A stretch of DNA of 64,000 nucleotides, from positions 1 through 64,000 of the IMG/VR virus record IMGVR_UViG_3300028829_002760. The stretch is one strand, 5' to 3'. The notes beneath the pieces were generated by a model that was not told where the DNA came from, did not search any database, and was given only the letters and a program-made list of their open reading frames with translations. Made by a program: the position numbers and the translations under genes. Below, in pieces: positions 1 through 64,000 of the stretch (positions are counted from its first letter, which is position 1; each line of letters starts with the position of its first letter). Source of the DNA: a virus.

Positions 1-42
1 AAGATTTTTTATTGCTTCTATTAAAACCTGTTTATTATTCAT
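1..42 (-). CDS. Start of a gene cut by the window edge
   Basis: A minus-strand reading frame begins with ATG at 42-40 and is open to the window edge, giving 14 residues (MNNKQVLIEAIKNL). Its ATG overlaps the TAA stop of the giant tail gene by one base (TAATG), the same coupling seen at other junctions in this tail module. It should be the next gene of the tail operon. No function can be given from 14 residues. Confidence 0.6.
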   Translation of the reverse strand, partial: MNNKQVLIEAIKNL

Positions 43-3000
43 TATCTTATTGATAATTGATTTTTACTATTACTTAATTTTATAATCATATTTACATCAT
101 CACATTGTTCTCTTTTCAAATTTAAGAAGTTAAGGTAATGTCTAAACTTTTTTCTTTCTAATTCTGATTTATTATAATCTAAATTATCTGGATTAAGAAC
201 TCTTGTGTGTCCATCTTGAGATGTTACCCAAGTATTTTCAGATGCATAATTACCTTCTAATATAGTTGTACCTGGAACTAAAGGTCCTGTAGGAGGATAA
301 TTAGATCCTTCAGGGAATTCTGCACGATCTTTAGTTATATCCCAAAATTGATTAAATCTATACTTTTGCTCTTCTTTAGAATATAAAATATCATAAGAAG
401 CTAAGTTTCCATTTAACTTAGGATATTGTAATGATAAGTTTATATCATTTTTAGGATACAAGTTAAGATTTAAATATCCTGATACTTGTTCTGAGTTATA
501 TACTATAGCTTGATCAAAATTATAATCTAATACATGATGTTGATCAACACAATTTCCAGAACGTCTTCTATAGCACTCTAAGACATATTCTATAGATCTT
601 GTAGTCATTACATTTTGACCTGAGACAATTGGAAATTCTAACTCAACTCCAAATTGATTATCGTAGAAATTACAGAAACTATCACATAAGAAGTTATGTT
701 TCCATACAGTATTTAATTTAGTACTTAAGAATATATCTTTTGTAGGTAATAATAAATCTGGATGCCAATCATGGAAGCTAATCCAAAATTTATTTTTAGG
801 ATCATAACTAATTGTCCATGAAGCATCTTCAAAAATATATGAATCACCTAATTTATAAATAAGATTTCTATTTTTATCCAATTGAAAATAATCTCCTGTA
901 CCATCCGCGTTTACAGGAATATACTCTACTCTTCCTTTAAATTCATCTTTTAAATAGTAATCCTTCTTACAAAAGTACAGTACGGAATTAGAGCTGTCAT
1001 AAGTTGATTGACATCCTATACCAGCTACAGGATTATCTAAATATGGATAATCAGGAAAATCCTTAATTAATCTATATGGTAAATAAAGTAGAAACCACCA
1101 TTTCATCCCAGCTTGAGATATTTCTTGAAGTCCTTGACCATAAGTAAACACTCTTCCTTGGTTTTGTGAAATATAAAAAATTCCTGCTGGACATGATATT
1201 ACAGACAGTCTGTTCTGTGACGATCCATATTCATATGATGCATCTGCATTAGATACTGCTTGTTGTGGTTGACTAAATAAACCTCCGTCACCTAAAGTAA
1301 TTTTAGTATTTAAATCTGTTTCTAATGTATCAACACCTTGATACATAAGAGGAGATGCATTTTTAAATGTAATAAAAATACCACTTTTATTAATTGATTT
1401 AACACCAGATATTTGAGCTTGAAACTCTTTATAGTTATTAACTAGATAAATAAACCAACTATCCTTAACTGCCTCCTGTTGTTGAGGTAAAGAGTATATA
1501 ATCCTATCAGGATAATATGTATAACATAACTCAGCTACTTCAGGATCATAATATCTATTTTGAGTAAACCCTGATGAAAAATATTGATTAAATAACTTAG
1601 ATACACTTAATGAATAATCGTAAAGATATGCACTAAGTCTTCCCATTATATTAGGATCCATATTAAACATACTAGGATAATCTGTATAATTATATGGATT
1701 ATAATATTTTGCACCAGGAGAATCACTTTGCTTTCTAAAGTCTATAAGAACTTCTGATTCTACAAAAAAATCTCGAATACTAGAATTAGCTAAATAAAAA
1801 TAAGAATTTTTTACACCAAAAAATCCTGGATAGTTACCTTCAGAATCATCTGTATAATCATAATTTTTATTATCAAGATTGTAAAATGCTCTAGGAAATA
1901 CACCTGTTCCTGGTATACTTGGGCTAGAAAAATTTATTACTTCACCTAAAGCAGTTACGTCATATTTAATAGTATTTGGTTTAAACCTTGTATCAGGAAC
2001 CATACTATATAAAAAGTAATTAAATTCAAATCCATCTGGTTGACCAAATAAATAATTATTGAAAAAAATCATATTATTTTTTTCAGTATATCTATTTATA
2101 TAAGTATCACCGCCAAATATAATTGGACTTCTTGATATTTTAGTTAGATAATATTCTGTACTATCTAATGGGCAGTTATAATTAATTTCACCAATAGATT
2201 GAATTTTAGTTAGTTGTTGTTCACATGGTGTTGCAGATATTTGGAATTCACTACCTATCTGACCATACTGATTTCTAGCCTTTTCTTTTAATGCTCCATA
2301 ATGACTAGCAATACGTAAACTGTATGGTAAGTCTTTATCATCTTCATTAAATTTAGGTAGACCAGATGATGTTAAAAAAGCTGGATCACTTGTGTTATCC
2401 GTTATAGTACCTATAGTAACCAAAGATTTATCTTGAAATCCACTTTCAATTAAATGAGGTCCTATATTTACACCATTGGGATATGTAGCATCATAATAAG
2501 GTCCAGATTTTGTTCTTAAAACAACTGTATCAGATCTTCTTAAGTTATTTATTTTGTAACTGTAAAAATTACCTGTATTATCTTGATACTTTCTTACATC
2601 TTGAATATTATCTCTTATGTAAAAACTATCATCTACATTAAATCTTTTTAACTCACTATTAGAAATTTTAGACATTCCACCATAATATCCATGTGCAATA
2701 GATTGCAATCCATATTGTCTAAAAGGTAATATTGAATACATTAATTGAGCAATTATATCAGCACCTTCAGAAAAATAGAATACTAATTGATTTGCTGCAC
2801 CTAAAATTCTAAGTGGAAGTGGTAAATATGCATAAGCAGGAAATTCTATTGTACCAGATAAAGATACAGGTGCAGTTGCTCCTGTTGCTGCTGCTGCATT
2901 AATTGCTCCTGCTAAAGTTTGATCTGCTATACCAACAGATGTTGCTGGATAACCTCCTGTTATTGCAATAAATGCATCAGATATAGGTAGTAAACCAGTA

Positions 3001-5477
3001 ACATAATAAGCAGCAACAGCTGCATTATAAGCTACTGCTGATCCTGCTACTGCAGCAGACCCAGCAATCTGAGCTGCAAGAGCTGCATCTGATGGTCCTG
3101 GAGTAGCTGCACTAGTAAGTCCACCTGAAGCAATTTGAGGTTGGTTAAGTGTTCTTTTACCAATTGCAGATACTATAGCTTCAGCAAGACCACCAAGTAT
3201 CATAAGTAATGCTGTAATATCTGAAAGTAAAATATGTTTAGGATGACCATTAGGTTCTTGAAAATTTAGATCACCATAACCTTGTAAAGTACCATAGAGT
3301 TTAAACTCAGTTGTAGACAAGTATGGTATTCTAAACATAGTGTCTGGAGAATGAAATGTAAATATATCATTTGGTATAGATTGATTTATTACATTGTTAC
3401 TCTCGTTAACATTTTTAATATATGGATCATTATATAAATAATTATGATCTGAACTAGTTGTAGAAAATCCAATTGGTTTAATAGTATTAAAAGGATAGTT
3501 AGGATATAATCCTGTATAGCTTGTAGCTAATGTTCCTCTTAATTGATAGTCTCTCATATTATTAACCATACCTTTAGCAAGTATAGTTTTATTACCTTCT
3601 CTAGATCCTCTTAATATTTCATAACCTACAATACCTGGTATATCATTCCCGTCTTGATCTTTTGGTAAAGTTATATTTTCAAATATAACTCCCATAAGTC
3701 TTATAAAATATTGACCTGCTACACTTGTTAAATCTGGTTTAAAATGTAAAGCATCTGTAGTATTACTATTGTTTATATAACCTTCAGGAAATTTATGATG
3801 TCTTACATTTTTACCACATAAATCAAATGGTCCACTTAACTCACCTCCTGGTATTTGAGCTTCTAACCCTGTCCAGCAATATGAACTTGGGTTCCATATA
3901 TCAGGTCTATCATCAGGATACTCTTCTGTAGATTCCCAATAACCCATATCCCCTACTGCAAGTAATACACCTCCATCAGGAAGAGTCCAAGAACCAGATG
4001 TATTTAAAGTAGCCCCATCTAAAAATGTTGGGTATGATGATTGAGAAGCAGTATTATACATTTCAAATACTTTATCATCTGATCTTAGTCCATTGTCATC
4101 TACTACTTGTGCTGTTTCAAAAGCATTAGAGCCTCCAGGAATTTGAAAATCTTTAGGAGCTCTTCCAGGAATATGAAAAGATGCAGATTTATCACCTGTG
4201 TTATAAACCCATCTTATATAAAACGTATATACCTCATCTCTAAGATAATTTGTTTTATTACCACCATTTATATAATAGTCAGATGGATACTCTACTGCAG
4301 CCCACTTAACTTTAATAAGATTTGCTAACGGTTGATAATTAAAATCAAACTTAGATCTTGGACCCACACGTAATAAATAATTATTAACATCGGTCATTTG
4401 ATCAGAAGTTTCAAATATTGGTGTTTGAATAGGTAACTGTTCTAGCGGTACCTTAACTAATCTATTATCTATAGAGTCAATTGCAATTTTAGTAGTTTTA
4501 GTAGAATAATACCCGAACTGTGTTGCTACTGTTTGCTCATTTGTTGCAGAAACTATAACTAATTGATACTCATCAAAGTTTTCACCATCTAACTCTAAAT
4601 CTAATGTCAAAGATCCTTGTAAATCATTTACATTAAATATAAATTGATAATTACTTTGAGAAAAATAATCTGTTACTTTTTGACCTTTAATACTATATGC
4701 AATTAAAGCAAAATAAGTTCCATTTGGAAGAGTTCCTCCCGATTGACCTAATGTTAAATTTAAACAAGGTGTATTCATTAATCTTGCTAACCTTGTATCT
4801 TCACAATTTAATGAATTAGTAGGTTCGATAAAAAAACAATCATCAACTTCACTTTCAATTTCATTCCATTGAACATTTGGCCATAATAGTTTATCAGTAC
4901 CGTTAAAATAATAATTTAAATCAGTTTGACCTATCCACGAGTACTCACTTGATGGCCATTTTTTAGAATCTCCTACATTTAAGTATCTATCAGGATTAAA
5001 TCCGTCTGCCCAATATACTTTCCAAGTACAATCTTCTGCTTCTCTAGAAGCTCCTGATATTAGATATCTTTTGTCAAAATTTAAACAAGGATCTTGAACA
5101 ATCTCTCTATATTTACATATATCTTCTTCTAACAATCCTATTTCAGAAGATATTCTTTCTCCTGTATCATTATGACCTACAGTATATATTATCCATTTAT
5201 CTGAGTACAAGTATATTGCACCAATAATATATTTTTGAGTTGCTAATGCTGGCATTGTACTACCTGCTGTACCACATAAAAAATTAGAAGATTCATTTGA
5301 TAATGTACTTACATCACCTTCTCTAGTATTGTTTACAATGTTTATAGCATGTGTCCACATACCTGGAGACACAAAAGAAGGGTCGGAATCTTTATTTAAC
5401 CCTTTAGTAAAAGAGTTAGTTATTATCTCAGAGGTGTTCTGAAGTCCTTGATTTTTAGGTGCTTTTTTTTTGGCCAT
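42..5477 (-). CDS. Giant tail protein (1811 aa), crAss-like muzzle/tail stabilisation candidate
   Basis: This is the largest gene in the window. It ends the tail module behind smaller ring-like proteins, the place taken by the big tail-hub (muzzle or stabilisation) protein in crAss-like podophages. The N-terminus is basic and unstructured, followed by a long Tyr/Asn-rich, probably beta-rich body full of short aromatic strands. Residues about 750-890 stand out: a hydrophobic stretch followed by an Ala/Gly/Thr-rich, nearly uncharged insert with several segments able to cross a membrane. The rest of the chain is polar. No enzymatic motif is visible. It follows the 330-residue gene by one base and its TAA overlaps the next ATG. 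That it is a virion tail protein is well supported by context; the exact crAss equivalence is inference from size and order. Confidence 0.7.
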   Translation of the reverse strand: MAKKKAPKNQGLQNTSEIITNSFTKGLNKDSDPSFVSPGMWTHAINIVNNTREGDVSTLSNESSNFLCGTAGSTMPALATQKYIIGAIYLYSDKWIIYTVGHNDTGERISSEIGLLEEDICKYREIVQDPCLNFDKRYLISGASREAEDCTWKVYWADGFNPDRYLNVGDSKKWPSSEYSWIGQTDLNYYFNGTDKLLWPNVQWNEIESEVDDCFFIEPTNSLNCEDTRLARLMNTPCLNLTLGQSGGTLPNGTYFALIAYSIKGQKVTDYFSQSNYQFIFNVNDLQGSLTLDLELDGENFDEYQLVIVSATNEQTVATQFGYYSTKTTKIAIDSIDNRLVKVPLEQLPIQTPIFETSDQMTDVNNYLLRVGPRSKFDFNYQPLANLIKVKWAAVEYPSDYYINGGNKTNYLRDEVYTFYIRWVYNTGDKSASFHIPGRAPKDFQIPGGSNAFETAQVVDDNGLRSDDKVFEMYNTASQSSYPTFLDGATLNTSGSWTLPDGGVLLAVGDMGYWESTEEYPDDRPDIWNPSSYCWTGLEAQIPGGELSGPFDLCGKNVRHHKFPEGYINNSNTTDALHFKPDLTSVAGQYFIRLMGVIFENITLPKDQDGNDIPGIVGYEILRGSREGNKTILAKGMVNNMRDYQLRGTLATSYTGLYPNYPFNTIKPIGFSTTSSDHNYLYNDPYIKNVNESNNVINQSIPNDIFTFHSPDTMFRIPYLSTTEFKLYGTLQGYGDLNFQEPNGHPKHILLSDITALLMILGGLAEAIVSAIGKRTLNQPQIASGGLTSAATPGPSDAALAAQIAGSAAVAGSAVAYNAAVAAYYVTGLLPISDAFIAITGGYPATSVGIADQTLAGAINAAAATGATAPVSLSGTIEFPAYAYLPLPLRILGAANQLVFYFSEGADIIAQLMYSILPFRQYGLQSIAHGYYGGMSKISNSELKRFNVDDSFYIRDNIQDVRKYQDNTGNFYSYKINNLRRSDTVVLRTKSGPYYDATYPNGVNIGPHLIESGFQDKSLVTIGTITDNTSDPAFLTSSGLPKFNEDDKDLPYSLRIASHYGALKEKARNQYGQIGSEFQISATPCEQQLTKIQSIGEINYNCPLDSTEYYLTKISRSPIIFGGDTYINRYTEKNNMIFFNNYLFGQPDGFEFNYFLYSMVPDTRFKPNTIKYDVTALGEVINFSSPSIPGTGVFPRAFYNLDNKNYDYTDDSEGNYPGFFGVKNSYFYLANSSIRDFFVESEVLIDFRKQSDSPGAKYYNPYNYTDYPSMFNMDPNIMGRLSAYLYDYSLSVSKLFNQYFSSGFTQNRYYDPEVAELCYTYYPDRIIYSLPQQQEAVKDSWFIYLVNNYKEFQAQISGVKSINKSGIFITFKNASPLMYQGVDTLETDLNTKITLGDGGLFSQPQQAVSNADASYEYGSSQNRLSVISCPAGIFYISQNQGRVFTYGQGLQEISQAGMKWWFLLYLPYRLIKDFPDYPYLDNPVAGIGCQSTYDSSNSVLYFCKKDYYLKDEFKGRVEYIPVNADGTGDYFQLDKNRNLIYKLGDSYIFEDASWTISYDPKNKFWISFHDWHPDLLLPTKDIFLSTKLNTVWKHNFLCDSFCNFYDNQFGVELEFPIVSGQNVMTTRSIEYVLECYRRRSGNCVDQHHVLDYNFDQAIVYNSEQVSGYLNLNLYPKNDINLSLQYPKLNGNLASYDILYSKEEQKYRFNQFWDITKDRAEFPEGSNYPPTGPLVPGTTILEGNYASENTWVTSQDGHTRVLNPDNLDYNKSELERKKFRHYLNFLNLKREQCDDVNMIIKLSNSKNQLSIR

Positions 5478-5478
5478 T

Positions 5479-6471
5479 TTAGAGTACTCTATTATTACTA
5501 TTTCTTCTACCTAAATTTGGTGAATAACTCATAAACATATCATAATATTTACCATACATTGCTTTACGATTTGCTAACCACATATCCTTTAACTCAGTAA
5601 AGTTTGGAGTATTAACCAGACTTAATGCATTATTTCTAGCACCTCTTAACCTTTGCTCAACAAGTTGAATTCTTTGAGATACATTTTCCCCATTCAAAAA
5701 TAAATTTTCAAATATTCTAGATTTTAATGCATACTCATAATATTCATTAAGCAGTTCATGATCAGGAACTAATAAGTTCCCATCATTATCTGACATATCT
5801 CCTTGGTAATTTAAATATACTTTACCATCATTAAATGTTGTAAATAAAAATCCATTTTTAATCCAACCTTCATCAGCAGTATTATAGTATAAGTTTGGAC
5901 ACTCACACTCAATACTTTGACTAGCTTTCATTTTTAATGGTTTTGTATAACCAGACTTTTTTACTGTACTAGAGTTAATTACTTGTATAAGTTCATAGGG
6001 CTCGTTTTTACAATTTAAAAACACCCTAGGTTTTTGTGAGCTATCTCCATATGGTTTATGAGGATTATGAGTTATACATATTCCTTCTTTACCTTCAAAA
6101 CAACATGTATTATCTGGAGGACACCCACACTCTACACTTTGATTAGGCCAATCTGTGTATGGTACTTCTTGAATATTTGTACCAGAAGCATATCCATCAT
6201 ATCCAACAACCTCTTTAAAGTCTCCACAGATTAATGCATAATTAAATGTATAAAAATCATCTGGTAGCTTTACTTTACCATGTGTAACATCTAATATAAC
6301 TTCCTTAGTTTGATTTATCCTAAGTCCTAAATCATAATTAATTTTTCTAACAAGCTTGATAAGCTGTTGAGGCTCAATCATATTTTCTAGAGCAAATGTG
6401 TATAAATCTACAGTTACATCTTCTAAAAGTTGATCAAATGTTCTATATTTAAGTGTGTAATTATAATCCAT
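5479..6471 (-). CDS. Tail/collar ring protein candidate (330 aa)
   Basis: A virion-module protein between the 45-residue Lys-rich protein and the giant tail protein. The N-terminal half is helical with segments such as LYTFALENM and KLVRKINYDLGLRINQTKE, a pattern common in connector or adaptor proteins. The middle holds a Cys-rich stretch (ECGCPPDNTCCFEG) and a second one (SIECECPN), which may bind metal or hold a loop in place. The C-terminus returns to helices with many Arg and Asn residues. The start overlaps the upstream stop as TAATG. I infer a ring or adaptor protein joining portal and tail. There is no family motif I can name. Confidence 0.55.
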   Translation of the reverse strand: MDYNYTLKYRTFDQLLEDVTVDLYTFALENMIEPQQLIKLVRKINYDLGLRINQTKEVILDVTHGKVKLPDDFYTFNYALICGDFKEVVGYDGYASGTNIQEVPYTDWPNQSVECGCPPDNTCCFEGKEGICITHNPHKPYGDSSQKPRVFLNCKNEPYELIQVINSSTVKKSGYTKPLKMKASQSIECECPNLYYNTADEGWIKNGFLFTTFNDGKVYLNYQGDMSDNDGNLLVPDHELLNEYYEYALKSRIFENLFLNGENVSQRIQLVEQRLRGARNNALSLVNTPNFTELKDMWLANRKAMYGKYYDMFMSYSPNLGRRNSNNRVL

Positions 6472-6608
6472 TACTTTTTCTTTTTTCTTTTACGTACACA
6501 ATTATTAACCATTTTTACTTTACCACTTTTAGTTTTTTTACCACTAGGTGATTTCTTTTTTCCTTTAGCAACATAACCTTTCCAACATTTATTTTTTTTA
6601 GTTGCCAT
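6471..6608 (-). CDS. Lys-rich 45-residue basic protein
   Basis: A short frame (MATKKNKCWKGYVAKGKK...) with over 40 percent Lys or Arg and two Cys, ending in RKRKKKK. It is packed without gaps: its ATG overlaps the stop of the 223-residue gene (TAATG at 6608) and its TAA overlaps the ATG of the 330-residue gene (6471). This double coupling argues that it is translated. Such a protein would bind DNA or RNA, so a small virion protein touching packaged DNA is plausible. The function is unknown. Confidence 0.65.
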   Translation of the reverse strand: MATKKNKCWKGYVAKGKKKSPSGKKTKSGKVKMVNNCVRKRKKKK

Positions 6609-7279
6609 TACCTAAGAACATTTTGACTATCATCAGCACCATCTGCTGGTACTTTTATAGCCATAGTTAATTCCTGTATTACAAACTGCTCTACTTCAGA
6701 GAATAAATATTCTGGAAATGGGAGAGGGTCATCTTGTCTAACTAAACACTTATCGTCTTCATCACATGTATATGCAGAAGTATCTCCCTCAAAGATTGCT
6801 TCAACTTTAATAGCATCCCAATCTACATTGGGGATATATAAGTATCCATTTAAATACCAAAAATATGGTCGTTTATTATACTTAAAGGTTGTAGATTTAG
6901 TCATAGAAACCCAAGTACCTGGATCAGTTCTAAACATTTCTATACCACCGTCAATAGAAGAAACAGTTCTAATTACGGGCCCTAATGCACCATCAAATAT
7001 AGTTGGAAGTTTTTCTTTTGTTCTTTTAAAGTAACATCCTGAAAATATACCTATACAACCAGCATCTACTTTATCTACATCAATAAGTTCTACATAAGGA
7101 AGTGTTCTAAATATTGAACTAATCTTCATTAATCTAAACTGATTATCTTCTCTTTTTAAAAGTGATTGTCCGTACTTAATTAAAGAATAATAAATTGTTC
7201 TGTCTGTTAGAAAGGGATCTTCCTTAACAGCTTTAAGTGTATTTCTTACTCTAGATATAGCTTCTCCAATTGTTGTCAT
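6608..7279 (-). CDS. Tail tubular/ring protein candidate (223 aa)
   Basis: The N-terminus (MTTIGEAISRVRNTLKAVKEDPFLTDRTIYYSL) is a helical segment typical of phage head-tail adaptor or P22 gp4-like tail accessory proteins, followed by a beta-rich middle and an acidic C-terminal helix (FSEVEQFVIQELTMAIKVP). It sits directly after an HU-like protein, matching the order IHF-like, tail tubular, stabilisation protein described for crAss-like phages. The start overlaps the stop of the 193-residue gene by ATGA. The tail role rests on context and general pattern, not on a named motif. Confidence 0.55.
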   Translation of the reverse strand: MTTIGEAISRVRNTLKAVKEDPFLTDRTIYYSLIKYGQSLLKREDNQFRLMKISSIFRTLPYVELIDVDKVDAGCIGIFSGCYFKRTKEKLPTIFDGALGPVIRTVSSIDGGIEMFRTDPGTWVSMTKSTTFKYNKRPYFWYLNGYLYIPNVDWDAIKVEAIFEGDTSAYTCDEDDKCLVRQDDPLPFPEYLFSEVEQFVIQELTMAIKVPADGADDSQNVLR

Positions 7280-7857
7280 ATATCAAATTCATTATAATTT
7301 TTTAAAGCCTTATCTTGAGACTTTTTTAAAAAATCTTTATACATTGCACTATTATAAACTTTATCTATCTTAGCTCCTGGTAATACTTCAACATACATAT
7401 TCCAGTTTTCAGGATATGATTTAGCTACTGCTCTTTTAAACTCTCTACATGCAGTAAATCCCCAAAACTCTCTATTTTTCATTTTAAGTTTAGGAGCATA
7501 ATTAGATAAAAATATCTTAGCTAACTTACCGTCAGTTTCCCAATTTTTATTACTTACACTTACACCATACTTTTGGGATTTACCATAGTCAATATTTTTT
7601 TTCTTGCTCTTTTGACATGTACCAATAAAAATCCAACCAAGTTGTTCTGGTAATTGTACACCATCTCTAGTGTCTATTACAGTTTGACATAAGACTTGAT
7701 TAAATCTCTTTATCATCCGTCTAATCAATTTACTATCTAGATTTTTATATCTAGGGTGTGCTTGTTTAAAGTTTTCAAAGAACTCTTTGTCTAAAATAGT
7801 GTTAACTTGAGGTCTATACCTCGAAGCTTTTACATTTGGGTTATTAAATTCCTTCAT
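7276..7857 (-). CDS. IHF/HU-like protein of the tail block (193 aa)
   Basis: Residues about 40-85 (LIRRMIKRFNQVLCQTVIDTR, then GVQLPEQLGWIFIGTC) show the HU/IHF layout: two helices, a polar turn, then a beta hairpin with a GVxLPxxLG core. This resembles the divergent IHF-like proteins encoded in the tail region of crAss-like phages. The C-terminal half is basic and aromatic. It is the first gene of a unit: a TATATTTG box lies 30 bases upstream and a terminator separates it from the fibre gene before it. The likely role is DNA-binding or a head-tail structural role. The HU-type fold is inferred by eye. Confidence 0.55.
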   Translation of the reverse strand: MKEFNNPNVKASRYRPQVNTILDKEFFENFKQAHPRYKNLDSKLIRRMIKRFNQVLCQTVIDTRDGVQLPEQLGWIFIGTCQKSKKKNIDYGKSQKYGVSVSNKNWETDGKLAKIFLSNYAPKLKMKNREFWGFTACREFKRAVAKSYPENWNMYVEVLPGAKIDKVYNSAMYKDFLKKSQDKALKNYNEFDI

Positions 7858-7886
7858 AATAATATACTAAAAATTTGTGACTAAAG

Positions 7887-7894
7887 CAAATATA
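7887..7894 (-). promoter_or_regulatory. Putative -7 box TATATTTG
   Basis: The minus strand reads TATATTTG, matching the Bacteroidota -7 consensus TAnnTTTG, between a terminator and the start of the HU-like tail gene. A TTTG at the usual -33 spacing is not clear, so this may be a phage-type or weak host-type promoter. Confidence 0.4.
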
Positions 7895-7925
7895 CGAAAA
7901 AACAAAACCCCCACTAGTGTGAGGG
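7895..7925 (-). terminator. Intrinsic terminator after the 604-residue fibre gene
   Basis: On the minus strand CCCTCAC-ACTA-GTGGGGG forms a 7-bp stem with one GU pair, followed by TTTTGTTTTTT. It closes the capsid-to-fibre transcription unit and isolates the tail module. Confidence 0.8.
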
Positions 7926-7983
7926 TATTTGCTTGTCTGTCACAGAAACCAACAAACCTGTAACATATTATCTTATTACTCTA

Positions 7984-9798
7984 TTACCCTATTACTGTTA
8001 CTTTAACATTAATTAGAAGACCTCCACTTAAATCAGTAATTGAAATCTGATTAGCGCTATCTAATTGTATACTGTAATCAATACCTTGAGTAAATACTTG
8101 AAATGGGAGTGGAAGACCATTAGATGCTACTGTTACACTAAGAGCATTAGTATTTAGATTATGGATAAATGGTACTGTTGCAGCTGCACCAATAGTAGTA
8201 GTTACAGATTCAAATTTAGCAACATCAGCTACAATTGAAAGAGTATCAGCAGCAGTTGCGTCAGTAGTAATACCTTTACCACCAGAAACTGTTAAGGTGT
8301 CTGTAAGACTACTTGCAGTAGTTGTACCTGAATCACCAGTAATACTTTCATATACATTAGCATCATTAACTAGAGGGTTAGCTGGTAAACCAGTTCCTGT
8401 AAGACCTGCTCCAACTGTTACACCTGCCCAATCAATTTCTAATGTTGCTACACCAGGAGCACCAGTAATTGCTGTTGTAATTGCAGAACCTACTGCACCA
8501 ACAATTTCTAAAGAATCAGTTACACTACCTGCTGCTACATTACCTGCATCACCAGCTACATTTGAGTAAATTGATGTAATATCACAATCAACTACAATTG
8601 TATTAGGTGAAGGAACACTTACAGAAATCTCAGCACCTCCAACTAAAGTTAGAGTGTCTGTATTAGTAGTTGCAACAGCTGTTCCTACAGATGGACCACC
8701 ATCATTATTACAATCTACAGTTCCAAAGATTAATTGAGTAGAACCTGGGTCAGTGTTAAGTAATTGAAAATTTGCATCTGTACCAGTACCACTAAGAATT
8801 GCACTAATACCATCACCACCAGCAGAAACTGTTGCTGGGTTTGCAAGAATTCTTAGAATTGCACTTCCTGAAGTTGGTGTAACATTAAATCCAGCAAAAT
8901 CAATTAATTCAAACCATCTATTTGGATCAGAAAATAAGTTTTCAATTTCAAGTTGATAAGTAGCAGGATTATAATTTAATGCAATACCAGGCCCTTCAAT
9001 TAAACCTGGACCTACATTTCCTGGAGCGTATATAACACTCTCCATAATCCAGTTAGTCATTTCAGTTTCATCAATAGTGATGTCAAATGTTCTAAGGAAG
9101 TTAGCTCCTGATCCACCTGGAGATGTTACAGTTGAAATCAACCTTACATCTGTTGCATCTACAGTAACTTGATCAACATCTAGTTGCCATGTAGTATCAC
9201 CTGCATTTGGAGTATTTGGAATTTCTAAAATAGAAATATATCCAAATAATGAATTAAGTTCTGTTTCAGGTAAAAGTGTAGCATCAATACCGATAGTGTA
9301 AGTAGTTTCATATGGACCAGGTGTTGATGGATCTACAATTAATGTTAATGCAGAAGCTGCATCTACAGCTACTATACTTTCATTAGCATTTACTACATAA
9401 GGAGTTAATGCAGTACCGTCACCAGTTACAACAACATTATCACCTGCAGTTACTTGAGATGCTGAAGGTAATTCAGCTGGATCTAAGCTTAAGCTATAAG
9501 TTGTTACAGAACCTACTACAATAGTATCTACTAAAATAGCAGCATCAGTTGATTCTACTACAGTAGTTGGGATAACTAATGAGTCAAATCTGCTACAGAA
9601 ATAATTAATAATTTTTGTAACTATAGTATCCATATAGTCATAACGACTAATAACTGTGTCATCACCACATGTTACATCTGTTCCTGTATATACAATGCAT
9701 TGAGCATTGAATACCTCCGTACAGGAAGGAGGACATGGTGCAGTAACAGTATAACTGTTGTTACATCCACAATTTTGATTACAATTTGAAGTTGCCAT
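7984..9798 (-). CDS. Tail/virion fibre protein with repeated beta modules (604 aa)
   Basis: The N-terminus is Cys-rich (CNQNCGCNNS, then CIVYTGTDVTCGDDTV) and leads into a helix (MDTIVTKIINYFCSRF). The rest is a low-charge Thr/Ser/Gly/Val/Asp chain of repeated beta segments, for example GDNVVVTGDGTALTPYVV, GAGLTGTGLPANPLVND and SLTDTLTVSGGKGITT. This is the architecture of a trimeric fibre with a conserved attachment N-terminus. The C-terminus (FQVFTQGIDYSIQL...) is a compact beta tail seen in many Bacteroidota phage fibres. The N-terminal module is shared with the next upstream gene, so both probably dock on the same structure. Confidence 0.65.
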   Translation of the reverse strand: MATSNCNQNCGCNNSYTVTAPCPPSCTEVFNAQCIVYTGTDVTCGDDTVISRYDYMDTIVTKIINYFCSRFDSLVIPTTVVESTDAAILVDTIVVGSVTTYSLSLDPAELPSASQVTAGDNVVVTGDGTALTPYVVNANESIVAVDAASALTLIVDPSTPGPYETTYTIGIDATLLPETELNSLFGYISILEIPNTPNAGDTTWQLDVDQVTVDATDVRLISTVTSPGGSGANFLRTFDITIDETEMTNWIMESVIYAPGNVGPGLIEGPGIALNYNPATYQLEIENLFSDPNRWFELIDFAGFNVTPTSGSAILRILANPATVSAGGDGISAILSGTGTDANFQLLNTDPGSTQLIFGTVDCNNDGGPSVGTAVATTNTDTLTLVGGAEISVSVPSPNTIVVDCDITSIYSNVAGDAGNVAAGSVTDSLEIVGAVGSAITTAITGAPGVATLEIDWAGVTVGAGLTGTGLPANPLVNDANVYESITGDSGTTTASSLTDTLTVSGGKGITTDATAADTLSIVADVAKFESVTTTIGAAATVPFIHNLNTNALSVTVASNGLPLPFQVFTQGIDYSIQLDSANQISITDLSGGLLINVKVTVIG

Positions 9799-9831
9799 TT
9801 TTATTTATTTTAATTATATATATATACTTTA

Positions 9832-11490
9832 TTATTCACAGTTAAACGATTCAATTGCTGTACAAGGTTCTAAATAAACAACAAATCCTTCTAATCTTAT
9901 AGCAAACCCTCCTATTTGATCAGGTTCACCACCATCACAATCAAAAGTATAAGTATCAGTTGCAAAGTCTACTTGTAAAGGGGTAGCACCAGATGCACCA
10001 TTATTATGAATATTTGTAGATGCGGATGTATAAAAGGGAGCATTATCACCAGCTTTAACATCACTTACAATATATCTTAAATGAGATTGACCAATGCCAG
10101 AACCTATTGCTACTGTATTTTCTTCTACATCTTTTATCGTCTGTAGACTTAATACTCCACTACTATCCATTGACGGTCTCAAAATTGAAGATAATGATAA
10201 ACCTGTACTAATTTCACCTAACTGTCCAAGAATTTGTCTTGTACTAATTATCCAATTATATGTATTAGCACCATCTAAAGTAGTAAGTGCGGGTAAAACA
10301 GAAGTTGGAATAACAGGGTTGCTATTATTAAACTTAATTGCACCTCCTGCAATTACAGTACAACCTCCTACACCTTGAAAAACTTGATTTCTTTGCGTAC
10401 CTACATAAATAGGCTGAGTATAATTTATAACATTACCTGCACCATCATCAATAGGAATCATAGCAGATCCTCTAAAATGAATTTGATTACCCATTCTTCT
10501 ACATTGAGGTTTTTGTACCCCTGGGCTAAAGAAATCAAAACCTAGTAAATCTACCCAACCAGTATCCTGAACTTGTGCTGAAACCTCATATGTAGTTGTA
10601 TTACCTAGTGTAGTTGAAGTAACATCAATACCATCTCCTGCTGTAACAACTGTTATTGGAATTTCTAATTTACTTAAATAATTATAAGTATCACATATAA
10701 CTAACCATATGTTAGTAATTGAATCTGCTACTGTTGCTGGTGAATTTATCCAACCTCCTAATGATGCAAATGTTACACCTCCATCTAAAGTTAAACTATC
10801 ACCATTTATACATTGTGTTGCTACAGCACTAAGTAAATCTGAAGGTAAACCTGTTGCACCTAATAAAGCACAATATCCATAAACATCATCATTTACTAAT
10901 GCATTTAAAACTACGTCTATAGAATATGCATTACCCCCTACAACAACACCATCATCTAATGTACAATTAATTAATATGCTAGGTAATGTAAATGTAGGAT
11001 CTGTCTTTCCTTCAAGTAACGTAATTCTTATGTCTAAACTATCTATTTGTGTTTGCAGCTCTCCAATTTGATCAATTAAAGCACAAACTTTAGTTGCAAT
11101 CATTTGAACATACTCAATGAGTTGCATTGTTGTTGTCCCATCTTCTTGAAAACAATCTGCTATAGTTACAACACAATCAGGACATCCTGATTCAGATCCT
11201 GTACTTTCAGTAGGTATATTTTGTAGTTCACATATTTTTTCAATTAATAATTGAATTAATGCTTGAAAATCTTCAGGACCACAATTAGTAATGTTTAAAC
11301 AAGATAAGTCATAATTACTGACGTTTGTTTGCTCTAATATTTTACATAATTCCGTTGCTAATTTATCTACTACATCAGATACTGTATCTCCAGTACATAA
11401 TTCAATACACTCAATAGCGGGTCCTTGCCATACCACACAATTAGATGATACTGGTGAACACGGTTTGTTATCTAAATTTAAAGGTTTCAT
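9832..11490 (-). CDS. Tail/virion fibre protein, paralogous N-terminus (552 aa)
   Basis: It begins with the same type of module as the 604-residue fibre: a Cys-rich head (CVVWQGPAIECIELCTGDTV) and a helix ending in ELCKI. A helical, Cys-containing region follows (about residues 60-160, with a short coiled coil around IGELQTQIDSLDIRITLLEGK), then a beta-rich shaft and a C-terminal domain rich in Gly, Asn and Thr. Coiled coil followed by beta shaft fits a trimeric fibre or appendage. Host-binding specificity may lie in the C-terminal third. It follows the 991-residue gene closely and is probably co-transcribed with it. Confidence 0.6.
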   Translation of the reverse strand: MKPLNLDNKPCSPVSSNCVVWQGPAIECIELCTGDTVSDVVDKLATELCKILEQTNVSNYDLSCLNITNCGPEDFQALIQLLIEKICELQNIPTESTGSESGCPDCVVTIADCFQEDGTTTMQLIEYVQMIATKVCALIDQIGELQTQIDSLDIRITLLEGKTDPTFTLPSILINCTLDDGVVVGGNAYSIDVVLNALVNDDVYGYCALLGATGLPSDLLSAVATQCINGDSLTLDGGVTFASLGGWINSPATVADSITNIWLVICDTYNYLSKLEIPITVVTAGDGIDVTSTTLGNTTTYEVSAQVQDTGWVDLLGFDFFSPGVQKPQCRRMGNQIHFRGSAMIPIDDGAGNVINYTQPIYVGTQRNQVFQGVGGCTVIAGGAIKFNNSNPVIPTSVLPALTTLDGANTYNWIISTRQILGQLGEISTGLSLSSILRPSMDSSGVLSLQTIKDVEENTVAIGSGIGQSHLRYIVSDVKAGDNAPFYTSASTNIHNNGASGATPLQVDFATDTYTFDCDGGEPDQIGGFAIRLEGFVVYLEPCTAIESFNCE

Positions 11491-11517
11491 ATGTTTTCTC
11501 TATTTATAATATACAAA

Positions 11518-14493
11518 TTAATTTCCAGATTTGCAAGTCAAACAATTATTTGAAGAATGATCATTACAATCACATTCAGAACATTTATAATCTGGATCTT
11601 TTAAAGCCTGTAAATCAATTAATTCTTTTTTAACCATCCATTTACGATCATCTTCTGGACAACAGTTAGTTATACCATATCTTTTTTCTAATACAATTTT
11701 ATACATTACATCAGCAAAATTACATGTAATCATATCATATTTTTCTGGTGTACAGATAGGAGTATTATAACCTGGAGTTACTACTCTTTTATTTGGAAAT
11801 GTTCTTGGTGGACATACACCATGTTTACATTCACCAAATGTTTCAAAATAATCTGTATCAATTCCAGGTTCAGGACCTACACATTCTTCTGTAAATATAT
11901 CTTGATTATTTTCCCAAGTTCCTATTGGACAGTCAGAAGCAGAGCCTCCACCATCTAATTCATAATATACACCATTGAAAAGAAGTTGCCAAATCTTACC
12001 AGTAAAAAGTATTTGAGCCCCTGTTCCTTGATTTTCATATATTGGTCCATATTCGTTAGAACCAACTATAGTAAATACATATGTTACAGGAACCCTTTCT
12101 GTTGCATCAGTTAATGTAATACATTCACAGAGTCCTGGAAGCCATTTTAGAATACATATTCTTCCACTTGATTCATGTGGACCTAATGCTATAGATTGAG
12201 TTTCACCATCACAATCTATATATTGATAATTTTTTGTTATTACATCAGAGTAGTTAGTAACTTGAGAACACGTACAAACATGATCTTCTTCACATGCTAA
12301 ACAATCAGCATGAATTTCAGTAACAACAACTATTCCTGCTCCTGCATATATTGATTCTGGGTTTTCAACTAAATTAACTGTCCAACATTCATCACAATTC
12401 TCAACGTTAATAACTTTACCTACAAGTAAAGAAAGATCCGTATATGTATAAATGTTATCTGCTATACCAGCACAGTCTACTAATTCATAATAAGTTCTAG
12501 TACAACTTGTACAATTATCATAAAGACCTTCAAGTTTTATAGCTTGAAAATTTGGTGGCTTATAATCAATTAATTCTACTTTATAACATCCACAATCTGT
12601 TTTTATAACTTGACCTACAAATGCTTCTAAGTTTAAAGAACTATAAATTACACCACCACCTTCACATGATGTTAGTTTATAATAAATAGATTTTATACAA
12701 TCATCACATTCATCATATGATCTAACAACAGTTACGTCTATTAAACAATCACATGGATCTACATCTGGATCAGCAAGACTTACTTCCCAACATCCTTCTC
12801 TACCTAATATCTCAACTACATTAGTACCTGTAAATGCGTACTGATATAAAACATCTGAATTACTAGTTATTACGTCACCTGTTTCACATTCCGTTAGTAG
12901 AAAGCATAGTTCTGGACATTCTGCTAAATCATCATTTATTTCACAATTCCCTATTTCAATAGCACTATATATACTTAAATCAGTTCCTGCTTCAGGGACT
13001 GGTGGTATTTTAGAACATATTCTTATATTTGGAGATGCATCTATTGCCGATATGGTTGTAAATTGATCATTTTCATCTACTATAGAAAATCCATTACTAT
13101 TTTGAACAAACCAACATCTTAGACTACAATCACAAACAACTCCTGTAGGTACTGTAGTTGTAGTAGTATCATTACAATATTCTGTATCAGTTAAAACTAC
13201 ATATGCACATCCTGTATATTCAGGACCAGATACTTCTACAAAAGTACTCTCATATGGTGCGTAAGATTCATCAATAGAAACAAATGGTTCTGTACCATCA
13301 CATGGTATTATTAAATAACAATCACACTCTAAAGGTACACTTTCAGTTATTTTACATAAAGGGACTCCTTGACAGTAATCAACTTCTGACCCATCTGGAC
13401 ATGAATAAACACCTGGATTCTCTGGATCTGGAACAGATTGTCCTATATAATCTCTAGTACTAAATATAATATAAGGTTCTAATTGAGCTTCAGTACTACC
13501 ACAATTTCCTGCTCCTATAGCAGGAGATAGTAAATTTGCTTGAAACTGTGCAAGTGTTATATCATATATTTCACTAGCAAATGCTGCTGAAGATCCTAAA
13601 TTAACACCTGTTAATTTAATAGTATGAATACCAGGAGTTAATGTTATTGGAAAAGTATGCCAATAATTAAATGGAACAGGGTTGGAAGCATTTGCATCTA
13701 AAAATACAGCAAGAGTTCCATCAATATAAAATTTAATTTTATTATCACCTGCAGCACCAATTAAGTATTGTTTAGTTTGGGGACCAGGGATATCTACACA
13801 AAATTCAAAAGATAATTCTTCATTATCAGGAAATCCTGTTGCCCATATACCAGCTTTATTTAATCTTCCACCACTCAATCCAGTACTACATCCTACGACA
13901 TTAGTTCCAAAAGCTTCATTACTAACAGTATCTGTTGCTATTACTGCTGGACCAATTCCATTATCTTCATTTAATGTATAAGTTGCAGGAGGACCACTAC
14001 CTAATATTGGCCAAATTAATGAGCTAATATCTGGATATAACCTTACACCGAATTTACAATAATTAGTATTTTTATTACCTGCTACTATTGGTAATAATTC
14101 TCCAGTATATTCAGCTATAGTTTCTAGTATTCTTTCACATTGATCAGTTTCTGTATTATATGTAAATCCTTCAGGACACTCACAAAATGGTAGTGGGTCA
14201 CATTCTGCACATGATTCAGGATCATCACAACCTCCTTGTCCTGTTAAATCAAATCCTGCTGCAGTAGGTGTTGTAGGATAGGTTACAACATCAGTAGTAG
14301 TTTCACGAAAAAATGTATAACATTGACCAGGGATTAGTTCTCCTCCAGTTCCTAGATAAGGTGTTGCGCCTATGTACGTATATATACTACCAGTCTCTAA
14401 ACCTGTTGAACCTCTAAATAATATTTCAGTACCATCACAACAACTTACAAATCTTGTAATTACTGTGCTGGCTTGGTTAAGATCTTCACTCAT
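11518..14493 (-). CDS. Cys-rich repeat virion protein (991 aa)
   Basis: About sixty Cys residues are spread over the chain. From residue about 380 onward there are several copies of a 60-80 residue module: an aromatic strand ending in a Cys (YYKLTSCEGG, YYELVDCAG, CFLLTECETG, CYLIIPCDGT), a middle with a V(G)xVI strand, and a closing C(W)xVxL strand (CYKVELID, CWTVNLVE, CWEVSLAD). The N-terminal part has a jelly-roll-like section (about residues 140-330). The C-terminus carries CxxC clusters (CSECDCNDHSS, CLTCKSG) that could bind zinc. It is probably a baseplate, appendage or receptor-recognition protein. Its ATG overlaps the stop of the upstream zinc-ribbon gene (ATGA). Confidence 0.55.
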   Translation of the reverse strand: MSEDLNQASTVITRFVSCCDGTEILFRGSTGLETGSIYTYIGATPYLGTGGELIPGQCYTFFRETTTDVVTYPTTPTAAGFDLTGQGGCDDPESCAECDPLPFCECPEGFTYNTETDQCERILETIAEYTGELLPIVAGNKNTNYCKFGVRLYPDISSLIWPILGSGPPATYTLNEDNGIGPAVIATDTVSNEAFGTNVVGCSTGLSGGRLNKAGIWATGFPDNEELSFEFCVDIPGPQTKQYLIGAAGDNKIKFYIDGTLAVFLDANASNPVPFNYWHTFPITLTPGIHTIKLTGVNLGSSAAFASEIYDITLAQFQANLLSPAIGAGNCGSTEAQLEPYIIFSTRDYIGQSVPDPENPGVYSCPDGSEVDYCQGVPLCKITESVPLECDCYLIIPCDGTEPFVSIDESYAPYESTFVEVSGPEYTGCAYVVLTDTEYCNDTTTTTVPTGVVCDCSLRCWFVQNSNGFSIVDENDQFTTISAIDASPNIRICSKIPPVPEAGTDLSIYSAIEIGNCEINDDLAECPELCFLLTECETGDVITSNSDVLYQYAFTGTNVVEILGREGCWEVSLADPDVDPCDCLIDVTVVRSYDECDDCIKSIYYKLTSCEGGGVIYSSLNLEAFVGQVIKTDCGCYKVELIDYKPPNFQAIKLEGLYDNCTSCTRTYYELVDCAGIADNIYTYTDLSLLVGKVINVENCDECWTVNLVENPESIYAGAGIVVVTEIHADCLACEEDHVCTCSQVTNYSDVITKNYQYIDCDGETQSIALGPHESSGRICILKWLPGLCECITLTDATERVPVTYVFTIVGSNEYGPIYENQGTGAQILFTGKIWQLLFNGVYYELDGGGSASDCPIGTWENNQDIFTEECVGPEPGIDTDYFETFGECKHGVCPPRTFPNKRVVTPGYNTPICTPEKYDMITCNFADVMYKIVLEKRYGITNCCPEDDRKWMVKKELIDLQALKDPDYKCSECDCNDHSSNNCLTCKSGN

Positions 14494-14654
14494 TTTTTAA
14501 TGAACTTTTGTAAATTTCCTTTATTATCTGTATTGGTTTTTACTGATTTTTCATAACTACTTTTGCAACTTCTACAAACTACAGTTCCATTTGATGCTTT
14601 TGCTTTCTGACATCCACAACTTAGTTTTCTCTTACAATTAGGACATGAACTCAT
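14490..14654 (-). CDS. Small zinc-ribbon protein (54 aa)
   Basis: The frame reads MSSCPNCKRKLSCGCQKAK, then VVCRSCKSSYE, and ends in a basic tail. The CPNC...CxC...CRSC arrangement is a zinc ribbon of about 30 residues. Its TGA overlaps the ATG of the Cys-rich giant, and it lies between that gene and the 180-residue gene, so it belongs to the structural operon. It may be an assembly factor or a minor metal-binding virion protein. No more specific role can be read. Confidence 0.65.
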   Translation of the reverse strand: MSSCPNCKRKLSCGCQKAKASNGTVVCRSCKSSYEKSVKTNTDNKGNLQKFIKK

Positions 14655-14672
14655 TTTTGTTGGTTTTAAAAT

Positions 14673-15215
14673 TTAACAATGTTTACAATCCAATTTATTT
14701 AATAGTTTTACTGCATAATTAAACAAAGACATACCAGCTTGATTTTCATGACATGTTTCCACTTTTGCTTTAGCAGCTTCTAAATACATTCTAATTAAAT
14801 TTAATTCTTTTAATTTATCTTTTACTTGAGACGGTGGATCACAATCTCCTGCATCAATATTACAAAGTATCTTTTCATATTTGTTTAATGCACAAGTAAT
14901 TCTTAAATGGTTATAATCTACATAAACCGTAGCTTCGGGATTTGCAATATATTTTATACCATATATACCATCAGGTAAATTAACAAATGATGAATCACAA
15001 TTTTCAAGTTGTAAATCTAAATCACATGCTGTTAATGTAGGAGATGATTGTGGTACAAAAGGTAGTTCAGCTACATTAGTATATCCTGGAACTACAATTT
15101 CTAACCTAGGATTATGAATTCCTACTAAAGCAGAATAAACAGATGTATCTACAATTTTAAAAATACAAGGGTTTGATACTGTAGGAATTTCTAAACTCAA
15201 TACATGATTTGCCAT
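14673..15215 (-). CDS. Virion structural protein (180 aa)
   Basis: The N-terminal two thirds (to about residue 115) are beta-rich with the sequence LPDGIYGIKYIANP and a DYNHLRITCALN strand. The C-terminal third is a long helix (NLIRMYLEAAKAKVETCHEN) ending in a Cys pair (DCKHC). I know this domain pattern from structural operons of Bacteroidota phages but cannot give it a function. A strong bidirectional-looking terminator lies directly upstream, so this gene starts a new unit or depends on read-through from the 449-residue gene. Confidence 0.5.
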   Translation of the reverse strand: MANHVLSLEIPTVSNPCIFKIVDTSVYSALVGIHNPRLEIVVPGYTNVAELPFVPQSSPTLTACDLDLQLENCDSSFVNLPDGIYGIKYIANPEATVYVDYNHLRITCALNKYEKILCNIDAGDCDPPSQVKDKLKELNLIRMYLEAAKAKVETCHENQAGMSLFNYAVKLLNKLDCKHC

Positions 15216-15227
15216 AACTATAATAAT

Positions 15228-15271
15228 AAAAAAAAGGAGAGGGAGAGATAATATACCCTCACTCTCCTTTT
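15228..15271 (-). terminator. Strong intrinsic terminator after the 449-residue gene
   Basis: AAAAGGAGAG pairs with CTCTCCTTTT over 10 perfect base pairs. On the minus strand a run of nine T follows at once. It ends transcription from the 449-residue structural gene, which suggests that this product is made at a higher level than the downstream fibre genes. Confidence 0.85.
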
Positions 15272-15294
15272 ATGAGTTGTTAACGTTTATTTAA

Positions 15295-16644
15295 TTAAGA
15301 TAAAGCTGGTAGTGGTACCAAAGGATCTGATTCATCACAACCTTTTGGTTCTTTAAGATCTTCAATTAAACAATCTGATTCACATGCTGTTACCCAAGTA
15401 GATAAAGCATCGAATACAGTAGTGTCACCAGCAGGAACAACAATCTCTAACAAGTATTGATCGTTATCAAATGTTCCAGTTGGGTTATACAAACGTGGAA
15501 TGTTATGTTGTAGATATACTCTGTCATAAATGTCATTTCTATCAATTCCAGCTGCTTCAACTAGTGAATTTCCTTGAGTAATCTCACGAATTCTAAGATC
15601 AGTTGCAAGGAAGTTTTGACGATAAGACTCTGACATGATTACATCACGTACTACAGTTTCTCCAATTCCATTTGCTTGAAGTCCATAACATTGTACACCA
15701 ACACAAAGAGAATCAAACTCACATGGTGAACCTGTTAAATCTACCTCAGAAGCATAAACTCTTACTGGTTCTAATTCATAGAAATCAGTAGGTTGGAAAG
15801 TACAGTTTTGAAACTTAGTTTCATAATAAGCACCTGTAAGCACTACTCCTGCACAAAGATCAGTTCCATCAGCAGCAGCTGTAAAATCTGAATAATTTGC
15901 ATAAGTTACATCAGCAATTACTGGAAGAGTAGTAGTGTCTACATTATTTGGATAATAATAAGTCCATGTAGCACCGTCATCATCAGACCAAGTTACAACT
16001 GGGTAAACAAATGGGTTGATTAAGGTATCTTCCAAAATTTGTTCTGCCCATGCAATCATTACAATTCCTGGATCAACAGAAATTGGAGCAATATCAGCAT
16101 CCTCATTTGGACAACATCCTGTATAAGCCTCAAGTGTCAAGTATGAGTTACGATCTAAATATCTCATTGCAGCAGAACCTTTAACATCTAAACGAAGATA
16201 GTAAGTCTCACCACAAAGAAAACTTTTACAGCAATCACCTGCAGTTTCTCCTGGATTACTTGAGTCAGGTGCATTTGCAACTGTCCAAGGAGTTAATCCT
16301 ACATGTGTTACATAATTTTGAGGTAAATTACCTGGAGCACGATATAATCTGCTCACATATTTACCTTTAATTGTTTTGGATTTGTTAGATTCAGTGTATC
16401 CACCATGAAAAGGTCCAATCTTGTCATTAGGCATAAAAGAGCCTCCTGCAAGAATAAACTCACAACAATCTGTTGCTGGTGTTGGTGTTACTTGAAAAGT
16501 TTTAGGATCGATAAATGTAATCTCTCCTGGTGCCAAAACATTTGCTGGTGACGTACCGAGTTGTACACCAGTTAAGCTAGAAATACCATCATCACCATTA
16601 GTGGCAACAAAGGTTTTCTTAAAAGCATGTGAAAAATAAGCCAT
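15295..16644 (-). CDS. Virion structural protein (449 aa), possibly abundant
   Basis: A beta-rich protein beginning MAYFSHAFKKTFVATNG, with three CC pairs (DCCEF, DCCKS, GCCPN) and a mostly acidic, Thr/Asp/Pro-rich chain. It stands alone between a leader region with a TATATTAT-like box and a strong terminator, the arrangement phages use for abundant proteins such as tail tube or decoration proteins. The codon choice also has more C-ending codons than the neighbouring genes. It could be an auxiliary capsid or tail-tube-like protein. The fold cannot be proven by eye. Confidence 0.5.
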   Translation of the reverse strand: MAYFSHAFKKTFVATNGDDGISSLTGVQLGTSPANVLAPGEITFIDPKTFQVTPTPATDCCEFILAGGSFMPNDKIGPFHGGYTESNKSKTIKGKYVSRLYRAPGNLPQNYVTHVGLTPWTVANAPDSSNPGETAGDCCKSFLCGETYYLRLDVKGSAAMRYLDRNSYLTLEAYTGCCPNEDADIAPISVDPGIVMIAWAEQILEDTLINPFVYPVVTWSDDDGATWTYYYPNNVDTTTLPVIADVTYANYSDFTAAADGTDLCAGVVLTGAYYETKFQNCTFQPTDFYELEPVRVYASEVDLTGSPCEFDSLCVGVQCYGLQANGIGETVVRDVIMSESYRQNFLATDLRIREITQGNSLVEAAGIDRNDIYDRVYLQHNIPRLYNPTGTFDNDQYLLEIVVPAGDTTVFDALSTWVTACESDCLIEDLKEPKGCDESDPLVPLPALS

Positions 16645-16711
16645 TGTTTTTTAAATTTTAATTAATATATAAATACATAATAATATAGTAAAAAGAATCG
16701 AGATATCAAAA

Positions 16712-17212
16712 TTATTTCAAGAAAAGTAACTTATACTTAGCTGAATTCATTGAGTCTTTTACTAGATCTAAATTATTAACTATTTCTGAGTATGGAAGCA
16801 TTGCTTGTAATTTACATATCATACCACACATATCTCTTATGTAATTTAAAGCATCACTTACATCATCTAAAGTTCTACAACTTACTGAATTATATGCAAG
16901 AAGCTTTTCTGCAGCACCTTGATACCCTTCTGCTAATACATCAGCATGACCAGGTAATGCATCATATAATTCATTTAAAGCTTTATGAGCTGCGTATGAA
17001 CCTTCACCTGTCACCTTTAAATGTAATTTGTGAAAACTAGTTGCAGCATTCATAAGTTCAGACACACATGATGACACCATATGATCTAAAGAACTTCCAC
17101 CTACACCTTTATCTTCTGTAGGTTTAGCTTCTATAGGTTTGCTATTTACAATAGGTTTAGCAAGTTTTTTAACTGCTTGTCTTTTTTTAAGTAATCTAGG
17201 TTTTGCTTCCAT
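16712..17212 (-). CDS. Dps/ferritin-like protein (DUF5856 type)
   Basis: After a basic Pro/Lys tail (residues 1-38), residues about 42-165 form a four-helix pattern. It contains FHKLHLKVTGEGSYAAHKAL and, 12 residues later, GHADVLAEGYQG. This matches the Dps signature in which His and Asp/Glu residues from two helices make the ferroxidase site; His61, His64, His76, Asp91 and Glu95 are the candidate ligands. Phage proteins of this DUF5856 type are known as Dps-like. The role could be iron or DNA binding in the virion or protection of DNA. The basic N-terminal tail resembles the DNA-binding tails of true Dps proteins. Confidence 0.6.
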   Translation of the reverse strand: MEAKPRLLKKRQAVKKLAKPIVNSKPIEAKPTEDKGVGGSSLDHMVSSCVSELMNAATSFHKLHLKVTGEGSYAAHKALNELYDALPGHADVLAEGYQGAAEKLLAYNSVSCRTLDDVSDALNYIRDMCGMICKLQAMLPYSEIVNNLDLVKDSMNSAKYKLLFLK

Positions 17213-17217
17213 TTTAA

Positions 17218-17916
17218 TTAGTTACTACGTTCAGCAGATTGTTGTGTTCTAGTAAATTGATTACCTGATTCTATATCACCAGCTAAAATACTCACTGCTT
17301 CATCAATTATTAGCTCTACAATATCATCTTTAAATTCAGATTCTACTTCTTGAGTAGATGTTTCTCCAGTATAAGGATCTGTACAATTAACAATCTGTAT
17401 TTGAGTAGGTTGTCTATAATATGTAAGAGAAGCCTCCTCTATATTAAATTCATCATTTGTATATAAATGAACTGTATCATTTATTAAAGTAGCAAAAGTT
17501 TCTCCCCATTCAAAATTAGGTTGTTTAGACTTATCTCTCAAAAGTTGATTAAGATTACCTTCTTCTGCAAGATATACTGTCATTTTTCTACCATCACAAC
17601 AATCTTTATTTGCATCAATATCTACACGTTTCCATTGTAGATAATCTTCAGGTATATTACCCTCATAATAAAGACTTTTTTTATTAATAGCTAATGGTTC
17701 GTTAATTAACAATTTTTGAAGATCATCTTTTCTTCTAGTAGATTGCTCATCACCTTCTTTAACAATATTGAGTCCATGTAACTGTCTTCTAGCCCATTCT
17801 ACCTGAGCTTTATTAAAAGATTCAACAATTTGCCAGCAGTTTATATTATCATAATCTTGACTATCTAACTTGTTAAGTCTTTCTTTCATTTTTATACTAA
17901 TAGCACTATTAAGCAT
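17218..17916 (-). CDS. Head-tail adaptor/ring protein candidate (232 aa)
   Basis: A mixed helical and beta protein. The N-terminus (MKERLNKLDSQDYDNINCWQIVESFNKAQVEWARRQ) forms helices typical of phage connector proteins. The middle contains VYLAEEGNLNQLLRD and a strand-rich stretch, and the C-terminus an acidic helix (DDIVELIIDEAVSILAGD). It lies between the capsid genes and the tail genes, where adaptors are expected. Six bases separate it from the Dps-like gene downstream. Function inferred from context. Confidence 0.5.
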   Translation of the reverse strand: MLNSAISIKMKERLNKLDSQDYDNINCWQIVESFNKAQVEWARRQLHGLNIVKEGDEQSTRRKDDLQKLLINEPLAINKKSLYYEGNIPEDYLQWKRVDIDANKDCCDGRKMTVYLAEEGNLNQLLRDKSKQPNFEWGETFATLINDTVHLYTNDEFNIEEASLTYYRQPTQIQIVNCTDPYTGETSTQEVESEFKDDIVELIIDEAVSILAGDIESGNQFTRTQQSAERSN

Positions 17917-17922
17917 AATTAT

Positions 17923-18072
17923 TTATTTTCTTCTTAACGATTTAGCAGTAATGACTTTTTTTACAGGTCCATCACATCTACAAGAATGTTTACGAATAGC
18001 ACCACCACTCATATATTTAGCACCCCCACATTTCATGTCTTGAGCACCTCCGTAGTTCATATATCTTTTCAT
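17923..18072 (-). CDS. Small Gly/Cys/Lys-rich protein (49 aa)
   Basis: The frame reads MKRYMNYGGAQDMKCGGAKYMSGG... and ends in a basic HSCRCDGPVKKVITAKSLRRK. It contains two copies of an (M)xYxxGGA-like unit (NYGGAQ and KYMSGGA). The composition, basic and Gly-rich, is typical of very small virion-associated proteins. It fits tightly between the adaptor candidate and a second small frame. No function is known. Confidence 0.5.
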   Translation of the reverse strand: MKRYMNYGGAQDMKCGGAKYMSGGAIRKHSCRCDGPVKKVITAKSLRRK

Positions 18073-18078
18073 AACTAT

Positions 18079-18201
18079 TTATTTTTTAAATTTAAATAAA
18101 GACCCCCATTTTTTGGGAGCCTTTTTAGTTGGTTTAGTGTATTCTTTTTTTAAACAGTTAATAGATAAATATATTAAACTGTTACTTAAATTTTCTATCA
18201 T
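18079..18201 (-). CDS. Small basic protein (40 aa)
   Basis: MIENLSNSLIYLSINCLKKEYTKP..., with a Lys-rich C-terminus (KKAPKKWGSLFKFKK). Its ATG lies directly next to the stop of the 340-residue gene (18202), and its stop is seven bases before the next start, which supports translation. It is otherwise uncharacterised. Confidence 0.4.
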   Translation of the reverse strand: MIENLSNSLIYLSINCLKKEYTKPTKKAPKKWGSLFKFKK

Positions 18202-19224
18202 TTACAAATTCCAATATTTTTCACAAGCTTCAGTAAGATCATTTAATATATCTTCATGAAGTGGATTTTTCAAATGTTCAATTATATCTGACACATTTCT
18301 ACCAAGTAAATTTTGTGTTTTTGTATGATAAATGTATCCATCAGACTTAGTTGTGATATACTTAAAAAAACTTGAATCTCTAACTATAGATTTAATTTTT
18401 AATGTTTCCATGTCAAGCTTAGTAGCTTCTATAAACTGTTTAGCAGCTCTTTCTTTCTTTTTCTCTGCACCATCTCCTGAAATATGTCTATCCATATTTT
18501 CATAAATAACATCTTTTGGAGTTGTCTTTTTATATTGAGCACTTTGAGCATCAACAACTTTAGCAATATAAAATAGTTTAGTACTATTTTTATCATATAA
18601 TTTTTGTAATTCTGAGTAAGCCTTATTTCTAAGTTTTTTATACTCAGTTCTTACCATTACAGTTTCTTCCTCTTTATCTAAATAAAATTTAGGTGGAGTA
18701 GGTAGAGATCTTGCATCATCATAACTTTTTGCTATCATAGCAAATCCTCCTGCTTCAATAGCATATAATTTGATTCTATCAAAAGGTTTTTTGGGATCAA
18801 GATATAAAGGTTGATTACCACAAGAAATATCTATCTTATTCCAAAATTCTTTATTGTCAGGTTTTAGTAAGGTAACCTTATTCCAAAAGTCTGCATCTTC
18901 AGAATCAATAATATTTGATGCTAATTCTTTTTCTAATTCAGCAACTGATTTTCTGATTTGTTTTACTCTAGCTTCTTTATCGTCTTGAGTTAAAGTTTTA
19001 ATTTCTGGTGCAAATTCATTAAGTCCTGTTACATATCTAATGACACCATTAAGCTCTAAACAAGCAAGTTGTTCATTGTGTGTAACACCATCAAATAAGC
19101 TCATACCGTGATCTTCTAATCCCATGTTACTAGCTTGTTGGTCAAAATAAGGTCTTACTGCAATAGCTGTTTTTCTATTGTTACCAGTTTCAACTATTGT
19201 GTAATCTGTTGTTTGTGTTTTCAT
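18202..19224 (-). CDS. Conserved virion-block protein (340 aa), function unknown
   Basis: An acidic-basic mixed, helix-rich cytosolic-type protein without signal peptide or membrane segment. Charged helices dominate (KEARVKQIRKSVAELEKELAS, then KKKERAAKQFIEATKLDMETL). A central stretch (GNQPLYLDPKKPFDRIKLYAIEAGGFAMIAKS) looks like a compact alpha/beta domain. It lies between the capsid protein gene and the adaptor genes and starts after a terminator. A structural or assembly role is likely; I cannot name the family. Confidence 0.45.
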   Translation of the reverse strand: MKTQTTDYTIVETGNNRKTAIAVRPYFDQQASNMGLEDHGMSLFDGVTHNEQLACLELNGVIRYVTGLNEFAPEIKTLTQDDKEARVKQIRKSVAELEKELASNIIDSEDADFWNKVTLLKPDNKEFWNKIDISCGNQPLYLDPKKPFDRIKLYAIEAGGFAMIAKSYDDARSLPTPPKFYLDKEEETVMVRTEYKKLRNKAYSELQKLYDKNSTKLFYIAKVVDAQSAQYKKTTPKDVIYENMDRHISGDGAEKKKERAAKQFIEATKLDMETLKIKSIVRDSSFFKYITTKSDGYIYHTKTQNLLGRNVSDIIEHLKNPLHEDILNDLTEACEKYWNL

Positions 19225-19251
19225 TTTATGTTGGTTTTTTAATTAAAAATT

Positions 19252-19272
19252 GGCAGGGGGGTATCCCCTGCC
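19252..19272 (-). terminator. Intrinsic terminator after the 135-residue gene
   Basis: GGCAGGGG pairs with CCCCTGCC around GGTAT. On the minus strand AATTTTTAATT follows. Confidence 0.75.
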
Positions 19273-19280
19273 GTTATATA

Positions 19281-19688
19281 TTAAGATCCGAATCTTTCTA
19301 TAGCATTTGCAAGACGTTGAGACTTAAGTTCATCTCTATATTCTTGTTTTTGTTCTTTAGTCATTTTTTCCTCTTTAAGTGGAAACTTTTGACCTTTTCC
19401 TATTAATTTTTGTTTTAGTTGTGCCTCAAACAAAAATGATCTGTTTCTATAAAAAGGATTATTACTTACTGTAATACTTACTTTTTGTTTTTCTAGTGTT
19501 TTACCAGGATCTGGTTTTGGAAATTCACCATCTTCACTTTTAACTACACCTTTTTCAATTGGTTTTTCCATTACAGTTGTATAGTCTTCTCCAGCATATT
19601 GATATTCTACTTTAACATCACCTTTTAAAGTTCTAACTAAAGTATCCTTTGCGTTTACAACTTTTAGGACTTCTTTTGTTTCTTCCAT
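19281..19688 (-). CDS. Uncharacterised capsid-block protein (135 aa)
   Basis: The N-terminal half is acidic and strand-rich (VKVEYQYAGEDYTTVMEKP). The C-terminal half is a long charged helix (KEEKMTKEQKQEYRDELKSQ) ending RLANAIERFGS. It follows the 196-residue gene by 19 bases and ends at a terminator. It may be a minor capsid, decoration or assembly protein. No recognised motif. Confidence 0.4.
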   Translation of the reverse strand: MEETKEVLKVVNAKDTLVRTLKGDVKVEYQYAGEDYTTVMEKPIEKGVVKSEDGEFPKPDPGKTLEKQKVSITVSNNPFYRNRSFLFEAQLKQKLIGKGQKFPLKEEKMTKEQKQEYRDELKSQRLANAIERFGS

Positions 19689-19707
19689 GATTAATCTTTT
19701 AACTAAT

Positions 19708-20298
19708 TTATAATAATTCTAATGATACTTCAACACCTTGTTCAACTATAAAATCAAAATCAAGGTAAATTTCTGCTTCAAAATCAAATGAAGAAATAGT
19801 AGTTACTGAAATTACATTTTCTTCTACAGGTGCTCCTGTATTATCTTGACTTAATGTCATAAATAAAGGAAAATCAGTAATGTCAGCACCAGCTTGTTCT
19901 ATCAAAGATGCACCATTTGCAATTGGAGTATGTTCATATCCAAAACCTGAAGCTGTATCACTTGAAACTGTTAAACTACGATCACTAATTATAATCATAG
20001 GACCTTCTTCAACTACTACTGAACCAAAAAATTCTGTACCTACATAAAGTCCACTACCTGGATCTAATGTACCTGTTGCAAATGGTTGAAAACCTCTTAA
20101 TGAATAAACATTATAAGTTGTTCCTCCATACTCAACAGTTTTGTTTTTTTGTTTTGCAATTGTTGTTGAATTATCTAATAGTCCTGGTACTAAAGTATCA
20201 GTGGTTCTTAAACCTAATAACCTAAGTGCTTTATCAACACTTAAATTCATATATTGCCAAAATTGTGTTCTTTTTGATCTAAATTCTTTTATTGCCAT
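19708..20298 (-). CDS. Virion protein with a short attachment N-terminus (196 aa)
   Basis: Residues 1-30 (FRSKRTQFWQYMNLSVDKAL) match the N-terminal motif of the 79-residue protein at 36358-36597 (YRSRLTQISQYLNRSVAKFM), in the form [FY]RS[RK]xTQxxQY[LM]NxSVxK. The remaining 160 residues are beta-rich, Gly/Thr/Ser-rich and low in charge, like a decoration or fibre head domain. The shared segment probably docks on the virion, with a variable outer domain here. It lies downstream of the capsid gene's terminator. Confidence 0.5.
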   Translation of the reverse strand: MAIKEFRSKRTQFWQYMNLSVDKALRLLGLRTTDTLVPGLLDNSTTIAKQKNKTVEYGGTTYNVYSLRGFQPFATGTLDPGSGLYVGTEFFGSVVVEEGPMIIISDRSLTVSSDTASGFGYEHTPIANGASLIEQAGADITDFPLFMTLSQDNTGAPVEENVISVTTISSFDFEAEIYLDFDFIVEQGVEVSLELL

Positions 20299-20320
20299 TT
20301 TTAATTTTTTTAAAAAAAAA

Positions 20321-20343
20321 GGGAGGAGTATTTTACCCCTCCC
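20321..20343 (-). terminator. Intrinsic terminator after the major capsid gene
   Basis: GGGAGGGG pairs with CTCCTCCC on the minus strand (8 bp, one GU), followed by nine T. Confidence 0.85.
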
Positions 20344-20367
20344 AATTTAGGTTGTGTGTATTATATT

Positions 20368-21984
20368 TTAAAATGATCCTCCTGTAACAGGATTTCTCAT
20401 TACAATCTTCAACACTTTGGTTGGATCTTTTACCCATATTGCAGGCATTGTTTGAGACATCATTACACGATACCCATTAAATTGCCCAGAAGACTGGAAT
20501 CCTTGTGTACGTCCCATATAATCCATTGTACCATTTTGATACCACCATTTTAATTGATTATCCCAAGATAACTTCAATAAGAAGATGTTATCATTAGTAT
20601 TATCAGTGATGTCAAAGATAATGAATGAATAAGATGATAATGGGAACCCATCAATAATTGGATTCTCAATGTCATTAGTATGTACATTGTCAAATGCTGG
20701 GTTAAGTACAAACTTAACATTAGCAAGGAAAGGAATCACATAAGAAGTATAAGAGAATCCAAAGTTCAAGTCCATTCCTTGACCAGTGATTGCACCTATA
20801 TCAGCAGCTTGAATTACAAGACCTGATGCTACAGCTTCTCTTTTAATAGCTTCATTTACCATTCTCATTCCACCCATACCAGTTTGAACAATTAACTGTC
20901 TATTTGGATCTGGACCTTGGAATTCAACTTTACCATTAAAGAAGTTGTAGATTTCTCCACGGAACAACTCAAGTGTAAAGTTATTTTTGTTATACACTCT
21001 TTTAAAAGAGTTATCTAACTGTCTCCAAAGACCTACAGACAATCTCATGTCATCTGGCCCATCTTGACGAAGTCTACCACCTTGTCCCCACATTAGGTAA
21101 GACTCAATATCAGATGCAACTTTTGATAAGTGAGCTGCTTCCATTTGAGTCAAGAAAGTTCTAGAAAGATCTCCGTTATCAAAAGCACGTTTAACTTTGT
21201 CTTTACCCATTACCTTAACCATATCTTCTAATGAAGAAACAGAAGGATCAACGTTTTCACCAAAGTTTCTCCAGATTTCAGTTACTGGTACTGTACCATC
21301 AGCATTCATTCCACCTTTGATCATAAGATCAGCTCTAGAAGAAACTGAATAATGAACATGTGCTTCTGCTCCACCTACATAGTTGTAGAACTCACGGAAA
21401 CCTGTTCTTGTTGTAATATCAGAAAAACGTTCTCCATACTCACCACGAGCAGAACCTTTTCTAAAAAGTTGTGTACCATTTTCAAGATACTTTTGATCTA
21501 AGAACCTGAAGTTATCATTGTTCACTAACTGAACAGTATAGATAAATCCATCTCCAACAGGTAAAATATCTTCATCAGTAACGTACATTTCAACACCGTT
21601 ATATTTGTCATAAGTGATAATATCACCATGTCCAAACTCACGTCTGCTTAATTTAATACGAAATGTTGAACCATCTGTACCAAGTACAGCTGCTGGATCC
21701 TCAATATTTTCTACAATATAAGGAAGGTCTGTGGTAGTTGGTGTTTGCCATCTATACTCTCCACGAGCATTGTCTACCATGATTACGTTCTTTCCACCAA
21801 AGCTAGACATTTGATAAAGAGGCATTTCAACTTTCTGAGCCATTGCCCATAAGTCCACTGGACCTAAGTCCATTGGTTCTGCATCCTTCAACATGTTAAC
21901 CAAGTGGTAAGAGTCTACGTGTGAACTTGCATTGTAAGCTGTATCCCGTAGAAAGATACCATTGTTTAAAACTGGAGTTGCCAT
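20368..21984 (-). CDS. Major capsid protein
   Basis: 538 residues, starting MATPVLNNGIFLRDTAYN. It lies downstream of terminase, portal and scaffold-like genes, has the size of crAss-like major capsid proteins and is followed by a strong terminator. The chain is a balanced alpha/beta protein without repeats or membrane segments, as expected for an HK97-type subunit. Codon choice is biased to C-ending codons (for example ACC, AAC, TTC) compared with neighbours, and the start is preceded by a TTTA-repeat leader found only before a few genes, both signs of high expression. The identification is from position, size and expression signals, not a motif. Confidence 0.75.
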   Translation of the reverse strand: MATPVLNNGIFLRDTAYNASSHVDSYHLVNMLKDAEPMDLGPVDLWAMAQKVEMPLYQMSSFGGKNVIMVDNARGEYRWQTPTTTDLPYIVENIEDPAAVLGTDGSTFRIKLSRREFGHGDIITYDKYNGVEMYVTDEDILPVGDGFIYTVQLVNNDNFRFLDQKYLENGTQLFRKGSARGEYGERFSDITTRTGFREFYNYVGGAEAHVHYSVSSRADLMIKGGMNADGTVPVTEIWRNFGENVDPSVSSLEDMVKVMGKDKVKRAFDNGDLSRTFLTQMEAAHLSKVASDIESYLMWGQGGRLRQDGPDDMRLSVGLWRQLDNSFKRVYNKNNFTLELFRGEIYNFFNGKVEFQGPDPNRQLIVQTGMGGMRMVNEAIKREAVASGLVIQAADIGAITGQGMDLNFGFSYTSYVIPFLANVKFVLNPAFDNVHTNDIENPIIDGFPLSSYSFIIFDITDNTNDNIFLLKLSWDNQLKWWYQNGTMDYMGRTQGFQSSGQFNGYRVMMSQTMPAIWVKDPTKVLKIVMRNPVTGGSF

Positions 21985-22005
21985 TATTTATTTATTTATT
22001 TATTT
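21985..22005 (-). promoter_or_regulatory. AAATA-repeat translation leader of the capsid gene
   Basis: Directly before the capsid ATG the minus strand reads AACAAATAAATAAATAAATA, an unstructured A/U leader without Shine-Dalgarno sequence. A/U-rich unstructured leaders are known to promote initiation in Bacteroidota. Confidence 0.5.
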
Positions 22006-22014
22006 GTTACTTGT

Positions 22015-23307
22015 TTAATTAAATCTCCTAAACATATTGTTTTTAGAAATCGTTTTTTTCTTACTACTAGTCTTTCTAGTAGGTGTTGTTTTTTCGTATT
22101 CATTACTTAATGTAGAAGAAGTCTTTTTTCTTGATTGCTCAGTTTTTAAAGCTCTTACTGTTTTTTCTACAGCTTGTTTACCACCTTGATCTCTTACTTT
22201 ACTTTTATATCCATTAGGATCTGCAAGTAACCAAAGTGCTTCTGCAATAAGATCATGTCTTGGTTCTACAAACTGATACTTTTCTAATAAGTGTCCTAAT
22301 AAGTTTGTAGGTTTACCAGATATAGAAGGGTAGTTAGGTTGAACTAAACCAGAAAATAGTAAACCTTGTTCTTTTTTATTTAGTTTTAAACCACCTATAG
22401 TACCATTAGCTAAAGTACTGTAAACATTTTCTTGATATGCTTTTGCCTGTTCAGTTTGTTGTTGTTTCATATGTTCTTGCTCTGCTAATTGTTTTCCAAC
22501 AATCTCTTCTTGCATAGCATCTAACTTAGGTTTAAACTGATTAGCTTTTTGCTCAAGTCTTTCTAAATCTTTCCAATCTTGAATTTCTTGCTCAATTTCT
22601 TCAGGAGTACCAAAACCTGTTGCATTTAAATATTGTCTAGCAATTTCTCCTTGATCATATTCATTGGTTACATCAAGCTGTCTCATTTCCTCAACATGAG
22701 CAAGTGTTCTAAATAAACCTTTTAAGTCTTGACCACCATCTGCAACATATTTAGCTGCTACCTGAAGTTCTTCTGGTAATGATTGAAAAAACTCTTGAGG
22801 TAAACTTTGTGCTATCTTGTTTTCTCTTTCTTGAAAATTAGCTTCAAACAACTCTCTAAAGTCTTTGGCCGAATATTCTTCAATTGGTTTCTCATCATCA
22901 AATCCAAATAAAGTTCCTTCTTCAATCATTTTAGAAGCAAGATCAACTAAACCACTTTTATCAGTTTTACGTCTACCTGTTCCTGTTTCATCTTCTTCTT
23001 GAGCAGTTATTGCCTCATCAAGTTCATCTATAGTATCTTGTACTTCAGTTTGACTTACTTCAGGTTGAGCAACACTTTCCGTTTCTACTGCAGGTTCTAC
23101 AGTTGTTTTAACTTCTTCAGTAGGTTTGTCAATAAACGTAGTATCTACAGGTTTAGTTTGACTAAACATAGTCTGTTTATCATCTTCTGGAAGCATGACA
23201 CTTTCTGCACCTGGCATCCCAAAGATTTCATCAATATTTACATCTACCTGCTCTACTGTTGTAGAATCTTGTACCGCTTCTTCTGGCATAGTATTGTTTT
23301 CACTCAT
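22015..23307 (-). CDS. Scaffold-like acidic protein (430 aa)
   Basis: It lies between portal and major capsid genes. The N-terminal 140 residues are acidic and low in complexity (Glu, Thr, Val, Pro, Asp). Residues about 150-350 are Gln/Glu-rich helices likely to form coiled coils (WKDLERLEQKANQFKPKLDA). The C-terminus is strongly basic (RKTSSKKKTISKNNMFRRFN), a common capsid-binding tail of scaffolding proteins. A prohead protease motif is not visible. The call rests on composition and position. Confidence 0.6.
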   Translation of the reverse strand: MSENNTMPEEAVQDSTTVEQVDVNIDEIFGMPGAESVMLPEDDKQTMFSQTKPVDTTFIDKPTEEVKTTVEPAVETESVAQPEVSQTEVQDTIDELDEAITAQEEDETGTGRRKTDKSGLVDLASKMIEEGTLFGFDDEKPIEEYSAKDFRELFEANFQERENKIAQSLPQEFFQSLPEELQVAAKYVADGGQDLKGLFRTLAHVEEMRQLDVTNEYDQGEIARQYLNATGFGTPEEIEQEIQDWKDLERLEQKANQFKPKLDAMQEEIVGKQLAEQEHMKQQQTEQAKAYQENVYSTLANGTIGGLKLNKKEQGLLFSGLVQPNYPSISGKPTNLLGHLLEKYQFVEPRHDLIAEALWLLADPNGYKSKVRDQGGKQAVEKTVRALKTEQSRKKTSSTLSNEYEKTTPTRKTSSKKKTISKNNMFRRFN

Positions 23308-23419
23308 TTTTTGTTGGTTTTATGTTATAGTATAATATAATCAAAAGTAAGGAGTTAAACTTCAAAAATTTAAAATAAATTAAAATAAATTAAAAATAAA
23401 CTGTAATATATAGCTAACT

Positions 23420-26164
23420 CTATTCACCCCTCTTTGGATTAACATCATATTTGTTTTTATTTTCTTGTGCAATTTGTAATTGTTTATCTGCAATTTCTTT
23501 TTGAGTTTGTAGTTTTTCTCTTTCAAGTTGATTTTTTTGAGATTGAATAACCATTCTATTAGATTCTTTATCTCTTTGTAAATTTGCTTGATCTTGATAT
23601 TGCTCAGTACTTCTAATATCTTGCATGGCATCTCTAAAATCAGATTCCATGTTTTGATTAATGTCTGATGCAGAACCATAACCTGCAGCTCTAATTTCTG
23701 CAACTAAGATATCTCTTTGTCTATCTTTTTCATTTTCAGCCATTTCTGCATCAATTTTCATTTGTTCAACTTCTTGTTGCTGTTCTAATTGTTGTTGTTG
23801 CATCTGCTGCTGCTGTTGTTGTTCTTGTTGTCTCTGCTGTTGTTGTTTTTGTTCAGAATCTTTAAGTACAGTATTAAGACCTGCAATAGAATCTGACTGA
23901 ACAACTTTACCTAAGTCATATATAGAAGCTCCAGTAGTATTATTTTGAAGAGCCATTTGTTTTAATTGTTCCAATACAGCTCTATGATTTGCATTTGTAC
24001 TAATAGATATATTTAAATCTCTTAGTAAAAGATCAGTACCGTTAATTTCAAAATTTACTTTTTCCTCAGCAGATGTAATATATGTAAGTCTTGCTGAAGG
24101 TTTTGTAGAATTATAGTATTGAGCTAAGTTAGTTCTCATTTCATGTACTCTAGGCATAAGATAATCACAGTGTTGTATAAAAAACATTTCTGTTTGTGCA
24201 TAGGATGCACTTACTGCTTGCTCAACACCAGTAGCTGTAGTTTGAGATAACTGTTGACCCATTCTTTGAGGGTTAACACCTATCACTTCATAAGCTTGAC
24301 TTTTAAAATAATTAGCTAACTGTATTCTACCCATTAATCTATTAGTCTGTTCTAGATCTAATTTTTGAAAATGATTAAAGTTTAATGCATTCTCTGTATT
24401 TGTAATAGATGTATCAAGAGGTAGCATTTGGAAATTTTTCATAGCAACATATGCTTTTGCATAATTACCTTTACCCCAGTCTTCTCCTAATGAATGTCTA
24501 GGTAAGCTGTTTTGATCTAACATAATAACAGTTCCTAATTCATCAACTAATATATCAGCTATTTGATTATTTACAATATTATAACCAATTTGATACGGCT
24601 TCATTAGGTCAATTAATGCAGTAGATTTAGTATTTCTATCAGAGAATACTGATCCTTCCACTGGAAGTTTACAACCATACATACTGCTTTCACCTTTAAA
24701 TTGGAATTTTAAAGGTCCTATATGATTTTTATTTACCCCTATATATATTGGAGAGAATCCCCCTGGATTATTCATTCCCCAAAATGATGGGATATTTGGC
24801 CCAATCTTTACACCACCCCATGTTTCGTTAATCCATATCCAATCTATATGTTCACCAAATAAAAGATTGTCTTTATTTTTATTTTTAAATAACCTATTAT
24901 CATAAATAGGTTTATCTGTGATTTTATAATCTTCAGATATAATTTCATTAATTACATCACCTTCTTCTGTAATTTTAGTAAGATGTCCAACTTTTCTTTG
25001 TGATTTCCAATATCCTGTAGTTACTCTTAATAGATAAGCTGTACCTTCATCTTGATAATCCTCACTCTCACCTAATATTTGTGTTACAATATCTCCTCCA
25101 TCTAATACATTACCTGACATAAATGAAGTATACTGTCTATATGCAAGTGATGGCATACTTGTATTCCATTCATGAGATTTTGTAGCATCATAAAAAGAAC
25201 CATCATTTTGTTGCCCTCCAATATTATATCCTGCAGCTCTAATAGGATATGTTGCCTCTAATGCTTCATGTTGTTCTTCAGTTAGAATATGACCATACTT
25301 ATCTATTACATCTGATACAGTAAGCATGTCAGTTTTACCAACCCAATTACAGTCTGATATATATCTAATGTCTGGAGACTTATGATAAAAAGTTAGTACG
25401 GGATTCCATAATTCTACTTCATAATCATCTTCCATCATATGAAAATGCCAGAATTCCCTGTCTGTAATTAACATATCACGAAATGCTCTTTCTTCAAGTT
25501 CATCAATACGAAATCTTTCTATATCTACTTTATGTTGATGTTCAGCCCACTGTTCAATCATTGATCTATAATCCTTCTTAAAGAATCCTTCAATCTCTGG
25601 TAATGATTTTAATGCTTCTGGTTGAAGTTGTTGTTGAGCCTCTTCTGAGTTAGGATCTAATCCTTGTTCTAACATTGCTGCCAACATTTTAGTTGCGGCA
25701 TCTGCCATTAATGTCTGTTCAACTTGTCCTCTTTTTTGCTCAAGCATTTCATTATAAGAAAAGTCATCTACTGCTCTATAACTTAATCTAGATGATCTTT
25801 TAGCAAATTCAGCAGTAAGTACATTGATTACATTTGGAATAATTGGATAAAATTTTAACTCTAGAGCAGATACGTCTTCTTTAGTTAAAAGTTCTACAAC
25901 ATCTCTATAGTCATTATCTTCTTCAATTATATAATCAGATCTATCTATAATACCTTTTGCAAGCTTATAATTCTTCATTAATCTTCTTGCATTTCTACGG
26001 ATTTGTTTTAATCCTTGCCACTCTAACCAATCAATGTTCCAAGCTGCCCATTCATCATCTTTACTTTTTTTTGGTAAAAACTGTAAAGGTTGGGTAATAC
26101 TTCCCAACCTGTTTTGTTTTGCTTTAGCACCCTTTTTAAGTTGTAATGCGTTGTATACTTGCAT
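23420..26164 (-). CDS. Portal protein
   Basis: 914 residues between terminase and scaffold genes. The N-terminal two thirds have the alpha/beta composition of portal subunits, with a clip-like aromatic region. From about residue 765 the chain becomes a Gln-rich helix with long Q runs (around DSEQKQQQQRQQEQ) and then a charged coiled coil (RDKESNRMVIQSQKNQLEREK). A Gln-rich C-terminal barrel is known from portals of crAss-like phages. The product forms the dodecameric DNA entry channel. The gene ends after a stretch with an overlapping open frame (23380-23703), which I regard as a shadow. Confidence 0.85.
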   Translation of the reverse strand: MQVYNALQLKKGAKAKQNRLGSITQPLQFLPKKSKDDEWAAWNIDWLEWQGLKQIRRNARRLMKNYKLAKGIIDRSDYIIEEDNDYRDVVELLTKEDVSALELKFYPIIPNVINVLTAEFAKRSSRLSYRAVDDFSYNEMLEQKRGQVEQTLMADAATKMLAAMLEQGLDPNSEEAQQQLQPEALKSLPEIEGFFKKDYRSMIEQWAEHQHKVDIERFRIDELEERAFRDMLITDREFWHFHMMEDDYEVELWNPVLTFYHKSPDIRYISDCNWVGKTDMLTVSDVIDKYGHILTEEQHEALEATYPIRAAGYNIGGQQNDGSFYDATKSHEWNTSMPSLAYRQYTSFMSGNVLDGGDIVTQILGESEDYQDEGTAYLLRVTTGYWKSQRKVGHLTKITEEGDVINEIISEDYKITDKPIYDNRLFKNKNKDNLLFGEHIDWIWINETWGGVKIGPNIPSFWGMNNPGGFSPIYIGVNKNHIGPLKFQFKGESSMYGCKLPVEGSVFSDRNTKSTALIDLMKPYQIGYNIVNNQIADILVDELGTVIMLDQNSLPRHSLGEDWGKGNYAKAYVAMKNFQMLPLDTSITNTENALNFNHFQKLDLEQTNRLMGRIQLANYFKSQAYEVIGVNPQRMGQQLSQTTATGVEQAVSASYAQTEMFFIQHCDYLMPRVHEMRTNLAQYYNSTKPSARLTYITSAEEKVNFEINGTDLLLRDLNISISTNANHRAVLEQLKQMALQNNTTGASIYDLGKVVQSDSIAGLNTVLKDSEQKQQQQRQQEQQQQQQMQQQQLEQQQEVEQMKIDAEMAENEKDRQRDILVAEIRAAGYGSASDINQNMESDFRDAMQDIRSTEQYQDQANLQRDKESNRMVIQSQKNQLEREKLQTQKEIADKQLQIAQENKNKYDVNPKRGE

Positions 26165-26173
26165 AGTTATTAC

Positions 26174-28369
26174 TTATTTAATGTTTTTAAATGCTGAACG
26201 TTTAAAAGCACCTCTTTTATTTCCCATATGTGTAAATGGACTCCTATTTAATTTAAACAAATTTTCTGACTTTTCCAAGTTTTTAGCAGCCTCATCCTTA
26301 ATCGTTCTTTTATTATACCCCCTATTAGAATGTTGTATTTTCATAAATCCTACTAAAGCTGCAAAAGATACTAATCTATCTGTGTTAACTCCATCAGCAT
26401 ATTCTCTCATTTCTTTGATTAACATTGGATCAGGTATTCTTTCAATTCCATAAGTAGTTTTTACTACAGTTCCATCAGTTTTAGTTTCTTGATCTAATTC
26501 TTCTTTAGTATATTCTATAGCATAACTAAGAAGATGTCCTTTAAATAATGTTCCTGTATTTTTCCATCCATACTCCTGGAAAACGTTAGCATTAGATCCA
26601 AGATCTTTTAAAAACATAATTTGACCTTTTGGTACAAGATATCTTTGTTTTTTTCTATGTATCATATATTGTATAAATAATGATATATTATTTTCAACTA
26701 ATGTCCATGCATTATACCATTCTATAATTAACTCTAGTCTTTTATGTGTTTGGTTTATATCATCAAATCTACCACACCAAGCTGCAACAATTTTATCTTG
26801 TTCTATATAGGTTTCAGTCTCTGTACCATTTACATTAGTTACTTCAACAGGTGCCTTCATTATATAAATAGAACATAAAGATTCTGAAGTAGTTGTTTTT
26901 CCTTCTGATACAGGGTCAATAGAAGCATAATAAGTTTTAGCAAAAACTGGATTTTTAATTGGTCTTTCCCATACAACAAGACACCCTGTTTTATCTTCTG
27001 TCTTTTTTCTAACAGGAAATTCCATAATAGGACGTTTGTTACTTTTCTTTACTGCAACTTTACCATCTGCATCAGGATATATATCTAAAAATTCATAACC
27101 ATATTCTTTATCTTCTATTCTTCTTTCTTGTGCTGTAAGAAGATGAGGTGGGAATACAGATACTGTTCTATGGGCAAATGCTTCTTTTATATTTCTAGGA
27201 TGCTGAGATATTCTTAACTGATATTCTTCAGGAGGAAGTTCCTTTTTCCATTCCTCAAATTGATTATTTAAAGCTTTTAATGCTTCTTCTACATTAGAAT
27301 TACCAAACTCATCAATATATGGAGGCATAGACCATTGTTCTGGAATAAATAATCCTGACAAACCTTCAGTACCTTTTTCATCTATTAAATCTGTTTCTAC
27401 AGAATATATATCTGATGCTACAGGATTTTGAATCATTTCTTTTAAAGGATTGCATTGTGATAAATCACCAACTGATCCTGCTGCAATAAACATTCCTGTA
27501 GTAGTAAGACCCGATCTCATAGCAGGTCTCATATACTCATATGTTTTATTCATCTTTGGTGCAATACCCGCCTCCTCATGAAAAAAGAATTTAACTGGAC
27601 CCCCTACACCATTTGTTGGATCTTTCTCAAATGACATACCCTGTATAGTTCCTTTAAGACCAACTTCTGCTTTACGATCTCCTTTTCTTACTTCTATTTT
27701 TTGCTGCCACATCATTACTTTATCTGGTGACATAGGTCTATACCATGCAGTATGTTCATTTAAAAATGCAGCATATTCTTGTAAAAATTTCCAAGATCCT
27801 TTTTCATTTATATAATCTTTAAGACTTGCACCAATTTTTAAAGTAACTCCTGGTTCAAACCATTGTTGATTTATAAGTTTTGCCATATGATAATAAGAAG
27901 ATGCTATCTGACGTTTCTTTAATATAGCAACATGTGTATAGGTTAACTCTGCTAATAGTTCATATAATGCCATATGATATTGTGCATCCCTAATATCTGC
28001 AAACCCAAAGTTTTGAATTTCTTTATTAAAGATTGGTAAAAAGTTTAACCACATGTAATATTCTCTAGCAAGAAACCATGTGTTATTTTTATCTTTTATA
28101 ATTACACCTTTCCTACATTTAACTTTTTCTTCATCCCAGTATTTTACAAAGTCTCTGGATTTAAACGGAGCTGTACAGTATACACCATCTTTTTTAAACT
28201 TTTCGGATTGTTGTATAAATATTTTATTTGAGAGTTCGTTGAATAAATACTCTCCAGGTTTTTTAAACAATTCTTTGATAAACTCAGAGAAGTCTTCTCT
28301 GGATTCAAAACTTGTGGTTGTCCATTCTTCATTTTCATAAGTTGGTATGTCTTGATAGATTTCACTCAT
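26174..28369 (-). CDS. terL: Terminase large subunit
   Basis: 731 residues. The Walker A-like motif is at residues about 151-158 (KKRQIASS), the form used by many terminases where an Arg replaces the usual Gly-Lys pattern. Walker B is FFFHEEAG at 261-268. The RNase H-like nuclease domain begins with the catalytic Asp in YASIDPVSEG (about 483), and further acidic residues follow. The protein packages DNA into the prohead, docking on the portal encoded directly downstream. Its ATG overlaps the stop of the 172-residue gene by one base. Standalone terminase without intein or split. Confidence 0.9.
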   Translation of the reverse strand: MSEIYQDIPTYENEEWTTTSFESREDFSEFIKELFKKPGEYLFNELSNKIFIQQSEKFKKDGVYCTAPFKSRDFVKYWDEEKVKCRKGVIIKDKNNTWFLAREYYMWLNFLPIFNKEIQNFGFADIRDAQYHMALYELLAELTYTHVAILKKRQIASSYYHMAKLINQQWFEPGVTLKIGASLKDYINEKGSWKFLQEYAAFLNEHTAWYRPMSPDKVMMWQQKIEVRKGDRKAEVGLKGTIQGMSFEKDPTNGVGGPVKFFFHEEAGIAPKMNKTYEYMRPAMRSGLTTTGMFIAAGSVGDLSQCNPLKEMIQNPVASDIYSVETDLIDEKGTEGLSGLFIPEQWSMPPYIDEFGNSNVEEALKALNNQFEEWKKELPPEEYQLRISQHPRNIKEAFAHRTVSVFPPHLLTAQERRIEDKEYGYEFLDIYPDADGKVAVKKSNKRPIMEFPVRKKTEDKTGCLVVWERPIKNPVFAKTYYASIDPVSEGKTTTSESLCSIYIMKAPVEVTNVNGTETETYIEQDKIVAAWCGRFDDINQTHKRLELIIEWYNAWTLVENNISLFIQYMIHRKKQRYLVPKGQIMFLKDLGSNANVFQEYGWKNTGTLFKGHLLSYAIEYTKEELDQETKTDGTVVKTTYGIERIPDPMLIKEMREYADGVNTDRLVSFAALVGFMKIQHSNRGYNKRTIKDEAAKNLEKSENLFKLNRSPFTHMGNKRGAFKRSAFKNIK

Positions 28370-28887
28370 TATGAATCATATGCTAATCCTTGACCTCCAC
28401 GTACTCTAGATGACTGTTCATCTTGAAGATCTTTATATGCTCCTTTAAATGAAGATCTAATTGCTTCAAAATCTTTTGCTACTGCACGTATCTGAGATAT
28501 GTTACCATCTCTACCATCAGTAATTTGAGTGTTTTCCATATATCTTGCTAGTCTATCTAACATGGATGATATACCTTTATAAGCTCTGGATGTTGGGGTA
28601 TCATACATCTTTTGACAAAATTTTAATGCTAAAAATATATCCTCGTCTTCTGTAGAAAACTCTGCTTCTATCTGTTCCAGTATAAGTGTTTCTTTATCCA
28701 TTTCAGGAGTAAAGAAAAAAGGATTAAGATCAGGATTAGGACAAGTCATATAAAATAAGTATTCATATATCTTAAGATAATCATCAGAATAATTATCCAT
28801 TATATCTTTAAGTGCTTTAAGAGTATAACAATGTTCTGTTGGAATTACAGTACCATTTTGAACATCAAATAGTTTAGTTAAAATCAT
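28369..28887 (-). CDS. Conserved protein before terL (172 aa)
   Basis: A mostly helical, acidic protein. It holds the segment FFFTPEMDKETLILEQIEAEF and a C-terminal region with GRDGNISQIRAVAKDFEAIRSSFKGAYKDL ending in a basic, Gly-rich tail (SSRVRGGQGLAYDS). It occupies the place of a small terminase subunit, but no helix-turn-helix is clear in it. It overlaps the nuclease gene upstream (ATGA). It could be a packaging cofactor; uncertain. Confidence 0.45.
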   Translation of the reverse strand: MILTKLFDVQNGTVIPTEHCYTLKALKDIMDNYSDDYLKIYEYLFYMTCPNPDLNPFFFTPEMDKETLILEQIEAEFSTEDEDIFLALKFCQKMYDTPTSRAYKGISSMLDRLARYMENTQITDGRDGNISQIRAVAKDFEAIRSSFKGAYKDLQDEQSSRVRGGQGLAYDS

Positions 28888-29714
28888 TTCTTTTTTATTT
28901 TATTTTTATTATCATTTAAAAAGTAAAAAATAGATAAGACCTCATCTATTAAATAAGGAACTAGTAATATGTTCACATCTTTAACAATAGGATCTCCATT
29001 ATCATCTTTTTTACTTATTGGATAACCCCACTTATCTTCACCTTCTTTTTCGAATGTTATATGATGTATAAATATTTTACCAGGTTTTAATTTAGGGTTA
29101 TGCTTTAATATAATATACATATAAATACTCAATTGTAAAGCATAGTGGTTAAAATTACAATCATCTAAATTTGTTACTGGTAACGACATCTTTTCTGATA
29201 AACCTTCCCAATTCACATATGATTTAGTTTTAATTTCTTTATTAGTCTTGTAATCAATAATATTTACTTTACCATTAACTACTTCAACTAAGTCAGATTG
29301 GCCACATATACCTTTTGATCTTAAGTAAACCATATGTTCTGGATAAACACCTGGTTCTAATTTTTGTGAGGGTGCAATTTTTGTACCCTTATCTGATTCT
29401 AACGGTTTAAAAACAGGTACGGTTACACCATCCCTTTCTATTGAAGCAAATGAACATAAGTCAGCTTCCCTTTGATCATGATAAAATGTACCAAGAGTTG
29501 TTGCACGTTTTGATTCATTATTCCATATTTCTTTTATAAGTTTAGGTTCAATACCAAACCATTTAGATTTTTTATTTTTACTAACTTTTTTTGCAACCGC
29601 ATTTGCATCAAATGGGTTTTTAAAATAAGAAATTAGTTTTGTTACACTTATCCATTCTATATTGTCATCATCAATACTTTTGTAACTATGGTTTTCAGGG
29701 GTAAAAATTATCAT
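28884..29714 (-). CDS. PD-(D/E)XK nuclease, Cas4/RecB-like
   Basis: 276 residues with the motifs of the RecB-type nuclease family: GTFYHDQREAD (His/Glu of motif I), GICGQSDLVEVV (catalytic Asp) and VNIIDYKTNKEIKT (Asp-Tyr-Lys, with the Lys of the E/D-x-K pair), followed by YALQLSIYMYIIL, the QxxxY helix that places DNA. Such nucleases cut single-stranded DNA ends in recombination or processing. Here the gene sits just before the packaging genes, so it may process replicated or concatemeric DNA. The C-terminus is basic (DNKNKIKKK). No Cys cluster for an FeS group is seen. Confidence 0.8.
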   Translation of the reverse strand: MIIFTPENHSYKSIDDDNIEWISVTKLISYFKNPFDANAVAKKVSKNKKSKWFGIEPKLIKEIWNNESKRATTLGTFYHDQREADLCSFASIERDGVTVPVFKPLESDKGTKIAPSQKLEPGVYPEHMVYLRSKGICGQSDLVEVVNGKVNIIDYKTNKEIKTKSYVNWEGLSEKMSLPVTNLDDCNFNHYALQLSIYMYIILKHNPKLKPGKIFIHHITFEKEGEDKWGYPISKKDDNGDPIVKDVNILLVPYLIDEVLSIFYFLNDNKNKIKKK

Positions 29715-30004
29715 AACTCTTCTAATTTATCTTCCTCCTCCACTGTGGCAATAGCTTCCCATTTACCTAATGGACAATCAGATGCAAGAGATCTAGTTTT
29801 AAAACTTAAAGAACAACCACATTCACCACAACAAGGTCCTGTTCCTTTTACAGCACATTCACCACCTTTACTAGGACACTCGTTGCATAAATTATATCTT
29901 AAAGCAGCAATTTCTTCTACTGTTTCATCACGTATAACTGAATTAGTTATCCCCTCTAGGATCTCTTTTCTTTTTTTCCAAATTAGCTTTAGAGTATTTT
30001 TCAT
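29711..30004 (-). CDS. Cys-rich zinc-binding protein (DUF6171-like, 97 aa)
   Basis: The central part reads CNECPSKGGECAVKG, then GPCCGECGCSLSFKT and CPLGKW. Two zinc-ribbon knuckles are formed by nine Cys. The N-terminus is a basic helix. This layout is common in small phage proteins annotated DUF6171. It overlaps the nuclease gene at its stop (ATGA) and the HU-like gene by 62 bases at its start. Binding to nucleic acid or protein is possible; the function is unknown. Confidence 0.6.
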   Translation of the reverse strand: MKNTLKLIWKKRKEILEGITNSVIRDETVEEIAALRYNLCNECPSKGGECAVKGTGPCCGECGCSLSFKTRSLASDCPLGKWEAIATVEEEDKLEEL

Positions 30005-30359
30005 TTTTAAAATTTTGTCTTTTTTCCAATTCTTCCTGTATTCTTACGTCTATATTTTTTAATTTTTCAAGTTTCTCCTCAATACTTCTTTTGTTATGAT
30101 AAGCACCAAATGTAGAAGTATCGTGATTACTTAAAACTTTCTCATAATGGGGAATTGTATTTTTAACTTTTCTCATTTTAAGAACAAAGTGACCTAAACC
30201 TTCTACATTTAACCTTAAGTCTGTCAAACTAGACATTCTTTTTTTTAAAGTCTTATAATAGAAGTGTACTAAGTCATCTAATAATTGTTCTGAACATTCA
30301 AACTCATCTATTATTTCATTATATAAACTATTCGGTTTCTTTGGTATCATTAGAAACAA
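29943..30359 (-). CDS. HU/IHF-like protein (138 aa)
   Basis: Residues about 5-65 follow the HU pattern: two helices (SLYNEIIDEFECSEQLLDDL, HFYYKTLKKRMSS) and then a beta arm with LRLNVEGLGHFVLK, comparable to the VxLPGFGTF strand of HU. The C-terminal half is a long charged helix (KRSIEEKLEKLKNIDVRIQE). Similar proteins occur next to terminase genes of Bacteroidota phages. A DNA-architectural role, for example at the packaging site, is plausible. It is the second HU-like protein in the window, beside the tail-block one. Confidence 0.55.
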   Translation of the reverse strand: MFLMIPKKPNSLYNEIIDEFECSEQLLDDLVHFYYKTLKKRMSSLTDLRLNVEGLGHFVLKMRKVKNTIPHYEKVLSNHDTSTFGAYHNKRSIEEKLEKLKNIDVRIQEELEKRQNFKNEKYSKANLEKKKRDPRGDN

Positions 30360-30708
30360 ATTTATAGTCTAATAAAACAACACCATCTGTTTGTATTTTT
30401 AGATCTGGATTAATTTTAATCATTTTTTTATTATTCACATCTTTTATAACTAATCCATTTTTCTCAGCTTTATTAATACTATTTCTAACAGTCTGAGGTG
30501 ATTTAAAAATCCAATCTTCTTCTGAAGACGCATCTAAACAAAAGTTGCTAAGTTCTATAGGTTCATTAAAACTTAAAAGAGTTAAACAATTTAAATCAGA
30601 CTCACTCATTGTTATACTGTTAATATAACAATGGGTGAATATCTGAAATTTTACAATTTCCCATTTGGGTAGCCGTACTCTTTTTTGTACTTGGTTTACA
30701 AGTGCCAT
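30328..30708 (-). CDS. Winged-helix-like protein (126 aa)
   Basis: It starts RVRLPKWEIVKFQIFTHCYI, followed by a region with SPQTVRNSINKAEKNGLVIK that has the form of a winged-helix recognition helix plus wing (S/T-x-x-T-V-R-x-x-I-x-x-x-E-x-x-G-L-V). It may bind DNA as a small terminase or as a regulator of late genes; position upstream of terL favours the first. It overlaps its downstream neighbour by 32 bases. Confidence 0.5.
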   Translation of the reverse strand: MALVNQVQKRVRLPKWEIVKFQIFTHCYINSITMSESDLNCLTLLSFNEPIELSNFCLDASSEEDWIFKSPQTVRNSINKAEKNGLVIKDVNNKKMIKINPDLKIQTDGVVLLDYKFVSNDTKETE

Positions 30709-31031
30709 TATGCTTTTCTTAGTTTTTTACCTTTACCACTTGGTGCTTTTTTCTGTGGTTTAGGGGTTGGTTGTTCAGGATATGCTGGTGTTGGTGTTGG
30801 TTTTTCAAACTCTTCACCTTCAGGACCTTGGGCTGCTGCCATCATGTTTGCATACTGAATCTGCATAGTTGCTCTTTTAAATCTAGACTCTTCAACTTCA
30901 GTTAGAAGTTTTTCATATTTAGATTGTGATTCAAGATAAGGAAGAGATTTATCATAAAATTCTTTCATCTCATCTCTTCTTGCTTCTAATTCTTCTGGAG
31001 ATAGTTCCTCTCCTAATTGTTGGTTTTCCAT
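30708..31031 (-). CDS. Acidic coiled-coil protein with basic Pro-rich tail (107 aa)
   Basis: Residues 1-70 form a charged helix (PEELEARRDEMKEFYDKSLP, then KYEKLLTEVEESRFKRATMQ). Residues 75-107 are Pro-rich and end basic (PSGKGKKLRKA). It opens the packaging operon behind a TATATTTG box and a terminator, and its stop overlaps the winged-helix gene by one base. No family is recognised; perhaps an assembly or packaging accessory protein. Confidence 0.45.
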   Translation of the reverse strand: MENQQLGEELSPEELEARRDEMKEFYDKSLPYLESQSKYEKLLTEVEESRFKRATMQIQYANMMAAAQGPEGEEFEKPTPTPAYPEQPTPKPQKKAPSGKGKKLRKA

Positions 31032-31054
31032 AATTTATTATTTTACATTTATAA

Positions 31055-31062
31055 CAAATATA
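31055..31062 (-). promoter_or_regulatory. Putative -7 box TATATTTG for the packaging operon
   Basis: The minus strand reads AGTATATTTGT 24 bases before the first gene of the packaging and capsid operon. It matches TAnnTTTG. No TTTG at the classical -33 spacing is seen. Confidence 0.45.
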
Positions 31063-31094
31063 CTAATTTAGTTTAAATATGTAATGTTTAAACA

Positions 31095-31124
31095 AAAAAA
31101 ATCCAGGTATAGAGTGCACCTGGA
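31095..31124 (-). terminator. Intrinsic terminator after the lysis unit
   Basis: TCCAGGT pairs with ACCTGGA (7 bp) on the minus strand, followed by eight T. It separates the lysis and spike unit from the packaging operon. Confidence 0.85.
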
Positions 31125-31148
31125 CTTAAGTATAATTTGTTTATTTAC

Positions 31149-31307
31149 TTATCTATTTTTAATAGTAAAATTTAAAATAGTTAATCCATAAAAATTTCTT
31201 TGAGGATCAATTTCAATTGATAAAACATCTATTAAAGATATCCTAATCTTAAAAGTAAATGTTTTCCAATTGGGATTATATTTTTTCCAGCCGTTTCTAA
31301 ATTTCAT
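31149..31307 (-). CDS. Small protein downstream of the endolysin (52 aa)
   Basis: MKFRNGWKKYNPNWKTFTFKIR... is a basic, strand-rich frame with ISLIDVLSIEID and ILNFTIKNR. It overlaps the amidase gene by 11 bases and stops 25 bases before the terminator, so it probably is the last gene of the lysis unit. Function unknown. Confidence 0.45.
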   Translation of the reverse strand: MKFRNGWKKYNPNWKTFTFKIRISLIDVLSIEIDPQRNFYGLTILNFTIKNR

Positions 31308-31986
31308 TTTCTGCTTCTACTTGTTGAATCATTTCAAAATGAATTTTAGCTATTCTATCTCTTCCATCTTCTGCAAGAAGATACTTGTGACAGTTATCTG
31401 AGTTTGTCATAAAGAAGTTTTCTGATAATATAGCAGGCATAGAAGTATGAGCAAGAACCCAAAAGTTAGCTTCTTTGTCAGGATCACCATCAGTACTATC
31501 CTTTCTCATGTATTCTCCTTCAAACTCTCTCATTGATTTCTCAAAAAGAATTGTAGCAATATTATCTGATTTAGTTTCACCTCTTGAAGTATATACCGAC
31601 CATCCATTTGCAGATTCTTTATCAAAACCATTTGCATGTATACTTACATATATACAAGACTTTCCAGAAGACTTAGCAATTGAGTTAGCTTTATCAGTTC
31701 TATAAGACAAGGGTACATCTTCTTGAGTATCTACTAAATTAACAGCATCTATATTATTTGCTTTACATAGATCCATTAATCTATCTACTATAGCTCTATT
31801 AAATTCTCCTTCAAATAACTGTGTACCATCTGGCCACACTGGAGATCTTTTTCCTGGTGTTTGATATACACCATCTATTATTCCACCGTGCCCATTATCA
31901 AATATCCATAAATAATTTGAATCAGGAGGTGTAATTGTAATGTCATACTCTGTTCCACAATTCGGACATGTTACTACTTTGCTCAT
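31297..31986 (-). CDS. Endolysin: N-acetylmuramoyl-L-alanine amidase (Amidase_3)
   Basis: 229 residues. An N-terminal half zinc ribbon (CPNCGTEYD, Cys7 and Cys10) precedes the Amidase_3 domain. Zinc ligands of this family are visible: His33 in FDNGHGG, Glu61 in EGEFNR, His117 in SIHANG, and the catalytic Glu in LSENFFM near residue 190. The enzyme cleaves the bond between MurNAc and the stem peptide at the end of infection. It has no signal peptide, so a holin must release it, in line with the membrane proteins upstream. Confidence 0.88.
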   Translation of the reverse strand: MSKVVTCPNCGTEYDITITPPDSNYLWIFDNGHGGIIDGVYQTPGKRSPVWPDGTQLFEGEFNRAIVDRLMDLCKANNIDAVNLVDTQEDVPLSYRTDKANSIAKSSGKSCIYVSIHANGFDKESANGWSVYTSRGETKSDNIATILFEKSMREFEGEYMRKDSTDGDPDKEANFWVLAHTSMPAILSENFFMTNSDNCHKYLLAEDGRDRIAKIHFEMIQQVEAENEI

Positions 31987-31997
31987 TAATTCTTATT

Positions 31998-32444
31998 TTA
32001 AAAAGGTAAAAGGTTTCTTAGGTAGATACCTGCTCCTACACCTATAATTAATACTAACCACCACATTCTACCAACAAATCTTAAAAAGGGACTTGATTTG
32101 TTTTCGATTTTAGTCTGCTTTGTTTCTTCTTTTACTACTTGTACTTTAGATTTTTCTCTAATTCTAATAGTATCTCTAATTAACCTATTTTCTACTCTAA
32201 TTTCTCTAATTGTTTTAGGAACATATATATCTTTATAATATATAACAGTATCTTTTTGAGTATAAAAATGTTCAAATACTATTGTATCATTTTTTATTAC
32301 AGGTATTGAGTCAATAGTTGTAATAGTAATTGTTTGAGACTTATCTGTAACTTCTAAACCTTTTTTAATTGCTTTATTGTAATGCCATTTAGCAGAACAA
32401 CTAGATAAAAGTATAGATATAAAGATTAAATAAAAAAATTTCAT
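31998..32444 (-). CDS. Unimolecular spanin candidate (lipoprotein with C-terminal TM, 148 aa)
   Basis: Residues 1-16 are a lipoprotein signal (MKFFYLIFISILLSSC) with the lipobox LSSC. A hydrophilic, beta-rich periplasmic part follows (many Ile/Thr/Asp; RLIRDTIRIREKSKVQV), and the C-terminus is one membrane helix (MWWLVLIIGVGAGIYL). Outer-membrane lipid anchor plus inner-membrane helix in one chain is the hallmark of u-spanins, which fuse the two membranes during lysis. It is next to the endolysin and holin-like genes. I chose the ATG at 32444 over an upstream TTG because a rare Shine-Dalgarno-like GGGAGG precedes it. Confidence 0.72.
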   Translation of the reverse strand: MKFFYLIFISILLSSCSAKWHYNKAIKKGLEVTDKSQTITITTIDSIPVIKNDTIVFEHFYTQKDTVIYYKDIYVPKTIREIRVENRLIRDTIRIREKSKVQVVKEETKQTKIENKSSPFLRFVGRMWWLVLIIGVGAGIYLRNLLPF

Positions 32445-32560
32445 ACCTCCCAATATATAAACACTAAGTCACACTCTGATATAATTTCAGTTATTTTTTC
32501 ATCCATGTTTAAAAATTAAATATACAAGTATTATAGATAATACTGTTGCATATGATACAA

Positions 32561-32779
32561 TCAATCTTTTTTATTAATCTTAAAAAGATTCATAAACACT
32601 CCTTCTAATAAAGTATCTCGAGCAGTTAAAAACACCCATCCTAATATTGCTACTGAAGCAGTTTCCATAATAGAAACATCATATCCTTTGACTTTACTAA
32701 GTACATACATAGTAATTGCTGTAAGCATTAATATAGCACCTATTGAAGTTGTTAACCAATTTTGCAAACGTTGTTTCAT
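32561..32779 (-). CDS. Holin-like membrane protein (72 aa)
   Basis: Two probable membrane helices (SIGAILMLTAITMYVL and TASVAILGWVFLTA) joined by a short polar loop, with charged N- and C-termini (KINKKD). Size, topology and place between a coiled-coil membrane protein and the spanin/endolysin pair are typical of a class II holin. It would permeabilise the inner membrane to release the amidase. Holins lack sequence signatures, so this is a context call. Confidence 0.6.
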   Translation of the reverse strand: MKQRLQNWLTTSIGAILMLTAITMYVLSKVKGYDVSIMETASVAILGWVFLTARDTLLEGVFMNLFKINKKD

Positions 32780-32783
32780 GATT

Positions 32784-33083
32784 TTATTTTTTATTAATTT
32801 CTGTAGTTAGTTCATGAATAGCTTTAATTATACGCATTTCCATGTCTCCCATTTCTTTTTTAAGATCTGATACAGAGTTTTCATTTTTTTCTCTATTGTG
32901 TTCAACAGTTTTTTTAAGACTAGTAATTCTTAATTGAGCTGTTTTTATATCATCTTCCATGTTTGATATTTTAAGTTGCTGCATTTCTACAGAACCTTTT
33001 AGCTTAAACCACACACCTAACGCACTAACTATTCCAGAGATTAGAGCTATAGTTATTTCCATTGATATTTTAAACCCATCCAT
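32784..33083 (-). CDS. Membrane protein with coiled coil, holin-associated (99 aa)
   Basis: One N-terminal membrane helix (MEITIALISGIVSALGVWF) is followed by a long coiled coil (MEDDIKTAQLRITSLKKTVE, HNREKNENSVSDLKKEMGD) and a Lys tail. This resembles XhlA-type proteins that act with holins. I took the ATG at 33083 (MDGFKIS) instead of the longer frame, which would overlap the spike gene by 40 bases. It may be a holin partner or antiholin. Confidence 0.55.
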   Translation of the reverse strand: MDGFKISMEITIALISGIVSALGVWFKLKGSVEMQQLKISNMEDDIKTAQLRITSLKKTVEHNREKNENSVSDLKKEMGDMEMRIIKAIHELTTEINKK

Positions 33084-33097
33084 TTTTAATAATTTTA

Positions 33098-35746
33098 CTA
33101 TTCTCTTACTACAAGTTGATAAGAAGGTATTATACAATCATTAGGACCACCAGAAGCAATTCTTAGTTCTAGCTTATCCCCATTATTAAATAATGTTCCA
33201 TAATTTATAGCAACAGTTGCTTCTTGTAATACAACAGCACCTCCTGAATCAAGTTGTACTGAAACTTCACTACCAGGTAACTCTACAGGACCTGTTCCAG
33301 AATCTTTCCATAATGTTACACTATATGTATCATCATTACCATTACTGTTTATAGTTACTGATGCATGTATTGAACAATATACTTGTTTTGTTCCAAAATA
33401 TTCAATTTCACCACCAGTAGATGTGCCAAATCTTACTGCAGCTTGAGGAGATACGGTAGTAGCAGTTATTGCAATAGGGGTTAAACTTGCAGCTGTTAGA
33501 AGTGCATTATTATTTAATGTAGCAACTATACCACTTGTTGAATTTAATAGTCCTTGATTAGCAAATATATCATAGCCATAAGTTGCACCTATTGAATATT
33601 CAGGTAAACCAGTTAAACCTTGTGGTTTAAATACTTTTCCTGTTGTTAGTCCTACATTTATAAAAGCACTTGATGAAATTGTTCCAAAACCAGTAGTAGA
33701 TGCATTATTAATGTCAATACCTGCTTGTGTCTGTTGTGGATGTATTATTCCACCATTTATATTTACTGCTCCAAATCCAGGACCCCCTGCATTGTCTAAT
33801 AGCTCAATCATTGATGCAGTAGAGTAACTAGCAACTTCCCAATCAACTCCTATTGAAGTGCTTGGTTGAACACCATTATTTGTCAATGCTTTATAAAATG
33901 TTGGCCCTTCTGTTACAATATCTCCTATAGAATAAACAGCAGGAGTCCAAACTCCTAAACTATTAGCTATGTTTGTTTCATCAAACCATCTTACATACTC
34001 ACAAGAGCTTAACTGTAATTTAGATACATTTTTAAATTGACAACCTATGGTAGTGGCTTTAATATACCAAACAAGTGTATTCTGAATATCAACTAAATCA
34101 AATCCTTCTATATACCAAACATCAAAACAGTTTCTAAATTGACAGTTAATAAGAGTTAATACTTTATCTCTTCCTGAATTGTATTCAGCAGCATCATAGT
34201 TAATTGCTCTTAATGCAACTGTACCTGCTGTGTCATTAGTTGATGAAATTTTAAGATTTGACATTTCAAAACTTTCATCTTCAACAGTTATAAGATCACC
34301 AACTGTATTTAGACCTGTAAAATTTAAACTATCTTCATCTCTATTCCAGCCCTTTATAGATATACCAGGACTATCAACTATTAATCTACCAGTTATATTT
34401 ACTGCTCCTCTTACAAAATAAGTAGTATTTGAAGTTAATACTCTTGCACCACCTGGAAAGCCTGGACCAAAATCTGATTCTTGTGAGACCTCAATCATAT
34501 TAGCCCCATTAATTGTTGATGTAAATACACTTCCAGGTATATCAACAGTAACTTCAGGATTAACTCCACCAAGTGAAGTTACTGTACTACCCTCTCCTGT
34601 AAAGTTAATTCCGCTAACAGAAGGTTCTATACCTACACCATCTTCTTTAATTTCTAATAAAGAATCTATAGATACATCAATTTTATTATTTAATGTATCA
34701 TCAACAGCATCTACTTTGGTATTTTTACCATTTAAAAAATTAATTCTTGCCGTATCACCTACTACATTGTCATTTTCTAATATATCTACAGTAGCTACAT
34801 TAGTACTAGGTCCATATCCAGTTGATAATTTTATTTCATCAAATGCTATCTCTACAGGATCAAATCCTGATAAATTTGGCCATAAAGTAAAGTTGATAAA
34901 TCCAATAGTAGTACGAGTTGCCCGATTTGCTGCAAATAAAGCTGTAGGTATACTAACTAACTGCCATTGACCAGTTAGAGTAAAGTCACAATAATTTTCA
35001 AACCTTGCATAACCAATATAGTCTGAACTTGTCACTGAGTTATCAGAATACATAAATATATACCCTCTTTGTTTACCTGCAGCTATTATATTAACTGGTA
35101 AGTAAACCCAAAAACTTAATTGAACATAATCATCTCTATTAACAGGTGTACCTGTAGAAAATCTTATACCACGAGTAGAACCGTACCTACCTATTTCAGC
35201 AAGAACACATTCAGTTCCTTGATATGGAGAAGGTGTTAATGATGAAAAGTTTGCAGTATTATTAGTACCATTAGTAGAAGGAGTCCAATCAGGAGCTGAT
35301 CCTTCTCTATAGATATATTCTGTAACTATATTAGGTGTAGTTGCATTAGTCCCAACTAATATATATTGTACTAAAACTTGATCTTCTCCAATTGCTGGAG
35401 TAATTGGAGTTGCTGCTGGAGTACCTTGAACAACAGAAACTATTTGCGTCTCATCTACAACTATAGCATCAAATCTAGGATTTGCAGGATCACCTACAAG
35501 AAGAGTTACTGAAGTAGGTACAGAATTATACTGTACTCCTGCAATAATATATACTAATGCTGATACATCAAAATCTAATCCTGTACCAGAATAAACAGCT
35601 CCACCAGATATTAATTGATTACCACTAGGAGTTCCAATACTAACATCTGCTAAAGTTGCATATGCATTTGATAATGATGGACTATTGGCAGAAATAGCTG
35701 CCTCATAATTTTCATTAGGTAAATTTCTGTCTATATTAGTCTTCAT
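33098..35746 (-). CDS. Tail spike/fibre (882 aa)
   Basis: A long beta-rich protein. Residues about 1-130 form a virion-binding head. About 165-310 look like a carbohydrate-binding jelly roll (FWVYLPVNIIAAGKQRGYIF and following strands). Residues about 440-640 resemble a right-handed beta helix with short Asn/Ile-rich turns (SNLKISSTNDTAGTVALRAI, LINCQFRNCFDVWYIEG). A compact C-terminal domain, perhaps for trimerisation, closes the chain. Such spikes bind or cleave surface glycans. No catalytic residue can be assigned. It is encoded with the small fibre proteins and the lysis cassette. Confidence 0.6.
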   Translation of the reverse strand: MKTNIDRNLPNENYEAAISANSPSLSNAYATLADVSIGTPSGNQLISGGAVYSGTGLDFDVSALVYIIAGVQYNSVPTSVTLLVGDPANPRFDAIVVDETQIVSVVQGTPAATPITPAIGEDQVLVQYILVGTNATTPNIVTEYIYREGSAPDWTPSTNGTNNTANFSSLTPSPYQGTECVLAEIGRYGSTRGIRFSTGTPVNRDDYVQLSFWVYLPVNIIAAGKQRGYIFMYSDNSVTSSDYIGYARFENYCDFTLTGQWQLVSIPTALFAANRATRTTIGFINFTLWPNLSGFDPVEIAFDEIKLSTGYGPSTNVATVDILENDNVVGDTARINFLNGKNTKVDAVDDTLNNKIDVSIDSLLEIKEDGVGIEPSVSGINFTGEGSTVTSLGGVNPEVTVDIPGSVFTSTINGANMIEVSQESDFGPGFPGGARVLTSNTTYFVRGAVNITGRLIVDSPGISIKGWNRDEDSLNFTGLNTVGDLITVEDESFEMSNLKISSTNDTAGTVALRAINYDAAEYNSGRDKVLTLINCQFRNCFDVWYIEGFDLVDIQNTLVWYIKATTIGCQFKNVSKLQLSSCEYVRWFDETNIANSLGVWTPAVYSIGDIVTEGPTFYKALTNNGVQPSTSIGVDWEVASYSTASMIELLDNAGGPGFGAVNINGGIIHPQQTQAGIDINNASTTGFGTISSSAFINVGLTTGKVFKPQGLTGLPEYSIGATYGYDIFANQGLLNSTSGIVATLNNNALLTAASLTPIAITATTVSPQAAVRFGTSTGGEIEYFGTKQVYCSIHASVTINSNGNDDTYSVTLWKDSGTGPVELPGSEVSVQLDSGGAVVLQEATVAINYGTLFNNGDKLELRIASGGPNDCIIPSYQLVVRE

Positions 35747-35749
35747 ATA

Positions 35750-36349
35750 TTAAGAGTTATATGTTATAACTAAAGATCCACTTGGACCAGCCGTTACTGT
35801 ATCATATTCAAATGTATTTGCAGAATAGAAATTATTAATACTTCCTGCATCCATGCTAATTGTAACACCTGCTGGAATAGTTTCAAATGAAGCACCCGAA
35901 TCAAATGATACTAATGTAGGTACTGAACCATTATTAAAAAATGATATAGAATAAACTGAAACTGCAATAGCTGTAGCTGCATCTCCTGTGGATGCAATAA
36001 AATTAGGAGTTACAGAAATAGGGGTAGCTGAACCAGAAGAACTTAAATAACTAATAGTACATCCAGAATAATCTGCTGGATCTGGAGTAATGCTCCCTGG
36101 TTCATAATATTGAACAGTTGTAAAACCCCCCGTTGTAGTATCAAAAATTCTAACTTCTAATCTAAGTATTTCTCCTGCTGGTGGTACTGGCCCTGCACAA
36201 GTTATACTTACTAACTCAGCTTCATATTCTTTCCCACCTGTTACGATAGAAGAAGCAATTTTATCTAACCCAAGTAATACCTTGTATTGCCAAGGCCAAT
36301 TATTACCTTTGAGACCACTGTTTTTTAAATCTCCAATGCTGTTTGACAT
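35750..36349 (-). CDS. Small fibre/virion protein (199 aa)
   Basis: It begins with SIGDLKNSGLKGNNWPWQYK and LLGLDKIASS, a head-attachment motif (GDLKNxGLKGNNxPWQ) that I recognise from fibre proteins of Bacteroidota phages. The rest is a beta sandwich-like Ser/Thr/Gly/Pro-rich domain (SVYSISFFNNGSVPTLVS, FETIPAGVTISMDAGS). It is three bases from the spike gene and likely part of the same appendage. Confidence 0.55.
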   Translation of the reverse strand: MSNSIGDLKNSGLKGNNWPWQYKVLLGLDKIASSIVTGGKEYEAELVSITCAGPVPPAGEILRLEVRIFDTTTGGFTTVQYYEPGSITPDPADYSGCTISYLSSSGSATPISVTPNFIASTGDAATAIAVSVYSISFFNNGSVPTLVSFDSGASFETIPAGVTISMDAGSINNFYSANTFEYDTVTAGPSGSLVITYNS

Positions 36350-36357
36350 AGCTTATA

Positions 36358-36597
36358 TTATTTTATGACTCTTACTTCACCTGTAGGAAGACTATAAAGA
36401 TCTCCTTTTTTTAATCCAGCTGCTAAAGCAGCAGTATCATTTGCATATTCTCTAGCCGATACTTTAATGCCAAAATCAAGCATAAATTTAGCTACTGATC
36501 TATTAAGGTATTGAGATATTTGAGTTAATCTTGATCTATATTCTGGCATTACACCAGTTGCATTATCATCATTTTCAAATTCTTTGAGAGTTGCCAT
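36358..36597 (-). CDS. Small virion-attachment protein (79 aa)
   Basis: Its residues 20-40 (YRSRLTQISQYLNRSVAKFM) share a motif with the N-terminus of the 196-residue protein at 19708-20298. The C-terminal 30 residues (DTAALAAGLKKGDLYSLPTG, EVRVIK) form a short beta hairpin typical of phage fibre ends. It may be a minimal version of the same virion component, with no outer domain, or an adaptor for the spike. Confidence 0.5.
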   Translation of the reverse strand: MATLKEFENDDNATGVMPEYRSRLTQISQYLNRSVAKFMLDFGIKVSAREYANDTAALAAGLKKGDLYSLPTGEVRVIK

Positions 36598-36653
36598 GAT
36601 ATAAATATTTTTTAGTTACTAATATAATATACAAAAAAATATCTAAATAACAA

Positions 36654-36679
36654 AATCCCCAGAGTTTAATCTAGGGATT
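36654..36679 (-). terminator. Terminator-like hairpin after the 65-residue gene
   Basis: AATCCC-T-AGA pairs with TCT-G-GGGATT on the minus strand with one mismatch, followed by TTTGTTATTT. It has nearly the same core as the hairpin at 37431-37452. Confidence 0.6.
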
Positions 36680-36702
36680 CATATCTACAGTATTTAAGTA
36701 AT

Positions 36703-36900
36703 TTATAGTATAGCGGCACCTACAAAAAAGCTTATGATACACATTATTAAAACTATAAATCTAGACATAGTTTTACCATAATGATCTTCCTCATAAACAT
36801 TAGACATTTTATTGTAAATAGGTTTATTCAAAGTATCTTGTATAAAAAACAAAATACATAATATTATAAAGCTTCCTAAAAGAATAATAAATTTTACCAT
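36703..36900 (-). CDS. Small membrane protein (65 aa)
   Basis: Two membrane helices (FIILLGSFIILCILFFI and FIVLIMCIISFFVGAAIL) flank a polar loop (NKMSNVYEEDHYGKTMS). It overlaps the GroES-like gene by seven bases. It could be a host membrane modifier, a superinfection factor or a second holin. No motif decides between these. Confidence 0.5.
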   Translation of the reverse strand: MVKFIILLGSFIILCILFFIQDTLNKPIYNKMSNVYEEDHYGKTMSRFIVLIMCIISFFVGAAIL

Positions 36901-41953: not shown

Positions 41954-43744
41954 ATGAAAGAGATCTTATTGTTCGGCAAAGCACTGAACACAAAAAACGT
42001 TAGTCCAATCACTGTGAATGAATTGGCAATTAGTAAAGGGTATGTAGTTGACCCTGAATGTTGTAATCAAAGAGTTGTAGACTTTTTAAATAGCATTCCA
42101 AATAATTACAATACTACTTTTTATGCATCTGTTGCAAATGTTGTAGCAAAAGATAGAGTTGAATTACTTATGGATCAGCTTTTACACTATGCATCTACGT
42201 ATGGTACTGAATATGCAGGTCAAGTATTTGTTGTTAATGAAAACTTTGGTGTTATTGATGAACCTACAATTGATTTTAATGATTGTAAAGTTATTAAACC
42301 TATTACTCGAACAGAGATTGGTATCAAAGTGCAAGATATGCTTGCTTCTGGTATTGCTCTAAAAAGTGATACACTTGACAATTTATTTAGTCTTATTGAA
42401 GAATACAATTTTCAAATTGATATCAATGTTGTTAAAAACATTGAAGCCAAGATGAAATTGTACTCAATACTTAACATTCTACCTAGTACAGCAGATGAAT
42501 TTGTTAGATATATGGTTTATCAGATTACTGAAGATACTCTTTTAATCAAAAACGATGAGATGATTAATAAAATTGCTCTTCAATCCCATAATCAAGTACA
42601 TATGATTAATATCAATGAACAAATGATAAAATTTGGATTAGAAGAACTATCTAGTGTCTTCTTTAGATACAAACCACTATTTCTTGCATTGAGAAAACAA
42701 GGTGTTATGATGCGTAGAATTACTAACAAGTTGAGAAAGCTTGCTAATAAGCATCACAAACCATTTGTTCCAGGTTATTGGGAAACTATTCTTAGTAAAA
42801 CGAATTTTAATGTTCAAGAACTTATGTCTAAGGTTAAATCTATATCTAACTTTAAGTTAGTAAGATTGATTAAGGCAATTGATGTTAATTCATCAGGTTC
42901 AGACAAAAGATTCTTTTTAATTAGAAATGGTAAGACTTTTATTAAGGAAAATAACAATATCGAAATTCCTTCTGGTCAATTATGGATGAGAGAAATCTTT
43001 ATGCAATCTCTTATTAATAATTTAAAAGAAAAGAACTTAGGTAGAGTTAAACTTTCTACTAATATTAGACTTGCAATACCTACTTCAGAGAAGACATATG
43101 TTGGTAATATTCCATTTGGTAGCTATATCATTCCTTCAAAAAGTAATTCTATTTTTGGAATTAACTGGTTTGGAGAAGATGGAGCTCAAGATTTGGATTT
43201 ATCATACATGAGTCTTGATGGTAATAAGATTGGATGGAACAGTAATTATTATACTGAAAGCAATTCTATTGTTTACTCTGGAGATATGACATCTGCTAGA
43301 CCTGAAGCTTGTGAATATATGTTTTGTAAGGAAGGACTTCGAGATGGTGTTATTTATGTTAATGCATACCATGCACAACCTAACTCTAAATACAGATTCT
43401 TCACTGGTAAAACTGATGATGATTTTACTGTAAGTAGTGAGACTCCATCTGAAGATATGATAGACTTTTCTTCACCAATGGAAATTACAGGTGAAAGCTG
43501 TGTTGGTTTTTATGTAGATGGTCGTATCTATTTCTCTGATCTTAATCAGGGTAATAGCCGTGTGAGTAATGCTAATACAAGAGTACTTGATACAATTAAA
43601 CATTTTATATCTACTAAAGATTCTTTTGTTTATTGGGATGAAATACTAACTCTTGCGGGTTGCAAGATAGTTGTTGATAATGAGGAGTGTGATGTTGATC
43701 TTAGTGACGGAGACGTTTCTACTATGATATCACTCTTATCATAA
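41954..43744 (+). CDS. Large protein with TerD-like C-terminal domain (596 aa)
   Basis: Residues about 40-100 hold NTTFYASVANVVAKDRVELL and a DQLLHYASTYGTEYAG helix, a conserved block I know from uncharacterised phage and bacterial proteins. A helical middle follows (about 120-330), ending KRFFLIRNGKTFIKE. Residues about 365-530 resemble TerD beta sandwiches: GAQDLDLSYMSLDGNKIGW, then SIVYSGDMTSA and VIYVNAYHA. TerD proteins belong to stress and phage-defence-linked chemistry, often with MoxR and VWA proteins, which also occur at the right end here. The gene has a TTTA leader and its own terminator, and repeated RNA elements precede it. RNA binding is a hypothesis only. Confidence 0.55.
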   Translation: MKEILLFGKALNTKNVSPITVNELAISKGYVVDPECCNQRVVDFLNSIPNNYNTTFYASVANVVAKDRVELLMDQLLHYASTYGTEYAGQVFVVNENFGVIDEPTIDFNDCKVIKPITRTEIGIKVQDMLASGIALKSDTLDNLFSLIEEYNFQIDINVVKNIEAKMKLYSILNILPSTADEFVRYMVYQITEDTLLIKNDEMINKIALQSHNQVHMININEQMIKFGLEELSSVFFRYKPLFLALRKQGVMMRRITNKLRKLANKHHKPFVPGYWETILSKTNFNVQELMSKVKSISNFKLVRLIKAIDVNSSGSDKRFFLIRNGKTFIKENNNIEIPSGQLWMREIFMQSLINNLKEKNLGRVKLSTNIRLAIPTSEKTYVGNIPFGSYIIPSKSNSIFGINWFGEDGAQDLDLSYMSLDGNKIGWNSNYYTESNSIVYSGDMTSARPEACEYMFCKEGLRDGVIYVNAYHAQPNSKYRFFTGKTDDDFTVSSETPSEDMIDFSSPMEITGESCVGFYVDGRIYFSDLNQGNSRVSNANTRVLDTIKHFISTKDSFVYWDEILTLAGCKIVVDNEECDVDLSDGDVSTMISLLS

Positions 43745-43751
43745 TACTACT

Positions 43752-43779
43752 GAGCAGGATGTAAAAGTCCTGCTCTTTT
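43752..43779 (+). terminator. Intrinsic terminator after the TerD-like gene
   Basis: GAGCAGGA pairs with TCCTGCTC (8 bp), followed by TTTT. Confidence 0.8.
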
Positions 43780-43783
43780 AAAC

Positions 43784-43826
43784 TTATTTATTTACTTATT
43801 TATATACTTATTAAAAACTTAAAAAA
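43784..43826 (+). promoter_or_regulatory. TTTA-repeat leader of the phosphatase gene
   Basis: CTTATTTATTTACTTATTTA, then an A-rich stretch up to the ATG. Same type as before the capsid gene and the 161-residue gene at 46393. Confidence 0.45.
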
Positions 43827-44312
43827 ATGGCAAAAGAATTAGCAATTATTGTTGATGTAGATGGTACATTGGCAGACATGAGAGGTATTAGAGGACCTTT
43901 TGAGTGGGACAAAGTCCACCTTGATAAACCTCATCAAGATGTTATTGACCTTGTTAAAGATTTAGCAGGTGTTGAAGAGATTGATCAATTAAAATATTTT
44001 GATGATGGAACGTCTGGAGAGCGGTTTACAAAAATACCTAAATATAAAATCATCATTACTACAGGTAGAGATGGTGTTTGTGAAGAAGCAACTAGAAAAT
44101 GGTTGAAAGATAATGGAGTATGCTTTTATGATTTTTATATCAGAAAAGCAGGTGACTTTAGGAAAGATAACATCATTAAGTCTGAGATCTATATGGATCA
44201 TATCAGACCTAAGTATGATGTTAAGTTTGTCATTGATGACAGAGACCAGGTTGTTGAGATGTGGAGGTCATTAGGTCTACGTGTCTTACAAGTAGCACCA
44301 GGAAACTTTTAA
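43827..44312 (+). CDS. Polynucleotide 3'-phosphatase (HAD, T4 Pnk C-terminal type)
   Basis: 161 residues carrying the full HAD set: Asp10 and Asp12 in VDVDGT, TTGR at 78-81, Lys in the KAGDFRKDNIIK stretch, and DDRDQVVEMWR at 137-147. The end (GLRVLQVAPGNF) closely follows the T4 Pnk phosphatase domain, which ends in a VEMWRRIG...QVxSGDF pattern. The kinase domain is absent, so this is a phosphatase alone. It removes 3' phosphates, including 2',3'-cyclic ends left by tRNA-cleaving defences. A partner kinase or ligase is not seen in this window. It has its own leader and terminator. Confidence 0.88.
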   Translation: MAKELAIIVDVDGTLADMRGIRGPFEWDKVHLDKPHQDVIDLVKDLAGVEEIDQLKYFDDGTSGERFTKIPKYKIIITTGRDGVCEEATRKWLKDNGVCFYDFYIRKAGDFRKDNIIKSEIYMDHIRPKYDVKFVIDDRDQVVEMWRSLGLRVLQVAPGNF

Positions 44313-44316
44313 GCTT

Positions 44317-44351
44317 AGGGTAGTGATTGTAAACCTTTCACTACCCTTTTT
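44317..44351 (+). terminator. Intrinsic terminator after the phosphatase gene
   Basis: AGGGTAGTG pairs with CACTACCCT, followed by TTTT. Confidence 0.8.
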
Positions 44352-44366
44352 ATAAATTAATTTAAC

Positions 44367-45209
44367 ATGATTACAATGGAAAAAATTACATTTTTAGCAG
44401 CAAAAGATTTATATGACCAGCAGTATAAATTTATAATAGAGCAAAATACAGATTACCAAAAATTACAATTTTATCAAGGTTCAGTATATAGTTTTAATTA
44501 TACAACTAAAAAAGAAACAGATACTCATATTTATTGGAGCACATCTAATAAAAAACCAATGCTTGAGAATGATAAATTGTTTTTTAAACATAAAAACATA
44601 GAAGGTGCTTCTTATGACAAAGAAACTAAGAAGATTAAAATATGGTTTGGTAAAAAGTTTAATCATATTGACTCTATTATGTCAAGTGATATATTAAAAA
44701 CTTTAGTGCCGTGGTATGAAGTAAATACTAATTTAGATTTTATGAATGGAAATCATAATAGTTATCTTAATATGATGACTAATGAAATACTCAATAAAAT
44801 GGTTAAAGGTACTATTAAAGATACTAAAGGTATTATAGATGCATTTTGTAAGTATAGTCCTTATCGTAACTTTAATTTAAATACTAAAAAAATAGAATTT
44901 ATTATAAATAATTCATCAGGTTATTGGAATATTAGAAATTTTAAATTAATATTTTTAGCATCAAAGGAGCCCAATGATGTGATTAACTATATTCATAAAA
45001 ACCTAAATACACACTACGTAAAATTAGATGAGTTAATTAACATATCTAGAGTAGCTTTGTCTATAGGACAGAATATTGACATTAATTGGAGCCATGAAGA
45101 ATTAGTTGAAAATAAAATGAAAATGTTAGATTGTAGACAAGAATTAAAGAGAATACATAATGGTTTATTAGGTCTTCATTCTGAAGAGGTAGAGGATTTA
45201 CCATTTTAA
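44367..45209 (+). CDS. Uncharacterised protein (280 aa)
   Basis: A Lys/Asn/Ile-rich protein. The N-terminal third is strand-rich (FYQGSVYSFNYTTKKETDTH) and the rest helical, ending with ELINISRVALSIGQNIDINW and ENKMKMLDCRQELKRIHNGL. It reminds me faintly of the C-terminal region of PcfJ-like proteins, without a clear motif. An alternative start is the Met at codon 4. It opens an operon with two small genes. Confidence 0.45.
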   Translation: MITMEKITFLAAKDLYDQQYKFIIEQNTDYQKLQFYQGSVYSFNYTTKKETDTHIYWSTSNKKPMLENDKLFFKHKNIEGASYDKETKKIKIWFGKKFNHIDSIMSSDILKTLVPWYEVNTNLDFMNGNHNSYLNMMTNEILNKMVKGTIKDTKGIIDAFCKYSPYRNFNLNTKKIEFIINNSSGYWNIRNFKLIFLASKEPNDVINYIHKNLNTHYVKLDELINISRVALSIGQNIDINWSHEELVENKMKMLDCRQELKRIHNGLLGLHSEEVEDLPF

Positions 45210-45219
45210 ATTTTGAATT

Positions 45220-45444
45220 ATGGCCGAGAAATTGAAAACAATAGCATGTGTCTTAGGCTTCAACTTAAATTTAAATATTTATGGTATGGACGGAGAGATT
45301 ATTAAGTCTGGGATATGTAAAACTATATATCCTGAGACTTACCGCGAACCTAGTAGTGTTAGATTAGTTGACAAAAAGTGGTTTAATTCTTTTAATCAAG
45401 ATCTCTTGGATAAAATAAGAGATTATCAACATCTTAACAGTTAA
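45220..45444 (+). CDS. Small uncharacterised protein (74 aa)
   Basis: A short frame (MAEKLKTIACVLGFNLNLNI) with a strand-rich first half and a helical, aromatic end (KKWFNSFNQDLLDKIRDYQH). It lies between two genes on the same strand with gaps of 10 and 2 bases, which supports translation. Function unknown. Confidence 0.45.
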   Translation: MAEKLKTIACVLGFNLNLNIYGMDGEIIKSGICKTIYPETYREPSSVRLVDKKWFNSFNQDLLDKIRDYQHLNS

Positions 45445-45446
45445 AT

Positions 45447-45869
45447 ATGAAAGTTCAAGTAAATTATGAAGATACTGATGTATCTCAAGTATTAGGAAGT
45501 ATTATTAAACATGAAAATAAAGATGAATTTATAAAACTAATTACACCAATGATTTGTAGTAGTAGTAGTGCTGCTACACAGTTATTTAGATTGCTAATAA
45601 GTGGAAATAAATTACCAGATGTAATTTCAAAAGGAACAATTTGTAAGATTCATATTGACAATTTAGGATATGGAGCTAACAAAAGATTAGTACAGAAAAA
45701 GTATGCTGATGCAGATGATAATATAATAGTTAGGGTACACCAATTTAGAGGATATCATGAATATGCAAATTATGAAATACTTTATAATAATGTAAACACA
45801 GACGACAGTGTAACAGAAGAAAAAACATATGTATCTTTTGATAATATAACTGTTGTTGAAGAATTTTAA
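45447..45869 (+). CDS. Uncharacterised protein (140 aa)
   Basis: A helical N-terminal part (VSQVLGSIIKHENKDEFIKL, then a run of Ser in CSSSSAATQLF) and a beta-rich C-terminal half (ISKGTICKIHIDNLGYGANK, VRVHQFRGYHEYANYEILYN). The C-terminal half may be a small SH3-like or OB-like barrel. It ends the operon before a terminator. No family recognised. Confidence 0.45.
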   Translation: MKVQVNYEDTDVSQVLGSIIKHENKDEFIKLITPMICSSSSAATQLFRLLISGNKLPDVISKGTICKIHIDNLGYGANKRLVQKKYADADDNIIVRVHQFRGYHEYANYEILYNNVNTDDSVTEEKTYVSFDNITVVEEF

Positions 45870-45906
45870 TGTAGTATATCTGCGATATGCTTTTCCTGTA
45901 AAGTGA

Positions 45907-45936
45907 AAAGAGGGGGGATGAATTTCTCCCCTTTTT
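45907..45936 (+). terminator. Intrinsic terminator
   Basis: AGGGG with a GGA bulge pairs with CCCCT across a short A/T loop, followed by TTTT. Confidence 0.65.
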
Positions 45937-46029
45937 CATTGTTAGCTATATATTATTAAATATTATTTATTTAGTTTAAATGTTTTGCTTTAAATGTTTT
46001 ATTTTTATCTAAATATTTATTTACCTAAA

Positions 46030-46284
46030 ATGTTGTATCAACTTCCAAGTGGAAAAGTAGTTTATTTAAGTGTAGAAGAATTTCTAGACTTAACAGATGA
46101 AGATGAGCAATATTTAATGTCTTTAGACTATGGTGATTATATAGTAAATCCTTTTAGTGGATCTGCAATACAAAAAAATACTAAAGAAAAGTATTATGAT
46201 TTTGGGTATATAAACCCAGATGATACAGAAGATAATATGTCAGATAAAGGTGACATAGATTTCCAGAATGATATGGATACATAG
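46030..46284 (+). CDS. Conserved small protein (84 aa)
   Basis: MLYQLPSGKVVYLSVEEFLD, LTDEDEQYLMSLDYGDYIVN and PFSGSAI form a pattern that recurs in small proteins of Bacteroidota phages. The acidic C-terminus is probably disordered. I took the Met at 46030 because the longer frame from 45994 adds a hydrophobic, A/T-driven stretch (MFYFYLNIYLPK) unlike the family. Function unknown. Confidence 0.55.
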   Translation: MLYQLPSGKVVYLSVEEFLDLTDEDEQYLMSLDYGDYIVNPFSGSAIQKNTKEKYYDFGYINPDDTEDNMSDKGDIDFQNDMDT

Positions 46285-46338
46285 TTTATAGTTGCAAATA
46301 TAAACTATCACTTATTCTTAAATGAGTTGCTAAGAATA
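46281..46338 (+). promoter_or_regulatory. Two stem-loops between two genes
   Basis: ATAGTTTATA/TATAAACTAT (10 bp, 46281-46308, covering the stop codon) and TATTCTTA/TAAGAATA (46313-46338). They isolate the next gene and may end transcription or protect its 5' end. No T run follows the first. Confidence 0.5.
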
Positions 46339-46363
46339 GAGTACAGAGAACTCAAACAATCAA

Positions 46364-46392
46364 TTATTTATTTATTTATTAAAAATTAAGTT
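46364..46392 (+). promoter_or_regulatory. TTTA-repeat leader
   Basis: TTATTTATTTATTTATTAAA directly before the start of the 161-residue gene, without Shine-Dalgarno. Confidence 0.5.
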
Positions 46393-46878
46393 ATGAACTC
46401 AAAAATCACAGTATTAGCTGATGAGGCAACAGGAACTGTTGTAAATGTATCACAAAACAACCCTGATTACGGATATATCCGTGTTCAGCAAATTAGAACC
46501 ATGATTGATGATAATGGTTTCTTACGTAGAAAACCAGTATCTGCATTAATCCCAGGAACTGTTGATGAATTAAAAGCAACAGGTTTCTTTGCCAATCAAC
46601 AATTAGATGGTAAAATAGTAGTGGAAGAATCATTAGAGCCATTTAATGATAAAGAACCTACTAGAGATCTTAAAGTTGCTGGTGAAACTGGTATTGTATG
46701 TACTTTAGGAGGATTACCAATCTACCGAAGAACAAAAATGAGCTTTGATGGTACATCTGCTGATACTTTAGTTAAGCACGATAACATTGAAGAATTGCGT
46801 CAAGCATATCAAAATGCTTCTAAAGCAAATTCAGATGTTTTGAAAGAAGCTGGTAAGAATACAGAATTTAGTGTATAA
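46393..46878 (+). CDS. Probably abundant early/middle protein (161 aa)
   Basis: A mixed alpha/beta protein (TVLADEATGTVVNVSQNNPD, GYIRVQQIRTMIDDNGFLRR) with a helical end (NIEELRQAYQNASKANSDVL). It forms its own transcription unit between stem-loops, a TTTA leader and a 10-bp terminator, and has more balanced codons than the flanking genes. That is the profile of a highly made protein such as a nucleic-acid-binding one. I do not recognise the family. Confidence 0.5.
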   Translation: MNSKITVLADEATGTVVNVSQNNPDYGYIRVQQIRTMIDDNGFLRRKPVSALIPGTVDELKATGFFANQQLDGKIVVEESLEPFNDKEPTRDLKVAGETGIVCTLGGLPIYRRTKMSFDGTSADTLVKHDNIEELRQAYQNASKANSDVLKEAGKNTEFSV

Positions 46879-46902
46879 TCACTAATTCTTTATGAGAAGG
46901 TT

Positions 46903-46929
46903 AAAAGGGGGATGTAATGTCCCCCTTTT
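46903..46929 (+). terminator. Strong intrinsic terminator
   Basis: AAAAGGGGGA pairs with TCCCCCTTTT, 10 bp with a 7-base loop. Confidence 0.85.
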
Positions 46930-46951
46930 ATTATTTATGAATTAAAATTGT

Positions 46952-47443
46952 ATGATTAAAATGGGAAATTTACAAGAGCAGATTAAAAAATATCAATTGC
47001 AAAAAGGTAAAACTTATATGCAATATGAACAAGACAAGTATTCTAAATATCAAAATTATTTGTATAAAAGAGCTTTATATGGAATTAACAGTCTTTCTAA
47101 AGAAGAAGTGACTAAAATGTGTGAAAGAAAAAAGAGAAGAATTAATAGTGTTCATTATAGAGCACAAGGTGTACTTAACATTGCAAAGCAAAAAATTAGT
47201 ATTAACTACACAAACAAGTTCTTTAAAACTTTTTTTCCAGATTCTAATATTACAAATGATATTATATCGTATAACGAAGTTGATAAAAACTTCAAAAACA
47301 AGTTAACTTTTAAAGATTTAAACTTGTCAAAAGACGATATAATTAGTATATTTATTGGTGAAGGAATACTACCAAAAAACTTTTTAAGTTTAAAAGATCA
47401 ACCTATAAGTTTACCAAGTTTAAAAAATGAAAGTAAAGCTTAA
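46952..47443 (+). CDS. Uncharacterised basic protein (163 aa)
   Basis: The first half is a Lys/Gln/Tyr-rich helix (LQEQIKKYQLQKGKTYMQYE, then KMCERKKRRINSVHYRAQ). The second half is less basic and ends with LPSLKNESKA. It may bind nucleic acid. It overlaps the HNH gene by 17 bases. A second Met four codons in (46961) is an equally good start. Confidence 0.45.
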   Translation: MIKMGNLQEQIKKYQLQKGKTYMQYEQDKYSKYQNYLYKRALYGINSLSKEEVTKMCERKKRRINSVHYRAQGVLNIAKQKISINYTNKFFKTFFPDSNITNDIISYNEVDKNFKNKLTFKDLNLSKDDIISIFIGEGILPKNFLSLKDQPISLPSLKNESKA

Positions 47444-47837
47444 AGAATGTGATGGTTGTCAAAAGATGACTGTCATATGGAAGAACCATGAGGGATTTAG
47501 ATACTGTAAGTATTGCTGGAGTTGCCATTCTAGTAACAAAAAGTCACAGAAACCAATTAAATCTGTTACCAGAATCCCTCGGGTTTCTTCTAAAAGGAAG
47601 AAGAAAGATCAAGAATATCTTAGATTAAGAGAGAAATATTTAAAAAAAAATCACTTATGTACTGTAAATGTTAAAGGTTGTGCCAATGGTGCAACTGATA
47701 TACATCATACATATGCTGGTAGTAATAGAGAAGCATTTTATTTAGTTCAAAGCACCTGGTTACCAGTGTGTAGGAATTGTCATGATTGGATTCATGCAAA
47801 TCCTAAAGATGCTAGAATTATGAAATGGTTAAAATAG
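47427..47837 (+). CDS. HNH-type endonuclease-like protein (136 aa)
   Basis: The N-terminus has a zinc ribbon (CDGCQKM ... CKYCWSC), then a basic linker (RVSSKRKKKDQEYLRLREKY). The C-terminal half is an HNH-like domain: CTVNVKGC, TDIHHTYAG with the paired His, and VCRNCHDWIH with the final His. The two C-x-x-C pairs hold the fold. Similar proteins occur in replication or recombination regions of phages. It could act in recombination, or be a free-standing homing-type nuclease. It is followed after six bases by a helicase gene. Confidence 0.75.
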   Translation: MKVKLKECDGCQKMTVIWKNHEGFRYCKYCWSCHSSNKKSQKPIKSVTRIPRVSSKRKKKDQEYLRLREKYLKKNHLCTVNVKGCANGATDIHHTYAGSNREAFYLVQSTWLPVCRNCHDWIHANPKDARIMKWLK

Positions 47838-47843
47838 ATTATT

Positions 47844-48941
47844 ATGACAAAAGACGAAGTACAAATAAAAGCCCTTAAAGCAACAGATAATAAACAAAGA
47901 TGTGGAATAGTATTAGGTACTGGTGTTGGTAAAACTTTAGTAGGACTTAATCACATTGAAAACAATACTACATCTTTAATGAAGTGTTTAATTGTAGCAC
48001 CCAAAAAGTCAATAATCCAATCTTGGATAGATGAAGCGGGTAAATTTAATAAAGAACACTTACTAAAAAGAATGACATTTAGTACTTATTTAAGTATTAA
48101 TAAACATGATCCAAATAATTATGATGCTGTTTACTTAGATGAATGTCATAGCTTATTAGATAATCATAGAGGGTTTTTACAACTCTACAAAGGTAAAATA
48201 CTTGGTTTAACTGGTACACCACCTAAAAGAATTTATTCTGAAAAAGGTAAGTTAGTTAATGAATTTTGCCCTATAGTATTTACTTTCAAAGCAGATGATG
48301 CTATTGAAAATAATATACTTAATGATTATCAAATCATTGTACACCAAATAAATCTATCATCAGAAAAGAATTATTGTGTTAAAATGAAAAACAGAAAATC
48401 TTGGATGACTACTGAAGAACAAAATTATACTTATTGGTCACGAAGAATTGATGTTGGATCGGGAAATATGCATATGCTCAGAGTAATGAGAATGAAAGCA
48501 ATGATGGAGTATCCAAGTAAAGAAAAATATACTAAAATTTTACTTAGGAATATTCCTACAAAATGTATTGTATTTGCAAATACTCAAGAACAAGCTGATA
48601 AATTATGTAGTCATAGTTATCACAGTAATAATTCTGATTCAGAAGAAAATCTTATTGCATTTAAGGAAGATAAAATAGATAAATTATCTTGTGTATTACA
48701 ATTAAGTGAAGGTGTAAACATCCCAAATCTTAAGCAAGGTATTATTTTACATTCATATGGTAATGAGAGAAAAGCAAGTCAAAGGATTGGTAGACTTCTA
48801 AGATTAAACCCTAATGATAAAGCTATTGTGCATATATTATGTTATATGAATACAATAGATGAAAAATGGGTTAAAGATGCCTTAGAAGGGTTTGACCAGT
48901 CTAAAATTTTATGGAAAGATTATAAGGTAGGCTTAAGCTAA
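47844..48941 (+). CDS. SF2 DEAD/DEAH-type helicase (365 aa)
   Basis: Helicase motifs in order: I (Walker A) LGTGVGKT at 24-31, Ia VAPKKSIIQSW, II DECH at 99-102, III LTGTPP, IV CIVFANTQEQA, V-like LQLSEGVNIP and VI QRIGRLLRL. It is short for the superfamily, with both RecA-like domains but no extra domain. Likely a DNA or RNA helicase of replication or recombination, like T4 UvsW in a reduced form. It follows the HNH gene directly, suggesting a joint role. Confidence 0.85.
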   Translation: MTKDEVQIKALKATDNKQRCGIVLGTGVGKTLVGLNHIENNTTSLMKCLIVAPKKSIIQSWIDEAGKFNKEHLLKRMTFSTYLSINKHDPNNYDAVYLDECHSLLDNHRGFLQLYKGKILGLTGTPPKRIYSEKGKLVNEFCPIVFTFKADDAIENNILNDYQIIVHQINLSSEKNYCVKMKNRKSWMTTEEQNYTYWSRRIDVGSGNMHMLRVMRMKAMMEYPSKEKYTKILLRNIPTKCIVFANTQEQADKLCSHSYHSNNSDSEENLIAFKEDKIDKLSCVLQLSEGVNIPNLKQGIILHSYGNERKASQRIGRLLRLNPNDKAIVHILCYMNTIDEKWVKDALEGFDQSKILWKDYKVGLS

Positions 48942-48970
48942 CCTTATAATTTTTTATTATATTATAGTAT

Positions 48971-49225
48971 ATGATTAATGAAAAAACACACAAATTAGTA
49001 TTATTTAATGATGACATGCATGATTTTGCATATGTTACAGCATCTTTAATAAAATACTGTGATCATACAAATTTACAAGCCGAACAATGCGTAGTTATAG
49101 CAGATGGAGTTGGTAATTGTACAGTTAAAGAAGGTAGTTTTTTAGATATGATGGAAATTAAAACCAGTCTAGAAAGATTAGAATTGATAACAGAAATTGA
49201 AGATCATGAAAGTTATATGTATTAA
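48971..49225 (+). CDS. clpS: ClpS-like protease adaptor (84 aa)
   Basis: The chain follows Bacteroidota ClpS almost throughout: LVLFNDDMHDFAYVTASLIK (family: VLYNDDxNTFDxVIxxLI), CDHTNLQAEQC (CxHTxxQAEQC) and GNCTVKEGSF (GKCxVKxG). Asn13, Asp14 and Asp15 match the N-degron pocket residues. The family His in the V-H-x-x-G-K stretch is replaced by Asp45 (IADGVGNC). ClpS hands proteins with N-degrons to ClpAP or ClpCP proteases. A phage copy could redirect, block or change host N-end proteolysis. The start gives the family's usual length without the N-terminal extension. Confidence 0.8.
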   Translation: MINEKTHKLVLFNDDMHDFAYVTASLIKYCDHTNLQAEQCVVIADGVGNCTVKEGSFLDMMEIKTSLERLELITEIEDHESYMY

Positions 49226-49514
49226 TTCACAAGGTAAACCTGATAATATATCATTTAATGAATGGATCCAAGAAGGTGCCGTTTATACAGTATATCAAAT
49301 AGATAAAATGGGTTTACAACATGGTAAAATAGGTTTTAAATTAGAAGAAATAGAACTCACAGATGAATCATTTCCTTATGAGTTTTATGATGCTGAAAGA
49401 TTTAAACCTGTCACTCCCGAAATTTTAGAAACACTAAAACAAATGTTTGACTCTTTAACAGAATTAGAACAAACTGATTTTGGAGAAGAAGATGCAGATT
49501 TAAATAAAATATGA
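49206..49514 (+). CDS. Conserved small protein (102 aa)
   Basis: MKVICINSQGKPDNISFNEW, IQEGAVYTVYQIDKMGLQHG and KIGFKLEEIEL make a compact beta barrel-like pattern common in small Bacteroidota phage proteins. The C-terminus is acidic. I chose the ATG at 49206; an upstream TTG would add three residues. It overlaps the ClpS gene by 20 bases, so the two are likely translated together. Function unknown. Confidence 0.55.
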   Translation: MKVICINSQGKPDNISFNEWIQEGAVYTVYQIDKMGLQHGKIGFKLEEIELTDESFPYEFYDAERFKPVTPEILETLKQMFDSLTELEQTDFGEEDADLNKI

Positions 49515-49960
49515 GAGATTATACTATTGAAGAAGTAGTTAAATCTTTATCAGAAATCAAGAAAAAATCCAGAAAAAGAGTATTAGTAGACCAAAGAAGT
49601 TATTTAATTGGCATTCTTGTACACAGATTTCGTCTTACAGAACATAATGTAGCTAGATTAACTGGTTATAATAGAGATACAATCCATTATAATAAAAAAT
49701 TACCTATAAGATTGTGTTCTGATTCTATATATAAATCAAACGTATGTATTTTTGCAAATTTATATCCGTTTGATTTTGAAATATATTCAAAAACTCTAGA
49801 AGAAGAGAAAGAATTAAAAAAAAATATAAGTGTATCTCTAGTAATAGATGCTAAAACTTATAAAAGACTAAAATCTGCTGGATGGTTGAGAGGACATAAA
49901 GATGTAAGAACTACAATTAAACAATTAATTGATAAAACATTAAGAGTATGGGACGAATGA
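49511..49960 (+). CDS. DnaA-like helix-turn-helix protein (149 aa)
   Basis: Residues about 28-70 (SYLIGILVHRFRLTEHNVAR, LTGYNRDTIHYNKK) look like the DnaA domain IV motif or a similar HTH: a helix, LT-x-x-x-V-A-x-L-x-G-x-x-R-x-T-I-H-Y. The C-terminal half has a second basic helical part (AKTYKRLKSAGWLRGHKD). It could bind an origin or promoter. It overlaps the gene before (ATGA) and the one after. Confidence 0.55.
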   Translation: MRDYTIEEVVKSLSEIKKKSRKRVLVDQRSYLIGILVHRFRLTEHNVARLTGYNRDTIHYNKKLPIRLCSDSIYKSNVCIFANLYPFDFEIYSKTLEEEKELKKNISVSLVIDAKTYKRLKSAGWLRGHKDVRTTIKQLIDKTLRVWDE

Positions 49961-50205
49961 AAGAATTGTATATAAAAATATTAGAAGCAAATAATGATAA
50001 ATTACCATATAATTTGACCTTATCAGATGTTTCTAAAATGAAAGAATTAGATATTTACGAATGGTATGCATATAATAAAGCTATTTCTAAAGAAAGTAGT
50101 TTTCATATAAAAGACAAATTTGAAGTTTATATAAATGAAGATTCAATAAAAATTAGAAAAGATCATGAATCTAATTTAAGAAGAAAAAATGAGTCTGGTT
50201 ACTAA
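49948..50205 (+). CDS. Small uncharacterised protein (85 aa)
   Basis: Helical first half (MKELYIKILEANNDKLPYNL) and strand-rich second half (FHIKDKFEVYINEDSIKIRK), ending basic. Overlaps both neighbours by 13 and 17 bases, a sign of coupled translation. No family recognised. Confidence 0.45.
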   Translation: MGRMKELYIKILEANNDKLPYNLTLSDVSKMKELDIYEWYAYNKAISKESSFHIKDKFEVYINEDSIKIRKDHESNLRRKNESGY

Positions 50206-51055
50206 AGTTACCAGAAAGTCTATGGTAATTAGACCTTCTGGTAGATCTACAGATTTTATTTCACCAAGTTTTGGACACGGCTGTCTTTACAATTGTAACT
50301 ACTGTTATATGAAAAGACACAAACCTGAAGGATTAAACATAGCAAAGAATTATACAGATATATTATCTGAAATAAATTCACATGCTACTTTTGATACTAC
50401 AGAAAAACCTAATCAAACTCATGATGAGTATATTACTTATGATATAAGTTGTAATGAAGATTTTGCATTACATTCTAAATATCATAAATGGAAAAAAATA
50501 TTTGATTTTTTCCTAGAACACCCTAAAGCAATGGGATCATTTGCAACAAAGTATGTTAATAAAGACTTTCTTAATTATGATCCTAAAGGTAAAATTAGAG
50601 TTAGGTTCAGTCTTATGCCTGAAAAATGGAGAAAGATATTAGAGCCAAATACATCTACTACATTTGATAGAATTATGGCAATTGACTATTTTATAGAAGC
50701 TGGTTATGATGTTCATATAAACTTTAGTCCTGTTATAGTAAATAATGATTGGTTAAAAGAATACAAAGTTTTATTTGAAAACATTAATTATTCTGTAAAT
50801 AATAAATACAAAGACAGAGTAAAAGCTGAAGTAATATTTCTTACTCATAATGAAAGTAGACACAAATATAATTTAGATAATAAATTACCTGGAGAAGATT
50901 TAATTTGGGATCCTGAAATACAGGAAACTAAAAAATCTCAATATGGTGGGAAAAATTTAAGATACAAACATGATTTCAAAGCAGAGTATATTAAACAATG
51001 GACAGAGGTTCATAATAATATTATACCCTGGAATACAATAAGATATATATTTTAG
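50189..51055 (+). CDS. SPL-family radical SAM protein (spore photoproduct lyase-like, 288 aa)
   Basis: The cluster motif CLYNCNYC (Cys32, Cys36, Cys39; CxxxCxxC) binds the 4Fe-4S cluster that splits S-adenosylmethionine. The surrounding SFGHGCLYNCNYCYMKRH and the later ITYDISCNEDFALHSKYHKW and FSLMPEKWRKILEPNTST match the spore photoproduct lyase family, followed by a TIM-barrel core and the end LRYKHDFKAEYIKQWTEV. Bacillus SPL repairs UV-made thymine dimers of spore DNA. Outside spore formers the substrate is not established. A phage copy could repair UV lesions or modify DNA or RNA. The family call is firm in motif, open in substrate. Confidence 0.75.
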   Translation: MSLVTKVTRKSMVIRPSGRSTDFISPSFGHGCLYNCNYCYMKRHKPEGLNIAKNYTDILSEINSHATFDTTEKPNQTHDEYITYDISCNEDFALHSKYHKWKKIFDFFLEHPKAMGSFATKYVNKDFLNYDPKGKIRVRFSLMPEKWRKILEPNTSTTFDRIMAIDYFIEAGYDVHINFSPVIVNNDWLKEYKVLFENINYSVNNKYKDRVKAEVIFLTHNESRHKYNLDNKLPGEDLIWDPEIQETKKSQYGGKNLRYKHDFKAEYIKQWTEVHNNIIPWNTIRYIF

Positions 51056-51057
51056 TT

Positions 51058-51456
51058 ATGATAACACATTTTAAAGACAAACAATTAAAAAAACTTGTAG
51101 AAGATATAGCAAAAGAACATTATGATATAACTAGTGATTTAGGTTTATCTAATTTATCATATTTATGGTTTATGTACGCTAATGGATCTAAGAAAGGTGA
51201 TTTTAAACCTTTTATATTTTTAGCCGAAGTTAATTTATTAGTTAGATTAAATTATCTAGATAATGAAGAAAAAAGAAACATAATAGGGTTAATGGTTAGT
51301 TCTGATGAAGATAACATATACATAGCAGGCTTATCTATCCTTGAATTAAGGAAACAAAGAATAAAAGATTTGGGAAAATATACTAAAGATAATAAACACT
51401 ATGAGTTAGTAGATTATCATAAAGAAGTAATAAATACTGATGATTTTAAACATTAA
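51058..51456 (+). CDS. Uncharacterised helical protein (132 aa)
   Basis: A helical protein (FKDKQLKKLVEDIAKEHYDI, then LVRLNYLDNEEKRNIIGLMV) with a HEAT-like pair of helices in the middle and a charged end. It is two bases from the SPL-like gene and may be co-expressed with it. No motif. Confidence 0.4.
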   Translation: MITHFKDKQLKKLVEDIAKEHYDITSDLGLSNLSYLWFMYANGSKKGDFKPFIFLAEVNLLVRLNYLDNEEKRNIIGLMVSSDEDNIYIAGLSILELRKQRIKDLGKYTKDNKHYELVDYHKEVINTDDFKH

Positions 51457-51483
51457 TAATAAAAATTATAATCTAAAATAAAA

Positions 51484-51570
51484 ATGAGTAAAAAACTATA
51501 CATAAAAAGAAGATGGATAAGACATCTAATAAAAGTAAGTAATAAACTCAGTTTTAGATCAAAATTATAA
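51484..51570 (+). CDS. Very small basic frame (28 aa)
   Basis: MSKKLYIKRRWIRHLIKVSN... has nine Lys/Arg in 28 residues. It has an A-rich leader (AAATAAAAATG) and the spacing of the operon. It may be a real micro-protein or chance. Confidence 0.3.
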   Translation: MSKKLYIKRRWIRHLIKVSNKLSFRSKL

Positions 51571-51582
51571 AAAAGTTAAAAT

Positions 51583-51696
51583 ATGGATAAACCTTGTTAC
51601 AGTTGTCATGTTATAAAAGACACATCAGACATGGAAGAACTTGGAGTATGGGTGTGTAAAGATTGTTTAAAGAAAAAAAAGACAAAAAGTAAATGA
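51583..51696 (+). CDS. Zinc-knuckle protein (37 aa)
   Basis: MDKPCYSCHVIKDTSDMEEL, then WVCKDCLKKKKTKSK. Two C-x-x-C pairs make one treble-clef-like zinc site. Its TGA overlaps the next ATG (ATGA), a strong sign of translation. Function unknown. Confidence 0.6.
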   Translation: MDKPCYSCHVIKDTSDMEELGVWVCKDCLKKKKTKSK

Positions 51697-51884
51697 GCAA
51701 GGGTAGAAAAAAAGGTAGTAAAAATAATGTAAGGAATGCTTCTAAAATAATTAAGAACTCTAAAACTAAGAAAATAGATAAAGAAAAAATTAAAAAGTTA
51801 ATAGAGTTAGCAAATGCTATTATTATTCCAGCATCTGAAATCTTACCTGAAACTTATAAAAAAAATATAAAATATGAGAGATAA
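51693..51884 (+). CDS. Lys-rich small protein (63 aa)
   Basis: About one third Lys (MSKGRKKGSKNNVRNASKII), then a helical end (LANAIIIPASEILPETYK). Probably nucleic-acid-binding. Overlaps both neighbours. Confidence 0.5.
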   Translation: MSKGRKKGSKNNVRNASKIIKNSKTKKIDKEKIKKLIELANAIIIPASEILPETYKKNIKYER

Positions 51885-52209
51885 ACTAATCATTATAATA
51901 GAAAAACATGGTCTATGGTTCTTTGCTTTATGGTGTGTATTTTTAGTAATTGCTTTAACGAGTTGTTCAGAAAGATTTCAAAATTCAGATCAAAGATTAG
52001 AGAAAAGAAATAATGCTGAGGTAATTAATGCAAAGATTTATAAAACTGAGATTCATTCAGACATTATAGAAACATTTGAAATGGATGGCTATAAAGTTAT
52101 ATTATGGCATAACGGATATGGTAGTGATATGGAAGTTATTCCAATTGAAAATTCTACAATTAATAGTAATTGCTTTAACAAGCTAAACCAAAACAAAGAT
52201 GGTGAGTAA
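51874..52209 (+). CDS. Lipoprotein (111 aa)
   Basis: The N-terminus has a charged start (MRDKLIIIIEKHG), a hydrophobic helix (LWFFALWCVFLVIALTSC) and the lipobox LTSC before a Ser/Glu-rich mature part. The remainder is a small beta-rich domain. A lipid-anchored early phage protein in the host envelope is often a superinfection exclusion or receptor-masking factor, but lysis or regulation cannot be ruled out. Confidence 0.65.
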   Translation: MRDKLIIIIEKHGLWFFALWCVFLVIALTSCSERFQNSDQRLEKRNNAEVINAKIYKTEIHSDIIETFEMDGYKVILWHNGYGSDMEVIPIENSTINSNCFNKLNQNKDGE

Positions 52210-52591
52210 AGAATTTATACCATATGAAGAAGCATTAGCTTTGAAAGAGTTAGGATTTAATGAAAAAGAATGTTTGGGATTTTGGAGTAAAATTCACGGG
52301 TTGTTCATTACCAAAACAACAGGTGAGTTAAATGAAAATGCTGGTGAATGTAAAGCACCACTATACCAACAAGCATTTAGATGGTTTAGAGAAAAACATA
52401 GTCTATTTCATGTTATCACAATAGCAGATCTTGGAAAATATGAGACAGGTGATCCTGACTTTCAGTGTGCTATTTATAGTAAAGATCCTGTAGTAATTAC
52501 AAATATAGATACTTGTAATACATATGAAGAAGCAGAACTTGAATGTCTTAGAAAACTAATTGAAATTGTAAACCAAAACAAAGATGGGTAA
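52199..52591 (+). CDS. Conserved Bacteroidota phage protein (130 aa)
   Basis: It holds FIPYEEALALKELGFNEKEC, APLYQQAFRWFREKHSLFHV and YEEAELECLRKLIEIV, a well-known pattern of small proteins widespread in Bacteroidota genomes and phages without known function. It supports the host assignment. It starts at one of the repeated CCAAAACAAAG-ATG junctions and ends in VNQNKDG, encoded by the next copy of it. Confidence 0.6.
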   Translation: MVSKEFIPYEEALALKELGFNEKECLGFWSKIHGLFITKTTGELNENAGECKAPLYQQAFRWFREKHSLFHVITIADLGKYETGDPDFQCAIYSKDPVVITNIDTCNTYEEAELECLRKLIEIVNQNKDG

Positions 52592-52997
52592 AGAAACATT
52601 ATTAGAGTTTAGATTAAGATTAAATAAAGACGTACCAGCGTATCACCAAAAGGGTTATGAAGATACTTTCTATATTAGTATTGAAAGTTTAGCAAGAGTA
52701 CCAATAGATAACCACTGGGATATTATTAGTGTGATGGGTAAACTAATTCTAAAAAGAAAATTAAAAAATTTGTATATAGAAATCCAAAATTACAAGGGGT
52801 ATGATTGTGGGCATAAAATGATGTTAATTATTAGTAGTGACTACTATAATTTAGTAAAGTCATTTAATGACGTAGCAGATAAACTGTCTAAAATGGATAA
52901 AGACTGTCCTAAATTTAGATTTGAATTAGAAGATAGAACTGCTGATATTGATGAAGATATGCCAGGAGAATTTGTAAAAATAAAAGAAGATGAGTAA
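52584..52997 (+). CDS. Uncharacterised protein (137 aa)
   Basis: A mixed protein (EFRLRLNKDVPAYHQKGYED, then MGKLILKRKLKNLYIEIQNY) with an acidic end (DIDEDMPGEFVKIKEDE). It starts at the second CCAAAACAAAG-ATG junction. No known family. Confidence 0.45.
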   Translation: MGKETLLEFRLRLNKDVPAYHQKGYEDTFYISIESLARVPIDNHWDIISVMGKLILKRKLKNLYIEIQNYKGYDCGHKMMLIISSDYYNLVKSFNDVADKLSKMDKDCPKFRFELEDRTADIDEDMPGEFVKIKEDE

Positions 52998-53133
52998 ATT
53001 ATATTTAACAGCAAATAAAGAAGAGTTATTAAAAAAATATCCTAAAATGACACTTAAAGAATTGTATAAAAATAAAATGATACAGGATAAACCATTTATA
53101 GAACAAACAGGTAAACCAATAAAACCAAAATAA
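52990..53133 (+). CDS. Small basic protein (47 aa)
   Basis: MSKLYLTANKEELLKKYPKM, then TLKELYKNKMIQDKPF and a Lys/Pro end. The ATG overlaps the last codons of the gene before it, and a CCAAAATAAAG-ATG junction follows. Helical, uncharacterised. Confidence 0.5.
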   Translation: MSKLYLTANKEELLKKYPKMTLKELYKNKMIQDKPFIEQTGKPIKPK

Positions 53134-53135
53134 AG

Positions 53136-53255
53136 ATGAGTGAATTAATAAGTCTTTGTTGTAATGAGGAATTAATTTTAGTTGCATCTATTGATACAAG
53201 AAGATTATATAAATGTAGTAAATGCAAAAACTACACAAAACCAAAACAAAGATGA
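53136..53255 (+). CDS. Small zinc-ribbon-like protein (39 aa)
   Basis: MSELISLCCNEELILVASID, then LYKCSKCKNYTKPKQR. The CC pair plus C-x-x-C form a minimal zinc ribbon. Its TGA overlaps the next ATG. Function unknown. Confidence 0.5.
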   Translation: MSELISLCCNEELILVASIDTRRLYKCSKCKNYTKPKQR

Positions 53256-53335
53256 CTGAATATAAAACAGTATTTAAATTTAACATATTGGGTTATAAAA
53301 TAAGGATCTATAAAAAAAGATATAAAGATGGCTGA
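53252..53335 (+). CDS. Very small basic frame (27 aa)
   Basis: MTEYKTVFKFNILGYKIRIY with a KKRYKDG end. It is coupled at both ends (ATGA with the frame before; overlap of eight bases with the gene after). Perhaps a translated micro-protein. Confidence 0.35.
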   Translation: MTEYKTVFKFNILGYKIRIYKKRYKDG

Positions 53336-53678
53336 TAAAGATGTTATAAAAATGTGGACTGATAAAGACATGTTAGATTTTGCACGTATTTCTACTGAAG
53401 GTCCTTACGGTGACTATAGTGGTTGCAGAACAATAGAAAGTAAGTTAAGTAGGTATAAAAAAATACAGAAAGAAATGATTAACAGTGGTAAAGAATGGAA
53501 TTGGATGGATAATTATCCTAATAACTATCTTAAGTTAAAAAAAGAAAAAAAAGAAAAGGAGATAGTTGAACTAGCAGAAGAGATTAGTTTTAGACTATTA
53601 GCTACAAAAAAACATCCAGAACATAAATGGCTAATTAAAAAATTAAGTAAGGTTATTAAATCATTAGAAGATAAATAG
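53328..53678 (+). CDS. Uncharacterised helical protein (116 aa)
   Basis: A Lys/Glu-rich helical protein (YKKIQKEMINSGKEWNWMDN, LKLKKEKKEKEIVELAEEIS) with a Trp/Asn-rich turn. It closes the small-gene cassette; an A/T-rich gap of 89 bases with TTTATTTTTG follows. No family. Confidence 0.45.
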   Translation: MADKDVIKMWTDKDMLDFARISTEGPYGDYSGCRTIESKLSRYKKIQKEMINSGKEWNWMDNYPNNYLKLKKEKKEKEIVELAEEISFRLLATKKHPEHKWLIKKLSKVIKSLEDK

Positions 53679-53767
53679 AAGAACACAAAGAAAAAAAGCT
53701 TACTTATTTGCTTGCATTAGTTTATTTTTGAAGATTATTATAATGTATTTAATTTTAACTAGATAGT

Positions 53768-53944
53768 ATGGATGAAATAAAAATAGAAATTCAAATTAAA
53801 CAATTAAAAAGTAAACTAACAGGAAATTTACTTATTGACTCAGAAATTCATCAAGAAATTTATGAGCTAAAGAAAATTTTAAATCCTAAAATTGTTGAAC
53901 AACCCGAGCTAGATGATGATGAATGTCTTTCATGTGGTTCATAA
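53768..53944 (+). CDS. Small helical protein (58 aa)
   Basis: MDEIKIEIQIKQLKSKLTGN, then SEIHQEIYELKKILNPKI and an acidic end with DDDECLSCGS. The frame is helical and ends in a CxxC pair, which may bind metal as a dimer. It lies in a gap between larger genes and has an A/T-rich leader. Function unknown. Confidence 0.5.
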   Translation: MDEIKIEIQIKQLKSKLTGNLLIDSEIHQEIYELKKILNPKIVEQPELDDDECLSCGS

Positions 53945-53954
53945 TATTTAAAGT

Positions 53955-54347
53955 ATGAGTAAAAATCAGAAATCAAGTAATAAACAATATAATGAGCATG
54001 GTAGAGAATATGCTCCATATAATGATGATATTATTATTGCACATTTAAATGGAATGTCAGATTTAGAAATAGCTAATGTTTTAGAGAGAAAAGTAAAAAA
54101 TCTTTCTAAACAAAGAACAAGAGTAATTCGTGATTTTGTATTAAATAATATAAGATCAATGAACTATTTTGTTTGGATGGCACATAAGCATAAGTTGGAA
54201 AATGATTTATTAATTGAAAAATTAAATGCTGTTGGAATTAAAATTGAAGTTGAAGTTTGTGATAAAGATATATCAGATGATATTAAAAATAATTTTAATA
54301 CTGTTTCAAATGGTAAAAAAATTAAAGATCCAAAATGGGAAGTATAG
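53955..54347 (+). CDS. HTH protein (130 aa)
   Basis: Residues about 20-55 (YAPYNDDIIIAHLNGMSDLE, IANVLERKVKNLSKQRTRVI) form a helix-turn-helix of the type D-x-x-I-A-x-x-L-x-R-x-x-x-x-x-x-x-R, like sigma-factor region 4. The C-terminal half is helical. It may regulate middle or late transcription. It overlaps the next gene by 13 bases. Confidence 0.5.
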   Translation: MSKNQKSSNKQYNEHGREYAPYNDDIIIAHLNGMSDLEIANVLERKVKNLSKQRTRVIRDFVLNNIRSMNYFVWMAHKHKLENDLLIEKLNAVGIKIEVEVCDKDISDDIKNNFNTVSNGKKIKDPKWEV

Positions 54348-54595
54348 CAGAAACAGATTTAATTAAACTTGGCTTTGAAAAAATCATAGTTAAGAATGAA
54401 GAAAGTCAAAACGGTTTTGATTACTATTATTATATTAAAGAGGTTTGTAAAAATGTCTTACTACATAGTACAGATAGTAAGGATGTTAAAAATGATAACT
54501 GGGAACTTAAATGTTATGAGATCCCTAGTATTAAAATTTCTAATATTTATAATTTTAATCAATTTATAGAAGTGTTGAACAATATAATTTGTTAA
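54335..54595 (+). CDS. Small uncharacterised protein (86 aa)
   Basis: Pattern LIKLGFEKIIVKNEESQNGF, DYYYYIKEV, then an end with INFNQFIEV-like helices. LGFEK...EES...YYY repeats in small Bacteroidota phage proteins. Unknown function. Confidence 0.45.
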   Translation: MGSIAETDLIKLGFEKIIVKNEESQNGFDYYYYIKEVCKNVLLHSTDSKDVKNDNWELKCYEIPSIKISNIYNFNQFIEVLNNIIC

Positions 54596-54597
54596 TA

Positions 54598-54951
54598 ATG
54601 TTTAGTGGAAAATTTATAAAGAAAGACGGTAAAATTGTATATGATTCCCCAAAAGATAAATTATCCTATGAGATTTTTATAGGTAAGTTAAAAGAGGGTC
54701 AAAAAGTTGAAATGTATATAGATTTGGCTAGTTCAGATAAAAGTACAGCACAACTTGCAAAAGTACATGCGTGTATTAGAGAATTAGCAAAAGAATCTGG
54801 TAATACATTTGACGATATGAAAAATATTATAAAGAAAGAAGCAGGATTTGAAGATAAATCTTTTGCTGACTGTAGTAAAGATGAATTAATGTTTGCTATT
54901 GAAGCTTGTATAGATTTAGGTAAAAATTATTTTAATCTAAACCTTCATTAG
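54598..54951 (+). CDS. NinB-like recombination protein candidate (117 aa)
   Basis: After a short strand part (FSGKFIKKDGKIVYDSPKDK), residues about 45-110 read KSTAQLAKVHACIRELAKES, then FDDMKNIIKKEAGF and FADCSKDELMFAIEACIDLG. The order of helices (Q-L-x-K-x-H, D-x-K-x-x-x-K-x-x-x-G, S-x-x-E-L) resembles NinB/Orf proteins that help recombination in lambda-like phages. The start is the ATG at 54598 rather than an upstream TTG. It is next to the UNG and replication genes. Tentative. Confidence 0.45.
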   Translation: MFSGKFIKKDGKIVYDSPKDKLSYEIFIGKLKEGQKVEMYIDLASSDKSTAQLAKVHACIRELAKESGNTFDDMKNIIKKEAGFEDKSFADCSKDELMFAIEACIDLGKNYFNLNLH

Positions 54952-55267
54952 ATTCAAGTTTAGGTTCTTCATATCCTTCATCACCAGGTTGAAGAACTTC
55001 TTTTTCTATAAATAAGTTATTTTCAGTAGCTTGTTTTTCTATTTCAGCTAGTAAAAGAACAATAGTATAAAATGCTCGTTGATCATCATCAAGATTTTCA
55101 TATTTATCATTCATGATTTTCTTAAAATACTCATCACCATTTTCTTTATCTGGAATATTCATTCCTTTTAATATTGTGTAAGATGCTGCTTTTGCCATCA
55201 TATAGTAACTTTTATTTACTTTTACGTCAAGCATTGCATCATCTTTTAACTCTTTTACTTTTATCAT
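54932..55267 (-). CDS. Counter-oriented conserved protein (111 aa)
   Basis: The only minus-strand gene of the right arm. MIKVKELKDDAMLDVKVNKS, YYMMAKAASYTILKGMNIPD and DDDQRAFYTIVLLLAEIEKQ form a helical protein ending in the acidic EEPKLESNEGLD. I chose the Met at 55267; the longer frame from 55402 would lie inside the UNG gene. It starts four bases from the UNG start and overlaps the gene before it tail to tail by 20 bases. I recall similar proteins in Bacteroidota phages; function unknown. Confidence 0.6.
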   Translation of the reverse strand: MIKVKELKDDAMLDVKVNKSYYMMAKAASYTILKGMNIPDKENGDEYFKKIMNDKYENLDDDQRAFYTIVLLLAEIEKQATENNLFIEKEVLQPGDEGYEEPKLESNEGLD

Positions 55268-55271
55268 AATA

Positions 55272-55997
55272 ATGAATTTTAACAAAAATAATAAAAATAT
55301 GCAATTAGAAGAAATTAAACTTAAATTGTTTGAAAAATTAAAACCTAGTGGGTGGGATAGAGTATTTAAATCTTTTATATTTAGTAGTGACTTTGACAAC
55401 ATAATTAAAAAATTATGGGATCTCAGTCAATCAGATAAAAGATTTACTCCTCCATTAAAACAAGTCTTTAGAGCATTTGAAGAATGTCCTTATAATGATT
55501 TAAAAGTTGTTATGATAGGACAAGATCCCTACCCTCAATTAGGAGTTGCAGATGGTATAGCTTTTTCTTGTTCTAATACAGGAAAAGAAAAACCATCTTT
55601 AAGATATATTTTTAAAGCAGTTGAAGACACTGTTTATCCTGGTGAAGGTCATTCTTGGGATCCAGATCTTAAAAGATGGTCTAATCAAGGTATTCTTATG
55701 TTAAACACAGCGTTAACAGTTGAGGTAGGTAAAATAGGTAGTCATTATGATATATGGAAACCTTTTACTGCTTATTTACTTGATTGGTTAACTAATTATA
55801 ATACTGGATTAATTTATGCCTATATGGGAAAAAAAGCTGAAGAATGGTCTGAACTTACTAATGACAATAATCATAAGTTTTTTGTTAAACATCCTGCTTC
55901 TGCTGCTTATAACGGGTCTAAGTGGGATTGTGATAATCTATTTACTAAAGTATCTAGCTTATCGAATAAATTAAATGGAGAACCTATAATTTGGTAA
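55272..55997 (+). CDS. ung: Uracil-DNA glycosylase
   Basis: 241 residues with the family I UNG motifs: GQDPYPQLGVADGIAFS (residues 83-99; catalytic Asp85), NTALTVEVGKIGSH, and the Leu-loop motif HPASAAYNG with the catalytic His near residue 207. It removes uracil from DNA by hydrolysing the N-glycosidic bond. UNG is frequent in crAss-like phages. It stands at the head of the replication module, divergent with the counter-oriented gene. A second Met in the tenth position is an alternative start. Confidence 0.92.
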   Translation: MNFNKNNKNMQLEEIKLKLFEKLKPSGWDRVFKSFIFSSDFDNIIKKLWDLSQSDKRFTPPLKQVFRAFEECPYNDLKVVMIGQDPYPQLGVADGIAFSCSNTGKEKPSLRYIFKAVEDTVYPGEGHSWDPDLKRWSNQGILMLNTALTVEVGKIGSHYDIWKPFTAYLLDWLTNYNTGLIYAYMGKKAEEWSELTNDNNHKFFVKHPASAAYNGSKWDCDNLFTKVSSLSNKLNGEPIIW

Positions 55998-55999
55998 TT

Positions 56000-56587
56000 A
56001 TGAATGAAATATTTAATTTATTGATTAAAGAGAATTTAACACCAAATTCTTTTTATATTTTATATTGTATAAAAGAAAATATAGTACCCTCTAAAATAGT
56101 ATCTAAAGAGCTAGAATGTAAGAGGTTAAGTAATCAAGAATGGATTGATGATAATTTGGAATTGACTACGAAAAGTATTATTTTTATGACTAAGATTGAT
56201 GCTTACTTTAAGAAATCTAAGAAGAAAACTTCTAAAATTTTAATGGGTGATAATTTCATGCAGAATATAGATGCATATGTAAAATTATTCCCTAATAAAA
56301 AGTTATCATCTGGTAAATATGCAAGAGTACCTGCTAAAAGTTTGGAAAATGCTTTTAGATGGTTCTTTGAGAATTATGAATATGATTGGCAAACTATATT
56401 TTCTGCAACTCAGAAGTATATTGGTGAATATGAAACTAAGAATTATGATTATATGAGGACATCTCGTTACTTTATTAGAAAACAGAATGTGGATAAATCT
56501 TGGGACTCTGATCTAGCTGTCTATTGTGAGTATTTAAATGATGCTCCTGAAAATGATGAAAACCCTTTTGAAGAATTAATTATATAA
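56000..56587 (+). CDS. Replication-module protein, winged-helix-like start (195 aa)
   Basis: The first 60 residues (MNEIFNLLIKENLTPNSFYI, CKRLSNQEWID) look like a winged-helix N-terminus. A basic linker follows (KKSKKKTSKILMGDNFMQNI), then a helical domain with FRWFFENYEYDWQTIFSATQ. It lies between UNG and the helicase, where replication initiator or helicase-loader proteins are expected. The ATG at 56000 is used rather than an upstream TTG. Function by context. Confidence 0.5.
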   Translation: MNEIFNLLIKENLTPNSFYILYCIKENIVPSKIVSKELECKRLSNQEWIDDNLELTTKSIIFMTKIDAYFKKSKKKTSKILMGDNFMQNIDAYVKLFPNKKLSSGKYARVPAKSLENAFRWFFENYEYDWQTIFSATQKYIGEYETKNYDYMRTSRYFIRKQNVDKSWDSDLAVYCEYLNDAPENDENPFEELII

Positions 56588-56597
56588 ACAAATTAAT

Positions 56598-57605
56598 ATG
56601 CCAAAACTCTTTGATGGTGCTAAGCACTTATTACCAGTTAGTGAAAGAGAGAGTCTAGAAAAAGGTCTTATTAAAATGAAAGCAAGAAGAGAAGGTAAAC
56701 TACCTTCTTTAATAAGTTCTTGGCCTAAATTTAATGATGCTTTTTGTGATGGACTTGAATGGAAAACAATTACTGTAGTGGGTGCAAGACCTGGTACTGG
56801 TAAAACACTTTTTATGGACCAATTAGTTTCAGATATTGTTAAGATAAACACTAATCAAGTGTTTAGAATTCTTAAGTTCCAAATGGAAATGGTAGATGAA
56901 ACTAGTGCTATAAGAAAGTTTGGTCTGATTACAGGTGCTGATTATAATACATTAATGAGTAAAGATGGAAAATTAGTTGATAGAGGTATTTATGACAAGT
57001 GTGTAGATTATTATAAAGAAAGTTCTAGGAATGATATTATAAATGTAATCTATGATGTATGTACTGTTAAAGAGATGTGCGCTTCAATTCATTATGAATT
57101 TGAAAGACATAAAAAATCTAATGGTGCATATCAGAACATGCTAGTTACAATAGATCATTCAGCTTTATTTGCTGTAGACTTTGGTCAGAAAGATAAATTT
57201 GCAATGTTAAATGCATTAGGAGAAGCATTGACTATGATGAAGAAAAACTATCCTGTTGCTTTTGTAGTATTAAGTCAATTAAATAGGAATATTGATGATC
57301 CCAAAAGACAGATAGAAGGTACGTATGGAAACTATGTTTTAGATTCTGATATTTATGGTTCAGATGCTTTATTACAACATGCAGATATAGTAATGGGGAT
57401 AAATAAACCTTCTATAAGAAAAATAAGAAAGTATGGACCTGAAAAATTTATCATTGAAGACCCTGATACTTTAGTGTTTCATTTCTTAAAATCACGTAAT
57501 GGTCTTATTAGAACTAGTTTTTTCAAATTAGATAGAACTACAATGAGAATAGAAGAAATGAATACTCCAGGTAGAGAAACAATAAAAACAATGAACCAAT
57601 ACTAA
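56598..57605 (+). CDS. DnaB-like replicative helicase (335 aa)
   Basis: RecA-type core with Walker A GARPGTGKT (62-70), the H1a-like motif ILKFQMEM, a Walker B-like VTIDHSAL, AFVVLSQLNRNID (H3-like, the Gln sensor) and GSDALLQHADIV (H4-like). The DnaB N-terminal domain is missing; this is a core-only helicase like those of many small replisomes. It unwinds DNA at the fork and should act with the primase encoded at 59689-60666. Confidence 0.85.
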   Translation: MPKLFDGAKHLLPVSERESLEKGLIKMKARREGKLPSLISSWPKFNDAFCDGLEWKTITVVGARPGTGKTLFMDQLVSDIVKINTNQVFRILKFQMEMVDETSAIRKFGLITGADYNTLMSKDGKLVDRGIYDKCVDYYKESSRNDIINVIYDVCTVKEMCASIHYEFERHKKSNGAYQNMLVTIDHSALFAVDFGQKDKFAMLNALGEALTMMKKNYPVAFVVLSQLNRNIDDPKRQIEGTYGNYVLDSDIYGSDALLQHADIVMGINKPSIRKIRKYGPEKFIIEDPDTLVFHFLKSRNGLIRTSFFKLDRTTMRIEEMNTPGRETIKTMNQY

Positions 57606-57615
57606 ATACTATGAA

Positions 57616-64000: not shown

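Follow-up and report, generated by a model that had tools for sequence, protein, structure and literature searches.

The question that this locus raises is what a phage may do with a ClpS protein in which the His that contacts the N-terminal amine is replaced by Asp. ClpS is the bacterial protein that picks out protein N-termini for destruction. The window, which is the whole stretch of 64,000 nucleotides that was analysed, belongs to a 109,934-bp IMG/VR record. We looked at the fold and pocket of its ClpS, at its relatives in phages, bacteria and eukaryotes, and at the genes around it.

The ClpS protein of the window and its pocket

The gene and the codons of the pocket discussed below are:

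48971..49225, plus strand: clpS-like ORF of 84 aa, a ClpS core without the N-terminal extension (NTE), by ORF translation, Pfam, AlphaFold2 and PDB matches
49007..49015, plus strand: Asn13-Asp14-Asp15, equal by alignment to E. coli N34-D35-D36 of the amine site, kept
49019..49021, plus strand: His17, E. coli position 38, which completes the NDxxH motif as in UBR1/UBR2/Ubr1
49103..49105, plus strand: codon GAT of Asp45, which aligns with His66 of E. coli ClpS

The translation of ORF 48971-49225 (plus strand) is MINEKTHKLVLFNDDMHDFAYVTASLIKYCDHTNLQAEQCVVIADGVGNCTVKEGSFLDMMEIKTSLERLELITEIEDHESYMY, and residues 4-69 match the Pfam ClpS family (PF02617; E=2.2e-11, 43.8 bits with a cut-off of 23). 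The AlphaFold2 model, built on 51 homologues, has a mean pLDDT of 93.8 and is composed of strands at residues 7-12, 49-55 and 74-78 and helices at 19-30, 34-47 and 57-69. Its top PDB matches are ClpS crystal structures (Z 12.6-15.1), after which the ClpS-like domain of yeast Ubr1 is ranked (7mex, Z 9.8). The original prediction of a phage-encoded ClpS is borne out by the Pfam match, the model and the crystal structures.

When the protein is aligned without gaps to ClpS of hosts and phages, Asp45 comes to lie on His66 of E. coli, and the same placement is found in every alignment, which confirms that the conserved amine-contacting His is Asp45 here. The canonical amine-site pair Asn34/Asp35 is present as N13 and D14, while His66 is absent and Asp45 stands in its place; the NDD part of the pocket was rightly described as kept, with N13/D14/D15 equal to N34/D35/D36. 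It had also been said that a His elsewhere in the pocket would speak against this view of the pocket. His17, the last residue of NDxxH (N13 D14 D15 M16 H17), answers to that description in part, and in part only. A sequencing error behind Asp45 is ruled out, as Asp is also found in L001 and L002, two IMG/VR contigs that come from separate metagenome records; they differ from each other by 3 nt, and their ClpS is 74% identical to that of the window. There, Asp at the site is accompanied by N34D and D36K.

Position 66 in phage relatives and the inheritance of the gene

The nearest sisters of the window protein, L206 (73% identity) and L221 (70%), retain His at the site, with CVVIAHNVGKC in L206 vs CVVIADGVGNC in the window. 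Sister phage proteins of this kind (L206, L207, L126 and others) share with the window the 84-aa NTE-less family and the gene order but keep His66. ClpS is common in phages, with more than 500 stretches among the matches listed in one broad IMG/VR scan; a separate phage collection yielded no more than three ClpS, all distant and from huge phages. When IMG/VR was scanned with a DNA pattern for QAEQC....D..G, 110 stretches were returned, 98 of which were verified as phage ClpS loci with Asp (69 distinct cores); the corresponding His count is a lower bound, and the His and Asp scan counts are not comparable as rates. In the MELPEDH clade, which was fetched by its N-terminus alone and thus blind to position 66, Asp is found in 32 of 32 distinct proteins. 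The figure closest to an unbiased one comes from patterns that do not cover position 66; the 55 distinct near relatives that they retrieved have His in 40 cases, Asp in 11 and Asn in 4. In the group with a long, host-like N-terminus, one phage ClpS (L122, 4920-5237) has an Asp of its own, LVDEMKKC against LVHESKRC in its relatives.

Asp at position 66 is therefore a real, recurrent variant of phage ClpS. The view of Asp45 as a single oddity does not survive the pattern scans, given its recurrence in 98 phage loci and its fixation in the MELPEDH clade, and a survey of position 66 in phage ClpS homologues finds it recurrent rather than lone to the window protein.

Trees separate a long-N-terminus host-like group from a short phage group (SH-aLRT 95%, both sides), and among the tree rows Asp is confined to the short group, with L122, which lies outside the tree, as the exception in the long group. 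The best trees need 15-17 His/Asp/Asn changes at the site, on 69 columns and with most forks unsupported, and from these alignments only a few independent changes appear secure. Coevolution of positions 38 and 66 (His17 and Asp45 in the window) was considered and rejected. The raw counts, whose sampling is biased by the fetch patterns, are 49 for H38/D66, 19 for N38/D66, 30 for H38/H66 and 138 for N38/H66; the signal vanishes once kinship is taken into account, as independent-pair tests find only 2-4 supported pairs.

The gene has two conserved neighbours:

47844..48941, plus strand: DEAD/ResIII-type helicase ORF, upstream of clpS
49206..49514, plus strand: downstream ORF of 102 aa (ORF49206), whose start overlaps the end of clpS by 20 bp

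Among 426 viral loci the order helicase – clpS – ORF49206 includes the helicase in 333 and ORF49206 in 318, and since it is held in most loci clpS is a vertically kept core gene. ORF49206 has no Pfam family; it is predicted to form a small beta fold and a helix, followed by a disordered acidic C-tail that ends in (E/D)L-x-x-I/V. The conserved ESYM(H/Y) tail of clpS is explained by the overlap with this ORF. The matches of TerL and of the helicase beside clpS are, at low identity, to phages of Flavobacterium and Bacteroides, crAssphage included, and the phage genome encodes proteins of 1500-2550 aa; the window is probably from a crAss-like phage with a Bacteroidota host.

Just upstream of clpS, window positions 48940-48973 contain a T-run and a TATATT-like box near the ATG. 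This stretch is conserved among relatives, where it is preceded by a GGTTAA...TTAACC inverted repeat, and is a possible candidate for a short-leader promoter.

The window clpS is under purifying selection, with a dN/dS of ~0.28 against L002 and ~0.32 against L206. One explanation of Asp45 is drift in a relaxed or decaying gene, a dispensable passenger of the phage genome, and the variable C-terminal half and the several substitutions in L001 and L002 agree with it. Yet a dN/dS of about 0.3, a synteny kept in hundreds of loci and an Asp fixed across a diverse clade had already put decay in disfavour, and we hold it to be very improbable.

Asp at position 66 in other ClpS-type proteins

Among eukaryotic proteins, human UBR1, human UBR2 and yeast Ubr1 contain a type-2 N-degron domain in which the His66 column is occupied by Asp and a His is present in NDxxH (NDEHH/NDEVH/NDEYH in UBR1/UBR2/Ubr1 vs NDDMH in the window). 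These domains have these two features and the fold in common with the window ClpS (Z 9.8 to 7mex), but are located inside a giant UBR-box ubiquitin ligase, whereas the window ClpS is a free-standing 84-aa ORF with ~13% identity to them. The resemblance is either convergent or anciently shared, direct descent being possible at most. In S. pombe, type-2 N-termini are not recognised by Ubr11 when it carries D251N/H254Y, two changes with the spacing of D and H in NDxxH (PMC4447728).

In bacteria, Asp at this site is already known from Leptospira interrogans ClpS1. According to the available part of that report, ClpS1 has Asp62 for the pocket His, plus His34 and the aromatic Tyr36 in the pocket; it binds LinClpA with a Kd of 0.44 uM and at 10 uM lowers the LinClpA ATPase by 57%, with degradation of an SsrA substrate blocked (PMC12493166). 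As far as this text describes it, ClpS1 carries a natural Asp for the pocket His, like the window protein, but is a bacterial paralogue, not a phage protein, and has a 22-residue N-domain, so that it cannot stand in for a ClpS without an NTE; no N-degron binding by ClpS1 was found described there.

Among 395 Bacteroidota genomes the Asp pattern was matched twice, once by a clpS. This chromosomal clpS with Asp66 (L546, G095:C13) adjoins and overlaps an intact aat, the gene that makes N-degrons (ORFs 710-1426 and 1395-1727, minus strand). In most genomes sampled from the family of L546 clpS is found beside aat, and His is otherwise the rule there. Flavobacterial host ClpS has His in all 77 distinct sequences, the sequences having been taken as the best matches of a probe that itself has His. 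No close relatives were found in bacterial genomes when the window protein served as the query. Bacteroidota host ClpS (PF02617) has the core fold, the NDD, the QAEQC helix and a Phe at E. coli position 40 in common with the window protein, at ~40% identity; however, the host proteins have 26 residues before N34 and an invariant His66 and alpha-3 LxPxC pattern (77 distinct sequences), whereas the window protein has 12 such residues, an Asp at the site and lacks LxPxC.

Asp at position 66 is thus compatible with an N-degron role, without proving one. That the Asp swap alone implies lost or retargeted N-degron binding, as was first thought, is not supported, since Ubr1-type domains and the aat-adjacent clpS share the Asp.

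Conservation within the family also bears on this point. In a non-redundant set of 34 short proteins with Asp66, N34 is kept in 88% and D35 in 91%, against 98% each in short His66 proteins, and in the same 34 proteins Q36, A37, E38, Q39, C40, G48 and G55 are invariant. Helix alpha-3, the part of E. coli ClpS used for docking on ClpA (docking residues E79, E82 and K84), is variable in the short Asp66 proteins, and the host-invariant LxPxC pattern is gone. It is diverged in the window ClpS as well, where E79/E82/K84 cannot be confidently mapped and alpha-3 differs already in the Bacteroidota hosts. Since pocket residues are kept and alpha-3 is variable, the ligand side is better kept than the ClpA-docking side.

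These data can be set against a dead-pocket form of the decoy idea in the original prediction: N-degron binding would be abolished by His66Asp, and the protein would do no more than keep host ClpS and other clients off the ClpA/ClpC N-domain. Such a dead pocket would fit the replacement of N34, too, by Asp in L001 and L002, and the variation of position 66 between His, Asp and Asn only in the NTE-less clade, L122 excepted. It would also fit a family of 74-aa ClpS-like phage proteins (MARLxIIKNKN...; L328, L340, L344 and L367) which keep the QAEQC core but have other residues at N34, D35 and H66. However, N34 and D35 are conserved in most Asp66 proteins, Asp is the state of functional Ubr1-type domains and of the aat-adjacent clpS, and a docking helix less conserved than the pocket is the opposite of what a docking-only protein predicts; we consider a dead pocket improbable.

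The short N-terminus and a possible role in infection

The start of the ORF is fixed by a stop codon:

48965..48967, plus strand: TAG in frame with the ORF, one codon ahead of its ATG

Because of this TAG no longer N-terminus can be read for the window ClpS, and in the AlphaFold2 model strand beta-1 begins at residue 7, with only 6 residues ahead of it. The NTE that serves for ClpA pore engagement, a feature of canonical ClpS, is thereby missing. Phage Asp66 ClpS proteins have a median of 12 residues before N34 (exactly 12 in 54 of 71), in comparison to 26 in host ClpS. During hand-over in E. coli, the ClpA pore loops pull on the NTE, which enters the channel, and delivery is inhibited when its entry is blocked (PMC9663308); ClpS that lacks the NTE escapes degradation by ClpAP in vivo (PMC12974527). 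By analogy with E. coli, and across phyla, one would expect the phage ClpS to be stable and to deliver poorly, although the E. coli rule may not transfer to the ClpA/ClpC of the probable Bacteroidota host.

One option is that the phage ClpS is a working delivery adaptor that hands selected proteins of the host or the phage over to host ClpAP/ClpCP, where the short N-terminus would be enough for Bacteroidota ClpC/ClpA or would be replaced by a partner such as the ORF49206 product. The conserved pocket agrees with this, as does ORF49206, with its disordered acidic tail, its translational overlap and its co-conservation with clpS, and a delivery role was proposed for jumbo-phage ClpS in the available text of Iyer et al. 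2021 (PMC7824862). The absence of the NTE, whose engagement drives hand-over in E. coli (PMC9663308), and the divergence of alpha-3, the E. coli docking site, argue the other way, and we regard a delivery adaptor as rather unlikely.

A mechanism that fits these data better, which we put forward tentatively and as somewhat short of probable, is that a pocket-competent, extension-less ClpS competes with host ClpS, its amine site being built from Asp45 and His17 much as in Ubr1. A clpS core protein inherited in the crAss-like phage group would keep its pocket for free protein N-termini; the Asp45 carboxylate would replace the His contact and, together with His17, most likely make a Ubr1-like amine site rather than a dead pocket. 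The phage ClpS could then capture N-degron proteins, occupy the N-domain of host ClpA/ClpC, or both, without efficient delivery, and the N-degron branch of host Clp proteolysis would be restrained or re-biased during infection. We infer ligand binding, ClpA/ClpC docking and the inhibitory outcome; the fold, the residues, the missing NTE, the recurrence, the synteny and the purifying selection on which they are based were observed. If the protein is a decoy, the missing NTE and the diverged third helix are better grounds for it than the Asp swap. A wider claim, that the NTE-less ClpS of a large group of crAss-like Bacteroidota phages repeatedly switched its amine site from His to a Ubr1-like Asp and acts as a virus N-recognin that binds N-degrons and withholds them from ClpAP/ClpCP, we hold to be doubtful.

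Phage-encoded ClpS is known from jumbo phages (Iyer et al. 2021, PMC7824862); these belong to different phage groups from the window, and no pocket analysis was found in the available text of that paper. A literature search found no papers on ClpS in crAss-like phages, and a crAss-like phage family with an NTE-less clpS among its core genes, and with recurrent His-to-Asp change in it, appears not to have been described. What the present data appear to add is that a large group of aquatic Bacteroidota phages conserves clpS as a core gene. If the pocket works, the group offers a natural mutational series on N-terminal residue recognition, from the bacterial His type to the Ubr1 Asp type, and possibly a virus-made inhibitor of N-degron proteolysis.

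Two further genes of the window can be mentioned. At 50189-51055 a radical SAM protein is encoded that matches spore photoproduct lyase (PF20903, 6.5e-25) and is possibly a phage DNA-repair gene, and at 62255-63436 a DUF2201 putative metallopeptidase with a VWA-like domain is found.
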